Below, piece after piece: positions 1 to 64,000 of a stretch of DNA of 64,000 nt (position 1 is its first letter; the number at the start of each line of letters is the position of its first letter). Position numbers and translations under genes: made by a program. The stretch spans positions 50,461 to 114,460 of the forward strand of contig ONCE01000002.1 of the NCBI GenBank assembly GCA_900316245.1. The letters are read 5' to 3'. A model generated the notes under the pieces. That model was not told the DNA's origin. It worked only from the letters and a program-made list of their open reading frames with translations, and made no database searches. This DNA comes from an uncultured Bacteroidales bacterium (lineage in GTDB: Bacteria > Bacteroidota > Bacteroidia > Bacteroidales > UBA932).

Positions 1-198
1 AAAGGTGGTAACTATATTGCCGCCGGCTTCTATCTCAAACACGAGAATACCACCAAGGAATATAAAGAGTTTGCCCTGTCCGTCAAGGAACTGGAGCAGA
101 AGACCGGTATGACGTTCTTCGTGAACCTGCCCTCCGACAAGGCTGCCGCCATCAAGGCCGAAGATCCCAAGAACAACTCCTTCTGGAACCTGAAGTAA
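1..198 (+). CDS. DNA/RNA non-specific endonuclease, C-terminal part
   Basis: The reading frame is open from the left edge and ends at TAA 196-198, so only the last 65 residues are present. They read as the C-terminus of a secreted NUC1/NucA-type endonuclease of Bacteroidota: a GGNYIAAGFYLKH segment, then a helix ending in LEQKTGMTFFVNLP, a typical 'LE..TG..FF..L' closing motif of this family, and a short lysine-rich tail ending NSFWNLK. The catalytic DRGH and Asn motif would lie outside the window. The next gene starts 2 nt downstream, so the two are probably cotranscribed. The pairing of a nuclease with an EEP phosphohydrolase suggests extracytoplasmic nucleic-acid or phosphate scavenging. 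Family assignment rests on a short segment and is moderate. Confidence 0.62.
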   Translation, partial: KGGNYIAAGFYLKHENTTKEYKEFALSVKELEQKTGMTFFVNLPSDKAAAIKAEDPKNNSFWNLK

Positions 199-199
199 T

Positions 200-1261
200 A
201 TGAAACGCTATATCCTCCTGCTGGCAGCGCTGTTGCTGCTGCTCCCCGCCCAGGGAAGCGCCAAGAAGAAAAACCACCGGCACATCATCGGGTTCTACAA
301 TGTGGAGAACCTCTTTGACACGGTGCACGACCAAGGCAAGAATGACTACGAGTACCTGCCCGACGGCGCCAACGAATGGACGGCCGACAAGTACGCCGTC
401 AAGTTGCAGAACATGGCCCGCGTGATTGCGGATATGCGCCAGGACAATGGTATCTGGCATACGGTGCTGGGCCTCGCAGAGGTGGAGAACCGCCACGTGC
501 TGGAAGACCTGGTGAAAGAGCCGGCCATTGCCAATGCCAACTATAAGATTGTACATATGGAGGGCCCGGACCGCCGCGGCATAGACTGCGCCCTGCTGTA
601 CAACCCCGCCCGCTTCAAATTCATCGAGTGTGCCGCCCTTCCGTACGATTTCAATACGAAGATTCCCATTACCACCTATAATAAACAGGAGCAGGAAGAC
701 TTCCGTACCCGTGACATCCTGATGGTGCACGGCACCATTGACGGAGAGCACTTCGTCTTCTATGTGTGCCATTTCCCTTCCCGCAGGGGAGACAAGGGCC
801 AGGATCTGAGGGCCCGTGCAGCGGAAATCGCCTACGCCCACGCCCGTCAGATGCAGCAGAAGTATGCCGGCATCAAGTGCGTGGTGATGGGAGATATGAA
901 CGACAATCCGGCCGATGCCTCCCTGTCGCAGTACCTCCACGGCCGCCGCAACCTGGCAGAGGTAAAATCCGGAGATTTCTTCAACCCTTTCTGGGAGATG
1001 TTGGACGACGGCATAGGCTCCCTTTATTACAGGGGAGACCCCAACATCTTCGACTGCATCCTGGTGAGCAATTCCCTGGTGAACGGCAAGGGCTTCCGCA
1101 TTGACAAGATGGGAAAATACTACGGCGTGGTCTATTCCAAGCCTTATATGACCCAGCAGAGCGGCCAGTACAAAGGCCAGCCTTTCCGCACCTTCTCCAA
1201 CGGCAAGTTCATCAAGGGCTATTCCGACCATTATCCCACGTTTATAGAAATCTCAAGATAG
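200..1261 (+). CDS. Secreted endonuclease/exonuclease/phosphatase (EEP) family protein
   Basis: The 353-residue product starts at ATG 200 with a Sec signal peptide (about residues 1-21, ending GSA). The EEP fold is recognisable from its metal and catalytic motifs in order: FYNVENLFD near residue 32 (Asn, Glu), LAEVEN near 93 (Glu), VMGDMNDNP near 232 (Asp/Asn), and a C-terminal YSDHYPTF near 342 (Asp-His pair). EEP enzymes hydrolyse phosphodiester or phosphomonoester bonds in nucleic acids, sphingomyelin or phosphoinositides; the substrate cannot be told here. A periplasmic or secreted location follows from the signal peptide. It follows the nuclease gene by 2 nt and precedes the next gene by 1 nt, so an operon is likely. 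Confidence 0.88.
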   Translation: MKRYILLLAALLLLLPAQGSAKKKNHRHIIGFYNVENLFDTVHDQGKNDYEYLPDGANEWTADKYAVKLQNMARVIADMRQDNGIWHTVLGLAEVENRHVLEDLVKEPAIANANYKIVHMEGPDRRGIDCALLYNPARFKFIECAALPYDFNTKIPITTYNKQEQEDFRTRDILMVHGTIDGEHFVFYVCHFPSRRGDKGQDLRARAAEIAYAHARQMQQKYAGIKCVVMGDMNDNPADASLSQYLHGRRNLAEVKSGDFFNPFWEMLDDGIGSLYYRGDPNIFDCILVSNSLVNGKGFRIDKMGKYYGVVYSKPYMTQQSGQYKGQPFRTFSNGKFIKGYSDHYPTFIEISR

Positions 1262-1262
1262 C

Positions 1263-2927
1263 GTGAAGCGTTTACTCTGTGCCCTGACTGCCCTGCTGTG
1301 GACGGTCGCCCTGCTGGCCGCCTCCCTTAACGGCGGCGTCAAGGGACGCGTGCTGTCCAAGACGGACCGTTACCCCATTGAGCACGCCCGTGTGCGCCTG
1401 ATGAAGGGCACCGAAAAGGTGGTGGAAGTAAGGGCCGATGCCAACGGCAACTTCCGGATGGAAGAGATTCCCGCCGGCGACTATACCCTCGTTTTCCTGG
1501 CTACGGGCTACCTGGAGAACCGCGTTCCCGTGGTTGTGACGGAGGGTAAGCTCAAGAATGTGTTCAACATTCTGCTTTCCGAGATTAACAGGGCCGGAGA
1601 CAGCTGGCTGGACGTGCCCTACGGCTCCACGGATATTCACCGGAACATGAAAGATTACCTCAGGCCTGGCAATGACTCGGATCTGGGAGACGCCCATCTG
1701 ATGGATGCGGAGATCCTGTTGGCCGGCGTCCGTATGGACGAGGTGGACCCCACGGCTTCCGGTTTTCTTTCCGAGGCCCTGCGAGAGAATAAGTTCGTTT
1801 CCGGCGGCGGGCTTTCAGAGACGGCCCTGGGCGGTTTCAACGGCGTGGCGGAGATATCGGCCACGGCCTCGCACCTCCGCACCGGCTTTTACGGCTCCCT
1901 CTGGAACGATACGGCTAATTATGGTTTAAGGGCCGATGCCGCCTACGGCTTCGGGCAACTCCCCGGCGGCTGGTCGCTGGCGGCCAACGTGGCGGGGATT
2001 GGCTGGAACAAGACCGCCTATGACCCTTACGCCGTGTATGTGGGCGTAGGAAAGTCCTTTGGGGAAAAGCATCAGCTGAGCGCGGCTTTCCTGCGGGACC
2101 AGGAGCCGGTCACCTTCCTTCGCTACGATTTTACCCCTTCCCGGAATTTCCAGGCCTATGCTACGGTGTTGGGCCGGTTTGGCCAGGATAACCCCGCGCT
2201 GCATGCGGCGGCGGCTTTCAGCTGGAAGACCGGTCGCCTTCTGCGCCTGAGCGGCGGCGTCGACGGCCGCAAAGGCATGCAGGACATGAACTCCGAGAAC
2301 CGGGCCGAAGCCTGGCTGAGCGGCCTGTTCACCTTGGGGAAATGGGGCTTTCACCTGGGTGGAAGAGGCGGCTATATGACCTCTTCCCTGGGTCGTGGCG
2401 CCATTTATTCCGCCAAGGCGGGGTTGCAGTATACCCTGGGCCACAACTGGCTGTTGTCGGCCAATACGGGTCTTTACAAGTATAGTCCCTTTTTGCCCAA
2501 GACCTTTGCTTCCGATGTGAACGTGGCCTTCAATACCAACGGCATCAATATGAAGCTGACGGGTTTTTATGAGCGTTATATAGGGACGGACGATATCCAC
2601 GCCGGCCTGGAGTTTGGCTTCAAGGTGCCGGTGTTTGTGATTCCCAACGTGTCCCTGCAGGGGCAGGTGACGGCCGGGCATTTTGGGGAGGGAGACCGCT
2701 TCGAATGCGCCGTTGCCTACGGCGGTGTGTCCTGGAACAACAAGGGCTGGTTTGCCGATGCCGGCTATCTGTACAACAGGCCGTATCACATGATTGATAC
2801 ATCGGCCGGTAAAACCTGGACCTTTGATAAAAGGCGCCAGCTGGGCGTGGCCCTGGGCTTCCGCCCGTACTTTGGCGACGGGACTCCTGCGCCGCGTTTT
2901 TCGGCCCGTATTTTCTGCCGGATATAA
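1263..2927 (+). CDS. Outer-membrane protein with carboxypeptidase regulatory-like domain
   Basis: The 554-residue product uses a GTG start at 1263, two nt after the preceding stop; no ATG fits the signal peptide better. A Sec signal (about 1-20, ending LLAAS) leads into a CarboxypepD_reg-like Ig fold (about 24-107, GGVKGRVLSKTDRYPI then GNFRMEEIPAGDYTLVF). The rest is rich in alternating aromatic/glycine beta-strands and ends with an aromatic-rich strand (FSARIFCRI), as in outer-membrane barrels. No TonB plug domain is evident between the Ig fold and the strands, so it is not a standard TonB receptor. Its position in the nuclease/EEP operon may point to an accessory envelope role. Function is unknown. 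Confidence 0.72.
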   Translation: MKRLLCALTALLWTVALLAASLNGGVKGRVLSKTDRYPIEHARVRLMKGTEKVVEVRADANGNFRMEEIPAGDYTLVFLATGYLENRVPVVVTEGKLKNVFNILLSEINRAGDSWLDVPYGSTDIHRNMKDYLRPGNDSDLGDAHLMDAEILLAGVRMDEVDPTASGFLSEALRENKFVSGGGLSETALGGFNGVAEISATASHLRTGFYGSLWNDTANYGLRADAAYGFGQLPGGWSLAANVAGIGWNKTAYDPYAVYVGVGKSFGEKHQLSAAFLRDQEPVTFLRYDFTPSRNFQAYATVLGRFGQDNPALHAAAAFSWKTGRLLRLSGGVDGRKGMQDMNSENRAEAWLSGLFTLGKWGFHLGGRGGYMTSSLGRGAIYSAKAGLQYTLGHNWLLSANTGLYKYSPFLPKTFASDVNVAFNTNGINMKLTGFYERYIGTDDIHAGLEFGFKVPVFVIPNVSLQGQVTAGHFGEGDRFECAVAYGGVSWNNKGWFADAGYLYNRPYHMIDTSAGKTWTFDKRRQLGVALGFRPYFGDGTPAPRFSARIFCRI

Positions 2928-2945
2928 TTGTATTTCTATAAACCT

Positions 2946-4946
2946 ATGAAAAAAACATTAGTCTTTTTTGCAGCCATGGCTATGCTTACCGCTTGCAACA
3001 CGGAGAAACCCGCCAACATCTTCCTGCAGGAGTGGGACACCCCTTACGGGACGGCCCCCTTCTCCAAGATTACCACCGACCAGTATATGCCCGCCTTCAA
3101 GGCCGGCCTGGAGGAGCAGAAGGCCAACATCGAGGCCATTCTGGCCAATACCGAGGCCCCTACCTTCGAGAATACCATCCTGGCCTATGAGAACGCCAGC
3201 CCCATCCTGGACAAGGTTCAGGGCGTGTTCTTCAACCTTTCCGAGAGTGATTCCACCCCCGAGATGCAGGCCATCGAAGAGGAAGTGATGCCCCTGATCA
3301 CCGAGGCGTCCAACGAGATCATGATGAACGAAGACCTCTATGCCCGCGTGAAGGCCGTGTATGAGAATTCGGCCAGCCTCACCCGCGAGCAGCAGATGCT
3401 GGTCAAGAAAATCTACGAAAGCTTCGAGCGCAACGGCGTGGGCCTGGCTCCCGAGGCCAAGAAGCGCTTTGCGGAGATCAACACCCGCCTGGCCATGCTG
3501 AGCCAGAAATTTGGCCAGAATCTCCTGGCCGAGAACAATGCCTTCAAGGAGGCCACCGGCATCACCGTGAGCGAGTACTACGACTTCATGGGTTCCTGCC
3601 CCGACCGCGCCAAGCGTGAGCAGGTGTTCAAGGCCTACAGCTCCCGCGGCAACCACGGCGACGAGCACGACAACAACGCCATTGTGCTGGAGACCCTGCG
3701 CCTTAGGGCCGAAATGGCCGAACTCCTGGGCTATCCCAACTTTGCGGCCTACCAGCTTTCCAACAAGATGGCCGGCAATCCCGAGACCGTGGACCAGTTC
3801 CTGCAGCCCATCATGGATGCCGCCATGCGCAGCGCCAAGGCCCAGCTCAAGGAGATGGAGAAGATAGCCGGTCACAAGATTGAAGCCTGGGACTGGAGCT
3901 ACTACGCCGAGAAGGTGCGTGCCCAGAAGTACGCCCTGGACGAGAGCCAGACCAAGCCTTATTTCCAGGCCGACAGCGTGATGAAGGGTGTGTTCACCGC
4001 CGCTTCCAAGGTCTACGGCCTCCAGTTTGAGGAAGTGACCGGCGAGGTTGAGGTGTACCAGCCCTCCGTCAAGGCCTACAAGATTACCGACGCCGACGGT
4101 TCCCTGATTGGCATCTTCTACCGAGACTACTATGTGCGTCCCACCAAGCGCGGCGGCGCATGGATGAACAACTTCCGCGAGCAGAAGACCGGTGTGCGTC
4201 CCATCATTGTGAACGTCTGCAACTTCCCGGCCCCCGGCGCAGATCCCACCGAACCGCAGCCCAGCCTCCTTACCATTGACAACGTGCAGACCGCCTTCCA
4301 TGAGTTTGGACATGCCCTGCACGGCTTCCTGAGCCAGGGCAACTATGTGTCGGTGTCCGGAACCAATGTGGCCCGCGACTTTGTGGAAATGTTCTCCCAG
4401 TTCAACGAGAACTTTGCCTTTGTGCCCGAGATTCTGGCCAACTATGCCAACAATTGGGAAACCGGCGAGCCCATCTCTCCTGCCCTTGTGGAGAAGATCC
4501 AGAAGGGCCTCAAGTTCAACCAGGGCTTCATGACCGGCGAACTCTGCGCCGCCTCTATCCTGGATATGAAGTGGCACGAACTTTCCGCCGCCCAGCTGGC
4601 TCAGTTCACCGACGCCCAGAGCGTCCGTGACTTCGAGACCAAGGTATGCAAGGAAATGGGCCTGATTGACATCATCATCCCCCGTTACCGCACCACCTAC
4701 TTCAACCACATTATGGGCAGCGGTTACAGCGCCGGTTATTACGGCTACCTCTGGAGCGAAGTGCTGGCCGTAGACGCCTGGGAGAAGTTCAAGGCCGACG
4801 GCATCTTCAACCCCGCCACCGCCAAGGCTTTCCGCAAGACCTTCCTGGAGAAGGGCGGTTCCGAAGAGCCTATGGTCCTCTACAAACAATTCAGAGGAGC
4901 CGAACCCGACCCCTCTGCATTGATGAGAGCACGTGGACTGAACTAA
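2946..4946 (+). CDS. dcp: M3-family metallopeptidase lipoprotein (peptidyl-dipeptidase Dcp-like)
   Basis: The frame is open from a TTG at 2928, but ATG 2946 gives a clean lipoprotein signal (MKKTLVFFAAMAMLTAC, lipid Cys17), so that start is preferred. The 666-residue length fits the M3A family. The zinc site is visible: HEFGH at 452-456 (two His ligands and the catalytic Glu453) and FVEMFSQ at 479-485, whose Glu481 is the expected third ligand. Dcp enzymes remove C-terminal dipeptides from oligopeptides; a lipid anchor suggests action in the periplasm or on the outer membrane. The gene follows the upstream one by 18 nt. Its stop overlaps the convergent manA stop region by 4 nt. Dcp and oligopeptidase A are hard to separate by eye. 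Confidence 0.9.
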   Translation: MKKTLVFFAAMAMLTACNTEKPANIFLQEWDTPYGTAPFSKITTDQYMPAFKAGLEEQKANIEAILANTEAPTFENTILAYENASPILDKVQGVFFNLSESDSTPEMQAIEEEVMPLITEASNEIMMNEDLYARVKAVYENSASLTREQQMLVKKIYESFERNGVGLAPEAKKRFAEINTRLAMLSQKFGQNLLAENNAFKEATGITVSEYYDFMGSCPDRAKREQVFKAYSSRGNHGDEHDNNAIVLETLRLRAEMAELLGYPNFAAYQLSNKMAGNPETVDQFLQPIMDAAMRSAKAQLKEMEKIAGHKIEAWDWSYYAEKVRAQKYALDESQTKPYFQADSVMKGVFTAASKVYGLQFEEVTGEVEVYQPSVKAYKITDADGSLIGIFYRDYYVRPTKRGGAWMNNFREQKTGVRPIIVNVCNFPAPGADPTEPQPSLLTIDNVQTAFHEFGHALHGFLSQGNYVSVSGTNVARDFVEMFSQFNENFAFVPEILANYANNWETGEPISPALVEKIQKGLKFNQGFMTGELCAASILDMKWHELSAAQLAQFTDAQSVRDFETKVCKEMGLIDIIIPRYRTTYFNHIMGSGYSAGYYGYLWSEVLAVDAWEKFKADGIFNPATAKAFRKTFLEKGGSEEPMVLYKQFRGAEPDPSALMRARGLN

Positions 4947-5914
4947 CGGATATACGAGGTCAATACCTTCATGCTGCCGCCGGGGACAAAACAAAGGTCG
5001 TCGGCGGTAGCTGGTATTAAGACGGTCTCTCCCTGGTGGACAGGGACTTCTTCTCCGTCTACCTCCAGGGTGCCTTCACCATCCAGGCACATCACTACCA
5101 TAAAGGAATCGATGCCGGAGAGGTCCTTGGCAAAGGGCAGGGTGAGGTCGTAGATGCTGGTGGTGAAATACGGGCAGCTCACCACTTCCTGTTCTTCGTC
5201 CTTTTCCGGGCTGTAGTGGGTGCGGTAGTCCGGGTATACCGTGTAGTCAATGGCGTCCTTGGCCAGTTCCGTGTGAACCTCGCGGGGTTTGCCGTCCAGG
5301 CCCAGGCGGCCGTAGTCGTAGATGCGGTAGGTGATGTTGGACGTCTGCTGGATCTCTGCGATGAAGCAGCCGCCGCAGATGGCGTGGATGCGTCCGGCGG
5401 GCAGGAAGAACACGTCTCCGGGATGCACGTCATAGCGGGCCAGCACATCGGTGATGGTGCCGTCGGCCACTTTGGCGGCGTACTCTTCCGGGGTAATCTT
5501 CTTGGTGAGGCCGGCCAGCAGGTGGGCTCCCTTATCGGCCGCTACCACATACCACATCTCGGTCTTTCCCTTGGAGCCGTTGTGGCGCTTGGCGGCCAGT
5601 TCGTCGTTGGGATGCACCTGGATGGAGAGGTCCGTGAGGGCGTCGATGAACTTGATCAGGAGGGGGAATTCGTCCCCGGTGTTGGCATACACGTGCTCTC
5701 CCACCAGCTCTCCCTTGTATTCTTTTACCAGTTCGGCTATGGTCTTGCCCTTGAAGGGACCTTCGGCCACTACGCTCTCGTTGCCGGCCACGCCGGAGAG
5801 TTCCCAGCTTTCGCCAATGTGCTTCTGGTCGGTTTCTATGCCTTTGTACGGGGCAATCTTTTCACCACCCCATACAATGGTCTTGAGGATAGGTTCAAAT
5901 TTCAGAGGAGTCAT
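4943..5914 (-). CDS. manA: Mannose-6-phosphate isomerase, class I
   Basis: The 323-residue cupin-type enzyme interconverts mannose 6-phosphate and fructose 6-phosphate in the cytoplasm. Metal-ligand motifs of type I phosphomannose isomerases are visible: QVHPND at 99-104 (Gln99, His101), EMWYV with Glu119, and LPAGRIHAI with His177. The N-terminus (PLKFEPILKTIVWGGEKI) is characteristic of the short bacterial form. It is the last gene of a three-gene minus-strand operon, 6 nt after the GH92 mannosidase, which makes biological sense: the mannosidase frees mannose, and after phosphorylation ManA feeds it to glycolysis. No dedicated mannose kinase is in the window. Its 3' end overlaps the convergent peptidase gene by 4 nt. 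Confidence 0.94.
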   Translation of the reverse strand: MTPLKFEPILKTIVWGGEKIAPYKGIETDQKHIGESWELSGVAGNESVVAEGPFKGKTIAELVKEYKGELVGEHVYANTGDEFPLLIKFIDALTDLSIQVHPNDELAAKRHNGSKGKTEMWYVVAADKGAHLLAGLTKKITPEEYAAKVADGTITDVLARYDVHPGDVFFLPAGRIHAICGGCFIAEIQQTSNITYRIYDYGRLGLDGKPREVHTELAKDAIDYTVYPDYRTHYSPEKDEEQEVVSCPYFTTSIYDLTLPFAKDLSGIDSFMVVMCLDGEGTLEVDGEEVPVHQGETVLIPATADDLCFVPGGSMKVLTSYIR

Positions 5915-5920
5915 ACGTTT

Positions 5921-8095
5921 TTACTTTCCCATTACAAATTCTAAGGTACCTCCCTGGATCAGGTCTTCGTACTGGATGTAGGGGAGGGTGTAGGGCTTGC
6001 CGTTGAACTTGACGCTCTTGATGTGGGGCTTGTTCTCGCCGGCTCCCTTGGCAAGGATGGTCAGCTCTCCGCCGGGCATCTTCACCGTCATCTTGTCAAA
6101 CAGGGGCGCGCCGAACCAGAAGCGCGGACGGGCGGGTTCCACCTGGTAGAAGCCCATGGCGGAAAGTACGTACCAGGCACTCATCTGCCCCACGTCCTCG
6201 TTGCCGGCCAGGCCCTCGGGATCGTTGAAATACATCTCCTTGTATACCTGGCGGAGGCGGTCGGCGGCCTTGTCGGGCTGGCCCAGCATCGAGTACAGGT
6301 AAATGGTGTGGTGGCTGGGCTCGTTGCCGTGGGCATACTGGCCAATGAGACCGGAGATGTCCGGGCTGGCGTTTTCGCCCTCCACGTGGTCAGGAGCCTC
6401 AAACAGGCCGTCCAGCTTGGCCAGGGTAGCTTCCTCGGAACCGAAGAGCTCTACCAGGCCGTCTACGTCCTGGGGAACCAGCCAGAGGTACTGCCAGGCC
6501 GTACCCTCGGTGTAGTCGGAGGTCTCGTGGCGGGAGTAGATGGGGTCGAAGGGCTCGGTGAAGGTGCCGTCTACCTTGCGGCCGCGGAGGAACTGGGTCT
6601 TGGGATCCCAGAAATGTCTCCAGGAGTGGCTGCGCTCGGTGAACTGGGCGGCCAGGCTCTCGTGTCCCAGGAAGGAGGCTGCGTTGGCCAGGGCGGCGTC
6701 TGCAATGGCGTATTCCATATCGTTGGCCACGGACTCGGCATAGAGGTCTGCGGGAATGTAACCGTAGGTCATACGGAAGTTCTGTCCGCGGTCGGGCATA
6801 TTGGCGGTGGTTACCATGGCGTCCAGGATCTCCTGGTCGGTCAGGCGGGCGTTGTAGCCTTTTACGATGGCGTCGGCAAAGACAATCAGGCCGGGGTTGC
6901 CCACCATACAGTCGGTCTCGTTGCCCATCAGGTGCCAGACCGGCAGGTCTCCCTGCTCCTTGTAAATGTGGTAGAAGGTGGCTACCACGTCATCCATCAT
7001 ATCGTGGTGGATGAGGCTCATCAGCGGATGGGCGGCACGGTAGGTGTCCCAGAGGGAGAAGGTGGTGAAGTTGCGGAAGTCTCCCTGACGGACGCCGTCG
7101 TCGCTGCCACGGTACTGGCCGTCCACATCGTTGAAGACGCTGGGGGCAATCATAGTGTGGTAGAGAGCGGTGTAGAAGACGGTTCTGGCGTCTTTGTCCT
7201 GGGTCTCTACGGAAATCTTGCTCAGTTCCTCGTTCCAGGCACTGCGGGCGTCTTTCTTCACGGCTTCAAAGTCCCAGCCGGGGAGTTCGGCCTTCATATT
7301 GGCCTTGGCGCCTTCTACCGAAACGGGGGAGAGGGCCACCTTGAGCATAATCTGGTCGCCTGCATTGGTGTGGCCAATCTTGCAGCGGCCATAGAGCTTT
7401 CCTTTTTCGAATTCCACTCCGGAGATGGGCTTGTCAAAGGCGGCCCAGAAGAAGACCTTCTGGTTCTTGGCCCAGCCGTGGGAGTAACGGTGACCGCTCA
7501 GGGCAATCACGTCTCCGCCGTCGTTGGTGATTACGTCCATATCGGCGTCGTAGACGGTGTCCCAGCAACCGCCGTTCTGCAGGTCAAAGAGGATGGCGGC
7601 GTCATCGGCCTCCGGGAAGGTATAGCGGTGCATACCTACGCGGGCGGTGGCGGTGAGTTCGGCCGTAATGCCGTAGCGCAGCAGGGGAACGCTGTAGTAA
7701 CCGGGCTCGGTCACTTCCTTGGTGCGGTCTGCATAGCTCCAGGCTCCGCTGTTGGGATCATCCTCCGTACCGCGGGCAGGCGTGGTGGGGCCAATCACGG
7801 GCATTACGGTGATGTCAAAGAGGTCTCCGATGCCGGTTCCGCTCAGGTGCATATGGCTGAAACCGATGACGGTGGAATCGCTGTCGTGGTAGCCGGAGCA
7901 CCAGTCCCATTCCTGGGGAATGCTGGTGGGACCCAGCTGAACCAGGCCGAAGGGAACGTTGGCGCCCACGAACACGTGGCCGTGGCCACCGGTGCCAATC
8001 TTGGGATTGACGAAGGCGGCAGGGTCATTATTGGCCAGGGGGGCGCTGCAGGCGGCCATCAGAGCCGCGGCGGCAGCAAGGATAAGCTTTTTCAT
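5921..8095 (-). CDS. GH92 alpha-mannosidase lipoprotein
   Basis: The 724-residue product begins with a lipoprotein signal (lipid Cys16 in LMAACSAP). The N-terminus FVNPKIGTGGHGHVFVGANVPFG is the GH92 hallmark, and further motifs fit: HMHLSGTGIGDLFD, GNETDCMVG, HGNEPSHHTIYLY near residue 585, and NEDVGQMSAWYVLSAMGFYQV near 632-652. GH92 enzymes are calcium-dependent exo-alpha-mannosidases (mostly alpha-1,2 or alpha-1,3) acting on N-glycan mannose. A lipid anchor places it on the periplasmic or outer-membrane face. It sits 12 nt after the CBM9-like gene and 6 nt before manA, forming a mannose-use operon. The exact linkage preference cannot be read from sequence alone. Confidence 0.95.
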   Translation of the reverse strand: MKKLILAAAAALMAACSAPLANNDPAAFVNPKIGTGGHGHVFVGANVPFGLVQLGPTSIPQEWDWCSGYHDSDSTVIGFSHMHLSGTGIGDLFDITVMPVIGPTTPARGTEDDPNSGAWSYADRTKEVTEPGYYSVPLLRYGITAELTATARVGMHRYTFPEADDAAILFDLQNGGCWDTVYDADMDVITNDGGDVIALSGHRYSHGWAKNQKVFFWAAFDKPISGVEFEKGKLYGRCKIGHTNAGDQIMLKVALSPVSVEGAKANMKAELPGWDFEAVKKDARSAWNEELSKISVETQDKDARTVFYTALYHTMIAPSVFNDVDGQYRGSDDGVRQGDFRNFTTFSLWDTYRAAHPLMSLIHHDMMDDVVATFYHIYKEQGDLPVWHLMGNETDCMVGNPGLIVFADAIVKGYNARLTDQEILDAMVTTANMPDRGQNFRMTYGYIPADLYAESVANDMEYAIADAALANAASFLGHESLAAQFTERSHSWRHFWDPKTQFLRGRKVDGTFTEPFDPIYSRHETSDYTEGTAWQYLWLVPQDVDGLVELFGSEEATLAKLDGLFEAPDHVEGENASPDISGLIGQYAHGNEPSHHTIYLYSMLGQPDKAADRLRQVYKEMYFNDPEGLAGNEDVGQMSAWYVLSAMGFYQVEPARPRFWFGAPLFDKMTVKMPGGELTILAKGAGENKPHIKSVKFNGKPYTLPYIQYEDLIQGGTLEFVMGK

Positions 8096-8107
8096 ATAGG
8101 TAAGTTT

Positions 8108-8857
8108 TTATTTGACAAAACGAAGCACGCCCCAGTTCTCCGGCTGGTGCATATCTACAACGCCGGTGGGGTTCCAGACCCAGTTCTCTTCCGGGCCGCC
8201 GGCCACCAGCCACTCAACGCGGGAGAAGCCAATCTTCCAGTCCTTGGCCCGGAGTTCTTCGGGCGTCTGGAACTCTACGCAGAGCGAGGCAATGGGGATG
8301 GCCATTTCCACCGTCCAGCCCTTGTCCACGTCGGAATCGTCGTTGAGGGTGCCGTTGATCTGAACAGCGGTCTGGAGGCCGCGGAGATCCCAGGGCAGGT
8401 AGAACTTGCCGCCGTCGCGGTACGGCTTGTCCATCAGGAGATCCATCACCGTGTTGAGGGCGTTGAGTTCAATTTCAAAGTAGAAGCGGCAGTCGGAGTC
8501 CGGATCTATGAACACCTCCCAGTCGTTGTCGTGGTAGATGATGGCGTCCCGTTCCGTGAGGCTGCCCGTCACATTGTCTTCCTCGATGAGGCCGGCAATG
8601 TAGAGGTGGTCCTTATCCCAGAGCATCTTCATCTGCGTGTTCTTGGTGGGTTTGGGCTCAAAGTCAACGCCGCGGATGTCTGCGAAAGGCTCGCTCAGCG
8701 GGGCGTTCTGCCAGTCGGGCTCGTCCAGGATGCCGTCAATCACAATGGGGCCGGTGGCCTGGGGAGCGTTATAGGTACGTATGGGGACCTTGGGAAGGTT
8801 GGCTTTGGGCGCGCACGCGGCCACAAGCAGGAGAATAGGAATAAGTATACGCTTCAT
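8108..8857 (-). CDS. Carbohydrate-binding family 9-like lipoprotein
   Basis: The 249-residue product has a lipobox (LLLVAAC, Cys15). The body resembles the CBM9-like domain of Bacteroidota sugar-binding and endoxylanase-associated proteins (PF06452 type): ATGPIVIDGILDEPDWQNAPLSEPF at the start, KMLWDKDHLYIAGLIEEDNV, then DNDWEVFIDPDSD, FYFEIELNALNTVMD, KGWTVEMAIPIASL and a C-terminal WNPTGVVDMHQPENWGVLRF. These beta-strand signatures are characteristic. It is the first gene of the minus-strand mannosidase operon, so it may present glycans or reducing-end sugars to the mannosidase; this role is inferred. Its promoter probably lies at 8880-8887. Confidence 0.85.
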   Translation of the reverse strand: MKRILIPILLLVAACAPKANLPKVPIRTYNAPQATGPIVIDGILDEPDWQNAPLSEPFADIRGVDFEPKPTKNTQMKMLWDKDHLYIAGLIEEDNVTGSLTERDAIIYHDNDWEVFIDPDSDCRFYFEIELNALNTVMDLLMDKPYRDGGKFYLPWDLRGLQTAVQINGTLNDDSDVDKGWTVEMAIPIASLCVEFQTPEELRAKDWKIGFSRVEWLVAGGPEENWVWNPTGVVDMHQPENWGVLRFVK

Positions 8858-8879
8858 AAGAACATTTGTATGTGGTCTA

Positions 8880-8887
8880 CAAATTTA
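8880..8887 (-). promoter_or_regulatory. Putative -7 box for the CBM9/GH92/manA operon
   Basis: On the minus strand these bases read TAAATTTG, a match to the Bacteroides -7 consensus TAnnTTTG, 23 nt upstream of the CBM9-like start codon. No convincing TTTG -33 box lies 19-21 nt further upstream, so the promoter may need an activator. Position and consensus are the only evidence. Confidence 0.4.
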
Positions 8888-8921
8888 GCACAAATTCTTG
8901 TTTATTCCTTTGGTAATACAG

Positions 8922-8950
8922 AAAAAAGGGCGGCCCGGGAGGGTCGCCCT
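8922..8950 (-). terminator. Intrinsic terminator after the small secreted gene
   Basis: Read on the minus strand, 8950 to 8922, this is a 7-bp lower stem (AGGGCG... type), one A/C opposition, a 3-bp cap, a 4-nt loop and a run of six U. It lies 6 nt beyond the stop of the 8957-9622 gene and ends the SusCD-1 transcript before the mannosidase operon. On the opposite strand the mismatch would be a G-U wobble, but there is no U tract there. Confidence 0.85.
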
Positions 8951-8956
8951 AAGGGA

Positions 8957-9622
8957 CTAAAACAATTGTTTGAGATAAGAAATAACCTGCAGGGCCTGCT
9001 GGGCGTTCTCCAAAGTGTATTTCTTTTCTTTCACGTAAGCTTTGAGGGCGGGCGCCTGGTCCGGGAAGGCTTTATACAAATCCTTGAGCCGTTGGGCCTT
9101 GTACTGCACGCCCCCTATCTTGAAGATGTAGGTATTGTTGCCCTTCCGCTGCCATACCTCCTGCACATAATCTCCCCTTTGGGCAAACATTCCGTCTCCT
9201 TTCACCGGTTCGCCGGGAGCGAGACTGGTCCACAGGACGTCCACTTTGTTCTGCGTAGTGGCTCCCAGTGCTCCTTTGGAGCCCTTGTTCACGTTCTTGA
9301 ACTTCCAGTTCACGTAGACGGTATCTCCCGGCCAGGCCAGTTGTTCGCACAGGAGCCCCTCCTTCATCACAAAGCGCTTCCCGCTTACAAGGAGCGTGTC
9401 AATCAGGTACATATTGGTGAGCTCCATCAGCGTCTCTCCCTGCAGGTAAAAGACGCGCTGGCCCATGGCGTCAATGTTCAGGAGCACCTCTTCCTTCCGC
9501 TCGAAGCCCTGGAAAGAAAGGGTCCCGGGCTGGAATTCGGGGAAAAGGAAGACAGGCTGCTGGGCCAGGAGGGAGAAGGCCGAAAAGAGGCTGATAAAAA
9601 GGGCCGATAAGGTGCGTTTCAT
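8957..9622 (-). CDS. Small secreted protein of a SusCD-linked family (member 1)
   Basis: The frame extends to 9673, but ATG 9622 gives a proper Sec signal (MKRTLSALFISLFSAFSLLA, cleavage before QQ), so a 221-residue product is called. It has no lipobox. I do not recognise a named domain. It is clearly related to the products at 41940-42599 and, in its N-terminal half, at 48036-48689: F-x-P-G-x-L-x-F at residues 30-37, LNID at 48-51 followed by Gln55, and a C-terminal YIFKIGGVQY...LKDLYKAFPD segment. All three follow a SusD gene. Here SusD ends 67 nt upstream and an intrinsic terminator (9635-9666) lies between, ending 12 nt before this start. Expression by read-through is likely. A periplasmic accessory role for the SusCD transporter is inferred. 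Confidence 0.8.
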   Translation of the reverse strand: MKRTLSALFISLFSAFSLLAQQPVFLFPEFQPGTLSFQGFERKEEVLLNIDAMGQRVFYLQGETLMELTNMYLIDTLLVSGKRFVMKEGLLCEQLAWPGDTVYVNWKFKNVNKGSKGALGATTQNKVDVLWTSLAPGEPVKGDGMFAQRGDYVQEVWQRKGNNTYIFKIGGVQYKAQRLKDLYKAFPDQAPALKAYVKEKKYTLENAQQALQVISYLKQLF

Positions 9623-9634
9623 AAGAATTGGGTT

Positions 9635-9666
9635 AAAAAGTGGCGCCGTCACAAAGGCGGCGCCAC
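9635..9666 (-). terminator. Intrinsic terminator between SusD-1 and the small secreted gene
   Basis: On the minus strand the arms GTGGCGCCG and CGGCGCCAC (9 bp) enclose a 9-nt loop in which a C/A opposition sits on top of the stem; a U tract of five follows (635-639). It starts 23 nt after the SusD stop and ends 12 nt before the ATG at 9622. It should reduce, not abolish, transcription of the small gene, because no room for a separate promoter remains. Confidence 0.8.
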
Positions 9667-9689
9667 GATTCATTCAAAAAACAGGCCGA

Positions 9690-11552
9690 TTATTTTTTGG
9701 GCGTGCCCCACTGGGGAGCGTTCTTGTCCTGCCACAGGCGCTCGGTGTTGAGCAGCGTGGTGGTGGCGTAACCCATACCGGACTGGTTCTTTCCAGGGGT
9801 AAGGCCCTGCTCTTTCAGGTTCTCCATACGGATATCGTGCATGATGTCGGTAGGAGAAGGCTCGTTGAATTCGAAGCGGCGGGGAACACCGGCCAATTCA
9901 AATTTCTCGAACTTCACGTAAGGAAGGAGCGTGGAACCCACCTTGGGATAACCGGAACGACGGGCGGTGACATACAGCTCGTTGGGAAGCATGGTGAAGT
10001 TCATCAGCTGCTGCAGATAGATCTTCTCCATGGAACCGTCCCACTTCACGGCGTCCGTATTGAGCATGGCGGCGATTTCGCCTTCCTTCAGCTCGATGCT
10101 GGCCTCCAGCGGATCGTAACCATAAGTGGTTCCGTAGTAAGGAATCTTGTTCTTGCCGGCCACGTAGTCCCACTCTTTCACGGAGAGTTCTACGCCTTTC
10201 TCATAGTAGGCCTTTGCGCTGCCGCTGATGGCACCGAGCTGGGCCAGTTCGGCCAGGTAGAGGTTGGTTTCACCGGCACCCAGGTACATACCCCACCAAG
10301 GCATCTGGGTGTTGTCCTGGATCACAGGACCGCCGGGGATGGTAGGAACGGAGTAGCCGCAACGGCCGCGGACCATCTCTTCGGAGAGAGAGGAGAAGAG
10401 GCCATAGGACTTGGTGGCTTCACCAACGGTGAGCTGGTAGCGGTCCGTGTAGTCAAAGTAGATGCCCTTGTAGGCTTCGTACTCGGGAGACATTTCCCAA
10501 ACCACGGGACGGCCCTGATAACGGCACCAAGGTTCTCCCAGCTTGTAGGAAACGAAGTTGCCTTCTGCATCCACGTTGATGTTGTCCGTCACGAAAGGAG
10601 GAAGCTTGTCGGCCTTTCCTTCGGTGATGAACTCCTGGATGATCTTGGAGTTGAAACCGTTCTTGGTGTAGAAGAAACGCACGCGAGGGTCGAGGGAGGC
10701 TACCATGTAGTCAATCACGTTCTCGCTGCCGCCAATCATGGAGATGCTGTTTTCGGTCTGGTAAGCAATGTCACCACCGGTAGCGGCATCGGCCTTGTGG
10801 AAGATGAAGGCTTCGTCCAGGCTGTCGATATAGCCTTCTTCGCTGTTCACCACGGACTGAGCGATCTGGCTGGCCTTGGTGGCGTCGTTGGCATACAGAC
10901 GGACGGCGATCTTGAGCTTCAGGGAGTTGGCCAGTTTGGCCCACTTGGCCATGTTGCCGTTGTAGATGATGTCCTGCTTGGCCACTACAACCTGGGTGTC
11001 GTCCTGGAAGGTGTCAATGTACTCGTCCAGTTCCTTGATGAAGAGGTCATAGAGTTCAGCCACGTGGTCGTACTTGGGCTTCAGCTCTCCGCCGTAGCGG
11101 TACTGGGCAGCTTCCGTGTACTGGATATCACCGTTGATATCGATGGCGTAGATGGCGCTGTAGACGGCCAGCACACCGCACATGGCAGCATAAGCCTTGG
11201 CGTCGGGACGCTCATACTTCTCGATAAACTGGTTGATGTCGTTTCTGTAGGTGAGCATGGTGATGTATGCCGTCTGGCGGTGAACCGTGGAGGCATCCAT
11301 ACCATAGGAACCCTCGGAGAAGACTCCGGAGTTACCCATCTGGCTCCATCTGAAGTAGAGAGAATGGTTGTAGAACCAGAAGAGATAGTCGTTGGTCTCG
11401 AACAGCGTCTGGGCGCGGGTGGCCAGGAAGGACGGTTCGGGGTCGGTAACGGCATCCGGCTTCTTGTTGAGTTCGGCGAACTGGTCGCGGCAAGAAGAAA
11501 GACCTACCACCGCGAGCAGAGATAATGCAATGAATATTTTATTTGCTTTCAT
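9690..11552 (-). CDS. SusD/RagB-like nutrient-binding outer-membrane lipoprotein (pair 1)
   Basis: The 620-residue product starts MKANKIFIALSLLAVVGLSSC (lipid Cys21). The sequence follows the SusD_2-like (PF12771) branch of SusD: an N-terminal FAELNKKPDAVTDPEPSFL segment, helical TPR-like repeats, and a C-terminal RRSGYPKVGS...FELAGVPRRFEFNEPSPTD motif. SusD proteins form a surface lid over a SusC barrel and bind the oligomeric ligand. The partner SusC gene is 14 nt upstream on the same strand. This branch is often paired with SusC proteins whose ligands are unknown and may not be simple glycans, so substrate is left open. A terminator follows 23 nt after the stop. Confidence 0.92.
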   Translation of the reverse strand: MKANKIFIALSLLAVVGLSSCRDQFAELNKKPDAVTDPEPSFLATRAQTLFETNDYLFWFYNHSLYFRWSQMGNSGVFSEGSYGMDASTVHRQTAYITMLTYRNDINQFIEKYERPDAKAYAAMCGVLAVYSAIYAIDINGDIQYTEAAQYRYGGELKPKYDHVAELYDLFIKELDEYIDTFQDDTQVVVAKQDIIYNGNMAKWAKLANSLKLKIAVRLYANDATKASQIAQSVVNSEEGYIDSLDEAFIFHKADAATGGDIAYQTENSISMIGGSENVIDYMVASLDPRVRFFYTKNGFNSKIIQEFITEGKADKLPPFVTDNINVDAEGNFVSYKLGEPWCRYQGRPVVWEMSPEYEAYKGIYFDYTDRYQLTVGEATKSYGLFSSLSEEMVRGRCGYSVPTIPGGPVIQDNTQMPWWGMYLGAGETNLYLAELAQLGAISGSAKAYYEKGVELSVKEWDYVAGKNKIPYYGTTYGYDPLEASIELKEGEIAAMLNTDAVKWDGSMEKIYLQQLMNFTMLPNELYVTARRSGYPKVGSTLLPYVKFEKFELAGVPRRFEFNEPSPTDIMHDIRMENLKEQGLTPGKNQSGMGYATTTLLNTERLWQDKNAPQWGTPKK

Positions 11553-11566
11553 AGTACTTGCCCGAA

Positions 11567-14500
11567 TTAGAATCTTGCATTGATGGTGAAGGTGAAGTAC
11601 GTAGTCACGCCCTGGAGGTTACGGATACGGAACTCGGAAGCGGCGGTACCGCGGACGGATTCCGGATTCTCCTTGTTGGGCATGGAGTTGAGCAGGTAAC
11701 CCAGGTTGTGGGCGTTGGCCTGGAGGGTGATACCCTGGCACTTGATGGCGTTGGCCCACTTTTCAGGAATGGCCCAGGCGATGGAAACATCACGGAAGGC
11801 GATGTAGTTGAGCTTGCGGAACCAGTTGTCCTTTACGACGAAGTAGCTCCAGCTGTTGGTGTAATAGGTCCATGCAGAAGCGTGGCAAGGATCCACTTTG
11901 TCCTTGGCATAAACCTCGGCGAAGGTTTCACCGGTGCCAAACTGACCGCCAAGTACCTCGTAGGTGCTGCCGTCGGGCTGAGGGATTTTGGTGCCCTTAG
12001 GGAAGATACCTTCGGGGATGATACCGTCGTCGTAGGTGATACCGTCCCAACGGGAAGTGTAGGTTACACCACCGTGAGCGGCGTCAGCACCCTCGAGAGC
12101 GGTAGCCATATAGCCGTAAGCGGTACCGTAGTGGGAAGGATAGGAAGCCACATAGCCACCGAAGCGGGCGTCGAAGGAAGCACGCAGGGTCACTCTCTTG
12201 AAGCGGATGCCGGTGTTCAGGGAACCCAGGAAGTCCGGAACGGAGTTACCAACCTCTTCCACCTTACCGCTGCGGCGATACAGCGTGGTGCCGTTGTTGG
12301 TCTGCCAGTTGTACAGAACCGGGAGACCGGAACCGCCGGTGATATTGCCTTCATCATCATAGGTGTAGTCCTTCAAGGGGGCGGAGTCGGACATCAGGAT
12401 ACCATAGGTGCCACCCACCTTGGCAACGGAACCGATACGGTAGTTACCATAGTCGGCATCACCCTGGAGCTTGATGTAGTCAGCCACGAGGTCGCTCAGT
12501 TCCACAATCTTGGACCAGTTCTTGGTGAAGGTAAAGTTCAAATCCCAGGAGAAATTCTTGGTTTCCACGGGGATGGTGTTGAGGGCAATCTCAATACCGG
12601 TGTTCTGGATGTTACCGGCGTTGATGAAAGCGTTGGAAACACCGGAGGCACCGGGCAGGGGAACTCTCATAATCTGGTTGCGGGTATTCTCCTTATAGAA
12701 GGTGGCGTCCAGGCCGATGCGGTTGTTGAACATACGGTAGTCGACACCGATTTCCCAGGAGGTCTTGCGCTCAGGCTTGAGGTTCTGGTCGTACACGGAG
12801 TCGGGGATGGTCATATAGTTGGTACCATTCTCGCTGTCGTGACGGAAGCTGTTGATGCTGTAGGCGGTGTTGATGGTATAAGGATCGGTGTCGTTACCCA
12901 CCTGGGCAATGGAACCGCGAACCTTGAAGAAGGAAATGCTCTTGGGCATATCGAACGTCTCGTGCAGCAGCCAGGAAGCGCTGAAGGACGGATAGAAGTA
13001 GGAGTAGTTACCGTGCTTGTCGGCGTAGACAAGGGCGGAGGACCAGTCGTTACGGCCGGTGAGCTCGAGGAACACCTGGTCGCGGAAGGAAGCGGTGGCC
13101 TGACCTACGATGGAAAGCATGGTCTTGGTGCCGCTGATGGAACCGCTACCCTTGATGGGGTTCTTGGAGTTGTCCAGGAAGTAACGGTTGGGAACCACCA
13201 GACCGCCATCGGTCCAGGCGGCAGTGGCCTCTCTGTAGTTGTTGTAGTATTCACCGCGGAGGAAACCGCCAATCTGCCAGTCTTCGTTGATCTTGTAATC
13301 GAAGATGAAGTTGGTGTTCAGGTTGGTCTGCTCCTGGGTGCTGTTGGACAGGCCGTAGTAACCGTTGTTACCGGAGTTGGCGTAACCGGGATCCGGGCGC
13401 TTGGTCTCCTGACGGGTGTAATAGTAGTTGAAGGAGCCGTCGGTGACCCATTTGAACCAAGGAGTGAACTGGATGGTGACCTTCAGGTTGGGACGTACTA
13501 CGGTTTCCTTCTGGGCGGTGTTGTTCTCCCAGATGCTCCACCATACGCTACGGCCGGGGATGTTGCCCCACTTGTCGCCATAGGCGGTCTGGGCAAGACC
13601 ACCGTGCTCGCCCTTGTACTTGTCGCGGAAGTACTTGGCATCGTAGGTGCGGTCGAATTCGCCTTCACCGATGAAGTACTGGCCGATGTTAGGCTGGGCG
13701 TTGCGGGCGGTAGAGTTGGTGAAGGTTACGGAACCTTCCACCTCGATGGCGTTGTTCAGCTTGTGCGTAGCCTTGAGGAGGGCGTTGAAACGGTTGAAGC
13801 TGTTGTTGGGAAGGGTACCGGTGCTGTACTTCTCGGAGAGGGAAGCATAGATGGAGCTCTTCTCGTTACCGCCGGAGAGGGTGATGTTGGTGTTGGTGTT
13901 GAAGCCGGTGTTGAAGGCATCTACAAAGTTGTTTTCCTTGGCCTTGGAGGGGATGATGGAACCATCTACCCATTCCAGGGAAGGCTGGGCGTCGAAGCGG
14001 TTACCGAAGGAGAGACCCCATGCGCCGATGTCGCTGTACATGCGCTTCAGGGAGTAGACCTCGCCTTCCTTGCCTTCGGCCCAGATGTTACCACGGTGGA
14101 TATCCCAACGGGAAGCGGCGTCAAAATACTGGCCGTAACCGTTGAAGTAACCTTCCATGAACACGTTCTGGAAAGTAGGACCGGAAGTTACCTTGTCGAA
14201 ACCGAAGGTCTGGGTGAAGGAAAGACCCAGGCCGCGGGAACCACGACCGTTCTTGGTGGTGATGATGATGGCACCGTTCAGACCGCGGGAACCGTACAGG
14301 GCGGTAGCGGCAGCACCTTTCAGCACGGACACAGACTCGAAGTCGTCCGGGTTCAGGTTCTTGAGCTGGTTACCATAGTCCAGGTTGTCGGAATCCCAGT
14401 CGGCGGAAGGATCCACCACGTCGTTGTCCAGGATGATGCCGTCCACCACGAAGATAGGCTGGTTGTTCTTGCCCAGGGTGGAAGCGCCACGGATGAGGAT

Positions 14501-14989
14501 CTTGTTACGACCGAACATACCACCGTCGGAACCGTTGATTTCCACACCGGCCACCTTACCCTGCAGGGCAGAGACGGGGTTGATGAGGTTACCGTTGAGT
14601 TCCTCGGCCTTGATCTCGGTCATGGCGTAACCGAGGGCCTTGGCGGCACGCTTGATACCCAGGGCGGTGACCACCGTGCCTTCCAGCATTTCGGTGTCTT
14701 CCTGGAGAATCACATTGACGGGACCGTTGTTCCAGGTAATTTCCTGGTTGGCGTAACCGATGCAGGAGAATACCAGAACCGCACCACGGTTGACACCGGG
14801 GAGGGAGAAGGTGCCGTCTACGTTGACGATGGCACCGTTCTGGGTTCCTTGCACCTGAACGGCTGCTCCGATGACAGGTTCACCGGAAGCATCTTTCACA
14901 GTGCCAGTAACCGTGCTCTGTGCGAAGGCGTTGAAGCCGACGGCAAGCAAAGCAAAGGTCATGGCTACTCTTAAAAAGAGATTTTTCAT
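11567..14989 (-). CDS. SusC/RagA-family TonB-linked outer-membrane transporter (pair 1)
   Basis: The 1140-residue product has a Sec signal (1-23, ending FNAFA), a CarboxypepD_reg-like Ig domain (about 26-105), a SusC plug (about 115-235, with VDGIILDNDVVD and the DFESVSVLKGAAATALYGSRGLNGAIIITTK signature) and a 22-strand type barrel ending TFTINARF with terminal Phe. It imports large ligands across the outer membrane using TonB energy, with SusD as lid. The gene heads a minus-strand operon with SusD-1 and a small secreted gene. Its first 32 nt are identical to those of the divergent SusC gene at 15416, as is part of the leader. A well-formed promoter lies at 15080-15111, giving a leader of about 85 nt. 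Confidence 0.96.
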   Translation of the reverse strand: MKNLFLRVAMTFALLAVGFNAFAQSTVTGTVKDASGEPVIGAAVQVQGTQNGAIVNVDGTFSLPGVNRGAVLVFSCIGYANQEITWNNGPVNVILQEDTEMLEGTVVTALGIKRAAKALGYAMTEIKAEELNGNLINPVSALQGKVAGVEINGSDGGMFGRNKILIRGASTLGKNNQPIFVVDGIILDNDVVDPSADWDSDNLDYGNQLKNLNPDDFESVSVLKGAAATALYGSRGLNGAIIITTKNGRGSRGLGLSFTQTFGFDKVTSGPTFQNVFMEGYFNGYGQYFDAASRWDIHRGNIWAEGKEGEVYSLKRMYSDIGAWGLSFGNRFDAQPSLEWVDGSIIPSKAKENNFVDAFNTGFNTNTNITLSGGNEKSSIYASLSEKYSTGTLPNNSFNRFNALLKATHKLNNAIEVEGSVTFTNSTARNAQPNIGQYFIGEGEFDRTYDAKYFRDKYKGEHGGLAQTAYGDKWGNIPGRSVWWSIWENNTAQKETVVRPNLKVTIQFTPWFKWVTDGSFNYYYTRQETKRPDPGYANSGNNGYYGLSNSTQEQTNLNTNFIFDYKINEDWQIGGFLRGEYYNNYREATAAWTDGGLVVPNRYFLDNSKNPIKGSGSISGTKTMLSIVGQATASFRDQVFLELTGRNDWSSALVYADKHGNYSYFYPSFSASWLLHETFDMPKSISFFKVRGSIAQVGNDTDPYTINTAYSINSFRHDSENGTNYMTIPDSVYDQNLKPERKTSWEIGVDYRMFNNRIGLDATFYKENTRNQIMRVPLPGASGVSNAFINAGNIQNTGIEIALNTIPVETKNFSWDLNFTFTKNWSKIVELSDLVADYIKLQGDADYGNYRIGSVAKVGGTYGILMSDSAPLKDYTYDDEGNITGGSGLPVLYNWQTNNGTTLYRRSGKVEEVGNSVPDFLGSLNTGIRFKRVTLRASFDARFGGYVASYPSHYGTAYGYMATALEGADAAHGGVTYTSRWDGITYDDGIIPEGIFPKGTKIPQPDGSTYEVLGGQFGTGETFAEVYAKDKVDPCHASAWTYYTNSWSYFVVKDNWFRKLNYIAFRDVSIAWAIPEKWANAIKCQGITLQANAHNLGYLLNSMPNKENPESVRGTAASEFRIRNLQGVTTYFTFTINARF

Positions 14990-15079
14990 GTGCTTTGGTT
15001 TTTGGGTTAATTGAAAATAGGTATTGGTTAGGTTTAGTTTCGGGGAAGAAAACTAGTATCTTTTCATCAAAAACACGGA

Positions 15080-15111
15080 CAAAGATAGTGGCTTTCCATC
15101 AAAGCGCCAAA
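15080..15111 (-). promoter_or_regulatory. Promoter of SusC-1
   Basis: Minus strand: -33 TTTG (15111-15108), 20-nt spacer, -7 TATCTTTG (15087-15080). This matches the Bacteroides housekeeping sigma consensus. The start codon lies about 90 nt downstream at 14989. Confidence 0.75.
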
Positions 15112-15262
15112 TAAATATTTAAAATAATATTTTAATACCGTCGAAAAAGTAAAAAATAGTAGCATTTTTTGGTTGTTTGGGCAATAATGGAAATCTTCTA
15201 ATATGAAAGCGGGAGAAATAATAATTTCGCATTAAAACAGGGTGGTAATTATTAAAGAATTA

Positions 15263-15294
15263 TTTGCGGGTTCCCATTTATTTATTTATATTTG
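15263..15294 (+). promoter_or_regulatory. Promoter of SusC-2
   Basis: -33 TTTG (15263-15266), 20-nt spacer, -7 TATATTTG (15287-15294). The leader to ATG 15416 is about 115 nt long. Confidence 0.72.
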
Positions 15295-15415
15295 CCGATA
15301 TATTGAAACCGGAAACTAAATTTATTTAATAACTGTTGCCTGCTTTTTGATATAAGCTTCTTTTGTCGTACACTAAACCTAACCATAATTATTATTAACT
15401 TAAAACCAATCGCAC

Positions 15416-18400
15416 ATGAAAAATCTCTTTTTAAGAGTAGCCATGACGCTGGCTTTTGTAGCAATGGGCTTTACGGCCTTTGCTCAGAGTACAGTCAAAG
15501 GTACTGTGAAAGATGCTTCCGGTGAAGCCATCATCGGAGCAGCTGTGCAGGTAGCCGGAACCCACAATGGTGCCGTAACGGACATCGACGGTTCCTTCAC
15601 CCTCCCGGGCGTCTATCAAGGCGACAAGCTGGAGGTTTCCTGCATCGGTTATGCCGGCCAGACCATCACTTGGAATGGCGGCGTGGTCAACTTCGTTTTG
15701 GAAGAAGACGCCGAGTTACTGGAAGGTACTGTGGTAACCGCCCTCGGTATCCGCAAGGATGAGAAGAAGGTGGGTTATGCAGTATCCTCCGTTTCGGCTG
15801 AGAGCCTGAACGCCACCGTGGCCCCGTCCCTGGGTTCCGCCCTCTACGGTAAGGCCTCCGGTGTCCGCATCAGCACCGCCCCCGGCGGCGCAACGGGCGC
15901 TATCTCCATCCAGGTTCGTGGTATTTCTACCATTACCGGTTCCAACCAGCCTCTGATCATTGTTGACGGCGTTCCTATCCGTAACGGTGATGCCAACAAC
16001 GGTGACTACTGGGCTATGCAGCGCATCCAGTCCAACGGTCTGGCCGATATCAACGTTGAGGATATCGAGAATCTGACCATCCTGAAGGGCGCTTCCGCTA
16101 CTTCCCTGTACGGTTCCGAAGGTGCTAACGGTGTTGTTCTCATCACCATGAAGCAGGGTAAGCGCAACAGCGGTATCCACGTAGAATTCGGTGCTTCCGT
16201 CCAGGGAGACTTTGTGGCTTATATGCCCAAGTACCAGACCATCTTCGGTCCTGGTGGCCGTAACGACCAGTGGGCTACCAAGGGTTATACCGACGAAGGC
16301 TTCCTCATGCGTAAAGACATGAACGGCAACGATGTGCTGGGCGTAGATGCTACCAATATGTACTTCGGTCCCAAGTACGACGGTCGTCAGGTGTACTACT
16401 TCGATGGCAAGATGCGCGCTTACAACGCCATCACTGACAACCCGTGGGCAGACCTCTTCCGCACCGGTTTCACCCAGCAGTACAACGTGGCCATCACCGC
16501 AGGTACCGAAAAGGGTAGCACCCGTTTCTCCTACACCTTCTTCGACAACCTGCCCAACCAGTATAACTCCCATATCGGCAAGCACAACTTCGCGCTCTCC
16601 GGTAGCCAGAACATCACCGCCAACGGCGCTGTCAAGCTGGGCTACTCCATCAACTACATGAACCAGAACGTGAAGAACCGTCCTTACCGTATTTCCCGTC
16701 TGACCAACAACTTCTCCGGTATGTTCGGTGCCTTCGATGACATCAAGTACGTCCGTGAGCACGCTGTCACTCCCAACGGTTACCGCAACCGTGTCTATTC
16801 CGACAACCAGCAGTCCGAGCCTTCCGTAGGTTGGGCTTATGGTCTTCCCTTCGGTGATATCTCCGGTGACTATCTGTGGCGCGTCCTGGCCTGGGAGCAG
16901 CTGGAAAACAACCAGCGCCTCATCGCCAGCGTGACCCCCAGCTGGGAAATCGTGAAGGGTCTCACCCTCAAGGGCAACATCGCTACCGACTACACCGCCC
17001 AGACCATCGAGAACAAGGAACCCAACGACCGTCCTCTGGCCCTTGGTTATTCCGGTTACTATGGCCTGACCAACAACACCTACACCACCATATATGGTGA
17101 TATCATGGCCACCTACAGCACCAAGTTCGCTGAGAAGTTCGGCCTGGATGTAGTTGCCGGTTACTCTGCCCGTTCCGAGAAGGTTCTCAACTCTTCCGTG
17201 GGCACCGACGGTGGCCTCACCGTTGAGAACTGGTTCCACCTGAACGCAAGTAAGAACAAGACCAACGCCAATATGTCCAAGTCCGAGTTCCTCAAGCAGG
17301 CTATCTTCGGTACGGTTTCCTTCTCCTATGACGACTGGGCCTTCCTCGAAGGTACCATCCGTAATGAGACGGTTTCCACCCTGGCCGTTGGCAACAACTC
17401 CTACTGGTATCCTTCCGTGAACGGCTCCATCATTATGTCCGAGCTGTTCAATATGCCCGCAGCGGTTGATTTCTTCAAGCTCCGCGCTTCCTACGGTGTC
17501 GTGGGTAATGCTCCGGCTATGTACAAGGCCGCTATGGTTTACACCCAGAAGACCATCAACCAGCCCGAGACCTACACCTACAATATGATCGATGCCAGCC
17601 TGAACAACAACGCCCTGCGTCCTGAGACCACCTACGAATTTGAGGTTGGTTTGGAAGGCAAGTTCTTCAAGAACCGCCTGGGCTTCGACCTGGCTTACTA
17701 TAACAAGCGCATCAAGGACCAGATCCTGCAGACCACGGCTCCTATGAGCTCCGGTGGTTCCTCCATCTGGATGAACGTAGGTGAACTCCAGAATCAGGGT
17801 ATCGAATTCAATCTGTACGGCACCGTGGTTGAGACCCGCGACTGGCGTGTAGACCTCAGCGGCAACCTTGCCTGGAACACCAACAAGGTTCTGAAGCTCG
17901 CCGACGGCCTGGATCGTCTGCAGCACCGCAGCCTGGATGGTGGCGCCGTATTCCTCTATTCCGATGTGGGTAAGAAGATGGGCGACCTCTATTCCTATGC
18001 ACCTCAGACCGACGCCAACGGCAACCGTATCGTAGGTGCCGACGGTTTCTACAAGCTCACCGCCGAGCCCGTCAAGGTAGGTAACGCCCTGCCCGACCTC
18101 ATTGGTGGCTTCTCCTTCTCCGTGAGCTACAAGCGCTTCACCCTGGATGCCAACTTCAACTTCCAGATTGGCGGTGATGTGGTGAACACTCCTTACGAAT
18201 ATATGATGGGCCGCGGTACTCTTGTAGAGTCCCTCCACGGTCGTGATGCCGCCCACGGTGGTGTTACCTATTACTTCAAGGATGGCCAGTGCGTTCCTAC
18301 CACCGCTTCCGCCGGTCCTAACGGCGAGCGTGTCTGGGACAACGGTCTCATCCTGCCCGGCGTGAACGAGAATGGTCAGCCCAATACTACCATCATCAAC

Positions 18401-18718
18401 GCCGACAAGTACTACCACTGGACCTACAACTGGGGTGTTGACGAGCCTACGCACTACGCCGACGCTATCTTCAAGAACACTTACCTGAAGTGCCGTGAAA
18501 TCACCCTCACCTATGCTCTTCCTGAGAAACTCACCAAGGGCTGGTGCCAGGGCCTGAAGCTTTCCGTCTTCGCTCGCAACCCGTTCTACATCTACAAGAA
18601 CCTCCCCATCTGGGATGCTGAAGCCTCCGACTCCACCGGTTGGACCAACCAGGCATTCCTTGAGGGTTCCACCAATGCTAGCCGCACCTTCGGTTTCTCC
18701 CTGCGTGCCAACTTCTAA
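15416..18718 (+). CDS. SusC/RagA-family TonB-linked outer-membrane transporter (pair 2)
   Basis: The 1100-residue product has a Sec signal (1-23, FTAFA), a CarboxypepD_reg-like domain (about 25-105, KGTVKDASGEAIIGAAVQVAGT), a plug (about 110-245, with IIVDGVPI and NLTILKGASATSLYGSEGANGVVLITMK) and a barrel ending FGFSLRANF. It is a SusD-gated importer. Codons such as GGT, GTT and TCC are favoured more than in flanking enzyme genes, which suggests strong expression. The first 32 nt match SusC-1 exactly and contain a small hairpin (CTCTT/AAGAG). Relation to SusC-1 falls quickly beyond the Ig domain, so ligands probably differ. SusD-2 follows 20 nt downstream. Confidence 0.96.
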   Translation: MKNLFLRVAMTLAFVAMGFTAFAQSTVKGTVKDASGEAIIGAAVQVAGTHNGAVTDIDGSFTLPGVYQGDKLEVSCIGYAGQTITWNGGVVNFVLEEDAELLEGTVVTALGIRKDEKKVGYAVSSVSAESLNATVAPSLGSALYGKASGVRISTAPGGATGAISIQVRGISTITGSNQPLIIVDGVPIRNGDANNGDYWAMQRIQSNGLADINVEDIENLTILKGASATSLYGSEGANGVVLITMKQGKRNSGIHVEFGASVQGDFVAYMPKYQTIFGPGGRNDQWATKGYTDEGFLMRKDMNGNDVLGVDATNMYFGPKYDGRQVYYFDGKMRAYNAITDNPWADLFRTGFTQQYNVAITAGTEKGSTRFSYTFFDNLPNQYNSHIGKHNFALSGSQNITANGAVKLGYSINYMNQNVKNRPYRISRLTNNFSGMFGAFDDIKYVREHAVTPNGYRNRVYSDNQQSEPSVGWAYGLPFGDISGDYLWRVLAWEQLENNQRLIASVTPSWEIVKGLTLKGNIATDYTAQTIENKEPNDRPLALGYSGYYGLTNNTYTTIYGDIMATYSTKFAEKFGLDVVAGYSARSEKVLNSSVGTDGGLTVENWFHLNASKNKTNANMSKSEFLKQAIFGTVSFSYDDWAFLEGTIRNETVSTLAVGNNSYWYPSVNGSIIMSELFNMPAAVDFFKLRASYGVVGNAPAMYKAAMVYTQKTINQPETYTYNMIDASLNNNALRPETTYEFEVGLEGKFFKNRLGFDLAYYNKRIKDQILQTTAPMSSGGSSIWMNVGELQNQGIEFNLYGTVVETRDWRVDLSGNLAWNTNKVLKLADGLDRLQHRSLDGGAVFLYSDVGKKMGDLYSYAPQTDANGNRIVGADGFYKLTAEPVKVGNALPDLIGGFSFSVSYKRFTLDANFNFQIGGDVVNTPYEYMMGRGTLVESLHGRDAAHGGVTYYFKDGQCVPTTASAGPNGERVWDNGLILPGVNENGQPNTTIINADKYYHWTYNWGVDEPTHYADAIFKNTYLKCREITLTYALPEKLTKGWCQGLKLSVFARNPFYIYKNLPIWDAEASDSTGWTNQAFLEGSTNASRTFGFSLRANF

Positions 18719-18738
18719 ACCTGGACGTGAACCTCTAA

Positions 18739-20394
18739 ATGATTATGACAATGAAAAAGATATTTGCACTTACTCTGGGTCTCACGGTTCTGATGTCCGT
18801 ATTCTCCTGCTCAAAGCAAGACTTCGACAGCAAATACGCCGATCCGTCCAAGACCACTACGGTTACCTGCGCCAAGCTGATGACCGGTGCTTTCTTCGTG
18901 GGTTGCGATACCTACAAGGGTTTCGGATATAACACCTACTGGCGCCTGTACACTTGGGAAGGTTTCTTCTCCCAGATTAATCAGCAGCGCGGCTTCAACA
19001 ACAATTCTGGTAGCGTATATTTCATCCAGGATGGTTGGGCCAGCGATCGTTGGGATAACTTCTATAAGATTCTTGCCCAGTATCGTCTGATGGAAGCCAC
19101 CTATGAGGCCGAGTCCGATAGTGACAAGGAGAACGACGCCGTGTTCCTGGCTCTAACCAAGGTGTTCCTGTATGACCACCTCTCTCAGCTCTGCGACGCC
19201 TTCGGCCCCGTTCCTTTCTCCAAGGCTGGCTATCTGGGCGTTACCAGTGACCTGGCAGGTTCCTATCCGGCTTATGACAGTGACGAAACGCTGTATGGCA
19301 TGATGATCGATGAACTGGGCGAACTGTACCAGTCCATCCTCAAGTACAACACCAACAGCTCCCCTATGGTGAAGTCCGCTCTCGTAGCACAGGATTTCAT
19401 CAACAAGGGCGACCTCAAGAAGTGGGCCCGCTACGCCAACTCCCTGCGCCTCCGTCTGGCTACGCACGTAGCTGCCAAGGGTAGCCTCACCTCCAAGGCT
19501 CAGGCTGCCATCAAGGAATGCGCCCAGCGTGATATGGTTGACAGCATGGACAATGGTATCTTTGGTGAAGTCAGCAGCGAGAACACCGGCGACGGTAAGT
19601 TCTATGAGTGGTATAAGGATGGCTTCTCCGGAGACGGTAAGAACCGCACGGCTTCCCAGGCTATGATTGACGCTATGCGGATCACCGGTGTGGACGATCC
19701 TCGTCTGAAGATCATCTACAACCCCAACGCCGAAGGCAAGTTCGTTGGCAAGAGCGTCAACGAGAGTTCTGCAGACCAGGCCAAGTATGATAATATCACC
19801 GATTGGGACAAGCGTCACTATGCCACCCTCGACTCCGTGACCTTCATCGCCAACGGTCTCATGAAGAGCCCCATCTTCACCCCTGCCGAGAACTACTTCC
19901 TGCTGGCTGAGGCTTATCAGCAGAATTATGCTAGCGGTAACGCCAAGGAAGCTTTCGTAAAGGCTGTCGTTCTCTCCATCGAGGAGTGGTTCGACCGCAA
20001 CATGACGGCTCAGGATGTAGGTTCCTATGGCTTCAAGACCCACTACAAGGCCGATAAGGCTCCCACTGCACTGGAAGCTACCGCTTATGCCAACGCAGTT
20101 TGGGCAAAATACGACAACAAGCTGGAGGCCATCATGACCCAGAAGTGGCTGCATATGGGCATTATGGGTGCTCACGAGAGCTTCACCGACATCCGTCGTA
20201 CCGGCTATCCCAAGCTGGCCTATCCTACCGATACCGATGCTCAGCGCAACCCCAATATCATCCAGCGCGTGCTCTATCCGCTCACGGAAAAGAACAACAA
20301 TACGGAGAACTACAACGCTATCACCGCCACCTTCAAGGATGACAATAGCACCGTGCTGTTCTGGGCTACGCCTCTGATGAACAACGTCAACTAA
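18739..20394 (+). CDS. SusD/RagB-like nutrient-binding outer-membrane lipoprotein (pair 2)
   Basis: The 551-residue product starts at ATG 18739 (MIMTMKKIF); ATG 18751 is an alternative that would trim four residues. The lipobox is FSC (Cys24 from the first ATG). It belongs to the SusD_2-like branch: N-terminal FDSKYADPSKTTTVTCAKLMTGAFF, a FINKGDLKKWARYANSLRLRLATHVA helix typical of the family, AENYFLLAEAYQ, and a C-terminal TQKWLHMGIMGAHESFTDIRRTGYPKL. It caps SusC-2 and binds its ligand at the cell surface. A terminator follows 22 nt after the stop. Unlike pairs 1, 4 and 5, no small secreted gene follows; a toxin-antitoxin module occupies that place. Confidence 0.92.
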   Translation: MIMTMKKIFALTLGLTVLMSVFSCSKQDFDSKYADPSKTTTVTCAKLMTGAFFVGCDTYKGFGYNTYWRLYTWEGFFSQINQQRGFNNNSGSVYFIQDGWASDRWDNFYKILAQYRLMEATYEAESDSDKENDAVFLALTKVFLYDHLSQLCDAFGPVPFSKAGYLGVTSDLAGSYPAYDSDETLYGMMIDELGELYQSILKYNTNSSPMVKSALVAQDFINKGDLKKWARYANSLRLRLATHVAAKGSLTSKAQAAIKECAQRDMVDSMDNGIFGEVSSENTGDGKFYEWYKDGFSGDGKNRTASQAMIDAMRITGVDDPRLKIIYNPNAEGKFVGKSVNESSADQAKYDNITDWDKRHYATLDSVTFIANGLMKSPIFTPAENYFLLAEAYQQNYASGNAKEAFVKAVVLSIEEWFDRNMTAQDVGSYGFKTHYKADKAPTALEATAYANAVWAKYDNKLEAIMTQKWLHMGIMGAHESFTDIRRTGYPKLAYPTDTDAQRNPNIIQRVLYPLTEKNNNTENYNAITATFKDDNSTVLFWATPLMNNVN

Positions 20395-20416
20395 TATTGA
20401 TTCATCCTACTAGATT

Positions 20417-20444
20417 AGGGCGACCCATCGGGGCCGCCCTTTTT
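20417..20444 (+). terminator. Intrinsic terminator after SusD-2
   Basis: A 7-bp lower stem (AGGGCG side), one A/C opposition (20423/20434), a 3-bp cap, ATCG loop and a run of U (20440-20444). It resembles the terminators at 8922-8950 and 47958-47991 in both sequence and geometry. Confidence 0.85.
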
Positions 20445-20456
20445 GTATCCTTCTGT

Positions 20457-20500
20457 TGCAGGTTTAAGTAATATGTTATATATTTGCAAAAAATGTTATA
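20457..20500 (+). promoter_or_regulatory. Promoter and putative operator of the toxin-antitoxin module
   Basis: The -7 box is TATATTTG (20479-20486) with a TTG 20 nt upstream (20456-20458). The octamer ATGTTATA occurs twice in direct orientation at 20473-20480 and 20493-20500, exactly 20 bp apart, overlapping and following the -7 box and ending 3 nt before the antitoxin ATG. Two helical turns of spacing suit cooperative binding of ribbon-helix-helix dimers, so autorepression is likely. Confidence 0.55.
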
Positions 20501-20503
20501 CAA

Positions 20504-20791
20504 ATGAGTGCCGTAACAGAAAGAAAAAGCCCCAGTATCCAGACAGCCTTCCGGATTCCGGAAGATCTTCTTGCAAGGATCAAAAGAGAGGCAAAAAGGA
20601 GAGGTACATCTGTCAATGCTTATGTGGTAGATATCCTTGATAAAGAAACGGAGATTGAGTGGCCCAAGCTGCCCAAGGATTACAAGGTTTCTCAGGAAAT
20701 CCTGAATTTGCAATGTGTGAAGAATTGGAAGGAGCCCTCCAGGGAGGAGTTGGAGGAGGATCCTCGTTTGGCGGCTATTCTTGGTTATTGA
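20504..20791 (+). CDS. Ribbon-helix-helix antitoxin
   Basis: The 95-residue product has an Arc/CopG-type ribbon-helix-helix fold at residues 10-45: a short strand SIQTAFRIP, then EDLLARIKREAKRRGTSVNAYVVDILDKE as the two helices. The C-terminal half (46-95), acidic and tryptophan-containing, would wrap the toxin. It precedes a PIN-domain gene by 11 nt, the standard order for a type II module. It should bind its own promoter, where two direct repeats are visible. GC content is clearly lower than in flanking genes, which suggests horizontal arrival. No symbol is given, because RHH antitoxins of PIN toxins have no single name. Confidence 0.85.
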   Translation: MSAVTERKSPSIQTAFRIPEDLLARIKREAKRRGTSVNAYVVDILDKETEIEWPKLPKDYKVSQEILNLQCVKNWKEPSREELEEDPRLAAILGY

Positions 20792-20802
20792 TGAGTTGAA
20801 GT

Positions 20803-21246
20803 ATGAAGCCTAAAGTGTTGATTGATACCAATGTCCTAATGGACGTTTTGTTGGGAACCCGTCCTTCCAGTCCGGCCTCCCGATTCATATTTGATTGTAT
20901 TCAATCCGGCCAATTGGAGGGATTGATTGTGACTCAGAGCATAGTGGATGCTTCTTACGCTCTTAGAAAATATGGTGAAGGTGCTTTACAGGCATTCAGA
21001 GAGTCCGTTTTGTCCTTTTACAATTATATCAACGAAGACTATATTTCTTCTTTTGATATAGAGTATGCCTGCAGGCAATCCTCTGTAGATTTTGAAGATG
21101 ATGCATTGTATGCCAGGGCAAAGGATACTGCGTGTGTTGCTATTGTAACCAACGATCAAAAATTCCGTAAAAGATACGAGGGTGAAGACCGTCAAATCCG
21201 GTTTTTCACCCCCGAAGAGTTAATGTCTGAACTTACTACAGACTAA
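20803..21246 (+). CDS. PIN-domain ribonuclease toxin (VapC-like)
   Basis: The 147-residue product is a single PIN domain. The acidic residues expected to hold Mg2+ are in place: Asp8 in VLIDTNVLMD, Asp49 in QSIVDASYAL, Asp99/Asp100 in DFEDDALYARA and Asp118 in TNDQKF. PIN toxins cleave RNA, often tRNA or rRNA, until bound by the antitoxin. It follows the antitoxin by 11 nt and shares its low GC content. Its last 11 nt overlap the 3' end of the convergent fucosidase gene, so the module is packed tightly between SusD-2 and the fucosidase. RNA target unknown. Confidence 0.86.
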   Translation: MKPKVLIDTNVLMDVLLGTRPSSPASRFIFDCIQSGQLEGLIVTQSIVDASYALRKYGEGALQAFRESVLSFYNYINEDYISSFDIEYACRQSSVDFEDDALYARAKDTACVAIVTNDQKFRKRYEGEDRQIRFFTPEELMSELTTD

Positions 21247-22609
21247 ACTTCAGCGCTATGGGCTCCTGCTTGAGGCCCTTGGCGGGGAGTTTTACGGTAA
21301 CCTGGTCACCCTTGACGGTGGCCTTTACTTTCTTGCCGTTGTTGAGGATGGTGACCTTGCCGCCCTTGGGGAGGTTGCCGGTCCAGGTAATTTCTGCAGG
21401 AAGCTCTTCGCCGTCTTCCAGGGCGTAAACGGCATAGAGGGTCTTGCCGTCCTTGGAGGCGTTGAACCAAGTCTTGCCGCAGTTGTAGTTGGAGGTGATG
21501 CGGGTATTGTAGATGGCTTCTCCGCATCGGCCCATCCAATCTCCGATGACCTCCAGGATGGCAACGGCGGGGCCTTCGATGATGCCGGTGGGAGTAGGAC
21601 CTACGCCCAGCACGAAGCAGCCGCCCTTGGCCACAATCTCCGAGAGGATGCCAATGACTCTGCGGGCCGATTTATAAGGTGCGTTGGGTACCCAGCCCCA
21701 GTCGTTGGAAAGGGTGATGCAGGATTCCCAGGGATGGGCGATCTGCCGGTCGGGAATGCTGCGCTCGGGGGTCTGGTAGTTCTCGTTGGGGCCCTGGATG
21801 GTGCGGTCTACGCTGATGAGGCCGGGGCTTACGCGGCGGGCATCTACCAGCACTTCGTTGAGGCCCACCTGGTCTCCGGTGATCCAGCCGCCGTCCAGCC
21901 AGAGGATGTCCAGCTGGCCGTATCGGCCTCCGGTAATCTCACGCAACTGGTTCTGGGTGAAATCCACATAGTTCTGCCACCAGTCCGGGTGCTGCTTCAC
22001 GTTGTAGTTGATGCCGCGGCGCGGGGTGGCGTAGTAGGGGTTCCAGAACCACTCGCAGTGCCAGTCGGGCTTGGAGAAATAGGCGCCAATCCAGAAGTCC
22101 TCGTTGCGGAAAGCGTCAAAGACATAACGGGCGGCGTCTGCCTTGGGGTTGCCGGCAAAGGGACCGGCCTTGGCAATGGAGAAGTCCGTGTACTCCGAGT
22201 CAAACAGACAGAAGCCGTCGTGGTGCTTGGTGGTGAAGATCATATACTTCATACCGGCATCCTTGAACACCTGGGCCCACTGCTCGGGGTTGAAGTCCAC
22301 GGGGTTGAACTCCTTGGACAGGCCCCAGTACCACTGTTTGTAGCCTTCGTAGGTGGAACCTTCCGGACGGGTAATCCAGTCTTCGTTGCAGATGCTCCAG
22401 GATTCCACGATGCCGGGGACGCTGTACAGACCCCAGTGCATCAGAACACCGAACTTGAGGTCCTGCCAGGCGTCCAGTTTTTCCAGCACGGCAGGGTCTG
22501 TGGGCCACTCGTAGCCGTCACTCTGCTCGTGTACAAAACTGTTGTCCTGGGCCGATGCTGCCAGAGCCAGAAAGCTGAAGCCGAGTGTGAGAAGGATTCT
22601 TTTAATCAT
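21236..22609 (-). CDS. GH29 alpha-L-fucosidase, secreted
   Basis: The 457-residue product has a Sec signal (1-20, ending ASA). GH29 signatures are present: FGVLMHWGLYSVPG (54-66), the KHHDGFCLFDS motif (His129-His130), and QLDILWLDGG whose Asp239 is the expected nucleophile. GH29 enzymes release alpha-linked fucose with retention. A C-terminal beta domain (about 360-457) is present, as usual. It is monocistronic, transcribed away from SusCD-3, with its promoter at 22629-22636 and its 3' end overlapping the toxin gene by 11 nt. It fits degradation of fucosylated host glycans. Linkage specificity (alpha-1,2/3/4/6) cannot be read here. Confidence 0.93.
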   Translation of the reverse strand: MIKRILLTLGFSFLALAASAQDNSFVHEQSDGYEWPTDPAVLEKLDAWQDLKFGVLMHWGLYSVPGIVESWSICNEDWITRPEGSTYEGYKQWYWGLSKEFNPVDFNPEQWAQVFKDAGMKYMIFTTKHHDGFCLFDSEYTDFSIAKAGPFAGNPKADAARYVFDAFRNEDFWIGAYFSKPDWHCEWFWNPYYATPRRGINYNVKQHPDWWQNYVDFTQNQLREITGGRYGQLDILWLDGGWITGDQVGLNEVLVDARRVSPGLISVDRTIQGPNENYQTPERSIPDRQIAHPWESCITLSNDWGWVPNAPYKSARRVIGILSEIVAKGGCFVLGVGPTPTGIIEGPAVAILEVIGDWMGRCGEAIYNTRITSNYNCGKTWFNASKDGKTLYAVYALEDGEELPAEITWTGNLPKGGKVTILNNGKKVKATVKGDQVTVKLPAKGLKQEPIALKFSL

Positions 22610-22628
22610 GATGTTATCGTTTTAGATA

Positions 22629-22659
22629 CAAATATATGTTTTTTATAACAGAAATGAAA
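22629..22659 (-). promoter_or_regulatory. Promoter of the fucosidase gene
   Basis: Minus strand -7 box TATATTTG at 22636-22629; a TTTC 19 nt upstream (about 22656-22659) may act as -33. It lies 20 nt before the start codon. Confidence 0.5.
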
Positions 22660-22706
22660 GAATAGATATTAAAAAGTTTTAAAAACAAAAGAAGTTCGGG
22701 TTTCTC

Positions 22707-22737
22707 TTTGAGATTTCATAAATAATGGCCATCTTTG
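22707..22737 (+). promoter_or_regulatory. Promoter of SusC-3
   Basis: -33 TTTG (22707-22710), exactly 19-nt spacer, -7 CATCTTTG (22730-22737). The leader to ATG 22863 is about 120 nt and contains the hairpin at 22780-22813. Confidence 0.65.
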
Positions 22738-22779
22738 TGTCTTCAAATGAAAAGAAACCATTGTAAGACTTTGATATTT

Positions 22780-22813
22780 CCTGCCCCTTTTGATTAAAAG
22801 GGACAGGCTTTTT
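22780..22813 (+). terminator. Terminator-like hairpin inside the SusC-3 leader (possible attenuator)
   Basis: CCTG, a C/A opposition, then CCCTTTT pairing with AAAAGGG across a GATT loop, closed by CAGG and followed by CTTTTT. It starts about 36 nt after the predicted transcript start and ends 50 nt before ATG 22863. No plus-strand gene lies upstream that it could terminate apart from the distant toxin gene, so premature termination of SusC-3 mRNA is the simplest role. Confidence 0.6.
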
Positions 22814-22862
22814 GTTTGAATTCCTAAACCGTTTTTTAAAACTAATTATTAACCAATTAATT

Positions 22863-25800
22863 ATGTTCGAAAAGCTTCAATCAGTTTTACTGATGTTCAT
22901 CCTGGTCTCCGTGTCCTGGGTGGCCTCTGCTCAGAACCGTACGGCTAAGGGTGTTGTCGTAGACAACGTTGGACCCGTCGTCGGTGCTGGCGTAGTTGTA
23001 GCCGGAACCAACAACGGTGCTATCACCGATGCAAACGGTTCCTTTACTCTTAACAACGTGCCGATGGGTGCTACCCTTATGGTCAGCTGCATCGGTTACG
23101 AGACCGTAGAGGTCGTGTTCAACGGCCAGACCGTGAATGTGACCCTTCGCGAAGACAGTGAACTTCTGGACGAGGTTGTTGTGACCGCCCTCGGTATCTC
23201 CCGTGAAAAGAAGTCCCTCGGTTATGCCGTGCAGGACGTGAAGGCGGAAGAACTCACCCGTGGCGGTGGCGTGACCCTCACCGACGCCCTGATGGGCAAG
23301 GTGGCCGGTCTGTCCATCAACAATTCCGCCACCGGTGCCGGCGGTTCCACCCGTGTGGTTCTGCGTGGTAACTCCTCTCTGTCCGACAACAACTCTCCTC
23401 TGTACGTGGTGGACGGTGTTCCCTACGATAACGGCGGTATGCCCGGTGCCGACCAGGCCGGCCTTTGGGGTTCCAAGGACCACCAGGGCGGTGCTTTCGA
23501 CATCAACCCCGAGGACATCGAGAGCGTTTCCGTGCTGAAGGGCGCTACGGCTGCCGCTCTGTACGGTTCCCGCGCCGGTAACGGTGTTATCCTCATCACC
23601 ACCAAGAAGGGTGGCAAGGGTCAGGAAAAGATCGGTGTCAGCTACAGCGGCAAGTTCACCTGGTCCCCCGTTGCCTACTTCCCGGCTCTCCAGAACGTTT
23701 ATGGCCAGGGCTCCCTGGGCGTGTACGATCCCGAGGAATCCGGTTCCTGGGGCCCCCAGATGGGCTCCATCGCTCCTGTAGCCAACTGGTGGGATGGTAC
23801 CACTACCATTCCTTATCAGGGCACCGAGAACCCCTGGAAGGAATTCTACCGCACCGGTAACAGCCAGAGCAACAACGTAACCCTCGCCGGTGGCAGCAAG
23901 GACAATCCTTTCCGTCTTACCCTGGGTTATGACAACACCAACTCCGTGGTGAAGACCTCCAACATCAAGCGCGCCAGCGTGGATTTCGTATCCAGCAACA
24001 AGCTCACCGACTGGCTCAAGCTGGACGTGAAGGCCAACTACGTGAATACTTCCGGTGCCAACCGTCAGGCCCGTGGTGCCTACGGTTCCTCCTTCAACAT
24101 CCTCACCATGCCCCGTAGCATCCGTATGTCCGACCTGGCCGAGCACTGGCTGGACGAGACTGTGGTTGCTGCCGGCGGTGAAGGTCAGATCAACTGGCAC
24201 AAGGTCAGCCCTAACTGCCAGAACCCCTACTTCATCCAGAACACCCGTGTGAATGGTGACGTACAGCACAAGTTCTTCGGAATGGCCGGCCTCACCATCA
24301 ACCTGATGAAGAACCTCACCCTCAAGGTGAAGGACGGTATTACCTGGGCCGGTTCCACCGAGAAGGAATCCATGCTCTACAAGAACGCCGGTTTCCGCGT
24401 GCCCAGCTTCGATATGCGCAAGAGCACCACTTATGAGAACAACCTGGAAGGCCTCCTCAGCTACAACAACAGCTTTGGTGACTTCGAACTGGGTGTGAGC
24501 GTCGGTGGTAACCTGATGCACTACAAGAACGAAGTTCTCCGCGCCATCTCCAAGGATATCCCCTTCAACGGCGCTTTCTATGTGGCCGCCGGTTCCCTGG
24601 ACGGTGACACCTGGAACTCCATCTACGAGAAGGAAATCCAGTCTGTCTATGCATTCGCCAACCTGGGTTGGAAGAACTTCCTCTTCCTGGACCTGACCGC
24701 CCGTAACGACTGGTCTTCCACCCTCCCTGCCGCTAACCGCAGCTACTTCTATCCTTCCGTGAGCGCCTCCTGGCTCATCACCGGTATGCTGGATGAGATT
24801 GGCGTAGACTACAACAAGGATTTTGTGGACTATGGTAAGATCCGCGCTTCCTGGGCCAAGGTAGGTAAGGATACCGATCCTTATCAGCTGCAGACCCTGC
24901 TGGGTACCACCAGCGGCATCAACGGTCTCCAGTACATCACCTATCCTACCACCCGCGCCAATGCCAACCTGAAGCCCGAAATGGTGACTTCCTGGGAAGT
25001 AGGTACCGAGTGGCACTTCTTCAAGAACCGTCTGGGTATCGATCTCACCTACTATCGTTCCAACACCCGGAACCAGGTGATGAAGATCGCCCTTCCTTAC
25101 TCCTCCGGTGTTCAGAACCAGTGGATCAACGCTGGTAACATCCAGAACCAGGGTATTGAGCTCCAGCTCAACGGTGACTTCATCCGCACCCGCGACGTCA
25201 CCTTCGGCGCCACCTTCAACTTCGCCAAGAACTGGAACAAGGTTGTAGAACTGTATCACAATGCCGAAATGGGCATCGATATGGACCGCTACTCCCTGGG
25301 TAACATCAACTTCTCCTCCTCCGGCGACGGTACCGTGTACGCCATCGAGGGCCGTCAGATCGGCACCCTCTACGGCACCGGTTACAAGTATGACGAGAAG
25401 GGCAACAAGATTATCGGTGAAAACGGCCTGCCCGTGATCGAATCCAACAAGGAGATCGCCAGCGTGGCTCCGGATTTCACCGGTTCCTTCGGCCTCAACT
25501 TCGCTTGGAAGGGCCTGGGCGTGAACGCTCTGTTCTCCTTCCAGAAGGGTGGCAGCCTGTATTCCGCTACTGAGTATATGACTCTGCACAGCGGTACCGG
25601 CCTGCGCACGGCAGATCGTCAAGACCGCGTGATTGAAGGTGTTACCGAGTCTGGCGCCAAGAACACCGTTCCTGTGACCGCCCAGAACTTCTGGAACAAC
25701 ATCCCTATGGAAGAGTGCGTATACGACGCTTCCTACCTGAAACTCTCCGAGCTCTCCATCAGCTACAGCCTGCCCAAGAAATGGCTGGAGAAGGCCTTCA

Positions 25801-25985
25801 ACGGCTATGTGGACAATGTCCGCGTTTCTGCTGTGGGTTCCAACCTCTTCTACTTCCTCAAGAACACCCCAGGTACCACTCCTGACGGTGCTCTCACTGA
25901 GAACTCTCTCATGGCTACCGCCTTTGACCTGTGCCCTTACCCGGCCACCCGCAACTTCGGTTTCGCCATCAATATTGGTTTCTAA
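22863..25985 (+). CDS. SusC/RagA-family TonB-linked outer-membrane transporter (pair 3)
   Basis: The frame is open from a TTG at 22812, but ATG 22863 (MFEKLQSVLLMFILVSVSWVASA) gives the signal peptide and a 1040-residue product. It has a CarboxypepD_reg-like domain (about 25-105), a plug with LYVVDGVPYDNGG and DIESVSVLKGATAAALYGSRAGNGVILITTK, and a barrel ending FGFAINIGF. It is divergent from the fucosidase, so its ligand may be a fucosylated glycan, but the partner SusD is of the SusD_2 branch and this is only a guess. The leader holds a terminator-like hairpin. SusD-3 starts 20 nt after its stop. Confidence 0.96.
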   Translation: MFEKLQSVLLMFILVSVSWVASAQNRTAKGVVVDNVGPVVGAGVVVAGTNNGAITDANGSFTLNNVPMGATLMVSCIGYETVEVVFNGQTVNVTLREDSELLDEVVVTALGISREKKSLGYAVQDVKAEELTRGGGVTLTDALMGKVAGLSINNSATGAGGSTRVVLRGNSSLSDNNSPLYVVDGVPYDNGGMPGADQAGLWGSKDHQGGAFDINPEDIESVSVLKGATAAALYGSRAGNGVILITTKKGGKGQEKIGVSYSGKFTWSPVAYFPALQNVYGQGSLGVYDPEESGSWGPQMGSIAPVANWWDGTTTIPYQGTENPWKEFYRTGNSQSNNVTLAGGSKDNPFRLTLGYDNTNSVVKTSNIKRASVDFVSSNKLTDWLKLDVKANYVNTSGANRQARGAYGSSFNILTMPRSIRMSDLAEHWLDETVVAAGGEGQINWHKVSPNCQNPYFIQNTRVNGDVQHKFFGMAGLTINLMKNLTLKVKDGITWAGSTEKESMLYKNAGFRVPSFDMRKSTTYENNLEGLLSYNNSFGDFELGVSVGGNLMHYKNEVLRAISKDIPFNGAFYVAAGSLDGDTWNSIYEKEIQSVYAFANLGWKNFLFLDLTARNDWSSTLPAANRSYFYPSVSASWLITGMLDEIGVDYNKDFVDYGKIRASWAKVGKDTDPYQLQTLLGTTSGINGLQYITYPTTRANANLKPEMVTSWEVGTEWHFFKNRLGIDLTYYRSNTRNQVMKIALPYSSGVQNQWINAGNIQNQGIELQLNGDFIRTRDVTFGATFNFAKNWNKVVELYHNAEMGIDMDRYSLGNINFSSSGDGTVYAIEGRQIGTLYGTGYKYDEKGNKIIGENGLPVIESNKEIASVAPDFTGSFGLNFAWKGLGVNALFSFQKGGSLYSATEYMTLHSGTGLRTADRQDRVIEGVTESGAKNTVPVTAQNFWNNIPMEECVYDASYLKLSELSISYSLPKKWLEKAFNGYVDNVRVSAVGSNLFYFLKNTPGTTPDGALTENSLMATAFDLCPYPATRNFGFAINIGF

Positions 25986-26005
25986 TTTAAAGGGAGAAAG
26001 TGAAT

Positions 26006-27631
26006 ATGAAAAAGTTTATCATACCTGTTCTGGCTCTCCTCGCCCTGGCTTCCTGCACGGCTAAGTTCGACGAAATGAACAAGCCTACCACTGGCCTTAC
26101 CGCAGAGTCTGCACAGCCCATGTACATCTTCGGCCGTACGCTGTACAACGGTTCCTCCAATGACCACCAGCGTAACTTCAACCTGAATGATGATATGTAC
26201 GCCCACTACTTCGCCGATGGTCTTGGCTGGACCGACTACTGGCGTTACAACGCCGGTTGGGGTGATATTTACTGGCGTGACTTCTATACCGACCGTCTCC
26301 AGGAGTACTGGCTCATCAACGAAATCACCGAAGGCCAGGATATGTATACCTGCGTCCGTGCCGCCAACGACATCTGGAATGTTGTTCTCTGGCTCCGCGT
26401 GATTGACCGTCACGGAGATGCTCCTTACTTTGACGCCGAAGGCAACTACGCCGCCGGTAAGGGTACCACCCTTCCTTACAGCAATGTGGAAGATATCTAT
26501 GCAGACCTCATCAAGCGTCTGAAGAATGATGTCGCTCTCCTTGGCAACACCAGTGGCCAGGTAGATTTCGGTGCCTATGACTTCCTCTTCCAGAACAACT
26601 GGAACCAGTGGAAGAAGTTCGCCAACACCCTCATCATGCGTCTGTCCATGCGTTTTGCCAATGTCTGGGACAACTTCAAGCAGGATTTCATCACGGCTTC
26701 TGCCGCCTGCTTCGACAGCCCTTCCGACTATGCCCGCATCAGCTGCGATACCGGTGTTTGGGGTGACTATTACGACCGTACCTTCAACGACTGGTCCAAC
26801 ACCTTCACCAACTGCGACTTCATGGATATGATGAATGGTACCAACATCGGTTATATGACCGGTGTCGTGGATCCTCGTCGTGCCTTCTTCTTCCTGCCCG
26901 GTACCGATGCCGCAACGGCCGGTAACAGCAACTGGGATGGTTATCCTTTCGACTACACCACGGATAACAAGGCCAAGATGATCAAGGATCACGGTGGTGA
27001 GAAGTCCTATGCCCGTCTGAATATGTACGAGAAGGATGGTTTCTTCCACTACAGCAAGGCTGGTAATGAGAACCTCTCCTGGTGCTACAGCTCCTATTCC
27101 GAGGCTCTGTTCCTGAAGGCCGAGGCTGTTCTCCGTGGCTGGATCAGTGGCGACGCCGAGGCCATCTGGAAGGCTGCCATCAAGGCTTCCATGGACGAAA
27201 TCAGCACTTTCGTCACCCGTTCCGGCGGTAAGGCGACCATCAGCACTGCCGAAGCCGATGCTTACATCGCCGCCCTGCCTCCTTTCGGCGCCAACAAGGA
27301 AATGCAGCTCCGTTCCATCATGATCCAGAAATGGGTTGCCCTGTATCCCAACTCTGTTGAGGCTTGGGCCGAGCAGCGCCGCACCGGTTATCCGGATTAC
27401 TTCAGCGGTGTTCTTACCTATCCTCAGGTGAGCGCCAGTTCCGGTGTGTCCGTAGGAAACGTCATCCAGCGTATCCCTTATCCTCAGAACGAGTATAACA
27501 CCAACGCTACGAACATTCCTGACGCCTACAAGGATTACAACGCCAAGAATATGGAGAAAGGTATCTTCTGGAGCCTGAAGGGTGAAAACGGTGTGCTGAA
27601 AGCCGCTGAAGCCCCTGTCAACCACTTCTAG
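26006..27631 (+). CDS. SusD/RagB-like nutrient-binding outer-membrane lipoprotein (pair 3)
   Basis: A GTG at 26000 opens the frame, but ATG 26006, preceded by a purine-rich AAAGGGAGAAAG, fits the lipoprotein signal (MKKFIIPVLALLALASC, Cys17). The product has 541 residues. Features of the SusD_2-like branch include FDEMNKPTTGLTAESAQPMYIFGRTLY, WNQWKKFANTLIMRLSMRFA, SEALFLKAEAVLRGW and IMIQKWVALYPNSVEAWAEQRRTGYPDYF. It should cap SusC-3. A terminator (27652-27684) follows 20 nt after the stop, and no small secreted gene is attached; the next gene is convergent. Confidence 0.92.
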   Translation: MKKFIIPVLALLALASCTAKFDEMNKPTTGLTAESAQPMYIFGRTLYNGSSNDHQRNFNLNDDMYAHYFADGLGWTDYWRYNAGWGDIYWRDFYTDRLQEYWLINEITEGQDMYTCVRAANDIWNVVLWLRVIDRHGDAPYFDAEGNYAAGKGTTLPYSNVEDIYADLIKRLKNDVALLGNTSGQVDFGAYDFLFQNNWNQWKKFANTLIMRLSMRFANVWDNFKQDFITASAACFDSPSDYARISCDTGVWGDYYDRTFNDWSNTFTNCDFMDMMNGTNIGYMTGVVDPRRAFFFLPGTDAATAGNSNWDGYPFDYTTDNKAKMIKDHGGEKSYARLNMYEKDGFFHYSKAGNENLSWCYSSYSEALFLKAEAVLRGWISGDAEAIWKAAIKASMDEISTFVTRSGGKATISTAEADAYIAALPPFGANKEMQLRSIMIQKWVALYPNSVEAWAEQRRTGYPDYFSGVLTYPQVSASSGVSVGNVIQRIPYPQNEYNTNATNIPDAYKDYNAKNMEKGIFWSLKGENGVLKAAEAPVNHF

Positions 27632-27651
27632 TAGATCCGTTGCATAAATTT

Positions 27652-27684
27652 GCCGGCGACTCTTTCGAGCCGCCGGCTTTTTTT
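27652..27684 (+). terminator. Intrinsic terminator after SusD-3
   Basis: A 7-bp stem GCCGGCG/CGCCGGC, one A/C opposition (27659/27670), a 3-bp CTC/GAG cap, TTTC loop and seven U. It lies between two convergent genes; only the plus-strand direction has the U tract. Confidence 0.88.
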
Positions 27685-27695
27685 ATGGAGAAATA

Positions 27696-28784
27696 TTAGA
27701 TGCCGAAATACTCCCGGTACCGGTCGTAGAGGTGACCGGCCTGCGCGTAGGCGCTTTGCGGGCTCATGAAGTGGCTGAATTCAAAGGTAATGGCCTTGTC
27801 GTAGTTGCAGCGTCCGGCGGCTTCCAGTTTCATACGGAGCTTGTCAAACTTGATGGGAAGGAAGCGGATGGGCATATCGCGGTCAAAGCTTTCGGCGTTG
27901 GTCCAGCACTGCATGCCGTATTTTTCGGCCAGCTTTTTATTGACGCTGAAGAAGGCATCCAGTTCGTCGTAGTCAATATGGCCGTCCTGGAAGGCGCAGG
28001 CGTCCACGTATTCGTGGATGCCGTCAAAAATCTCGTTCCATTCGCGCTCGTGCTGCTCTACGGACACGGCCTGGTCTCTGGTCAGGCTTCCGCTGGCGGC
28101 GTCCACCGCCTTTTTGCCGTCTATCCAGGGAGAAATGAAGGTGGGCAGGCCGCCGGAGACTTCCTTGCACTGGCGTCCCATGGTGCGGAAACTCTCGATG
28201 GCGCCCTTGGTGGCCCGGGAGATTTCTCCGGAAATGTACCAGCCGCCAAAACTCTTGTACTTGGAGCCGTAGCGTTCCCAGATCTCGTCAATGACAAATT
28301 GATTGGCTTCCACCTCGTAGCTCATATCTCCGGTGTCCCAGTATTTTCCGGAGTCGTACAGGCCCAGCCAGAACTTCATGCCGTACTTCTGGGCCAGGCG
28401 GCAGAACATGTCTATGAGGTCTACGGAAGGCATATAGCAGCCTTTCTTCAGGAGGTAAGGACTGGGGTAGGTAATGAATTTACGGTAGCCGCAGCGGATA
28501 TCGATAACGGTGTCGATGCCCATATCCTTCATATAGCGGAAGTCCCGGTCCCACTCTGCTTCTCCCCAGTTTTGATGGGGGATGTCGTGTGAAATCTCGT
28601 CCAGGAAGGTTCCGGTGATGGGCAGGGCCTTGCCTTTGGGCACAATGAGCTTGGATTCTATGGAAGGGTCCAGCTCAATTCCATACTTGTCTTTTTCAGG
28701 AGAGGGCTTGCAGGCCGATGTCAGGAGCGGTGCGGCTACAGCCGCCAGCGCTCCCTTTTTTAAAAATGAACGACGGTTTTCCAT
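27696..28784 (-). CDS. DUF4434-like glycosidase-fold protein with Tat lipoprotein signal
   Basis: The 362-residue product begins MENRRSFLKKGALAAVAAPLLTSAC: a twin-arginine motif and a lipobox (Cys25). The remainder looks like a TIM-barrel protein of the DUF4434 type, with ITGTFLDEISHDIPHQNWGEAEWDRDFRYMKDMGIDTVI near the start, FWLGLYDSGKYW, WYISGEISRA (a possible acid Glu), CAFQDGHIDYDEL and FEFSHFMSP. Such proteins are often found in glycan-use loci, but no activity is established to my knowledge. It is transcribed divergently from the AGE epimerase operon, with -7 boxes back to back at 28805-28822. Its 3' end faces the SusD-3 terminator. Confidence 0.7.
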   Translation of the reverse strand: MENRRSFLKKGALAAVAAPLLTSACKPSPEKDKYGIELDPSIESKLIVPKGKALPITGTFLDEISHDIPHQNWGEAEWDRDFRYMKDMGIDTVIDIRCGYRKFITYPSPYLLKKGCYMPSVDLIDMFCRLAQKYGMKFWLGLYDSGKYWDTGDMSYEVEANQFVIDEIWERYGSKYKSFGGWYISGEISRATKGAIESFRTMGRQCKEVSGGLPTFISPWIDGKKAVDAASGSLTRDQAVSVEQHEREWNEIFDGIHEYVDACAFQDGHIDYDELDAFFSVNKKLAEKYGMQCWTNAESFDRDMPIRFLPIKFDKLRMKLEAAGRCNYDKAITFEFSHFMSPQSAYAQAGHLYDRYREYFGI

Positions 28785-28804
28785 AAATTCTGAGGTTAAT
28801 CACA

Positions 28805-28822
28805 CAAATATAGTTAAATTTG
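28805..28822. promoter_or_regulatory. Back-to-back divergent -7 boxes
   Basis: CAAATATAGTTAAATTTG holds TATATTTG on the minus strand (28812-28805, for the DUF4434-like gene) and TAAATTTG on the plus strand (28815-28822, for the epimerase operon), separated by two bases. RNA polymerase cannot occupy both at once, so the two transcripts probably exclude each other. The same 8-2-8 layout recurs at 59346-59363. Confidence 0.55.
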
Positions 28823-28847
28823 TTAAGCTAAACTAAACTTCATAACC

Positions 28848-30038
28848 ATGAACTCATCGGAATTCGCCGCAATGGCGGAAAGATACAGAAAGGAACTCTA
28901 TGGAAGCGTCCTTCCTTTCTGGCTGGAAAACTCACAAGACAAGGAATTCGGAGGCTATTTCACCTGCCTCAACCGGGACGGAAGCGTCTTCGACACGGAT
29001 AAATTTGTCTGGTTGCAGGGCCGCGAGGTATGGATGTTCGCCATGCTTTACAACAAGGTGGAGAAGAACCCCGAGTGGCTTGCCTGTGCCCGCCAGGGAG
29101 CAGAATTCCTGGAAAAATACGGCCACGACGGCAACTTTGACTTCTATTTCTCCCTCACGCGGGAAGGAAAACCCATCATTGCCCCTTACAACATCTTCTC
29201 CAACACCTTTGCCTGTATGGGCTTTGCCCAGCTGGCCGTAGCCACCGGAGAGGAACATTGGGCCGATCTGGCCAGGAAAACCTTCCAGCGCATCCTGGAC
29301 CGCCGTTCCAATCCCAAAGGGAAGTGGCAGAAGGCCGTTCCCGGCACCCGTCCCATGAAGGACTTTGCCCTTCCCATGATCATCTGCAACATGGCCCTGG
29401 AGATAGAACCCATCATCGAGGACAAGACTCTGCTGGACAAGACCATCGAGGAGGCCCTCCACGAGGTGTTTGACGTCTTTTACCAGCCCGACCTGGGCGT
29501 GATGGTGGAAAACCTGGCCCCGGACGGCAGCCTGATTGACTGTTTTGAAGGCCGCCGCATCAACCCCGGCCACGACTTGGAGGCCCTCTGGTTCATGATG
29601 AACCTGGGCCTGCGCCTGAACCGGCCGGATATCATTGAAAAGAGCGTAGAGATTTCCCTCCGCGTGATAGAATACGGCTGGGATAAGCTGTACGGCGGCA
29701 TCTTCTACTTCATGGACCGCAAGGGATATCCCACCCAGGAACTGGAATGGGACCAGAAGCTGTGGTGGGTGCACCTGGAAAGTGCCATCTGCATGATCAA
29801 GGGTTATCAGCTCACAGGCAACGAAAAGTCCCTGGAGTGGTTCCTGCGGTTGGATAACTACCTCTGGACTCATTTCAAGGACCCGGATTACCCCGAATGG
29901 TTCGGTTATCTGAACCGCCAGGGCGGGGTGCTGCTGCCCCTGAAGGGCGGCAAGTGGAAGGGCTGCTTCCACGTGCCCCGCGGCCTGTATCAGATGGGTA
30001 CCATCCTTCAGGAAATAGCAGACAGAGATAATGAATAA
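28848..30038 (+). CDS. AGE-family N-acylglucosamine 2-epimerase
   Basis: The 396-residue product is an (alpha/alpha)6-barrel epimerase of the AGE/renin-binding-protein family. Conserved sites include WLQGREVWMF (55-64), NPGHDLEALWF with His242, and GGKWKGCFHVPRGLY with His375; these two histidines occupy the place of the catalytic pair of the family. Such enzymes interconvert GlcNAc and ManNAc, though some act on other sugars. There is no signal peptide, so it acts in the cytoplasm. It heads an operon with a membrane acyltransferase, sugar porter, FAD oxidoreductase and phosphoesterase; the next start overlaps its end by 8 nt. A role in amino-sugar use (nanE-like) is plausible, but no sialidase or NanA lyase is nearby. 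Confidence 0.88.
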   Translation: MNSSEFAAMAERYRKELYGSVLPFWLENSQDKEFGGYFTCLNRDGSVFDTDKFVWLQGREVWMFAMLYNKVEKNPEWLACARQGAEFLEKYGHDGNFDFYFSLTREGKPIIAPYNIFSNTFACMGFAQLAVATGEEHWADLARKTFQRILDRRSNPKGKWQKAVPGTRPMKDFALPMIICNMALEIEPIIEDKTLLDKTIEEALHEVFDVFYQPDLGVMVENLAPDGSLIDCFEGRRINPGHDLEALWFMMNLGLRLNRPDIIEKSVEISLRVIEYGWDKLYGGIFYFMDRKGYPTQELEWDQKLWWVHLESAICMIKGYQLTGNEKSLEWFLRLDNYLWTHFKDPDYPEWFGYLNRQGGVLLPLKGGKWKGCFHVPRGLYQMGTILQEIADRDNE

Positions 30039-31185
30039 AAGAAATCTGACCATAGACATGTTCAGAGGCCTTACCATGGTGCTCATGGTTTTTGTGAACG
30101 ACTTCTGGACCGTCCTGGACGTCCCTCATTTCCTGGAGCATTATGCCACCATGGAGGATGGGATGGGTCTTTCGGACATCATCTTCCCTATGTTCCTCTT
30201 TGCCGTGGGTATGTCCATTCCCTATGCCATAGACCGGCGTTACGAAAAGGGGCTCTCTACGGAAAGCACGCTGGGGCATATCTTCAGCCGCACGCTGGCC
30301 CTCCTTGTGATGGGAACGTTTATCTGTAACCAGGAGTCCCGGGAAATGGCTGGTTGCCGGTGGCTGTGGATTCTCCTTTTTGTGGCGGGCTTTTTCCTGG
30401 TGTGGAATCAGTACAAAGCCACTTTCAAACCTGCCAAATGGCTCAAGTGGGTGGGCGTTCTTCTTCTCATCGGCCTGGCTGTTTATTATCGTACGCCGGA
30501 TGGGGGCTATTTTGAAGCCCTTTGGTGGGGTATCCTGGGGCAAATTGGCTGGGCCTATCTTTTCTGCGCCCTGGCCTATCTGCTTTGTCGGGGCCGGGAA
30601 TGGCCGCTCTACCTGGTGTGGGTGGCCCTGTGCCTTGTCAATCTCTCCGTGGTACGCATGCGGGGTGGGGATTTTCTCATCGGCGATAATGTGGTGGGCG
30701 ATTTAACGCGGGCGCTTCATCTTGGGAACGGCAGCATTGGCATCATGGCCCTGGGCGGTATGCTCCTTACCCTGACGGAAAGAAAGCTCAAAACCGCCAA
30801 GGTGGGCATAGGCCTGGCCGCCGCGGCCGTTCTGGCCGTGCTGGGTATGGCTGCTCATCAGGGCTGGATCATTTCCAAGAACATTGGAACGCTGCCCTGG
30901 TGCTTGTTTGTATCGTCCCTCTCCGTAGCCCTTTACACCCTTCTGCGTGTTTTGGAAGGCAAAGGCTGGACGGGGTGGTTCAAACCCCTCCGGACGGCCG
31001 GCACCGCTACCCTTACCGTTTATATGATTCCTTATCTGTTTGTGGCGGGCTGGGTCCTTGTGTCACCGTCCATCCCCAGCTGGCTTTGCGGCTGGGTGGG
31101 GGTGGCCAAATGCGCGGTTTACACCGCCGTGGTCATAGGCCTGGCCTGGATCCTTACCAAACTGGGAATTAAGCTCAAGATCTGA
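30031..31185 (+). CDS. HGSNAT-like (DUF5009/COG4299) membrane acyltransferase
   Basis: The 384-residue product has about ten hydrophobic segments. The N-terminus MNKRNLTIDMFRGLTMVLMVFVND and SDIIFPMFLFAVGMSIPYAIDRR are typical of the COG4299 family related to heparan-alpha-glucosaminide N-acetyltransferase, which moves an acetyl group across a membrane onto an amino sugar. The gene overlaps the epimerase gene by 8 nt and precedes the transporter by 5 nt, so translation is probably coupled. Given its neighbours, acetylation of a glucosamine-type sugar before epimerisation is an attractive but untested idea. The true bacterial substrate of these proteins is not known to me. Confidence 0.82.
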   Translation: MNKRNLTIDMFRGLTMVLMVFVNDFWTVLDVPHFLEHYATMEDGMGLSDIIFPMFLFAVGMSIPYAIDRRYEKGLSTESTLGHIFSRTLALLVMGTFICNQESREMAGCRWLWILLFVAGFFLVWNQYKATFKPAKWLKWVGVLLLIGLAVYYRTPDGGYFEALWWGILGQIGWAYLFCALAYLLCRGREWPLYLVWVALCLVNLSVVRMRGGDFLIGDNVVGDLTRALHLGNGSIGIMALGGMLLTLTERKLKTAKVGIGLAAAAVLAVLGMAAHQGWIISKNIGTLPWCLFVSSLSVALYTLLRVLEGKGWTGWFKPLRTAGTATLTVYMIPYLFVAGWVLVSPSIPSWLCGWVGVAKCAVYTAVVIGLAWILTKLGIKLKI

Positions 31186-31190
31186 CATTT

Positions 31191-32450
31191 ATGAAAAACA
31201 AGACTGTTTCGGCCCGTATTGTCTTCCTGGCCATTGTCGCTGCCCTGGGGGGCATCCTGTTCGGGTATGACACGGCGGTCATTTCCGGCACCACCGAGGT
31301 GGTGAAGATGCAGTTTGGCCTTACTACCGGCGGCGAGGGCTGGTACGTGGGATGTGCCCTGATCGGCTCCATCGCCGGCGTGCTCATCGCCGGTATGCTG
31401 TCCGACTTCCTGGGCCGCAAGAAGACCATGCTCATATCGGCCGTGTTGTTCTCCATATCGGCCATCGGCTGTGCCTTCAGCGCAGACTTTACGCAGCTGG
31501 TCATTTACCGCATGATCGGCGGTTTCGGCATTGGCATCGTGTCCATCGTTTCGCCGGTGTATATCTCCGAGGTGTCCCCGGCAGAAGTGAGAGGGGCCAT
31601 GGTGAGCCTGTACCAGCTGTTCATCACCATCGGCTTCCTGCTGGCCTACCTGGCCAATTACCTGATCCTGAAAGGGACCACCATGGAGGATTACTGGCGT
31701 CCCATGCTGGGGGCCGAAGCCATTCCCGACCTGCTGTTCCTGGTACTCATCTTCTTCATCCCGGAGAGTCCCCGCTGGCTGCAAGTCCGCGGGCAGCGGA
31801 AAGACAACAGCGAGGCGTGGGCGGCTCTCCGTGAGCCCGGCATCCTGAAGGCCGTGCTCATTGGCAGCGCCATCGCCATCCTGGGGCAGTTCATGGGCGT
31901 GAATGCCGTACTGTACTATGGTCCCAAGATTTTTGCCGATGCCGGCTTCCCCGATCCGCTCTTTTCCACCGTACTGGTGGGGGTGGTGAATATGGTTACC
32001 ACCGTCATAGCCCTTGCCATCATTGACAAAGTAGGGCGGAAACAATTGGTGTGGTGGGGCGTAGGCGGTATGATCGTGTGCCTGCTGATGATAGGCCTGT
32101 ATTTCCTGCCTTCCACCAACCTGCCCAACTGGTTTATGCTCACCTTCTTCCTGCTGTACGTGTTCTGCACGGCCATCAGTATCAGCGCCGTGGTGTTTGT
32201 GCTGCTCAGCGAGATGTATCCCAACCGGGTTCGCGGCCTGGCCATGTCCATTGCCGGCTTTGCGCTTTGGATTGGCACCTACCTCATTGGCCAGCTCACG
32301 CCCTGGATGCTGGAGAACCTGACGCCCGCCGGCACGTTCTTCCTGTTTGCCTTTATGTGCTTCCCTTACCTCTGGATTATGTACAAGCACGTGCCGGACA
32401 CCACCGGTAAGACCCTGGAAGAGATTGAAGCCTACTGGAGCAACAAGTGA
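31191..32450 (+). CDS. MFS sugar porter (XylE/GLUT-like)
   Basis: The 419-residue product carries the sugar-porter signatures: GGILFGYDTAVISGT in TM1, DFLGRKKTM between TM2 and TM3, YRMIGGFGIGIVSIVSPVYISEVSPAEVRGAMVS, ESPRWLQVRGQ after TM6, and DKVGRKQL between TM8 and TM9. It is slightly short for the family (usually 450-490), because the central loop is reduced. It should import a monosaccharide by proton symport through the inner membrane. The gene lies within the epimerase operon, and its TGA overlaps the GTG start of the next gene. Substrate is likely the epimerase substrate or product, an inference from position. Confidence 0.9.
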   Translation: MKNKTVSARIVFLAIVAALGGILFGYDTAVISGTTEVVKMQFGLTTGGEGWYVGCALIGSIAGVLIAGMLSDFLGRKKTMLISAVLFSISAIGCAFSADFTQLVIYRMIGGFGIGIVSIVSPVYISEVSPAEVRGAMVSLYQLFITIGFLLAYLANYLILKGTTMEDYWRPMLGAEAIPDLLFLVLIFFIPESPRWLQVRGQRKDNSEAWAALREPGILKAVLIGSAIAILGQFMGVNAVLYYGPKIFADAGFPDPLFSTVLVGVVNMVTTVIALAIIDKVGRKQLVWWGVGGMIVCLLMIGLYFLPSTNLPNWFMLTFFLLYVFCTAISISAVVFVLLSEMYPNRVRGLAMSIAGFALWIGTYLIGQLTPWMLENLTPAGTFFLFAFMCFPYLWIMYKHVPDTTGKTLEEIEAYWSNK

Positions 32451-33898
32451 AGCGCTGGCCCGTCATACTGGCCCTTCTTCTGCTGGGCTGCACCCGGCAC
32501 TATGATGTGGTGGTGATAGGAGGCGGGGCCGGCGGCACATGCGCGGCCATTGAGGCGGCGCGTGGCGGAGCCCGGGTGCTGGTGGTGGAGCAGACGCCCT
32601 GGCTGGGCGGGATGCTCACATCGGCCGGCGTCAGCGCCATCGACGGGAACTATCGGCTCCGGGGCGGACTGTTTGGGGAGTTCACGGATTCCCTGGCGGC
32701 CCGCTACGGCAGCTATGAAGCGCTCAAGTCCGGCTGGGTGTCCAACATCCTCTTTAACCCGCGTGTGGGGGCACAAGTGCTCCGCAACATGGCCAATCAG
32801 GCCGGTGTGGAACTGCGGATGGGCACCTCTCTCTGTCATTCCGAGCGCCGCGGAAAGTCTCCGTGGAAACTCACCCTCAGTGACGGCACCCGCATCCATG
32901 CCCGCATTCTTATCGATGGAACGGAACTGGGAGACGTCGCGGCTGCCCTGGGTGTGGCAGAACTGAAAGACCGCGTGACGGTGCAGGACCTTACCTACGT
33001 GGCCATCGTCAAGGAATATGACCATCCGGTGGCCCCGGTAAAACCGGAAGGGTACGACCCTCAGCTGTTCCGCCACTGCTGCGATACCTGGGATAAGGAT
33101 ATGATGCTCTCCTACGGCCGCCTGCCGGACGGGCATATCATGCTCAACTGGCCCCAGAGCGGGAACGACTATTTTGCCGAATACCTGGACATGACGCCCT
33201 CGGAGCGGACCCGGGCCTACGAAGAGGCCAAACAGCGCACGCTGGGCTATCTCTATTATCTGCAGACGGAATTGGGCTACACCAAGCTGGGCGTGGCCGA
33301 TGACGTCTATCCCACGGAGGACGGTCTTCCGTTTTTCCCTTACTTCCGGGAGGCGCGGCGTATTGCCGGACGGGACACCATGACCGTGGAAGCGGCCCGT
33401 CATCCCTACGATTTTGACCTTTACACCCGCGCCATTGCCGTGGGTGACTATCCCGTGGACCACCACCACAACCAGAACCCCCGCCGGGAAGAGCTCTCGC
33501 ACCTGTGGTTTGGGAAGATCCCTTCCTTCAGCGTGCCGCTGGGCGTGGTGATTCCCGTTGAGACAGAAGATTTTTTAGTGGCCGATAAAGCCATGTCGTC
33601 CAGCTGGGAGATGAACGGTGGAACGCGCCTGCAGCCGGTTGTGATGGGTGTGGGCCAGGCGGCCGGGGCGCTGGCCGCCCGGGCTGTTGCAACCGGCCGC
33701 CATCCGCACGAAGTGCCCGCCGGCGAAGTGCAGGACATGCTGTTGGACCACGGCTGCTATCTCCTTCCTTTCCTGGATCTGAAGCCCTCCGATCCCGGTT
33801 TCCGGGAGTTGCAGGAGGCCGGCGTCCGGGGGACTGTCCGGGGTGTCGGCCGCACCGTGGGCTGGTCCAACGAAACTTGGGTTCAATTGCCAGAATGA
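32447..33898 (+). CDS. FAD-dependent oxidoreductase lipoprotein
   Basis: The 483-residue product starts at GTG 32447, overlapping the preceding TGA by 4 nt. It has a lipobox (LLLGC, Cys15) followed at once by the FAD-binding motif VVVIGGGAGGTCAAIEAARGGARVLVVEQ (21-49) with GxGxxG and terminal Glu, and LDILIDGTELGDVAA-like FAD_oxidored (PF12831) motifs at about 160-173. A C-terminal LQPVVMGVGQAAGALAARAV closes the dinucleotide fold. Members of this family are common in glycan loci and may oxidise sugars, but activity is not established. An exported flavoprotein with a lipid anchor is unusual. Residues around 126-136 (CHSERRGKSPW) derive from a palindromic repeat-like sequence (see findings). 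Confidence 0.85.
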   Translation: MKRWPVILALLLLGCTRHYDVVVIGGGAGGTCAAIEAARGGARVLVVEQTPWLGGMLTSAGVSAIDGNYRLRGGLFGEFTDSLAARYGSYEALKSGWVSNILFNPRVGAQVLRNMANQAGVELRMGTSLCHSERRGKSPWKLTLSDGTRIHARILIDGTELGDVAAALGVAELKDRVTVQDLTYVAIVKEYDHPVAPVKPEGYDPQLFRHCCDTWDKDMMLSYGRLPDGHIMLNWPQSGNDYFAEYLDMTPSERTRAYEEAKQRTLGYLYYLQTELGYTKLGVADDVYPTEDGLPFFPYFREARRIAGRDTMTVEAARHPYDFDLYTRAIAVGDYPVDHHHNQNPRREELSHLWFGKIPSFSVPLGVVIPVETEDFLVADKAMSSSWEMNGGTRLQPVVMGVGQAAGALAARAVATGRHPHEVPAGEVQDMLLDHGCYLLPFLDLKPSDPGFRELQEAGVRGTVRGVGRTVGWSNETWVQLPE

Positions 33899-33899
33899 T

Positions 33900-34967
33900 A
33901 TGAAAAGAAGAACTTTCCTCAAAGATGCCGCGTGGGCTACCGTCTTTGCCTCGGTGGCTCCGGCCCTGCCTTCCTGCTCTTCCCCGTCGGCCTCCGAATC
34001 GGCCGACCTTGAGCGCATTGCCGCCCGGCTGCCCTTCCGGGCCGACGGCACCTTTACCCTGGTGCAGTTCACGGATACGCACTACATTGCCGGAGACCCC
34101 CGCTCGGAACGGGCCCTGGCCTGTGTAAAAGACGCCATCGAGGGCGTGAAACCGGATCTGATCATTCATACTGGAGACATTGTCTTTGGCAGGCCGGATC
34201 TGGATAGCGCACGGGAGATCCTGACCCCTTTGGCCAACAGCGGGATTCCCTGGGCTGTGGCCTTGGGCAACCACGATTCCCAGTTTGGCTCCACACGCGA
34301 GGATATGTTTTCCCTTATCCGGAGCCTTCCGGGCTGCGTGAATACGGCCCCCAAGGAAGGCATCTACGGCTGCTCCAACGATGTGATTCTCCTCCAGGGA
34401 GACCAGGGGGCGGAGAGGGCTTTCTATCTCTTTGACTCCATGGATGCCGTCATCCTCAAGGGAATGGAGGAGCAGCACTGCTACGACTACATCCGCGTGA
34501 GCCAGCTCAACTGGTACAAGGCCCATAGCGAAAAGCTCCAGGCCGGGAACAACAACGTGCCGGTTCCGGCCCTGGCCTTTTTCCACATCCCGCTCCGGGA
34601 GATAGAAAGGGCTCTTTTGGAGGCCCCCAACCGCTTCCTGGTGGGCAATAACTGCGAGGAGCCTTGCCCTTCCCGGGTGAACAGCGGTCTCTTTGGCCTG
34701 TTCCTGGAAAGAGGGGACGTGCAGGCCATTGTCACCGGTCACGACCACGACTGCGACTATGTGCTCCGCGGGGAAACGGGCATTAACTTTATTTATGGCC
34801 GATTCAGCGGTTGCGATACGGTGTACAACCACCTGGGACGCAGCGGTGTCTCGCCAGAGAAGGTCTCCGGCTGCCGCGTATTCCGGTTCACAAAAGGAAA
34901 ACCCGGCTTCCGCACCTGGGTGCGTTTGCTGGGAGGAGAAGAGCAGCAGGTGGTGGATATTCAGTAA
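33900..34967 (+). CDS. Calcineurin-like metallophosphoesterase, Tat lipoprotein
   Basis: The frame extends upstream to 33843 inside the previous gene, but ATG 33900, one nt after that gene's stop, gives a Tat-type signal (MKRRTFLKDAAW) and lipobox (LPSC, Cys26); the product has 355 residues. Binuclear-metal motifs of calcineurin-like phosphoesterases occur in order: FTDTHYI (Asp, His), IIHTGDIVF (Asp), ALGNHDSQ (Asn-His), FFHIPL (His) and VTGHDHDCDY (His-x-His). These enzymes hydrolyse phosphomonoesters or diesters; members close to purple-acid-phosphatase/Dbr-like forms are frequent in Bacteroidota. It is the last gene of the epimerase operon. Substrate unknown. Confidence 0.88.
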   Translation: MKRRTFLKDAAWATVFASVAPALPSCSSPSASESADLERIAARLPFRADGTFTLVQFTDTHYIAGDPRSERALACVKDAIEGVKPDLIIHTGDIVFGRPDLDSAREILTPLANSGIPWAVALGNHDSQFGSTREDMFSLIRSLPGCVNTAPKEGIYGCSNDVILLQGDQGAERAFYLFDSMDAVILKGMEEQHCYDYIRVSQLNWYKAHSEKLQAGNNNVPVPALAFFHIPLREIERALLEAPNRFLVGNNCEEPCPSRVNSGLFGLFLERGDVQAIVTGHDHDCDYVLRGETGINFIYGRFSGCDTVYNHLGRSGVSPEKVSGCRVFRFTKGKPGFRTWVRLLGGEEQQVVDIQ

Positions 34968-34974
34968 GTTTTCC

Positions 34975-34982
34975 TATCTTTG
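34975..34982 (+). promoter_or_regulatory. Putative -7 box of the 35004 gene
   Basis: TATCTTTG fits the -7 consensus exactly and lies 21 nt upstream of the start codon, 7 nt after the previous stop. No TTTG is seen 19-21 nt upstream, so part of the expression may come from the operon. Confidence 0.5.
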
Positions 34983-35003
34983 TGTAACCGAAACTTTTAA
35001 CCC

Positions 35004-36089
35004 ATGCGTAAATTTACTTTGATTCTTCTGGCTGCCGTGGCTCTTCTGTGCGCCTGCACGCAGCAAAAAGCCGCCTTCCCCATCTATGTGTGGCAGGGCA
35101 TCAACGAGAAAACCAATATGGACGAGCTGCAGGAGCAGATGCGCTTCTGGAAGTCCCAGGGCGTTGTGGGCGTATGCCTGGAAAACAGCAACCCCGCCGT
35201 GGTGGCGGAGGCATCGGCCCGTGCCCACGCCGAAGGCCTGGAATACCACGCCTGGATTCCCTGTATGCTGCGGGCCGACAAGCCCCACGAGTGGTATGCC
35301 GTGAACCGCCTGGGCCAGAGCGCTGACGAGTATCCCGCCTATGTCTCTTATTATAAGGCACTGGATCCCCGCAACCCCAATGTCCACAAACTGCTGGTAG
35401 ACCAGATGGTGGCCATTGCCCAGATTCCGGACGTGGATTACGTGCAGCTGGACTACATCCGTTATCCGGACGTGATCCTTTCCCGCGGCCTGTGGGACAA
35501 GTACGGTCTGGTGATGGACGAGGAATACGCCCCGGCAGACTATTGCTACTGCGACGACTGCGTAGCCGCCTTCAAGGAACTCACCGGCATTGACATCAAG
35601 GCTGTGGAGGATCCTTCCAAGGTGGCCGAATGGGCCCAGTTCCGCTGCGACCAGGTTACTGACCTGGTGAACGATATCTGCGCCGCCGTCCACGCTACGG
35701 GCAAGAAGGTGAGCGCCGATGTGTTCCCCGGCCCCAAGAGCCACGCCTACTGGATGGTGCGCCAGGAGTGGAACAAGTGGGACATTGATATGGTCTTCCC
35801 TATGAACTACAACGACTTCTACCTCCAGCCCGCCGAGTGGGTAGGGGAGGTGACGGCCGAAGAAGTGGCCGCCGTTCCGGACAAGCCCGTGATGAGCGGC
35901 CTGTTCATCTGCCGCGAGTGGAAGCGCAAAGTGGAGCTGGAAGACCCCGAGCAGAGCGGTCTCATCCCGTCCGAAATGGGAACAGCCGTCAAGGGCGCCC
36001 GCGACGCCGGAGCCGCCGGCATCTGCCTCTTCACCCCTGGAAGCATGACTCCCGAGCACTGGGAAGCCCTGGCTGAAGCGTTGAAATAG
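35004..36089 (+). CDS. Glycoside hydrolase-like (GHL10/DUF187-type) lipoprotein
   Basis: The 361-residue product has a lipobox (LLCAC, Cys18). The rest resembles the family-10-like TIM-barrel proteins of Bacteroidota: FPIYVWQGINEKTNMDELQEQMRFWKSQGVVGVCLEN, EYHAWIPCMLRAD, VDYVQLDYIRYPD (a typical barrel strand with acidic residues), VSADVFPGP and a C-terminal GAAGICLFTPGSM. It contains a CYCDDCVAAF cluster that could bind metal. Substrate is unknown; enzymes of this type are thought to act on glycans. A strong stem-loop follows (36111-36167). The context between the epimerase operon and SusCD-4 supports a role in glycan breakdown. Confidence 0.72.
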   Translation: MRKFTLILLAAVALLCACTQQKAAFPIYVWQGINEKTNMDELQEQMRFWKSQGVVGVCLENSNPAVVAEASARAHAEGLEYHAWIPCMLRADKPHEWYAVNRLGQSADEYPAYVSYYKALDPRNPNVHKLLVDQMVAIAQIPDVDYVQLDYIRYPDVILSRGLWDKYGLVMDEEYAPADYCYCDDCVAAFKELTGIDIKAVEDPSKVAEWAQFRCDQVTDLVNDICAAVHATGKKVSADVFPGPKSHAYWMVRQEWNKWDIDMVFPMNYNDFYLQPAEWVGEVTAEEVAAVPDKPVMSGLFICREWKRKVELEDPEQSGLIPSEMGTAVKGARDAGAAGICLFTPGSMTPEHWEALAEALK

Positions 36090-36110
36090 GCTCAGTTACA
36101 TATAATTAAA

Positions 36111-36167
36111 TATTATCCCCCGTCCTTCCGACTTTCTAAAAAAGATAAGGAAGGGCGGGGGATATTA
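36111..36167. other. Long stem-loop between the 35004 gene and SusCD-4
   Basis: Sixteen consecutive pairs (36114-36129 with 36149-36164, one T-G wobble) enclose an A-rich 19-nt loop. There is no U tract on either strand, so it is not a standard intrinsic terminator; it may stabilise the upstream mRNA 3' end or stop antisense transcripts. Confidence 0.6.
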
Positions 36168-36185
36168 AATAATAATAAATTTTTC

Positions 36186-36216
36186 TTGTCTGTTTTGTTA
36201 AAAGAGCGTATCTTTG
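36186..36216 (+). promoter_or_regulatory. Promoter of SusC-4
   Basis: TTG (36186-36188), 20-nt spacer, -7 TATCTTTG (36209-36216). The upstream TTTTCTTGTC is nearly repeated at the SusC-5 promoter. The leader to ATG 36298 is about 75 nt and contains ACACACTACCTA and TTATTAACTAA, both shared with SusC-5. Confidence 0.7.
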
Positions 36217-36297
36217 TTCTGCGTTACGTCTAAAACCTATAACTTTAACTACTAGTTAACACACACTACCTATTTATTAACTAATCGTTGTTTTTCT

Positions 36298-39200
36298 ATG
36301 AAAATGACAAATTTTCTTGCTGCATTTGCGGCTGCCTTCCTTCTGCTCGGAAGTGGCAACGCATTTGCCGCTGCTTCCTCGTATGAGGTGGTAGCAGATC
36401 AACAGCAGGTCCGCATCACCGGAACTGTCGTTGATGCTCAGGGCGTTCCCGTTCCGGGCGCCAGTGTCATCCTCAAGGGAACCAGCACGGGTACCATGAC
36501 CGACGCCAAGGGTGTTTTCTCCCTGAGCGTCCGTCCCGGTGCTACGCTGGAAGTTTCCTGCATCGGCTATGTTACCGTTGAGGTAGCCGCCAAGGACAAT
36601 GTGAAAGTTGTTCTGGAAGACGATGCCGAACTCCTTGCAGAGACGGTTGTGGTAGGTTACGGTGCACAGAAGAAAGTGAACCTGACCGGTGCCGTTACTT
36701 CCGTCAATGTGGACAAGGCCCTCGAGAGCCGTCCTATTCCTGACGTGGCCCGTGGCCTGCAGGGTATGGCTCCCGGTCTGAACGTGCGCGTGGGTTCCAC
36801 GGAAGTGGGTTCCGACGCCATCCTCCGCATCCGTGGCCAGCGTGGTTCCATCGAAGGTTCCTCCTCCCCGCTTATCCTCCTGGATAACGTTGAGATTCCT
36901 TCCCTCAACCTCGTGAACCCCGATGACGTAGAGTCCGTATCCATCCTGAAGGATGCTGCCTCCGCCTCCATCTACGGTGCTAAGGCTGCTTTCGGTGTTA
37001 TCCTGATCACCACCAAGAAGGGTGCCAAGGAAGCCGACCGCGTGAACATCACCTATTCCGGCAACGTAGCCTTCCAGAGCATGGCTCAGAAGTATGAGAT
37101 GGCCGATGTCGAAGGTCTCCACTACTGGGTAGAGTCCGCCGAGCGTACGGGTAACTACAACCCCGTGGGCGCTTTCTGGCTCATCGACCGCGCCGGTTAC
37201 AACGCCGCTGTGGCTTGGAAAGAGAAGTACGGTAACGGCAAGCTGGATCCCGACTCTCCCATGACCTATGGCCGTGACTGGTATGTAGACGGTTCCGGCC
37301 GTAAGATCGGTGTCCGTACCTACGATCCTTACTATTACAACGTTCGCAAGTCCGCTCCGTCCATGACCCACAACATCTCCGTTGCCGGTAACAAGGGAAG
37401 AACCGACTACAACATCAGCCTGGGTTATCTGGACCAGAAGGGTATGATGAAGAATACGAACTACGACTTCTATCGCCGTTACAATGCCAATGTGCGTATC
37501 AGCACCCAGATCAACAATTGGCTCAATGTACACGCCGGTATGATGATGACCCACTCCACCAAGTCCTGGGCATTGTCCACCACTTCCACCACCGCCGACC
37601 AGTGGTACTACCTCTTCCGTTGGCCGTCCAACTATCCGCTCGTACCCAAGGACGAGAGCGGCAACGACCTCCGTACGATGGCTTATGAAACCTCCATCGC
37701 CCACCAGGCCAAGACCAAGACCCTCTACCAGAGCGTGAACGTAGGTACCACCATCACCCCTCTGAAGAACTGGAACATCAATGTTGACTACACCTATGCC
37801 AACAACAACACCCAGACCTTCAAGCCCGGTTTCACCATTTACGGTGCCAACACCTGGGGCTCCGCCAAGCCGCTCCTCAAGAACGGTTCCATCTACACGG
37901 TAGAGAACGAATGGAACGAGTTCAACGGCCTGGGCTCTGCCATCACCGCTTACGGCCTGCCCGTGGAAATGTACCAGCCTTCCTCTTACAACCTCATCAA
38001 CCAGGATTCCGGCACTTCTCAGCGTCAGACCTGGAACATCACCACTTCCTATGACCTCAAGCTTGGTGAGAACCAGTTCAACTTTATGCTGGGTTCCAAC
38101 ATCGTGGGTTACGACTACACCTACGTATGGGCTCAGAAGAAGGACCTGATGGATATCTCCAACCCTCAGTTCAAGCTGGCTACCGGTACCGAGACCGTTG
38201 ACGGAAACAACACCTGGAGTTCCACCGTCGGTTTCTTCGGCCGTATCAACTACAACTACAAGGAGCGTTACCTCCTGGAGGCCAACCTCCGTTACGACGG
38301 CTCCTCCAAGTTCCCGTCCGCTCTGAAATGGCGTTGGTTCCCTTCCTTCTCCGCCGGTTGGCGTGTGACGGAAGAGCCTTGGATGGCTTCTGCCAAGAAC
38401 GTTCTCTCCTCTATGAAGCTCCGCGCTTCCTGGGGTATGATCGGTGACCAGACCGTCGCCTCCTCCCTGTACATTCCTCTGATGTCTGCCCAGACCACTT
38501 ACTGGATGCACAGCGGAGTCAAGGATTCTGCTTATGCAACGCCCGGCCTGGTGGCTTCCGACATCACCTGGCAGGATATCACCACCCTGGACTTCGGTCT
38601 CGACTTCTCCCTGTTCAACCAGGTCAACGTGACCTTCGACTGGTATCAGCGTGACACCAAGAACATGATTGTTCCTATGGAAGGCCTCGGTTACAACATC
38701 GGTGCTACGGCTCCCAAGGGTAACTACGGTGACCTGAGAACCCGTGGTTGGGAACTCGAGGTCAGCTACGGCAAGACCTTCTCCAACGGCCTCAGCGTAT
38801 CCGCTACCGCAACGCTGGCCGACGCCCAGACCGTCATCACCAGATACGGTAGTAATTCCCAGTCCGTGGACGGTTGGTACAACGGCAAGGTGGACGGTGA
38901 GATTTGGGGTTACCGTGTAGACCGCCTCTTCCAGAACGATGACTTCGCCCGCGACGCCAATGGCAACCTGATCAAGCAGGCCGATAAATACGGTGCCTAC
39001 TATCAGTACGCCGACGGTAAGAACTACGCTACCCAGGGCCGTATCGCCAACGGTAGCCTCATCTCCGGTCCTGGTGATGTGAAGTTCGTGGACCTCGACG
39101 GTGACGGCCTCATCAGCGACGGTGAGAGACTCATCGGTACCTATAACGAAGAAAACGCTCCCGACAAGCCCGAACTTTGGGGCAAGTCCCGTCACGGAGA

Positions 39201-39783
39201 CCTGGATGTGATTGGTAACACCACTCCTCGTTACGAGTACGGTTTCCGCGTAGACCTCGACTACAAGGGCTTCGACTTCTCCATCTTCCTGCAGGGTGTT
39301 GGCAAGCGTGACATGGTAGGTTCCTCCTGGACCTCCATCCCCGGCTTCAGCTCCGGCGACGGTGGTATGGCTGCAACCTTTGCCAACGACTTCTGGTATG
39401 AGACGGTTGAGAACGGAAAGGTGATTGACGCCAACTACGACGCTTTCTATCCCAGAGCAGCCAACTGCGGCCGTAACCTCATCTTCAACATGGTTCCCAG
39501 TGACCGTTATATGCTGAACATGGCTTACATGCGCATCAAGAACATCACCCTGGGTTACACCCTTCCCAAGAAGCTCACGAGCAAGATCAATATGCAGAAA
39601 GCCCGTGTGTACGTATCCCTGGAGAACTTCTTCACCTTTGATCACCTCCGTGGACTGCCTATCGATCCGGAAGAAATCACCGGTTACTCCTCCTTCAACA
39701 GCAGCAACTACAACTCCAGCTTTGCCGGTGTAGGTGCCCCTGCTTACAAGAGTGCTTCTTTCGGTATTCAGGTTACCTTCTAA
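36298..39783 (+). CDS. SusC/RagA-family TonB-linked outer-membrane transporter (pair 4)
   Basis: The 1161-residue product has a Sec signal (about 1-25, NAFA-AAS), a short segment EVVADQQQVRIT, a CarboxypepD_reg-like domain (about 40-120), a plug with VVVGYGAQKKVNLTGAV and DVESVSILKDAASASIYGAKAAFGVILITTKKG, and a barrel ending FGIQVTF. The GYGAQKK plug start and the partner SusD subtype are those of classical glycan-type SusCD pairs, unlike the other four pairs here. The first 95 or so residues closely resemble SusC-5, while the barrels differ. SusD-4 starts 12 nt after the stop. Confidence 0.96.
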   Translation: MKMTNFLAAFAAAFLLLGSGNAFAAASSYEVVADQQQVRITGTVVDAQGVPVPGASVILKGTSTGTMTDAKGVFSLSVRPGATLEVSCIGYVTVEVAAKDNVKVVLEDDAELLAETVVVGYGAQKKVNLTGAVTSVNVDKALESRPIPDVARGLQGMAPGLNVRVGSTEVGSDAILRIRGQRGSIEGSSSPLILLDNVEIPSLNLVNPDDVESVSILKDAASASIYGAKAAFGVILITTKKGAKEADRVNITYSGNVAFQSMAQKYEMADVEGLHYWVESAERTGNYNPVGAFWLIDRAGYNAAVAWKEKYGNGKLDPDSPMTYGRDWYVDGSGRKIGVRTYDPYYYNVRKSAPSMTHNISVAGNKGRTDYNISLGYLDQKGMMKNTNYDFYRRYNANVRISTQINNWLNVHAGMMMTHSTKSWALSTTSTTADQWYYLFRWPSNYPLVPKDESGNDLRTMAYETSIAHQAKTKTLYQSVNVGTTITPLKNWNINVDYTYANNNTQTFKPGFTIYGANTWGSAKPLLKNGSIYTVENEWNEFNGLGSAITAYGLPVEMYQPSSYNLINQDSGTSQRQTWNITTSYDLKLGENQFNFMLGSNIVGYDYTYVWAQKKDLMDISNPQFKLATGTETVDGNNTWSSTVGFFGRINYNYKERYLLEANLRYDGSSKFPSALKWRWFPSFSAGWRVTEEPWMASAKNVLSSMKLRASWGMIGDQTVASSLYIPLMSAQTTYWMHSGVKDSAYATPGLVASDITWQDITTLDFGLDFSLFNQVNVTFDWYQRDTKNMIVPMEGLGYNIGATAPKGNYGDLRTRGWELEVSYGKTFSNGLSVSATATLADAQTVITRYGSNSQSVDGWYNGKVDGEIWGYRVDRLFQNDDFARDANGNLIKQADKYGAYYQYADGKNYATQGRIANGSLISGPGDVKFVDLDGDGLISDGERLIGTYNEENAPDKPELWGKSRHGDLDVIGNTTPRYEYGFRVDLDYKGFDFSIFLQGVGKRDMVGSSWTSIPGFSSGDGGMAATFANDFWYETVENGKVIDANYDAFYPRAANCGRNLIFNMVPSDRYMLNMAYMRIKNITLGYTLPKKLTSKINMQKARVYVSLENFFTFDHLRGLPIDPEEITGYSSFNSSNYNSSFAGVGAPAYKSASFGIQVTF

Positions 39784-39795
39784 TTGTATAAGCAT

Positions 39796-41868
39796 ATGAA
39801 AAAGTATATCAATATCCTTTTCGCGGCCGCTCTTACGCTTTCGTTCACCGCGTGCCAGACGTTCCTGACCAGGGACAACCTGACCTCTCTGGACGACGTT
39901 ACCTACTGGAGGACCGAAGAAAATGTCCGTCTCTTTGTGAACGGCGCCTATGGTAACTATTTCAGCGGCTATTCCGACAACTGGGGTCAGGTAAACGCCC
40001 CCGGTGTGTACTCTGCCGGTGAATATAGTGATGATTACACCTCCTCCGGTGTGCAGCGCAACATCCTGCTCTCCGTTCCCGCCGACAACTGGTACCGTGC
40101 CGAATCCACTCCCTACCGTGGTGTATGGCTGGCCCGCCGTGCCGGTTCTGCCTGGAACTTTGCTTATGTCCGTAAGTGGAACCTCCTGATCAACCGTCTG
40201 GAGACCATGAAGGAAGGCGGTTATCTGACCGAGTCCGAATACAATCACTGGATGGGCGTGGCCCGTTTCCTCCGTGGCTGGGAATACAGCCGTCTGGTGG
40301 AAACCTTCGGTGACGTTCCTTACTATGATGACGAGGTGGCTACCGACGACTTCGATACGCAGTTCAAGGACCGCGACCCTCGTTCCATGGTTATGAACAA
40401 TGCCCTGGAAGACTTCAAGTTCGCCATTGCCAACGTCCGCGAAAACGACGGCAAGAACTACATCAACAAGTATGTGGTAGGAACCATCGCTTCCCGTTGC
40501 ATGCTGTTCGAAGGTACCTGGTACGTCTATCACAAGAACGACGAGGCCATGAAGACCTGCTCCGACATTGACGCCAACGCCAAGAAATTCCTCGAGGCCG
40601 CCCGCGACTTTGCCGCAGTGGTTATCGATTCCGGCAACTTCGCCTTCGATACCGACTTCCGCACCCTCTTCGGAACCCTTTACACCACTCCCGCCAGCAA
40701 GGAGATCATCCTTTTCCGTGAGTACAACAAGAGCGTGAACTCTTCGGCCCAGCACTGCATTGCCTCCTATTCCGGCGGTAACGGCGGTTACGAGAGCCAG
40801 ATCACTTCCGGTAACCTCTCCACCCTCAAGGCCTGGATCTGCAACGACGGTCAGCCTTATTCCAAGACCAACGTTGCCGGCGCCGACAGCTGGAGAATGC
40901 AGGATATGGTGAAGACCCGTGACCCTCGCTTCGAAGCTTCCTTCGTGGATGAGCCCGTTCTCTCCGGTTCCACCGGTCTGTATTCCGAGAAGTTCATCGA
41001 CCGTATCGGTGTGCAGTATGCCTACAACGGCAAGACCTGCCCTACCTGCTACGCTTCCGATACCAACGAAAACGGTTACCCTTGCGTCCGTTACGCCGAG
41101 ACCGTCCTTAACTGGATTGAGGCCAAGGCCGAACTGGCCGACCACTTCGGTGGCCCCGCCGTCTCCCAGGCCGATCTGGACAAGTCCATCAACGCCATCC
41201 GTGAGCGTCCGCTGGACCAGACCGCCATTGACAAGGGTGTCAAGAAGACTGCCCATCTTCAGCTGAGCAACCTGCCCGACGATCCCGAGCGTCTTGGTGA
41301 TCCTATCAAGACCACCCTGGGTTACAAGACCGCCGGCGCCACCTCCAAGCTCCTTTGGGAAATCCGCCGCGAGCGCCGTATGGAGTTCTTCCTGGAGCAA
41401 TATCGTCCTCAGGATATCCGCCGTTGGGGCCAGCTGGAGCTTATGCTCATTGCCAACAACCCCGACCTCGGTGTAGGTGGCTGGGTAGAGCTTGACCTCG
41501 CCGCTACGCTGACGGCTGAGCAGGCTGCCGACCTCCCCGGCAACCGTCACGCCCAGAACACCAACCTGAAGAAGACCAAGGCCAACGTAGGTTACAACCT
41601 CCTCACCGCCGCCAACTTTGACATTGTGGCCGTGTATCCTATCGCCAACTCCAATGCCGACGGCACCATCAAGCTGGGTGAGCCTCAGTTCTGGAGCAAC
41701 AAGGTGGAAGATGTATCCGTGATGCGCGGTTTCCTCCGTCCTCAGAAGATTGCAGACCGCGACGCCCGTAACGTGGATGTCCGCAACTATCTGGAACCTA
41801 TCTGCACCGACGTGATCAACCAGTATGCAGAAAAGGGATACACCATTACCCAGAACCCCGGTTGGTAA
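39796..41868 (+). CDS. RagB/SusD-family outer-membrane lipoprotein (pair 4)
   Basis: A TTG at 39784 opens the frame, but ATG 39796 gives the lipoprotein signal (MKKYINILFAAALTLSFTAC, Cys20) and a 690-residue product. It belongs to the classical RagB/SusD branch: FLTRDNLTSLDDVTYWRTEENVRLFVNGAY near the N-terminus, RFLRGWEYSRLVETFGDVPYYDDEV, a PCVRYAETVLNWIEAKAEL motif and the C-terminal LLWEIRRERRMEFFLEQYRPQDIRRW signature. It binds glycan at the surface with SusC-4. A terminator follows 28 nt downstream and then a small secreted protein gene. Confidence 0.94.
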   Translation: MKKYINILFAAALTLSFTACQTFLTRDNLTSLDDVTYWRTEENVRLFVNGAYGNYFSGYSDNWGQVNAPGVYSAGEYSDDYTSSGVQRNILLSVPADNWYRAESTPYRGVWLARRAGSAWNFAYVRKWNLLINRLETMKEGGYLTESEYNHWMGVARFLRGWEYSRLVETFGDVPYYDDEVATDDFDTQFKDRDPRSMVMNNALEDFKFAIANVRENDGKNYINKYVVGTIASRCMLFEGTWYVYHKNDEAMKTCSDIDANAKKFLEAARDFAAVVIDSGNFAFDTDFRTLFGTLYTTPASKEIILFREYNKSVNSSAQHCIASYSGGNGGYESQITSGNLSTLKAWICNDGQPYSKTNVAGADSWRMQDMVKTRDPRFEASFVDEPVLSGSTGLYSEKFIDRIGVQYAYNGKTCPTCYASDTNENGYPCVRYAETVLNWIEAKAELADHFGGPAVSQADLDKSINAIRERPLDQTAIDKGVKKTAHLQLSNLPDDPERLGDPIKTTLGYKTAGATSKLLWEIRRERRMEFFLEQYRPQDIRRWGQLELMLIANNPDLGVGGWVELDLAATLTAEQAADLPGNRHAQNTNLKKTKANVGYNLLTAANFDIVAVYPIANSNADGTIKLGEPQFWSNKVEDVSVMRGFLRPQKIADRDARNVDVRNYLEPICTDVINQYAEKGYTITQNPGW

Positions 41869-41896
41869 TAGTCATTTCTGAATAATTGTTTGATAG

Positions 41897-41929
41897 GGGA
41901 GGGCTCGGTTTTCGAACCCTCCCTTTTTT
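41897..41929 (+). terminator. Intrinsic terminator between SusD-4 and the small secreted gene
   Basis: A 7-bp GGGAGGG/CCCTCCC stem, one C/A opposition (41904/41916), a 3-bp TCG/CGA cap, GTTTT loop and six U. The U tract ends 10 nt before ATG 41940, so the downstream gene depends on read-through or on a promoter within SusD. Confidence 0.9.
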
Positions 41930-41939
41930 ATGAACCAAG

Positions 41940-42599
41940 ATGAAAAAGCTTTTCTTTTCCCTTCTGGCTTTTGCCCTGGCGCTTCCCCTGGCTTCGGCCC
42001 AATCGGCCCAGGCCCAGTTCGAAGCCACTTTGCCGGACAGCGTCCGGTATGTGATGCCCTCCTTCGGCCCGGGAAGTCTCCTTTACAAGGACGGCGGGTA
42101 TTCCAGGGGAACCTTCAATATCTCTACCTTGGACCAGACACTTCGCTTCCTGGATACGGACGGGTCTGAGAAAACCCTGGCCGACCCTTCTCAGGTGGAG
42201 AGCGTTTCCATCTCCAACGTGCTGTTCCTGCACGTCCAGGACAAGTATCTGGGGGTGGTGGCCGATTGTGGCGATGTCCTTCTGTGTGTGGAGAAACGGA
42301 TGGTCTTCGACGACCGCAAGGCTGGGGCCTACGGCACGTCTTCGGCTACAAGCAGCATCCGAACGGTGGGGGGAACGTCTACGGACACCGGCACCACGTT
42401 CCGCTTTTCCAATGTCAAGTACGAATTGAAGGAAACGCCCTTCTTTTATAAGAAAGGACGCCTGATCGTACCCTCCAAGCGTTCTGTCCAAAAGCTGTTT
42501 CCTGCCAAGAAAGAGGCCATAGAGGCTTACTTGCAGGAGACACCGGTAGATTTTAACCGTTACGAAGATTTGAACGCTTTGCTAGTTTCTTTACAATAG
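41940..42599 (+). CDS. Small secreted protein of a SusCD-linked family (member 2)
   Basis: The 219-residue product has a Sec signal (1-20, ending ASA) and no lipobox. It is related to the 8957-9622 product over most of its length: F-G-P-G-S-L-L-Y at 42-49, FNIS at 59-62 with Gln66, a central KAGAYGTSSAT segment matching KGALGATTQ, and a C-terminal PFFYKKGRL...SVQKLFPAKKEAIEAYL. No named domain is recognised; the pattern of strands then two helices suggests a small beta protein. It follows SusD-4 by 71 nt, across a terminator. Like the other members it may assist SusCD assembly, ligand handling or quality control in the periplasm; this is speculation from position. A 160-nt gap with the SusC-5 promoter follows. 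Confidence 0.8.
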   Translation: MKKLFFSLLAFALALPLASAQSAQAQFEATLPDSVRYVMPSFGPGSLLYKDGGYSRGTFNISTLDQTLRFLDTDGSEKTLADPSQVESVSISNVLFLHVQDKYLGVVADCGDVLLCVEKRMVFDDRKAGAYGTSSATSSIRTVGGTSTDTGTTFRFSNVKYELKETPFFYKKGRLIVPSKRSVQKLFPAKKEAIEAYLQETPVDFNRYEDLNALLVSLQ

Positions 42600-42654
42600 G
42601 GGCGGCAACTTAATAAAATGATTTATTAACGTTTATAAAAAGTTTAAATTTTCC

Positions 42655-42685
42655 TTGTCGCTTTGCCGTAAACCAATTATATTTG
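42655..42685 (+). promoter_or_regulatory. Promoter of SusC-5
   Basis: TTG (42655-42657), 20-nt spacer, -7 TATATTTG (42678-42685). The leader to ATG 42760 is about 68 nt and shares ACACACTACCTA and TTATTAACTAA with SusC-4. Confidence 0.7.
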
Positions 42686-42759
42686 TGCTGTTTTGTGCCC
42701 AAATGGCATACACCAAAACCAACAACCAAGACACACACTACCTAATTATTAACTAACTT

Positions 42760-45700
42760 ATGAAAATGACAAAGCTTTTCGCTGCATGTGCAACAGCTCT
42801 CCTGCTTATGGGCTCGGGTGTTGCGTATGCCGCCGCTTCCTCGTCTGAGGTTGTGGCCGATCAGCAGCAGGTCCGCATCACGGGTACTGTTGTTGATGCT
42901 CAAGGAGAACCCGTTCCGGGTGCCAGTGTCATCGTCAAGGGAACCTCTACCGGTACCATGACCGACGCAAATGGTAAATTTACCGTCAGCGTCCGTCCCG
43001 GTGCCGCCCTGGAGTTCTCCTGCATCGGTTACACCACTGTGGATCAGGCTGCCGAAGCCAACATGGTGGTTACTATGAAGGAAGACAATGAATTCCTGGA
43101 GGAGTCCGTTGTTACCGCTCTCGGTATCAAGCGTGAGCGCAAATCCCTGGGCTATGCTGTTGAGGACATCAATTCTGAAGAACTGATGCGCAACAAGACG
43201 GCCAACGCCATCAACTCCCTCTCCGGTAAGATTGCCGGCGTTAACGTTACCCAGTCTTCCGGTGCTGCCGGTGCCGGTGCTTCCATCATCCTGCGTGGTG
43301 GTACCTCCGGTTCCGAAAGCCGTGACAACCAGCCTCTGTTTGTGGTGGACGGTATCATCTACGATAACTCCACCCAGGTTGTAGGTAACTCCGCCTTCGA
43401 CGGCAGCGGCTCCGCTTACACCACTTCCTCCAACCGTGTGATGGATATCAACCCCGAGGATATCGAGTCCATGTCCATCCTGAAAGGCCCTGCTGCCTCC
43501 GCTCTGTATGGTTCCAAGGCTGCTAACGGTGTGATCCTCATCACCACCAAGAAGGGTAAGGACGGTGCCGTAGAGGTGAACTTCAACAGCAAGTACACCA
43601 CCTCCTGGGCCCGCACCCTCCCGGCTGTCCAGAACGAGTTCAAGAGAGGTTACATCGAGGATGTGAACGATGCCACCGGTAAACTGATCAGCTCCACCCA
43701 GAACGACAAATCTTACAGCTCCTGGGGCGAGAGATACAGCGGTCCCTACTATGACAACGTCCGCAACTTCTTCAAGGCTGCCGGCACCTGGGACAACAAC
43801 CTCAGCGTATCCGGCGGTACCAAGAACAGCAACTTCTTCCTCTCTGCCTCCAACTATGCCCAGAAGGGTATCGTTCCCGGCACCGGTTACGACAAGACCA
43901 CCTTCCGTTTCAACGGTGAGCAGAAGTTCCTGGACATCTTCACGGTGAGCGCCAATGTAGCTTACTCCGTAGCCAATACGGACCGTACCCTCACCTCCGG
44001 CGGTCTTTACAACTCCTCCGGTTCCGGTACCCTGGCTTCCGTTTACACCTGGGCTCCCAGCGACGACATGACCCACTGGGCCAACGCCGACGGCAGCCGT
44101 TACAAACTGGACGGTGTAGGTGACCAGCTGGATCCTTGGGATGAAAAGAACAACCCTTACTGGATCATCAACAAAGACCACTATTTTGACAAGACCGAGC
44201 GTTTCACCGGTGCCATCAATGTCCGTGCAGACATTACCAAGTGGTGGTTCATCAACTACCGTGTCGGTGTTGATACCTACAATCAGACCAACTCCTCCCG
44301 CGTGGCTTCCAACGGTGTTGTGAAGCAGGTGTGGCAGAAGGGTATGATGAGTGACAACATCCTCAAATACACCTATATGTCCCACAACGTGATGTCCAAC
44401 TGGAACGCCAAGATCGGCGACTTCTCCGGTAACTTCATGCTGGGTATGCAGACCGACGACACTTCCACCGACCGCAACTACAAGATGGCCTGGAACTTTG
44501 AGGTGCCCGAGTTCTTCTCCTATGCCAACGCTACAGAGAACAACCGCAAATTCTCCCACTCCGCCACCAAGAAGCGCCTGATCGGTGTGTTCGGTGAAGT
44601 TCGCCTGGACTGGAAGAACACCATCTTCCTCTCCGCTACCGGCCGTAACGACTGGACGTCCACCCTTCCTATCGAGAACCGCAGCTACTTCTATCCTTCC
44701 GTGAGCGGCGCCATCGTCTTCACCCAGTTCCTGCAGGATCAGGGTTGGATGAGCGACGACATCCTCACCTTCGGTAAGATCCGCGCATCCTGGGCCAAGG
44801 TAGGTAAGGATACCGGTGCTTATGAGACCAACACCCAGCTGTGGCCCGTTGGTTCCTATCTGCTGGGCAAGACCGGCGTAGGTGCCACCTGGACCCGCGG
44901 TAACCCCGGACTGCTCCCTGAAATGTCCAAGTCCTCCGAAATAGGTCTCGAACTGCACTTCTTCAAGCACAGACTCAACTTTGACCTCGCTTACTATACC
45001 AACGACTCCTTCAACCAGATTCTGAGCCCCCGTGGCCCTCAGTCCACCGGTTACATCTTCTGCTCCATCAATGCAGGTAATGTTTACAACAAGGGTCTTG
45101 AACTCTCCATCAGCGGTACTCCTATCGAGACCAAGGATTTCGTTTGGGAAAGCAGCCTGAACATGGCCGGCAACCGCGGTACCATGACCGGTCTTCCGGA
45201 AGGCATGGAAATTATGTACGTAACGGATGTCCAGTATGGCGGCGCCCGCGCAGCCACCGTGTCCGGCGGTCACTTCATGGCCATCACCGGTACCAAGTGG
45301 ACCCGTGTTGAGAATATCTATGACAAGGACGGCAACTGCATCGCCGATTACGGTGACCTCCAGGGCCAGCTCGTCATTGACAAGAACGGCTTCCCTACCT
45401 CCGACGGTGTTTACTCCTACGAGATCGGTAACCGTGAAGCTACCTTCACCGGTGGTTGGAACAACACCCTCAGCTTCAAGGGCTTTACCTTCAACATGCT
45501 GTGGGAATTCCGCGTGGGCGGTGATGTGTTCAACGGCACCAAGTATGCCATGACCACTGCCGGTACCAGCCAGTTCTCTGCCGACGTTCGTAATCAGACC
45601 CTCACCATCACCGGTGTTCAGCAGACCGGCAAGGATGCCAAGGGCAACCCTGTCTACGGTGCTGTAGAAACCCACAACTGGGCTCCCGACGGTGTGTACG

Positions 45701-46047
45701 ATTACAACAACAAGCAGACCAGCGGTTACAACATCATCAAGAACTACTACACGGGCGCTTACAATTCTGAGGTTGCCAACTGGCTCACCAAGGTGAACTC
45801 CCTGCGTCTGCGCACCCTCTCCATCAGCTACGATCTTCCCAAGAAGCTCCTGCAGAAGACCCGTGTGATCAAGCGCGCCTCCATCGCCGCTACGGCCAAC
45901 AACGTGCTCCTGTTCACCAACTACGACGGTGATCCCGAGGTGGCTGCCTCCGGTGCCGGTAGTGGTGGTTCCTCCTCTGTCGGTTTCGACTACCTGGGTA
46001 CTCCTGCTACTTCCAGCTTTACCTTCGGTATCAACCTCACCTTCTAA
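42760..46047 (+). CDS. SusC/RagA-family TonB-linked outer-membrane transporter (pair 5)
   Basis: The 1095-residue product has a Sec signal (about 1-25), the EVVADQQQVRIT segment and CarboxypepD_reg-like domain shared with SusC-4 (about 28-120), a plug with VVTALGIKRERKSLGYAVEDI, LFVVDGIIYDNS and DIESMSILKGPAASALYGSKAANGVILITTKKG, and a barrel ending SFTFGINLTF. Apart from the N-terminus, the plug and barrel look closer to SusC-1 to -3 than to SusC-4, so the gene appears mosaic. SusD-5 starts 26 nt downstream. Codon usage again suggests high expression. Confidence 0.96.
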   Translation: MKMTKLFAACATALLLMGSGVAYAAASSSEVVADQQQVRITGTVVDAQGEPVPGASVIVKGTSTGTMTDANGKFTVSVRPGAALEFSCIGYTTVDQAAEANMVVTMKEDNEFLEESVVTALGIKRERKSLGYAVEDINSEELMRNKTANAINSLSGKIAGVNVTQSSGAAGAGASIILRGGTSGSESRDNQPLFVVDGIIYDNSTQVVGNSAFDGSGSAYTTSSNRVMDINPEDIESMSILKGPAASALYGSKAANGVILITTKKGKDGAVEVNFNSKYTTSWARTLPAVQNEFKRGYIEDVNDATGKLISSTQNDKSYSSWGERYSGPYYDNVRNFFKAAGTWDNNLSVSGGTKNSNFFLSASNYAQKGIVPGTGYDKTTFRFNGEQKFLDIFTVSANVAYSVANTDRTLTSGGLYNSSGSGTLASVYTWAPSDDMTHWANADGSRYKLDGVGDQLDPWDEKNNPYWIINKDHYFDKTERFTGAINVRADITKWWFINYRVGVDTYNQTNSSRVASNGVVKQVWQKGMMSDNILKYTYMSHNVMSNWNAKIGDFSGNFMLGMQTDDTSTDRNYKMAWNFEVPEFFSYANATENNRKFSHSATKKRLIGVFGEVRLDWKNTIFLSATGRNDWTSTLPIENRSYFYPSVSGAIVFTQFLQDQGWMSDDILTFGKIRASWAKVGKDTGAYETNTQLWPVGSYLLGKTGVGATWTRGNPGLLPEMSKSSEIGLELHFFKHRLNFDLAYYTNDSFNQILSPRGPQSTGYIFCSINAGNVYNKGLELSISGTPIETKDFVWESSLNMAGNRGTMTGLPEGMEIMYVTDVQYGGARAATVSGGHFMAITGTKWTRVENIYDKDGNCIADYGDLQGQLVIDKNGFPTSDGVYSYEIGNREATFTGGWNNTLSFKGFTFNMLWEFRVGGDVFNGTKYAMTTAGTSQFSADVRNQTLTITGVQQTGKDAKGNPVYGAVETHNWAPDGVYDYNNKQTSGYNIIKNYYTGAYNSEVANWLTKVNSLRLRTLSISYDLPKKLLQKTRVIKRASIAATANNVLLFTNYDGDPEVAASGAGSGGSSSVGFDYLGTPATSSFTFGINLTF

Positions 46048-46073
46048 ACTGACCGTCGAACTTAATTGCATCA

Positions 46074-47936
46074 ATGATTATGAAACTTTTCAAATCTATA
46101 CTGGTTAGCGGTCTTGTGATTGCAGCCTTCTCTGCCGTTTCCTGCAGCAAGTGGCTGGATGTTAACACGGACCCTGAAAATCCCACTCTGGACGCCGCTG
46201 AGTATCAGCTCGAACTGGCCCACTGTGAGTTCTACACCAACAGCGCCACCCAGTTCGCAGCCTGGCGTACCGGCATGGCTATGGGTGACTGGACCCGTTA
46301 CAACGGGGGCGGTAACTACTGGAATGTCTCCTACTGGTATCCCGTAGATGGTCAGGTGACCACTCCTTACCAGTGGTTCTTCGTAGGCGCTGGTCCTACC
46401 CTGAAGGATCTGTATACCAAGGCTATGGCCGCAGAGAACTGGCACTACGCCGGTGTGGCCCAGGCCCTGTTGGCTTATGGTTATATGCTTATGACGGACC
46501 TCTATGGCGAAATGCCTTACGAGGATGGTCTGTCCCAGAACGCTCTTCCCGTGTACTCCACCGGCAAGACCATCTATCTGGGTTGCTTTGACCAGCTGGA
46601 CGAGGCCATCGAGCTCCTTCAGAAACCCATTGACGTCTCCCTCCCTCCGCTCTCCGTGGGCGATTTCTGGAACAACGGCGATACGGGCAAGTGGCTCAAA
46701 CTCTGCTACCTCCTCAAGGCCCGCTGGATCAACAAGCTCAACAAGAAGGGCGCCGGCAGCTATCTGGAAGGCAAGTATGATGAGTCTACCATCCTGGAGT
46801 GCCTGAGCAAGGCCATGCAGAGCAATGCCGACAACACCGTCATCAACCACACTGACGACAACGGAACCACCCACGACTTCCTGGGTTGGGACGAGCCCGT
46901 GGACTATTCCCCGCTCTACTCCGTTTGCGGTATGAACGCCGGTTACATGGTAACCAAGATGCTCTATGACAACCTGACCGACTTTGATGGTCTGGGTGTG
47001 GAAGATCCCCGTGCCGACCACCTCATCCCTTGGGCCCGTTCCGTCAAGGGTGCTGATACCCCTGCCGAAATCAAGTGGTCTGACGACGGCCTCTGGCGTC
47101 GTTCCCTGGGTGTGGATATGCTGTCCAACATCAACAGCGAAGGCGGTCCTCTCCGTGCTGCCTGGGATTCCAAAGCCAACCATTTCTACATTGACAGCGA
47201 CAACAATCTCCGTCTGGGTGACACCGTGTATGTGGAGTGCACCAGCGAGTCCAAGGGCTACGCAGCCAAGAAGGACCTCCTCTACCGCCGTGGTGGCGCC
47301 AATGTGGACGCATCTGCCGAGTCCGGCTCCTTCTACAGCCGCGTTTCCTCTCCTACCTATGTGGGTACCTATATGGAGGCTTGCTTCATCAAGGCTGAGG
47401 TCCTGTTCAACAAGAATGACAAGGCCGGTGCCTACGCTGCCTACAAGGAAGGTATCAAGGCTGCCATCGAACTTATGAACGATAAGCTCAAAGTTTGGGT
47501 TTCCGAAGATCCCACCCTGGCTGCCTGCCCGTCCTTCACTCCTATGTCTGAAATCGACATCCAGTACTTCCTGGCCAACGGTATCGGTACCGCAGCTGAC
47601 ATTACCCTGGGCCGTATCATGACCCAGAAGCGTCTGGCCCTCCAGTTCTCCGTTGAAAACTGGAACGATATGCGCCGTTACGATTTCAACAAGAATATCT
47701 TCCTCGGTTGGGACATCCCCGCATACCACTTCAAGGTGGCTGCTGCCGAGAAGGCTATTCCTGCTGGCAAGGCTTATCGCCGCTGGCGCCAGTGCTCCCA
47801 CGAGTACAACTACAACTCCAAGAACCTCATTGCCATCGGCCTGGAGGTTCCCGGTGCTGACAACTCGCTGGACAACTGGAACCGCGCCGACGATGCTTGG
47901 ACCATCCCCGTATGGTGGGATTCCGACCAGAAGTAA
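46074..47936 (+). CDS. SusD/RagB-like nutrient-binding outer-membrane lipoprotein (pair 5)
   Basis: The 620-residue product starts at ATG 46074 (MIMKLF); ATG 46080 is possible. The lipobox is AVSC (Cys24). It follows the SusD_2-like branch: WLDVNTDPENPTLDAAEYQLELAHCEFY, LLAYGYMLMTDLYGEMPYEDGL, LKLCYLLKARWINKLNKK, CFIKAEVLFNKND, IMTQKRLALQFSVENWNDMRRYDF. It should cap SusC-5. A terminator lies 21 nt after the stop, then the third member of the small secreted family at 48036. Confidence 0.92.
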   Translation: MIMKLFKSILVSGLVIAAFSAVSCSKWLDVNTDPENPTLDAAEYQLELAHCEFYTNSATQFAAWRTGMAMGDWTRYNGGGNYWNVSYWYPVDGQVTTPYQWFFVGAGPTLKDLYTKAMAAENWHYAGVAQALLAYGYMLMTDLYGEMPYEDGLSQNALPVYSTGKTIYLGCFDQLDEAIELLQKPIDVSLPPLSVGDFWNNGDTGKWLKLCYLLKARWINKLNKKGAGSYLEGKYDESTILECLSKAMQSNADNTVINHTDDNGTTHDFLGWDEPVDYSPLYSVCGMNAGYMVTKMLYDNLTDFDGLGVEDPRADHLIPWARSVKGADTPAEIKWSDDGLWRRSLGVDMLSNINSEGGPLRAAWDSKANHFYIDSDNNLRLGDTVYVECTSESKGYAAKKDLLYRRGGANVDASAESGSFYSRVSSPTYVGTYMEACFIKAEVLFNKNDKAGAYAAYKEGIKAAIELMNDKLKVWVSEDPTLAACPSFTPMSEIDIQYFLANGIGTAADITLGRIMTQKRLALQFSVENWNDMRRYDFNKNIFLGWDIPAYHFKVAAAEKAIPAGKAYRRWRQCSHEYNYNSKNLIAIGLEVPGADNSLDNWNRADDAWTIPVWWDSDQK

Positions 47937-47957
47937 TCCGTCAAGCTAAACACCATT

Positions 47958-47991
47958 CCAGGCGACCCTCCCCGGGCCGCCTGGTTTTTTT
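47958..47991 (+). terminator. Intrinsic terminator between SusD-5 and the small secreted gene
   Basis: A 7-bp stem CCAGGCG/CGCCTGG, one A/C opposition (47965/47977), a 3-bp CCC/GGG cap, 5-nt loop and seven U. It ends 44 nt before the GTG start at 48036; a weak -7-like TAACTTTA (48022-48029) lies between. Confidence 0.9.
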
Positions 47992-48035
47992 GTGGGAACT
48001 AGGTTTTTTCGGGAAAATGAAGTAACTTTATCGAT

Positions 48036-48689
48036 GTGAAAAACATTCATTCCATTCTCCTCGCTGCGCTGCTTTTATGCGCACCGGGCCTGCTAAGGGC
48101 ACAGGATGCTGATTATCAACCCTATGCACAGGCTGCCGGGATAGATTTACCCCTTTTCAGGGCCCGCGTAGCCGATGTTTACGGCAATAACTTCAACGGA
48201 ACGTATCTGGTGGATACCCTGGGTTTCAAGCCCGGTGAGATCCGTTTCGAAGGCAAAACCTACCAAAACCTAAGCTTTCAGCTGGATGCCGTCCTCCAGC
48301 ACGTCCTGATGCAGCAGGAAGGCTCTCCCATCATCCTGGACCTGGGATTGGAACGGGTAGAGTACTTTACCCGCGGGAGCCGGACCTATGTGAACCTGGC
48401 TTCCCAGGGCTACAACGTGCCGGCCGGCTTCTACGAGCAAGTGGTCAGCGGCCGGGGCGCCGTGTACAAAAGGGTGGACAAATCCCTGAACCACCTGATG
48501 GACCTCAATCGGGATGCGTCGGCCTATATCGGTTACAATGATCCCAATTACCGTTTCAATTTGGTGAACTACTTCCAGTACAAGGAAAGCTGGTACTGGG
48601 TCAAGGAGGATGGAACGGTCCAACGTCTCCGCAGCAAGCGGAAAGTCCGCAACGCCATTCAATCTGTTAATGCCCATGAGACGCATTAG
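48036..48689 (+). CDS. Small secreted protein of a SusCD-linked family (member 3)
   Basis: The 217-residue product uses GTG 48036 (the ATG two nt upstream meets a stop at once). A Sec signal (about 1-22, LLRA-QD) is followed by a 40-residue extension absent from the other members, then the family pattern: F-K-P-G-E-I-R-F at 64-71, FQLD at 81-84 with Gln88, and a C-terminal YWVKEDGTVQRLRSKRKVRNAIQ. Relation to the 8957 and 41940 products is clear in the N-terminal half and weaker after it. It lies after the SusD-5 terminator, and its last codons overlap the start of the STN-type TonB receptor, so it links the SusCD pair to that second operon. Function unknown. Confidence 0.76.
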   Translation: MKNIHSILLAALLLCAPGLLRAQDADYQPYAQAAGIDLPLFRARVADVYGNNFNGTYLVDTLGFKPGEIRFEGKTYQNLSFQLDAVLQHVLMQQEGSPIILDLGLERVEYFTRGSRTYVNLASQGYNVPAGFYEQVVSGRGAVYKRVDKSLNHLMDLNRDASAYIGYNDPNYRFNLVNYFQYKESWYWVKEDGTVQRLRSKRKVRNAIQSVNAHETH

Positions 48690-51318
48690 TATCCTTCTGG
48701 CGGTCCTGTTGCTGCCGTTGGCCGCCTACGCCCAAAACGATACGGTAAGCGTCCGTATGGTGTCGGCCGATTCCCTGGTGCAGGTGATGCGCCGGGTGTC
48801 GGGAAGCAGCCTCTTCATTGCCCGTGCCGGGGACGACCCTGCCACCTACAGCGTGGCGGCTCCCCGTGCCCAGTTCCTGGACCAGGCCCTGAAAAAACTC
48901 CTTTCAGCCGGTTATACGGCTTCCGAGTGGGAAGGCAGCCTGTATATCATCCACGGCCATTCTCTTCGCTCCAACCTGGGCACCGACTGGTTCAAACTGG
49001 GCCGGACGCAGCAGCAGGAAGTGCTGCAGGAGCAGAACGTGGCAGCTACCTATCTGAACAAAGTCTACGAGATTGGAGACGAGAAGCGTATGCGGAAGGG
49101 CGGCAAGGCCGTCATCCACGGCTATGTGCGCGACAAGGCCACCTCGGAACCCGTAGTGGGCATCACCGTCTATGACGAGAAATCCTCCAACTACGCCATG
49201 ACCGACAGTTACGGCTTCTGGCGTATGCAGGTGCCCACCGGCGAAAACCACCTCAATTTCAGCGGCTACCCTATGGAAGACGTGCGCCTGGAAGTGCGCA
49301 TCTTCGATGACGGCGGTCTGGACATTGAGATGACGGAAAAAGTGGTCACCCTCAAGGCCGCTTCCATATCGGCCGAAAGCGTCTCCCTCCACCGCACGGC
49401 CCGGATAGGCGTAGAAAAGATCCAGGCCGACCGCCTCCAGAAGATTCCCACCGCCTTCGGTGAGGCCGATATCATCAAGGCCGTGCTGGCCCTGCCGGGC
49501 GTACAGTCGGTGGGCGAGGCCTCCTCGGGCTTCAACGTCCGCGGCGGCTCGGTGGACCAGAACCTCATCCTCTACAACGACGGAACGGTCTTCAACCCCA
49601 ACCATATGTTCGGCATCCTCTCCTCCTTCAATCCGGACCTGATCTCGGAGGCCGAACTGTACAAGAGTTCCATCCCGGCCGAATACGGCGGCCGCATCTC
49701 CTCGGTGCTGGATATCCGCACCAGGGAAGGAAATGCCAAGAAAATTACCGGCTCCCTGGGCCTGGGCCTGCTGACCAGCCGCGTCCACCTGGAAGGCCCG
49801 CTGGTCAAGGACAAGACCACCTTCACGCTGGGCGGCCGTACCACCTATTCCAACTGGATCCTGGGCCTGCTGCCCAAGAACAGCAACTACCACGGCGGCA
49901 AAACCTCCTTCCAGGACGTAAACGCTTCCATTACCCATAAGCCCAACGACAAGAATACCTTCCAGGTCTTTGGTTACTGGTCCCGCGACAAGTTCTCCTT
50001 TGCGGCCGATACGTCCTTCCATTATTCCAACCTCAATGCATCGGTCCGTTGGCGCCATATTATGAACGCCAGCAACAATATGGAAGTGAGCGCCGGCTAC
50101 GACTCGTACCGGACCACCATTGACGGAGACCAGAGCTACGATTACGGTGCCTACCGGTACAAACACGCCCTGGGCCAGGAATTCCTGAAACTCAAGTTCA
50201 AGTCTACCGTCTCGCAGGCCCATACGCTCTCTTACGGTCTCCAGACCAATGTCCTCAATTTCCATTCCGGCCATATGATGCCGCTGGGAGAGGCCTCGGG
50301 TATCAAAGACCGCGACCTGGGCCTTCAGATGGGCTTGGAACCTTCTCTCTACTTCAGTGACAACTGGACGGTGAGCGACCGCTTCTCCCTGGACGGCGGC
50401 GTGCGTCTGGGTGGCTTCCTGCCCCTGGGCAAGAGTAAGTTCTACTTTATGCCGGAACTGCGCCTTTCGGCCAAATTCTCCATCCTGCCCAGCCTGACGG
50501 TGAAGGCCGGCGTCAACAGTTTCCGCCAGAACATCCATATGATCACCAACTCTTCCACGGTGTCTCCTATGGACGTTTGGGTGATGGCCTCGGACCGCAT
50601 CAAGCCGCAGGACGGCTGGCAGGCGGCGGCGGGCCTGTACTGGACGGTGGGCCCTGTAGATATCTCCCTGGAGGGTTACTACAAGCGCAGTTACAACAGC
50701 GTGGACTACCGTTCGGGCGCCATGCTGGTGATGAATGAGAACCTGCCCGACGACCTCCTCACCACCACGGCCCGCGCCTACGGAGCAGAGCTTATGATCC
50801 GCAAATCCACCGGCCGCCTCAATGGCTGGGTATCCTACACATATGCCCGTTCGCGTATGAAGGAGACCCAGGCCGATGATCCTTTCCCCATCAACAACGG
50901 GGAATGGTACAATACCCCGCACGACAGGCCCCACACCGTGAAGATGGTGGCCAATTACAAGTTTACGCACCGCTACAGCATATCGGCCAATCTGGATTAT
51001 TCCACCGGCCGTCCCGTGACGGTGCCCGTGGGCGTGTTCTACTACGGCGGCGTCCGCCGGCTGGCCTATTCCGAGCGAAACGCCCTGCGCATCCCGGATT
51101 ACTTCCGCCTGGACCTGGCCATCAACGTAGAGCCCAGCCACTACCTCAAACGGCTTACCCATCTGTCCTTTACCATCGGCGTTTACAACGTTACAGGCCG
51201 AAAGAACGTCTATTCCGTGTACTATACGGTGGACGGTCCTACGGATAAGCCCAAAGGCCATATGGTTTCCGTGTTTGCTTCCCAGATCCCTTACATCAAT
51301 CTTAACCTGAAGTTCTAA
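48676..51318 (+). CDS. TonB-dependent receptor with STN-like and carboxypeptidase regulatory domains
   Basis: ATG 48676 (MRRISILLAVLLLPLAAYA) gives a clear signal peptide; ATG 48670 is two residues longer and the open frame extends to 48610. The 880-residue product has an STN-like domain (about 22-92), a CarboxypepD_reg-like domain (about 142-225), a plug (about 240-345, with LPGVQSVGEASSGFNVRGGSVDQNLILYNDG) and a barrel to the C-terminal INLNLKF. An N-terminal STN domain usually passes signals to an anti-sigma factor, but none is encoded nearby. There is no SusD partner; a DUF4249 lipoprotein follows with a 1-nt stop/start overlap, a combination recurrent in Bacteroidota. Ligand unknown. The start overlaps the preceding gene by 14 nt. 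Confidence 0.9.
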   Translation: MRRISILLAVLLLPLAAYAQNDTVSVRMVSADSLVQVMRRVSGSSLFIARAGDDPATYSVAAPRAQFLDQALKKLLSAGYTASEWEGSLYIIHGHSLRSNLGTDWFKLGRTQQQEVLQEQNVAATYLNKVYEIGDEKRMRKGGKAVIHGYVRDKATSEPVVGITVYDEKSSNYAMTDSYGFWRMQVPTGENHLNFSGYPMEDVRLEVRIFDDGGLDIEMTEKVVTLKAASISAESVSLHRTARIGVEKIQADRLQKIPTAFGEADIIKAVLALPGVQSVGEASSGFNVRGGSVDQNLILYNDGTVFNPNHMFGILSSFNPDLISEAELYKSSIPAEYGGRISSVLDIRTREGNAKKITGSLGLGLLTSRVHLEGPLVKDKTTFTLGGRTTYSNWILGLLPKNSNYHGGKTSFQDVNASITHKPNDKNTFQVFGYWSRDKFSFAADTSFHYSNLNASVRWRHIMNASNNMEVSAGYDSYRTTIDGDQSYDYGAYRYKHALGQEFLKLKFKSTVSQAHTLSYGLQTNVLNFHSGHMMPLGEASGIKDRDLGLQMGLEPSLYFSDNWTVSDRFSLDGGVRLGGFLPLGKSKFYFMPELRLSAKFSILPSLTVKAGVNSFRQNIHMITNSSTVSPMDVWVMASDRIKPQDGWQAAAGLYWTVGPVDISLEGYYKRSYNSVDYRSGAMLVMNENLPDDLLTTTARAYGAELMIRKSTGRLNGWVSYTYARSRMKETQADDPFPINNGEWYNTPHDRPHTVKMVANYKFTHRYSISANLDYSTGRPVTVPVGVFYYGGVRRLAYSERNALRIPDYFRLDLAINVEPSHYLKRLTHLSFTIGVYNVTGRKNVYSVYYTVDGPTDKPKGHMVSVFASQIPYINLNLKF

Positions 51319-52583
51319 TGAAAAAGCAGCTTATCATCCTTGCAGCCCTGCTGCCCCTTTTAGGAGGCTGCGTCTACGACTTTGAGGCAGAATTGACCGG
51401 AGACCAGTACACGGTGGTTATCGAAGGGGATATTATGGTGGGTGGCACTACCACTGTCAATTTTACCCGCCTGAACCCCGAGGTTCTGGAGGGAAAGCAG
51501 AACGAGCAGACCAAGGCTTTGTACCCAGGCGACCCCGGTTGGGGAATCCCGGTCAGTTTCACCGCCCAGGTGGAAGGAGAAGACGGTACCCTTGTGGAGG
51601 GAGAGGCCTCCTGGGGGTCCTGTTCCATAGATACCCGTTTCCTCCGGCCCGATGTCCGTTATCGCCTGCGCGTGCACGATCTGGAGCAGAATCACCATTA
51701 CGTGAGCAGTTGGGAAACCGTACAGGGAGGCCCCGTCATTGACAGCCTATCCTACAAGGCCGCCGAAGACCATCTGGATGTGCGGGTCACCTTCCACTCC
51801 GATGGCACTACACCCTACTATTGCCTGGCCCAGGACGAAGAGTGGGAATATCACGCCAATACCACCACTACGTTCCGGTATATCCCCAGGGGAGGGAAAG
51901 AACCCGAAGAGGGTATACAGATTTTCCCCTCTATGGATTCCCATTATAAAGACACCTACGGCCGCATCTTTGACGTTCGCGGGAACTATCCCAACTATAC
52001 TTGCTGGGACAGTACCATCAAGGGCGTGACCACAATCATTACTACCGGCGCCATGGAGTCCAACAAGATGGTGGATTATGTATACCGTACCCTGGATCAG
52101 CACGACCGCCGGATCAGCGTAATGTATCATTCCATCGTGTCCCTGCGGATGATCTCCAAGGAGAGCTACGCCTACTGGGAGAGCATTGAGAGCGCTTCCA
52201 CCCAGACGGGAGACCTGTTCTCTCCCATCCCCAGCATCCTGCGCGGCAACATCGTCAACGAAGACAATCCCGCCGCCCAGGTCATAGGCTATATCGGAGT
52301 CTCCGAACTGGTAACCAAAGACATCTTCATCAAGCACCAGGATGCCCGTGTTTACAAGCAGCCCAGCGGTTTCTATGATAACCTGATGAAGGCCACCATA
52401 GGAAGTGGAGACGAGATGGGCGTGAAGATCTTTGAAATGGCCCAGCGCTATGCACAGGGATACCGTCCCTGGATGATGGATGCCGTGGGCGACAACCCCT
52501 TTTATGTCTGGATTCTGGAGGGTTGTATGGATTGCCGCACGCTGGGCGGAACCGTGGTAAAACCCAAGGACTGGCCCGAATAG
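51318..52583 (+). CDS. DUF4249 family lipoprotein
   Basis: The 421-residue product has a lipobox (LLGGC, Cys18) and then the DUF4249 pattern: VYDFEAELTGDQYTVVIEGDIMVGG, a strand-rich region with YRLRVHDLEQNHHYVSSWETV, a central IYFPSMDSHYKDTYGRIFDVRGN, and a C-terminal GNIVNEDNPAAQVIGYIGVSE. DUF4249 proteins follow carboxypeptidase-domain TonB receptors throughout Bacteroidota and may be SusD substitutes on the cell surface; that role is inferred from context. The start codon shares one base with the stop of the receptor gene, so they are translated together. A conserved CMDCRTLGG near the C-terminus has two cysteines. Confidence 0.85.
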   Translation: MKKQLIILAALLPLLGGCVYDFEAELTGDQYTVVIEGDIMVGGTTTVNFTRLNPEVLEGKQNEQTKALYPGDPGWGIPVSFTAQVEGEDGTLVEGEASWGSCSIDTRFLRPDVRYRLRVHDLEQNHHYVSSWETVQGGPVIDSLSYKAAEDHLDVRVTFHSDGTTPYYCLAQDEEWEYHANTTTTFRYIPRGGKEPEEGIQIFPSMDSHYKDTYGRIFDVRGNYPNYTCWDSTIKGVTTIITTGAMESNKMVDYVYRTLDQHDRRISVMYHSIVSLRMISKESYAYWESIESASTQTGDLFSPIPSILRGNIVNEDNPAAQVIGYIGVSELVTKDIFIKHQDARVYKQPSGFYDNLMKATIGSGDEMGVKIFEMAQRYAQGYRPWMMDAVGDNPFYVWILEGCMDCRTLGGTVVKPKDWPE

Positions 52584-52594
52584 GAGGATAGGAA

Positions 52595-54214
52595 ATGAAA
52601 CGATTCTTTTTAATCATACTGGCCGCCGGGATGTTTTGCCCGGCCTTTGCCCAGCGGGCAGAGCGTACGTATGTAACCACCGACCGCAGTTGGTACGCCG
52701 CCGGTGAGACGGTCTATCTGTCGGCCTTCTGTGTGGATGTGTCGGATGGCGTGAGCCTGTCCGAGGTCAGTTCCGTGGCTTATCTGGAACTCACTTCGGC
52801 CGAAGGAATGGCGGTGAGCGGCAAGGTGGCACTGCTTCACGGCCGGGGTGCCGGTACCCTGGTGCTCCCCCGGAGCCTTCCTACCGGCAACTACCGCTTA
52901 AGCGCCTATACGGCCCTTTCCAGAAGGGAAGGGGACTATGATGCCCGCAAGGGTTCCCGCATCCTCTCCGTCTATAACACCCTGTCCACGGCCCGCATGA
53001 CCGATGCCGTGGTGGTGGAAAAGGCTCCGGCCGCTCCCGAGGCCCTGCCCCATTCATCGGCCCTCCGTGCCCAGCTCACTCCTGACGGACAAATCAGCCT
53101 TTCCTCCGAGGCCCCTGCCAGCCTTTCGGTTTCCGTTTTCCGCAACGAGCCCCTGGCCCGGTACGGAACGGCTACGCTGGGACAGGTTTTGGATACGCCG
53201 GCTTATCCCGCCACCCGGGACGTGGTTCCGGAGTACGACGGAGAAATCCTCACCCTGCATTTGACCCGGGCCGATGGCGAGCCGCTAAGAGATCTGGAAT
53301 CCTGGGAAGTGTTCATCTCCCGCCCCGGCCATCTGGAAGACATTTACTCCGGCCAGCTGCAGCCCGACGGAAGCGTGCGCTTCTTCACCGGCAATTTCTT
53401 CGGCCCCGGAGACCTGGTGGTGACGCTTGAAAAAGGCGCCCCCGCCTTCAAGGTGGAGATGGAAAGCCCTTACCGCAACCTGGCTCCCCAGGACATTCCC
53501 AACCTGGTGCTGGATCCTTCCCAGGCCGATGTGATTACCCGCCTGGGCGCGCGTATGCAGGTGACATCGGCCTTTGAAGCCGATACCCTGTATCAGCGGC
53601 TTCCCACCCGTTCCCTCGCCTTCCTCTCGGACAAGTATATCACGTACGTTCTGGACGATTATACCCGTTTTGCCACCCTGCGGGAAGTGTTTGTGGAGTA
53701 TCTCTCCGACATCCGCACCCGCGGCAGGGGAGAGGACCTGGAGATGCAGGTGCGTACCTTGCGGACGCAGAACGGCGTTGCCGCCTTCAGGGACCTGCCG
53801 TCCCTTATCCTGGTGGACGGCGTTCCGGTCTTCAACCATTCGCTGGTCTATGCCATGGATCCGGCCCTGATCCAGCGCGTGGAGGTTTTCCCGTATTACT
53901 GCACCTTCGGCCGCGTGATGTATAGCGGCGTGGCCAATTTTGTAACGTTCAAGGGAGATTTGGGCGGCATCCGCTTCGGCGACAACGTGCGCATCCTGAG
54001 CTTCTCCGGCGCCGGCTATCCTTTGGCCTTCACGCCTTCCGAAGACCCTCGTTACCCTGGCCAAAGGGAGACGCTCCTGTGGCAGCCGCTGCTGGACATC
54101 CAGCCCGGAGAGACCCTCCTGCTGCCCATTATAAAGGCCGATGAAGGCCTGGTGCTCCAGGTAGAAGGGCTTACAGCCGACGGCAAACCCCTTTATCTCC
54201 GACAAGAATTTTAG
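52595..54214 (+). CDS. Secreted protein with macroglobulin-like domains and an orphan TonB plug-like domain
   Basis: The 539-residue product has a Sec signal (1-19, AFA-QR). The N-terminal part (about 22-115) resembles an MG2-like fold: TYVTTDRSWYAAGETVYLSAFCVD and LPTGNYRLSAYTALSR are the usual motifs. A C-terminal region (about 360-460) reads like a TonB receptor plug: TLREVFVEYLSDI, LILVDGVPVFNH, DPALIQRVEVFPYYCTFGRVMYSGVANFVTFKG. No barrel follows. Similar barrel-less plug proteins occur beside carboxypeptidase-type TonB receptors in Bacteroidota, with unknown function. It lies 11 nt after the DUF4249 gene and 15 nt before the Ig-like lipoprotein. It might occupy the neighbouring receptor channel or act as a surface adaptor; both ideas are untested. 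Confidence 0.75.
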   Translation: MKRFFLIILAAGMFCPAFAQRAERTYVTTDRSWYAAGETVYLSAFCVDVSDGVSLSEVSSVAYLELTSAEGMAVSGKVALLHGRGAGTLVLPRSLPTGNYRLSAYTALSRREGDYDARKGSRILSVYNTLSTARMTDAVVVEKAPAAPEALPHSSALRAQLTPDGQISLSSEAPASLSVSVFRNEPLARYGTATLGQVLDTPAYPATRDVVPEYDGEILTLHLTRADGEPLRDLESWEVFISRPGHLEDIYSGQLQPDGSVRFFTGNFFGPGDLVVTLEKGAPAFKVEMESPYRNLAPQDIPNLVLDPSQADVITRLGARMQVTSAFEADTLYQRLPTRSLAFLSDKYITYVLDDYTRFATLREVFVEYLSDIRTRGRGEDLEMQVRTLRTQNGVAAFRDLPSLILVDGVPVFNHSLVYAMDPALIQRVEVFPYYCTFGRVMYSGVANFVTFKGDLGGIRFGDNVRILSFSGAGYPLAFTPSEDPRYPGQRETLLWQPLLDIQPGETLLLPIIKADEGLVLQVEGLTADGKPLYLRQEF

Positions 54215-54229
54215 GGATCAATATCAGAT

Positions 54230-54994
54230 ATGAAAAAACTATTCGTTATGGGTTTAGGGGCCATTGTGCTCCTGCTCTCCGGGTGCCGTCAAGCGTCCAT
54301 CCCGGTTCAAAAGATCGAGTTCAACCCCGGGTTCGCCAAACTCTTCATAGGGGAGGAGCAGACGTTCACAGTCAACTGCACGCCCTCTTCGGCCACCAAC
54401 CTGGAAGACCTCGTCATCCTCAATTCCAACCCCTCCGTGGCCACGTTTGAAAACGGAAAACTGGTGGCCAAGGCGGGCGGTTATACCTCTCTCACGGCCG
54501 TCTGCGGTGAGGCCAAGGCCTCGGCCGACATCACCGTCTATTCCGGCTGGTTCACCAAAGGGGACAGGAAATTCGGCGTGGATATAGCCACCGGCTATTA
54601 TTACACGATGGGCGAATCCTCTCCCCAGGAGATGGAAATCACCCTCACCAACAACCTGCCCAACGAAGACACCCAGAACTTCTGGCTCTGGATGAAGTGT
54701 GAAAACCTGGGACAGACCATCGATTTCCTGCAGGATATGAAGGAGACGATGGTCTCGGTCCAGCTGAACAACAACGAAGACGGCTACTGCATCCCCTACT
54801 ACAGCGAAGACCAGGGCCGCCCGGTGGTGAAACTGGCCGACTGGGGAGACACCGACCTCACCCTCACCAAAGGCCTCCTGACGGTGACCAAGACCGGCAA
54901 CGCCACCTTCAGCATCGTGGCTGATTTCGCCCTCTCCAACGGCTACACCTTCAAGGCCGAATGGGAAGGCGCCCCCCTGATGCAGCAGCAATAA
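54230..54994 (+). CDS. Lipoprotein with bacterial Ig-like (Big_2-type) domain
   Basis: The 254-residue product has a lipobox (LLSGC, Cys19) followed by a Big_2-like Ig domain (about 28-105: VQKIEFNPGFAKLFIGEEQTFTVNCTPSSATN and NSNPSVATFENGKLVAKAGGYTSLTAVCGEAKASADITVYSGW). The C-terminal 150 residues are strand-rich with no recognised domain. Such domains mediate surface adhesion or binding. It ends the STN-receptor operon, 15 nt after the plug protein, and its 3' end lies next to the tRNA-Ser promoter, with no terminator visible between; the transcript may run into the tRNA or stop at its leader hairpin. Confidence 0.8.
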   Translation: MKKLFVMGLGAIVLLLSGCRQASIPVQKIEFNPGFAKLFIGEEQTFTVNCTPSSATNLEDLVILNSNPSVATFENGKLVAKAGGYTSLTAVCGEAKASADITVYSGWFTKGDRKFGVDIATGYYYTMGESSPQEMEITLTNNLPNEDTQNFWLWMKCENLGQTIDFLQDMKETMVSVQLNNNEDGYCIPYYSEDQGRPVVKLADWGDTDLTLTKGLLTVTKTGNATFSIVADFALSNGYTFKAEWEGAPLMQQQ

Positions 54995-54999
54995 AAATT

Positions 55000-55050
55000 T
55001 TTGTGATTTCTGAAAAAGTTCTTATCTTTGCAGTCCCGATTTTTCGGGAC
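55000..55050 (+). promoter_or_regulatory. tRNA-Ser promoter with leader hairpin
   Basis: -33 TTTG (55000-55003), exactly 19-nt spacer, -7 TATCTTTG (55023-55030), followed by CAGTCCCG and a perfect 7-bp hairpin (55033-55039 with 55044-55050, TTTT loop) that would form the 5' end of the transcript. The 13 bases CTTTGCAGTCCCG are identical at the rRNA promoter (63776-63788). Confidence 0.78.
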
Positions 55051-55058
55051 TTAAGTCT

Positions 55059-55146
55059 GGAGAGATGCTCGAGTGGCTTAAGAGGCACGCCTGGAAAGCG
55101 TGTATACTCCAAAAGGGTATCCCGAGTTCGAATCTCGGTCTCTCCG
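55059..55146 (+). tRNA. tRNA-Ser (anticodon GGA)
   Basis: An 88-nt class II tRNA. The acceptor stem GGAGAGA (55059-55065) pairs with TCTCTCC (55139-55145) with discriminator G; the anticodon loop CTGGAAA places GGA at 55093-55095; a long variable arm (TATACTCC...GGGTATCC type) is present as expected for serine; the T arm reads GAGTTCGAATCTC. CCA is not encoded. It reads UCC and UCU codons. Confidence 0.95.
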
Positions 55147-55347
55147 CAAAACGTTATTCCACAGCCGACTGCACAGCAGTTGGCTGTTTTGGTTGTCTGG
55201 GGCCTTGAAAGCTTGCTTTCAAAGGTCCCAGACGGCCAAAAGAGGCAGAAAGTCCGAAGGACTGACGGCTGTGGAATATAGTTTTGGTCTACCTTAAGGA
55301 GTTATCAGAGATGCCGGAGCGAAGCGACGGAATCTCGGTCTCTCCGC
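55130..55347 (+). repeat. 18-bp direct duplication of the tRNA-Ser 3' end, 200 bp apart
   Basis: GAATCTCGGTCTCTCCGC occurs at 55130-55147 (T arm and acceptor 3' strand of tRNA-Ser) and again at 55330-55347, with a period of exactly 200 bp. Such duplications normally mark attL/attR of elements that integrate into tRNA 3' ends. No integrase or other gene fits between the copies. Confidence 0.75.
55155..55278. other. Structured element between the duplicated tRNA ends
   Basis: A 13-bp outer inverted repeat (55155-55167 with 55266-55278) encloses a 25-bp-class hairpin (55187-55212 with 55215-55241, a few wobbles and one bulge) and a small AGTCC/GGACT hairpin (55251-55263). A third hairpin, 55162-55172 with 55176-55186 (11 bp, one G-U), uses the same bases as the outer stem and so competes with it. 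No coding frame of note. It may be a small RNA, a non-autonomous mobile element or both. Confidence 0.65.
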
Positions 55348-55354
55348 CCCAAAA

Positions 55355-55382
55355 GCCCGCCTATTCTGGCGGGCTTTTTTTT
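55355..55382 (+). terminator. Intrinsic terminator after the tRNA-Ser element
   Basis: A perfect 7-bp GCCCGCC/GGCGGGC stem, TATTCT loop and eight U. It overlaps the stop codon of the convergent dinB gene (55361-55363). It is the only terminator in the window without a mismatch in the stem. Confidence 0.9.
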
Positions 55383-56611
55383 CCGGATTTCACTTCCCGG
55401 AGGACAACATATACTGGATCCTGATTGGGCTGTTTTTTCCTTTCATAGGCTAGTAGCCGAGCATCTTCGGCCCGGGCGGCCTGTTCGTCGTACTGGCGGT
55501 CCCACTCACGGTAGTATTCCATCTTGGGGTCCTCGAACAGGCTCATCTGGATGGCGGATTCATGGGTAAGCTTGGATACTCCAATGCCCACCTGACGAAG
55601 AGGCGTTACCCCGTCCCAGGTCTCTGAGAGCATCCTTCTGGCGGCGTTGAGGATAACGGCTGTCACATCCGAGGGCTGGTCCAGGGTGCACTGCTTCTGG
55701 GCCATGGAGAAATCCTTGTATTTGACGAACATGGAGACGGTGGATGCGCGAAAATCGTCCCTCCGGATCCGGTGGGCCACGATGCTGGCCACATAGAAGA
55801 GGGCCCGGTCTATATCCGCAGGCTTAACGAGGTCTTGCGGGAAGGTTCTTTCGGCGCTGTAACTCTTGGCCTCCTGAATCTCTGTCTCTACGGGGGACTC
55901 GTCCCGGCCGTTGGCATTCTCGTGGAGTTGCTGGGCGAACTTCTGGCCCACAAGGCGCGTGAGGGAGCCCATCCCCAGAGCCGCCAGCTGGCCGATGGTC
56001 TTGATTCCATATGCATTCAGCCGCTCCTGGGTCTTTTTGCCGCACCAGAGAAGGTCTCCTACCGGAAGCGGCCACATTTTGTCGGGCACCTCGTTCTCCC
56101 AGAGAATGTGCACCTTGTCCGGTTTCTCGAAATCCGACGCCATCTTGGCCAGGAGCTTGTTGGAGCCCACACCCACGTTCACGGTGAAACCAAGTTGCTG
56201 CTTTACTTCATCCTTCAGGCGAGTGGCTACCTCGACGGCATTCTCCGGAGTGCAGCGAAGGCTCATGTCAAGGAAGCACTCATCGATGGAGAACTGCTGG
56301 AGGACGGGTGAGTAGCTGCGGCAAAGGGCAATGAAACTCTCCGAGCAGCGTTTATACCATTCCCAGTCTCCCTGGACAATCACAAGGGACGGATCAATCC
56401 GAAGGGCCATGGAGACGGGCATGGCGGCCTTGATCCCAATCTTCTTGGCCGGGATAGAGGCTGCCGATATGATGCTCCGGCGGTCCGAGGGGTCTCCGGA
56501 GACGACGGACGGAACCAGGCGGATATCCGGCTTCCCCTCCAAAACAAGCTTGGTTGCTATCCAGGAAAGGAAGGCCGAATTGACATCGATATGGAAGATG
56601 ATGCGGGGCAC
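55361..56611 (-). CDS. dinB: DNA polymerase IV (Y family)
   Basis: The 416-residue product starts at GTG 56611 (MPRIIFHIDVNSAF); no ATG lies close upstream. Y-family active-site residues are visible: Asp9 in HIDVNSAF, and Asp110-Glu111 in FSIDECFLDMS. Further motifs fit the palm, fingers, thumb and little finger: SIIAASIPAKKIGIK-like 48-61, VGVGSNKLLAKMASDFEKP, and LWCGKKTQERLNAYGIKTIGQLA (helix-hairpin-helix). Pol IV performs error-prone translesion synthesis. The protein is somewhat longer than E. coli Pol IV (351), owing to a C-terminal extension rich in Lys/Arg (about 375-416), where a clamp-binding motif would be expected (QMSLFEDP is a good beta-clamp peptide). No LexA box was identified. 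The gene is divergent from the CobW-type GTPase. Confidence 0.93.
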   Translation of the reverse strand: MPRIIFHIDVNSAFLSWIATKLVLEGKPDIRLVPSVVSGDPSDRRSIISAASIPAKKIGIKAAMPVSMALRIDPSLVIVQGDWEWYKRCSESFIALCRSYSPVLQQFSIDECFLDMSLRCTPENAVEVATRLKDEVKQQLGFTVNVGVGSNKLLAKMASDFEKPDKVHILWENEVPDKMWPLPVGDLLWCGKKTQERLNAYGIKTIGQLAALGMGSLTRLVGQKFAQQLHENANGRDESPVETEIQEAKSYSAERTFPQDLVKPADIDRALFYVASIVAHRIRRDDFRASTVSMFVKYKDFSMAQKQCTLDQPSDVTAVILNAARRMLSETWDGVTPLRQVGIGVSKLTHESAIQMSLFEDPKMEYYREWDRQYDEQAARAEDARLLAYERKKQPNQDPVYVVLREVKSGKKSPPE

Positions 56612-56627
56612 GGATTATGGGGGCTAC

Positions 56628-56660
56628 TTTGTAAAGATAGTCAAATTTTTCGTACCTTTG
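56628..56660 (+). promoter_or_regulatory. Promoter of the CobW-type GTPase gene
   Basis: -33 TTTG (56628-56631), 21-nt spacer, -7 TACCTTTG (56653-56660), then CACCG. The start codon is 25 nt downstream. No zinc (Zur) operator is obvious. Confidence 0.6.
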
Positions 56661-56684
56661 CACCGTTTTGAAACGAAGCAAAAA

Positions 56685-57830
56685 ATGAACATCACTCTTG
56701 ATAGAAAAGACATCCCGGTCCTTCTTCTGACCGGTTATCTGGGAAGCGGCAAGACCACGCTACTGAACCGTATTCTTACCAATAAGAAAGGTATTAAGTT
56801 CGCCGTCATCGTGAACGACATCGGCGAAGTGAACATTGATGCAGACCTGGTGGAAAAGGGCGGCATCGTGGGTTCCACGGACGACAGTCTGGTTGCGCTG
56901 CAGAACGGCTGTATATGCTGCACCCTCAAGATGGACCTGGTGGCCCAGCTGGCAGATCTCACATCGGCCCGTAAATTTGATTATATCGTGATTGAAGCCA
57001 GCGGCATCTGTGAGCCGGCTCCCATTGCGCAGACCATCAGCACCATGCCGGCACTGGCCCCCCAGTCCGTCAAGGACGGTTGCCCGTACGTGGACTGCAT
57101 TGCCACCGTGGTGGACGCCCTCCGTATGAAGGACGAGTTTGAAGGCGGCTCCGCCCTGGAGAAGGAAGACATCGGCGAGGACGACCTCGAGCGCCTGGTC
57201 ATCGAGCAGATCGAGTTCTGCAATATCGTGCTGCTGAACAAGGCGGCCGATGTAACCCCCGAGGAACTGGGCAAGCTCAAGGGCATTGTCAAGTCCATCA
57301 ACCCCGGCGCCAAAGTGCTGGAGTGCAACTACGGAGACGTGGACCTGGACGAACTCATCTACACCGGGATGTTCAACTTTGACGTAGTGGCCACTTCGGC
57401 CGCCTGGATTGCCGCCATTGAGGGTGAGGATGAGGAAGAAGAGGCCGAAGGCGAAGCCCTGGAGTACGGCATTGACACCTATGTGTACACCCGCCGTCCG
57501 GCTCTGGACCTGAACAAGTTCGACCATATGGTGGCCACCAAATGGCCCAAGAACATCATCCGCGCCAAGGGTCTGTGCTATTTCTCCAACGACATTGACA
57601 AGTGCTTCCTCTTTGAGCAGGCCGGCAAGCAGAAGAGCCTCAAGGACTGCGGCCTCTGGTTTGCCACCATGGATGAGGAAGAACTGGCCGATATGATGAA
57701 CCGCGACCGTAAGCTCCGTCAGGACTGGGATCCCGAGTACGGAGACCGCATGCAGAAGATTGTGTTCATTGGCCAGAACCTGGACAAGAAGGCCCTGGAG
57801 CAGTTAATGGACAGCTGCCTGGCGGAATAG
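56685..57830 (+). CDS. CobW/COG0523-family GTP-binding metallochaperone
   Basis: The frame is open from 56331, but that part is antisense to dinB; ATG 56685 (MNITLDRKDIPVLLLTGYLGSGKTT) lies just after the promoter and gives 381 residues. Family features: P-loop GYLGSGKTT at 17-25, the metal motif CICC at 76-79 (C-x-C-C), IEASGICEPAPI, and LLNKAADV as G4 (NKxD). A C-terminal CobW_C-like domain (about 265-381) follows an acidic linker (EGEDEEEEAEGE near 243-254). COG0523 proteins deliver Zn, Co or other metals to target enzymes using GTP. The metal cannot be told. It is divergent from dinB; the small secreted gene follows 25 nt downstream. Confidence 0.9.
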   Translation: MNITLDRKDIPVLLLTGYLGSGKTTLLNRILTNKKGIKFAVIVNDIGEVNIDADLVEKGGIVGSTDDSLVALQNGCICCTLKMDLVAQLADLTSARKFDYIVIEASGICEPAPIAQTISTMPALAPQSVKDGCPYVDCIATVVDALRMKDEFEGGSALEKEDIGEDDLERLVIEQIEFCNIVLLNKAADVTPEELGKLKGIVKSINPGAKVLECNYGDVDLDELIYTGMFNFDVVATSAAWIAAIEGEDEEEEAEGEALEYGIDTYVYTRRPALDLNKFDHMVATKWPKNIIRAKGLCYFSNDIDKCFLFEQAGKQKSLKDCGLWFATMDEEELADMMNRDRKLRQDWDPEYGDRMQKIVFIGQNLDKKALEQLMDSCLAE

Positions 57831-57855
57831 AACCCCTTAAATCATTTATACCGCT

Positions 57856-58392
57856 ATGAAAAAAATCGTTTTCCTTTTCTTTGCAGTCCTTTGTACTGCG
57901 GGTCTGTTTGCCCAGACCAACAAGATTCCTACCGTCAAGGAGATTGTTTCCGTTGAAAACGAGAATGTCAATCAGGCGGTACAAATCGTCAATATCCCCG
58001 TCGATGGAATCAACCACTACTGGCTTCACGTGGGAAATATGGGCATCGGCAACAAGGTGATTCAGGTAGAACTGGACCCTGTTTACCAGCTCTATATTCC
58101 CCTTGGAGACAACATCACGGACGCAGTTGCCTATATGGAAGAGTTGAAGACCCTCTTCAAGGAGCCCAAAGGCACCAAGCGGGAAATCCAGGGCAGTTTC
58201 AAGCCCTTCTTCCCGGGAGAGAACCTGGAAACCATCCAGGTCTTTAAGTATAAGCCCCTTCTTACCAACCAGCTCCAGTTTGTCATCGAACGGGATGGTT
58301 ACGAGCGGGTTGCCTATCTCTCCAAATCGGACTTCAACACGCTTCTGAGCGGCCTGAAATTCCACGGAAAGCTGTATCCTTCGGAGATGTAG
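57856..58392 (+). CDS. Small secreted protein, unknown function
   Basis: The 178-residue product has a Sec signal (1-20, LFA-QT). I do not recognise a domain. The remainder is mixed alpha/beta with VPVDGINHYWLHVGNMGIGNKVIQVELDPVYQLYIPLG, an amphipathic helix (TDAVAYMEELKTLFKEPKG), and a C-terminal VIERDGYERVAYLSKSDFNTLLSGL. It lacks the F-x-P-G motif of the SusCD-linked family. It lies 25 nt after the CobW-type gene, so it may be cotranscribed; a metal-linked role is possible but has no support in the sequence (few His or Cys). A 267-nt gap with a repeat element and a terminator follows. Confidence 0.75.
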   Translation: MKKIVFLFFAVLCTAGLFAQTNKIPTVKEIVSVENENVNQAVQIVNIPVDGINHYWLHVGNMGIGNKVIQVELDPVYQLYIPLGDNITDAVAYMEELKTLFKEPKGTKREIQGSFKPFFPGENLETIQVFKYKPLLTNQLQFVIERDGYERVAYLSKSDFNTLLSGLKFHGKLYPSEM

Positions 58393-58419
58393 ACACTTCA
58401 CCCTCCCTCCGGTGCCGCG

Positions 58420-58515
58420 CCGGCTCTTCGCCACAATACGGGCAAAAATCGAGTTAAGAGCGGGCCTTTTCCGGATCTTCACCACAATATGGGCAAAAAC
58501 CGGTTTAAGAGCCGG
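58420..58515. repeat. Two tandem 42-nt repeats with inverted ends
   Basis: Copies at about 58421-58461 and 58472-58512 (period 51) share CTTCnCCACAATAnGGGCAAAAA then TTAAGAGC. The first ends in CCGGCTCTT (58420-58428), the exact reverse complement of AAGAGCCGG at 58507-58515, so the pair forms a unit with inverted ends. It lies in the gap between two convergent genes and looks like a REP/BIME-type element; other genome copies would confirm. Confidence 0.6.
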
Positions 58516-58546
58516 AGCCAGAGGGATATAAAAGTAGGAAAGGGAC

Positions 58547-58583
58547 AAAAAAACGGGTTTTGCTGTCTCAGCAGAACCCGTTT
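58547..58583 (-). terminator. Intrinsic terminator of the cyclophilin gene
   Basis: On the minus strand: 9-bp AAACGGGTT/AACCCGTTT, one C/A opposition, 5-bp TGCTG/CAGCA, AGA loop, then U tract (58553-58547). It is about 77 nt past the stop of the gene at 58660. Confidence 0.8.
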
Positions 58584-58659
58584 CCATTCTAACCTAAAAA
58601 CTTAACCTATTAAAAAACTATTCGACAAAACAATCTGCAAGTTCTGTGCCGAAATTGCT

Positions 58660-59328
58660 CTAATTAAGTTCTTTATTAGGTTTTATTGCTAAAATTCTTA
58701 CTTCCTGGACGGGACGGTCCATTCGGTCGGTGTCTACGGCGGCAATCTCGTCAATCACGTGAAGGCCGGCTATGGTCTCTCCAAAAACGGTGTATTCACC
58801 GTCCAGATGCTGGCAGTTGACAGGGTCCTGGACCAGGTAGAACTGGGATCCGGAAGACTCCTTGAAGGGGTTGGCCACGTCTCCCTGACGGGCGGCGGCC
58901 AGCGCTCCCTTTACGTGCGTGTGCAGGGGCTCGCCGGCTTCGTTTCTCATTTCGGCCGGGATGGTGTAGTCCGGGCCTCCTTCTCCCCACTTCTCCACCA
59001 GGGAGGTGTCGCGGGTGAAGGGGTCTCCGCCCTGGATCACGAAACCGTTGATGACGCGGTGGAAGAGGGTATTGTCGTAATAGCCGCCCAGGGCAAGGTG
59101 GACAAAGTTGTCCCGGTGTTTGGGCGTATCCTTGAACAGGCGCACGCGGATGGTGCCCATATTGGTGACAATGTCAAATACGGGTTCTTCCGGCAGGGCC
59201 TGTGCGGCCTTGACGGCAGCCAGGCTGTCCTTGGTGCTCAGATTGACGGTAACTTCCTGATTGGGGCGGGTTTTGCAGGAAAAGGCCAGAAGGCCCACAG
59301 TAAGAACGGCTAAGACAAACTTTTTCAT
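58660..59328 (-). CDS. Cyclophilin-type peptidyl-prolyl cis-trans isomerase lipoprotein
   Basis: ATG 59328 is chosen over the open frame to 59412 because it gives a lipobox signal (MKKFVLAVLTVGLLAFSC, Cys18); the product has 222 residues. The cyclophilin fold spans about 57-220: VRLFKDTPKHRDNFVHLALGGYYDNTLFHRVINGFVIQGGDP, KGALAAARQGDVANPFKESSGSQFYLV and YTVFGETIAGLHVIDEIA. It accelerates proline isomerisation in envelope protein folding, here anchored by lipid. The active-site Arg in FHRV is present. It is divergent from the flippase gene, with back-to-back -7 boxes at 59346-59363. Confidence 0.9.
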   Translation of the reverse strand: MKKFVLAVLTVGLLAFSCKTRPNQEVTVNLSTKDSLAAVKAAQALPEEPVFDIVTNMGTIRVRLFKDTPKHRDNFVHLALGGYYDNTLFHRVINGFVIQGGDPFTRDTSLVEKWGEGGPDYTIPAEMRNEAGEPLHTHVKGALAAARQGDVANPFKESSGSQFYLVQDPVNCQHLDGEYTVFGETIAGLHVIDEIAAVDTDRMDRPVQEVRILAIKPNKELN

Positions 59329-59345
59329 ATCTTTCTTCTTTTCCG

Positions 59346-59363
59346 CAAAAATAGCTAATTTTG
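59346..59363. promoter_or_regulatory. Back-to-back divergent -7 boxes
   Basis: CAAAAATAGCTAATTTTG holds TATTTTTG on the minus strand (59353-59346) and TAATTTTG on the plus strand (59356-59363), separated by two bases, as at 28805-28822. A TTTC 20 nt upstream (59332-59335) may be the plus-strand -33. Confidence 0.5.
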
Positions 59364-59371
59364 TGTAATCT

Positions 59372-60817
59372 ATGGCAAATCCGTTGAAACAATTGGCCGG
59401 CGAAACCGCCATCTACGGCCTCAGTTCCATTCTGGCGAGGGTTCTCAATTTCCTTTTCGTCCCCATCTACACCCGTATGCTTACGCAGGTGCAGTACGGA
59501 GTGGTTACGGAGTTCATGGCCTACATTGCCATCCTTCAGGTGGTGCTGGTGCTGGGCCTGGAGACAGGCTGTTTCCGTTTTGCCAACAAAGAAGGGGAGG
59601 ACCCCCGGCGGGTGTATTCCGGTGCGCTGCTCACGGTCTTCGGCCTTAATCTGGCTTTCCTGGCCTGTATGGTGGCGTTTTCGGACCCCATTTCGGCCGC
59701 GCTGGGCTATGCCGGTTACCGCAGCCTCATCATCTATGTGGCCTCCATCCTCTTCTGCGATTCCATCACCGCCATCCTCTTTGCCAAACTGCGGCAGGAG
59801 CACAAGGCCGTGAAGTTTGCCGTTTTCAAGACCATCAAGATCCTTACGGAGACGGGTGCCAACCTGGTGCTCTTTTTCGTGTGGCCCGCCCAGCCGGACT
59901 TTACCTATCCCATCATTGCCATCTTCATCAGCTGCGTGCTGTGCCTGGTGCTCTTCATTCCGGACATCATCCGGCTTAAACTGGTGTGGGACTCCGACGT
60001 GGTGCGCCGGATGCTCATTTACTCGCTGCCCCTGATGGTGGCGGCCCTGCCCGGTGTGGCCAACGATTTCCTGGACCGTATTCTGTTCCGCTACTTTGAC
60101 ACCTCCTCCGAAGCCTGGCGGGCCTCGCTGGGCGTGTACCAGGCGGCCGTCAAGCTGGCGGTCATTATGAACCTCTTCATCCAGATGTTCCGGTATGCGG
60201 CCGAGCCGTTCTTCTTCCAGCGCGCCCGGGACAAGGGCTCCAAGGAGCTCTACGCCGTGGTTATGGAATACTTCACGGCTTTCTGCGGATTGGTGTTCCT
60301 GGCCGTGGTGGGTTACATCGATATCATTTCGCTCTTCCTGGGCCGGGACTTCCGCGTGGGCGTGGGAGTGGTTCCCATTATGCTGCTAAGCTATATGCTG
60401 CTGGGTATGCTCTTCAACGTATCTATGTGGTACAAGCTCTCCGGCAAAACCAATATGGCCATCTGGATTACCCTGGCGGGCCTTGTGGTCACCGCCGTCG
60501 TGAACGTGGTCTTTATGCCGCGCTTCAGCTATTGGGCATCGGCCTTCGGTCATCTGGCCAGTTATCTGGTGATGTTCATCCTGAGCGCCTGGCTGGGGTC
60601 CAAGTACTATCCCATCCCGTACAGCTGGAAGCGCATCGGAGCCATCTTCGGCCTGATGGGCCTGGCGTATGCGGGAATCTTTTTCTGCGATATGAGGGCC
60701 GATGCGATGCCCATCCGCCTGCTGGTGAACACAGCGCTTATTGGCACCTATCTTGGCGCGGCCTGGCTCTTGCTCCGCCAAAGACCTGTAAAAGCAACTA
60801 ACAATAATAATCAATAA
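59372..60817 (+). CDS. Oligosaccharide flippase (MOP/Wzx-type polysaccharide exporter)
   Basis: The 481-residue product has about 12-14 transmembrane segments and the start MANPLKQLAGETAIYGLSSILARVLNFLFVPIYTRML, the signature of polysaccharide_synt flippases, which turn lipid-linked oligosaccharides or teichoic/O-antigen units over at the inner membrane. RFANKEGEDPRRVYSGALL and FLDRILFRYFDTSSEAWRASLGVYQAAVKLAVIMNLFIQMFRYAAEPFFFQRARDKGS are typical. It stands alone rather than in a polysaccharide gene cluster. It might serve a dispersed glycosylation or cell-surface pathway. The GH20 gene follows 16 nt downstream and may be cotranscribed. Confidence 0.9.
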   Translation: MANPLKQLAGETAIYGLSSILARVLNFLFVPIYTRMLTQVQYGVVTEFMAYIAILQVVLVLGLETGCFRFANKEGEDPRRVYSGALLTVFGLNLAFLACMVAFSDPISAALGYAGYRSLIIYVASILFCDSITAILFAKLRQEHKAVKFAVFKTIKILTETGANLVLFFVWPAQPDFTYPIIAIFISCVLCLVLFIPDIIRLKLVWDSDVVRRMLIYSLPLMVAALPGVANDFLDRILFRYFDTSSEAWRASLGVYQAAVKLAVIMNLFIQMFRYAAEPFFFQRARDKGSKELYAVVMEYFTAFCGLVFLAVVGYIDIISLFLGRDFRVGVGVVPIMLLSYMLLGMLFNVSMWYKLSGKTNMAIWITLAGLVVTAVVNVVFMPRFSYWASAFGHLASYLVMFILSAWLGSKYYPIPYSWKRIGAIFGLMGLAYAGIFFCDMRADAMPIRLLVNTALIGTYLGAAWLLLRQRPVKATNNNNQ

Positions 60818-60833
60818 TTTATTTCCCACATCT

Positions 60834-62528
60834 ATGAAAAAACTGATACGAATATTATCTGCCCTTACCCTGCTGGGCGCCTGCGCCAACCCCACTCCGC
60901 AGGAATTCCACGTGATCCCCATGCCCGCTACGGTAAATCTTTCCGACGGCACTTTCTGCGTGAAGGGCGCTGCCGTAAATTGTGACGAAAACATGGACGA
61001 GGCCTCTGTAAACGCGGTCCTTCGTTTTGTGAACAGCCTGGAGACGGCTACCGGCAAGAAGTGCAAACTCGCAGAGGGTGGCATCAGCTTTGCCAAGAAC
61101 CACTCCCTGGCTCCCGAGCAGTACGTGATTGACATCACCCCCGAGGCCGTGCGCGTTCAGGCATCGGCCCTCAATGGCTTTGTGTATGCCTGCGAGACCC
61201 TCAAGCAGATGCTGCCGGCCGCCATTTATGGTGACAAGGCTGTCAAGGCCGATTGGGTGCTTCCTTGCGCCCATATCGAGGACCAGCCCCGCTTTGCCTA
61301 TCGCGGCATGCACCTGGATCCCTGCCGCCACTTCTTCTCCATCGAGGAGACCAAGCGCTATCTGGATGTGATGACGGCCTACAAGCTCAACCGCTTCCAC
61401 TGGCACCTCACCGAGGACCAGGGCTGGCGTATGGAGGTGAAGGCCTATCCCAGACTTACTGAGATCGGCGCTTGGCGCAACGGTACCGTCATCAAGAAGG
61501 ACTGGGGTTCCAACGATGGCATCCGCTACGGCGGTTTCTACACCCAGGAAGAGATGAAGGAGATTGTGGCCTACGCCGCTGAACGGGGCATTACCGTGAT
61601 CCCCGAGATCGATCTCCCCGGCCACATGGTGGCTGCCCTGGCCGCCTATCCGGAGCTGGGCTGCACCGGCGGTCCCTACGAGGTCTGGACCCGCTGGGGT
61701 GTGGCTCCCGATATCCTCTGCGCCGGTAACGAAGAAGTCTACAAGTTCCTGGAGACCGTTCTCACCGAGGCTATGGAAATCTTCCCCTCCGAGTACATCC
61801 ACATTGGCGGAGACGAGGCCTTCAACGAGGAAATGGGCATTCCGTGGGACCACTGCCCCAAGTGCGCCGCCAAGATGCGCGAGCTGGGCATCAAGAAAGG
61901 CCCTATGGCCAAGCACTATCTGCAGAACTACGTAACCGCCCGCATGCAGGATTTCCTGAATCAGCACGGTCGCAAGATTATCGGCTGGGATGAGGTTCTG
62001 GAAGGCAACCTGGCCCCCGGTGCTACGGTTATGAGCTGGCGCGGTGTCAAGGGCGGTATCGAGGCGGCCAACAAGGGCTTCGACGCCATTATGACTCCCA
62101 ACAGCTACCTGTACTTTGACTACTATCAGAGCCACGAGCGTGACAAGGAACCCTTCGGCATCGGCGGCTATCTCCCTGTAGAGAAAGTCTATTCCTATGA
62201 GCCGTTTGAGGGCCTTACTCCCGCTGCCCAGAAGCACATCCTGGGTGTGCAGGCCAACCTCTGGACGGAATACATCGCCACTCCCGAGCACCTGGAGTAT
62301 ATGCTTCTGCCCCGTATGTGCGCCCTGTCAGAGATTCAGTGGTGCGCAGCCGACAAGAAGGACTACGCCCGCTTTGACGCCTCCATCGACCACAGTTTCG
62401 AGATGTTTGACGCGATGGGCTTGACCTACTGTATGGACAACCGCGGCCTCATCGGCCTGGACCGTGAGCCCGCCCGCACCCCTGAGGAGCTGGAGCAGTA
62501 TTTGAAAGAGAATCCCCGCAGCTGGTAA
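60834..62528 (+). CDS. GH20 beta-N-acetylhexosaminidase lipoprotein
   Basis: The 564-residue product has a lipobox (LLGAC, Cys17). The N-terminal GH20b-like domain (about 20-140) leads into the catalytic TIM barrel with FAYRGMHLDPCRHFFSIEETKRYLDVMTAYKLNRFHWHLTEDQGWRMEVKAYPRLTEIGAWR, VIPEIDLPGHMVAALAAYPELG, the catalytic pair Asp327-Glu328 in HIGGDEAF, and NLWTEYIATPEHLEYMLLPR. GH20 enzymes release terminal beta-GlcNAc or GalNAc by substrate-assisted catalysis. With GH92 and GH29 elsewhere in the window, it suits breakdown of N-glycans or mucin glycans. It lies 16 nt after the flippase; its 3' end touches the convergent transporter gene. Confidence 0.95.
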   Translation: MKKLIRILSALTLLGACANPTPQEFHVIPMPATVNLSDGTFCVKGAAVNCDENMDEASVNAVLRFVNSLETATGKKCKLAEGGISFAKNHSLAPEQYVIDITPEAVRVQASALNGFVYACETLKQMLPAAIYGDKAVKADWVLPCAHIEDQPRFAYRGMHLDPCRHFFSIEETKRYLDVMTAYKLNRFHWHLTEDQGWRMEVKAYPRLTEIGAWRNGTVIKKDWGSNDGIRYGGFYTQEEMKEIVAYAAERGITVIPEIDLPGHMVAALAAYPELGCTGGPYEVWTRWGVAPDILCAGNEEVYKFLETVLTEAMEIFPSEYIHIGGDEAFNEEMGIPWDHCPKCAAKMRELGIKKGPMAKHYLQNYVTARMQDFLNQHGRKIIGWDEVLEGNLAPGATVMSWRGVKGGIEAANKGFDAIMTPNSYLYFDYYQSHERDKEPFGIGGYLPVEKVYSYEPFEGLTPAAQKHILGVQANLWTEYIATPEHLEYMLLPRMCALSEIQWCAADKKDYARFDASIDHSFEMFDAMGLTYCMDNRGLIGLDREPARTPEELEQYLKENPRSW

Positions 62529-63131
62529 TCAGTAAAGCAGCAAACCCAGTGCGGCGCCGGCCAGAATGAGATAGATGGGGTTTATTTTTCCCCAGTAGCC
62601 GGCTACAAAGGCGCCGCCCAGCAGTACCCAGCTTTTCCAATCGGGGAAGTTATCGGAAACCACTTGGACGTTTGGCACACCGCCCGTCCAGGTGGTTTTT
62701 ATGATAAGGATAATGGCCGCGGCGCCAATGAGGCCCACCACGCTGGGTTTGAGCCAGTCCATGGTGCCGGCATACAGGCGGCTGCTCTTGAACTTGAGGT
62801 AAAACTTGACAATGAGCAGCATAATGATGAACGAGGGCAGGATCAGGGCCAGGGTAGCGGCGAGGGACCCGCAAACGCCCAGAAGGTGGCTTCCGGTGGC
62901 GTTAAATAGCACCTCATACCCCACATAGGTGGCGCTGTTGATGCCAATGGGCCCCGGTGTCATCTGGGAAATGGCCACAATGTCCGTAAAGGCCGATTCG
63001 CTGATCCAGGAATGCTCCACCACCACCTGGTTCTGGATGAGAGACAGCATGGCATAGCCGCCGCCGATGGTGAAAGCGCCGATCACGAAGAAGGTCCAGG
63101 CCAACTGCAATATGAGGGAGAGGATGTCCAT
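62529..63131 (-). CDS. Chromate transporter, half-length (second half of pair)
   Basis: The ORF extends far upstream in frame, but ATG 63131 (MDILSLILQLAWTFFVIGAFTIGGGYAMLSLIQ) begins the conserved CHR domain; ATG 63140 is possible (MTDMDI) and forms an ATGA overlap with the upstream stop, but its first codons come from a palindromic repeat. The product has about 200 residues and six hydrophobic segments. The GAFTIGGGYAM and QMTPGPIGINSATYVG motifs are those of the chromate transporter family (CHR), whose short members work as pairs. It exports chromate or a related anion with its partner. Located 3' of the partner gene and convergent with GH20. Confidence 0.88.
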   Translation of the reverse strand: MDILSLILQLAWTFFVIGAFTIGGGYAMLSLIQNQVVVEHSWISESAFTDIVAISQMTPGPIGINSATYVGYEVLFNATGSHLLGVCGSLAATLALILPSFIIMLLIVKFYLKFKSSRLYAGTMDWLKPSVVGLIGAAAIILIIKTTWTGGVPNVQVVSDNFPDWKSWVLLGGAFVAGYWGKINPIYLILAGAALGLLLY

Positions 63132-63136
63132 ATCCG

Positions 63137-63703
63137 TCATTCCCGGCTTGACCGGGAATCTTTGTTCATTCTGAAATAAGTGAAGCTGAATCCCAGCACC
63201 AGAACGCACAATATAATATAAATGGGCGACACGTTGAGGAAGGCTACCAGCAGCAGGGAGCCGATGGCCAGCAGCCAGTGCCAGACGTTCTTGCAGGATT
63301 TCCGGGCCATATTGACCATAGGAATGGCAATGAGGGAAATGACTACGGGCCGAATTCCCTTGAAGGCACGTTCCACCCAGGGGTTGTCCTTGAAGGCGGT
63401 GAAAAACATCGCGATGGCCAGGATGGCCAGGAAAGAGGGGAGAATGCTGCCCAGGGTGGCGACGAGGCTGCCCTTGAAACCGCGGAGCCTGTGCCCGGCA
63501 AAGATGGAGATGTTGACGGCCATCACACCCGGGGCGCTCTGGGAGAGGGCTACGATGTCCGGAAGTTCGTCGTCCGAGATCCATCCGCGCTTGGACATCT
63601 CCGCCTGGATGAGCGGAATCATAGCGTATCCGCCGCCTATGGTGAACGCCCCAATCTTGGCGAACACCCCGAAAATTTGCCACAGCGATACTCTCTTTTC
63701 CAT
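63137..63703 (-). CDS. Chromate transporter, half-length (first half of pair)
   Basis: ATG 63703 (MEKRVSLWQIFGVFAKIGAFTIGGGYAMIPLIQAEM) is preferred over the open frame to 63796, which runs into the rRNA promoter. The 188-residue product is a single CHR domain with GAFTIGGGYAM, LPDIVALSQSAPGVMAVNISIFAGHRL and about six hydrophobic segments. It pairs with the downstream half. Its C-terminal residues DSRSSRE and the stop codon lie in the palindromic repeat 63139-63159, so the original end may have been altered. Its promoter probably overlaps the rRNA promoter region divergently, but no clear -7 box was identified. Confidence 0.88.
   Translation of the reverse strand: MEKRVSLWQIFGVFAKIGAFTIGGGYAMIPLIQAEMSKRGWISDDELPDIVALSQSAPGVMAVNISIFAGHRLRGFKGSLVATLGSILPSFLAILAIAMFFTAFKDNPWVERAFKGIRPVVISLIAIPMVNMARKSCKNVWHWLLAIGSLLLVAFLNVSPIYIILCVLVLGFSFTYFRMNKDSRSSRE
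63139..63159. repeat. REP-like palindrome at the chromate transporter junction
   Basis: ATTCCCGG CTTGA CCGGGAAT: a perfect 8-bp inverted repeat with a 5-nt loop, preceded by GTC. Sequences of the form GTCATTCCCGGCTTGACCGGGAATCT are common interspersed repeats in bacterial genomes. Here it supplies the upstream gene's stop codon and a potential ATG for the downstream gene. Confidence 0.7.
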
Positions 63704-63749
63704 AGGTTGCAAAGTTAACTCATTTTTTGTGAATTTTCTTTCAAAAAAA

Positions 63750-63780
63750 TTTGCCAGTTCAAAAATAGTTACTACCTTTG
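63750..63780 (+). promoter_or_regulatory. rRNA operon promoter
   Basis: -33 TTTG (63750-63753), exactly 19-nt spacer, -7 TACCTTTG (63773-63780). A/T-rich DNA with A tracts just upstream (63715-63750) could act as an UP-like element. Matches the tRNA-Ser promoter in spacing and downstream sequence. Confidence 0.85.
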
Positions 63781-63783
63781 CAG

Positions 63784-63810
63784 TCCCGTTTGACAAGAAC
63801 GGGATTTTTT
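63784..63810 (+). other. Hairpin with U tract at the start of the rRNA leader
   Basis: TCCCGTT pairs with AACGGGA (7 bp, 63784-63790 with 63798-63804, 7-nt loop), followed by six U (63805-63810). It starts at about the predicted transcription start and has the form of an intrinsic terminator, though a leader of this importance more likely needs antitermination or pausing. Confidence 0.7.
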
Positions 63811-63812
63811 AC

Positions 63813-63826
63813 GGCTCATTGACAAT
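63813..63826 (+). promoter_or_regulatory. boxA-like antitermination site in the rRNA leader
   Basis: GGCTCATTGACAAT resembles the boxA consensus TGCTCTTTAACA. It lies just after the leader hairpin, where an Nus-type complex would need to load. The remaining leader (63827-63945) contains a GTTTC/GAAAC hairpin (about 63898-63913) and presumably processing sites. Confidence 0.6.
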
Positions 63827-63945
63827 ATTGAAAGACTAAAAGTACAAGCAAGTACCGAGAGAAAGTGTAACACTTTTTATCTTTAAACGAGCGTCAGTTT
63901 CTTTATAGAAACAGCGTCAGGACAAGCTAAGCATTATAAAAATAT

Positions 63946-64000
63946 ACAATGAAGAGTTTGATCCTGGCTCAGGATGAACGCTAGCGGCAGGCTTAACACA
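63946..64000 (+). rRNA. 16S rRNA, 5' end (partial)
   Basis: The universal 8F site AGAGTTTGATCCTGGCTCAG begins at 63953, which sets E. coli position 1 at about 63946. The next bases, GATGAACGCTAGCGGCAGGCTTAACACA, are of the Bacteroidota type. The gene continues past the right edge. Confidence 0.95.

Follow-up and report, generated by a model that had tools for sequence, protein, structure and literature searches.

The DNA analysed here (the window; 64,000 nucleotides, from an uncultured Bacteroidales bacterium) contains five SusCD pairs, and in three of them SusD is followed by the gene of a small exported protein: P1 (221 aa; 8957..9622, - strand), P2 (219 aa; 41940..42599, + strand) and P3 (217 aa; 48036..48689, + strand). 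P1 lies directly 3' of the SusD gene at 9690..11552 (-) and P2 directly 3' of that at 39784..41868 (+); the latter matches PF07980 over the cut-off, and its ATG start is probably at 39796. The SusD before P3 (46074..47936, +) had been called in the sequence-only reading, was used as a seed of the SusD profile and aligns with the other SusD proteins. P3 overlaps by 14 nt the gene of a TonB-dependent receptor (48676..51318, +; 880 aa from the ATG at 48676; PF00593, PF13715 and PF07715), and the P3 operon continues with a DUF4249 protein (51318..52583, +; PF14054) and an MG2-like/plug-like protein (52595..54214, +; PF01835 at E 1e-6 and 29.4 bits, under the cut-off of 32.8). Together with a following protein that has a sub-threshold Big_2 domain, this row occupies positions 48036-54994.

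The small genes, the hairpins before them and their common motif were all found where the sequence-only reading had placed them. The motif reads FQPGTLSF in P1 (residues 30-37), FGPGSLLY in P2 (42-49) and FKPGEIRF in P3 (64-71); LNID, FNIS and FQLD, respectively, come after it, each with Gln four residues on. In all three proteins the signal peptide ends in A-Q, and a lipobox cysteine is absent (sequences inspected by eye), as expected of Sec-exported, non-lipidated proteins, which the earlier reading had taken them to be. Proteins of the family are probably soluble in the periplasm, because they appear to be exported and not lipidated.

Pairwise BLAST of P1, P2 and P3 was rejected as proof of kinship (P1 vs P2: 20% identity, E 0.019); it is too weak and a profile is required. 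As single queries, P1 and P2 retrieved the same genes in six other genomes, and a 30-row profile (alignment A1), of which both are themselves rows, scored them over full length at E 5e-50 and E 3e-57, respectively. On this profile evidence P1 and P2 are members of one Sec-exported family of about 220 aa. P3 gave E 0.0018 with the same profile and an hhalign probability of 93% over 140 columns in both halves (one unrelated control protein of the window, 5%); it was not among the best 12 of 28 profile candidates of its own genome at E 0.001, it carries Gln at a column that is Asn in 30/30 members, and as a single query it found no full-length relative in 198 genomes, the four short matches besides itself being probably due to chance. 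A protein of region L162 (hhalign, 98%) has genes of TonB receptor, DUF4249 and MG2 type as neighbours (assigned from ORF sequences), and P3 sits directly 5' of a similar gene set. The earlier claim of a single family is thus sound for P1 and P2 and less sure for P3, which would be a remote member, not fully proven.

The family is widespread. Among the best 10-12 candidates per genome, at least 164 of the 249 genomes from the window's bacterial family had a profile match, as did at least 117 of 295 order-level genomes; many of the order-level matches form a looser group, with a match in two pieces and without the GaYG loop. No Pfam model (best E 0.0032) and no NCBIfam model (best E 0.002) matched more than one of the 30 members scanned, P1, P2 and P3 themselves had no Pfam match over the cut-off, and no PDB sequence matched the family profile at E 1; the earlier statement that no function is described for such a family agrees with this absence from the Pfam, NCBIfam and PDB sequence models. 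The AlphaFold model of P2 (mean pLDDT 77) has a core at around 90, a disordered loop at residues 127-157 and C-terminal helices; Foldseek searches of PDB and BFVD with this model found nothing at E 0.001. The model of P3 was poor (pLDDT 57) and has strands and helices in the same order as that of P2, a likeness partly imposed by an alignment led by relatives of P2. The predicted architecture of the family is a beta-rich core joined to C-terminal helices over a disordered loop of GaYG type.

A terminator hairpin was located by folding and by a terminator detector between SusD and each of the small genes: at 9640..9666 (-) before P1, at 41897..41923 (+) before P2 and at 47958..47984 (+) before P3; folding energies were -19.8, -18.8 and -19.1 kcal/mol (z -4.9, -3.2 and -4.2), and each hairpin has a U tract. 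The distance from the U tract to the start codon is 12 nt for P1 and 10 nt for P2, in agreement with the earlier values. A stock consensus scan returned 11 sites in the window vs 8.3 in shuffles, did not list the hairpin before P2 and gave a short form of that before P3; the detector, with one mismatch tolerated, picks up all three and matches 16 of 400 random 150-nt pieces. As noted earlier, SusCD pairs 2 and 3 lack a small gene, yet their SusD genes also end in a terminator (detector; 20418..20439 and 27652..27677, both +), so that all five SusD genes of the window are closed by one.

A common hairpin design, GGCGA-CYC...GRG-CCGCC, whose A-C mismatch is located three pairs away from the loop, recurs in four window terminators (8928-8949 on the - strand; 20418-20439, 27652-27677 and 47958-47984 on the + strand; 4 vs 0.04 expected); in 299 fetched loci the design occurs only in L003 and L004, both of which belong to the window itself. 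Among strong terminators, 8/9 in the window have a single A-C or C-A mismatch vs 18/110 in other genomes; on other contigs of the window's genome the figure is 1/5.

In same-strand gaps of 60-120 nt a terminator precedes 23 of 28 family genes vs 21 of 89 other genes. Members adjacent to SusD stand behind a terminator in 12 of 13 cases, and in 11 of 11 clean cases, from which L137 (mis-set start) and L169 (terminator inside a longer reading of the gene) are left out; that the small gene is always behind a terminator therefore holds for the SusD-adjacent members and fails for the family as a whole.

The reverse question was put to homologs of one SusD, that before P2, in 398 family-level genomes. 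Of 90 listed matches 89 were followed (a 338-aa contig-end fragment, G541:C6, was left out), and five that lacked both a family gene and 700 nt of downstream sequence were removed, giving 84 homologs; the downstream reach was 1.3-1.5 kb (at most about 1.5 kb in L210-L239). Among these matches the family gene stood next to 9/84 homologs and was absent directly after 75/84, the latter including G608, whose ortholog lies about 4 kb on (L175, not directly after SusD; judged to be of the same genome from a shared neighbouring frame). By SusD identity, the gene was found in 6/20 (at least 60%), 3/26 (52-59%) and 0/38 (41-51%). The terminator followed a different course: it was detected in 20/20 of the closest homologs (6/6 with the gene and 14/14 without), in 3/3 with and 20/23 without at 52-59%, and in 14/38, all without the gene, at 41-51%; below 60% identity it was present in 34/61 homologs that lack the gene. 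The terminator is not tied to the family gene, as the 14/14 close homologs demonstrate; because it is present with or without that gene, it marks where the SusCD operon ordinarily stops. Close relatives of the SusCD pair before P2 usually end their operon in this way, with a terminator ahead of the gene that comes after SusD, and stoichiometric control should not be read out of such a terminator.

These counts bear directly on the interpretation first given to the locus, a third SusCD subunit made at a fixed ratio by leak of RNA polymerase through the terminator. A precedent is transporter stoichiometry set by internal terminators in Clostridia, described in an excerpt of PMC9045158. Also in its favour are the short distances from the U tract to the start codon in P1, in P2 and in L212 (15 nt), all without a -7 promoter element; against it stand the terminators that occur without the gene, in 14/14 close SusD homologs and in both such pairs of the window (2/2), and the lack of the gene directly after 75/84 of the SusD matches listed.

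The -7 element of Bacteroides and other Bacteroidota, given as TAnnTTTG in an excerpt of PMC7366714, was searched for between terminator and gene. A perfect copy lies between stem and start in 9/25 members behind a terminator (shuffles: mean 1.8, highest 7 in 500); within 60 nt it precedes 8/25 family genes, a share close to that of ordinary separate genes (53/171) and above that of operon-internal genes (4/261). The orthologs L099 and L110 of P2 and L135 and L140 of P1 have a perfect element between terminator and start, which speaks against read-through. P1 and P2 have none in this interval, and before P3 there is a near match, TAACTTTA (48023..48030, +), with 5/6 fixed positions of the element as excerpted and 5 nt 5' of the start codon. 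The promoter set supplies 12, and the reverse test four more, of the 16 distinct members that adjoin SusD and stand behind a terminator. Six of the 16 carry the perfect element, about the rate seen in ordinary separate genes, and ten, P1-P3 included, do not, a count that the read-through reading may claim for itself; among the nine SusD-followers of the reverse test two have it, namely L099 and L110 themselves, and the remaining seven, which include P2, match no more than 4/6 of the -7 positions. The absence of a perfect element says little, however, since 118/171 ordinary separate genes are also without it. For P1, P2 and L212 either read-through or an unusual promoter may be at work.

As a rule for the family, then, the read-through third component is not supported by the counts (14/14 and 5/5 for the terminator, 9/84 for the gene, 78/107 members away from SusD), and we consider it unlikely; it could still apply to P1 and P2 and to the other SusD-adjacent members without a perfect -7 element. 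A narrower version, in which P1 and P2 no longer have promoters of their own here and are transcribed by leakage past the SusCD terminator, the close relatives having kept theirs, is unlikely as well. If true, it would mean that a plain operon end has become a dial coupling a periplasmic accessory to SusCD output.

Placement next to SusD was counted in 99 of 100 chosen regions plus the window (L151, which overlaps L104, was left out); the regions were taken from the listed matches, mostly the strongest and not at random, and beyond the window SusD and SusC were labelled by profiles seeded with window genes, which may miss divergent ones. The 107 members, with those of the window counted in, comprise 13 labelled as lying directly after SusD (one of them, L137, with a doubtful start), 16 one or two genes further and 78 in neither position. 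Near SusD, meaning no more than three genes behind one on the same strand, were 7/22 order-level members vs about 2.0% expected, a rate calculated solely from PF14322 (404 matches across 18 genomes, gene density assumed to be 850 genes/Mb); P is about 2e-7, and 2e-5 at twice this rate. Placement after SusD is enriched, yet concerns a minority, 78/107 members being placed elsewhere; placement directly after some SusD genes is recurrent.

Adjacency to SusD follows the family tree, with 7 changes vs 12.5 in shuffles (0/500 as low). P1 groups with L135, L140 and L169 (support 98), all directly after SusD, and P2 with L099 (98) and L110 (90), likewise all directly after SusD. The SusD genes 5' of the P1 relatives are mutually the closest in the set, and the same is true of those of the P2 relatives, where the closeness extends also to the SusD of L106 and L116. 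The SusD before P1 is 66, 66 and 45% identical to those before L135, L140 and L169, respectively; L169 comes from another bacterial family than P1, so the P1 group is kept across two bacterial families at 45-66% SusD identity. P2 orthologs stand directly after this SusD type (at least 66% identical) in 5/7 genomes of the window's genus that have it; the genus mate G569 has no P2 ortholog behind its SusD.

Other members adjoin genes of serine hydroxymethyltransferase, pyruvate:ferredoxin oxidoreductase or RNA polymerase beta', and some are located 5' of a subtilase gene; for those beside housekeeping genes no transporter role fits. Four regions (L118, L124, L139 and L142) have the order SusC, SusD, a protein of about 287 aa, terminator, family gene and a protein of about 872 aa; the former is a Calx-beta protein in L139, the latter a Peptidase S8 in the related L138, and a protein of about 290 aa follows in several loci of this type. 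In L100 (4475-6690) four consecutive pieces of family genes, of which three are short, look like decaying tandem copies.

The members away from SusD raise the alternative of adjacency without function, that is, a widespread orphan family that comes to lie beside SusCD as both are common and mobile. The 78/107 members not near SusD, the 75/84 listed SusD homologs without the gene and the looser-group regions L190-L209, of which just 3/20 (L190, L191 and L197) have SusD close upstream on the same strand, agree with it; the 7/22 order-level members near SusD vs about 2% expected, the persistence of the P1 group in two bacterial families and the 5/7 genus mates with a P2 ortholog directly after this SusD do not, and it is held to be quite improbable.

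The best explanation, and a fairly probable one, is that the small gene is a separate unit encoding a facultative periplasmic accessory of the adjacent envelope locus. P1, P2 and P3 would be divergent members of a large Bacteroidales family of small exported proteins, different paralogs being attached to different SusCD pairs. The small gene would usually form its own transcription unit, beginning just behind the SusCD terminator, and its product may serve as a facultative accessory of the adjoining outer-membrane uptake or secretion locus, most likely acting from the periplasmic side in cargo handling or as an aid in the assembly of envelope complexes; the biochemical role as a periplasmic accessory is a guess. 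A widespread exported family without a Pfam or NCBIfam model thereby gains its first genomic context in rumen-type Bacteroidales, namely certain SusCD uptake loci as well as other loci of the envelope.

Several known systems were compared. A link to type IX secretion, suggested by neighbours with sub-threshold Por_Secre_tail matches (subtilase, C10 and GH127 proteins), was dropped, because GldM (TIGR03517), one marker for T9SS, had no match in the window's genome (92.8% complete) or in three other sampled members of its bacterial family; GldM is present in 268/295 order-level genomes. Sm-like and other small beta-barrels (Hfq, YaeO/Rof) gave partial Foldseek matches to the P2 model (55-75 columns, probability 0.6-0.96), all of them short, at E >0.001 and with a low TM-score on the P2 query; similar short viral matches at E >0.001 were obtained in BFVD. 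Hfq and YaeO/Rof are cytoplasmic RNA binders, whereas the family protein is predicted to be exported. SusE, SusF and other surface glycan-binding proteins are lipoproteins encoded right after SusCD; P1-P3 resemble SusE and SusF in apparent export and in position, and differ from them in having neither a lipobox cysteine nor a Pfam match over the cut-off. The terminators of Clostridia ABC-transporter operons, as far as the excerpt of PMC9045158 describes them, likewise stand between the transporter genes and a neighbour; in contrast to that description, the terminator here is found also where the neighbour is missing, and four close orthologs of P1 or P2 have a promoter element behind it.
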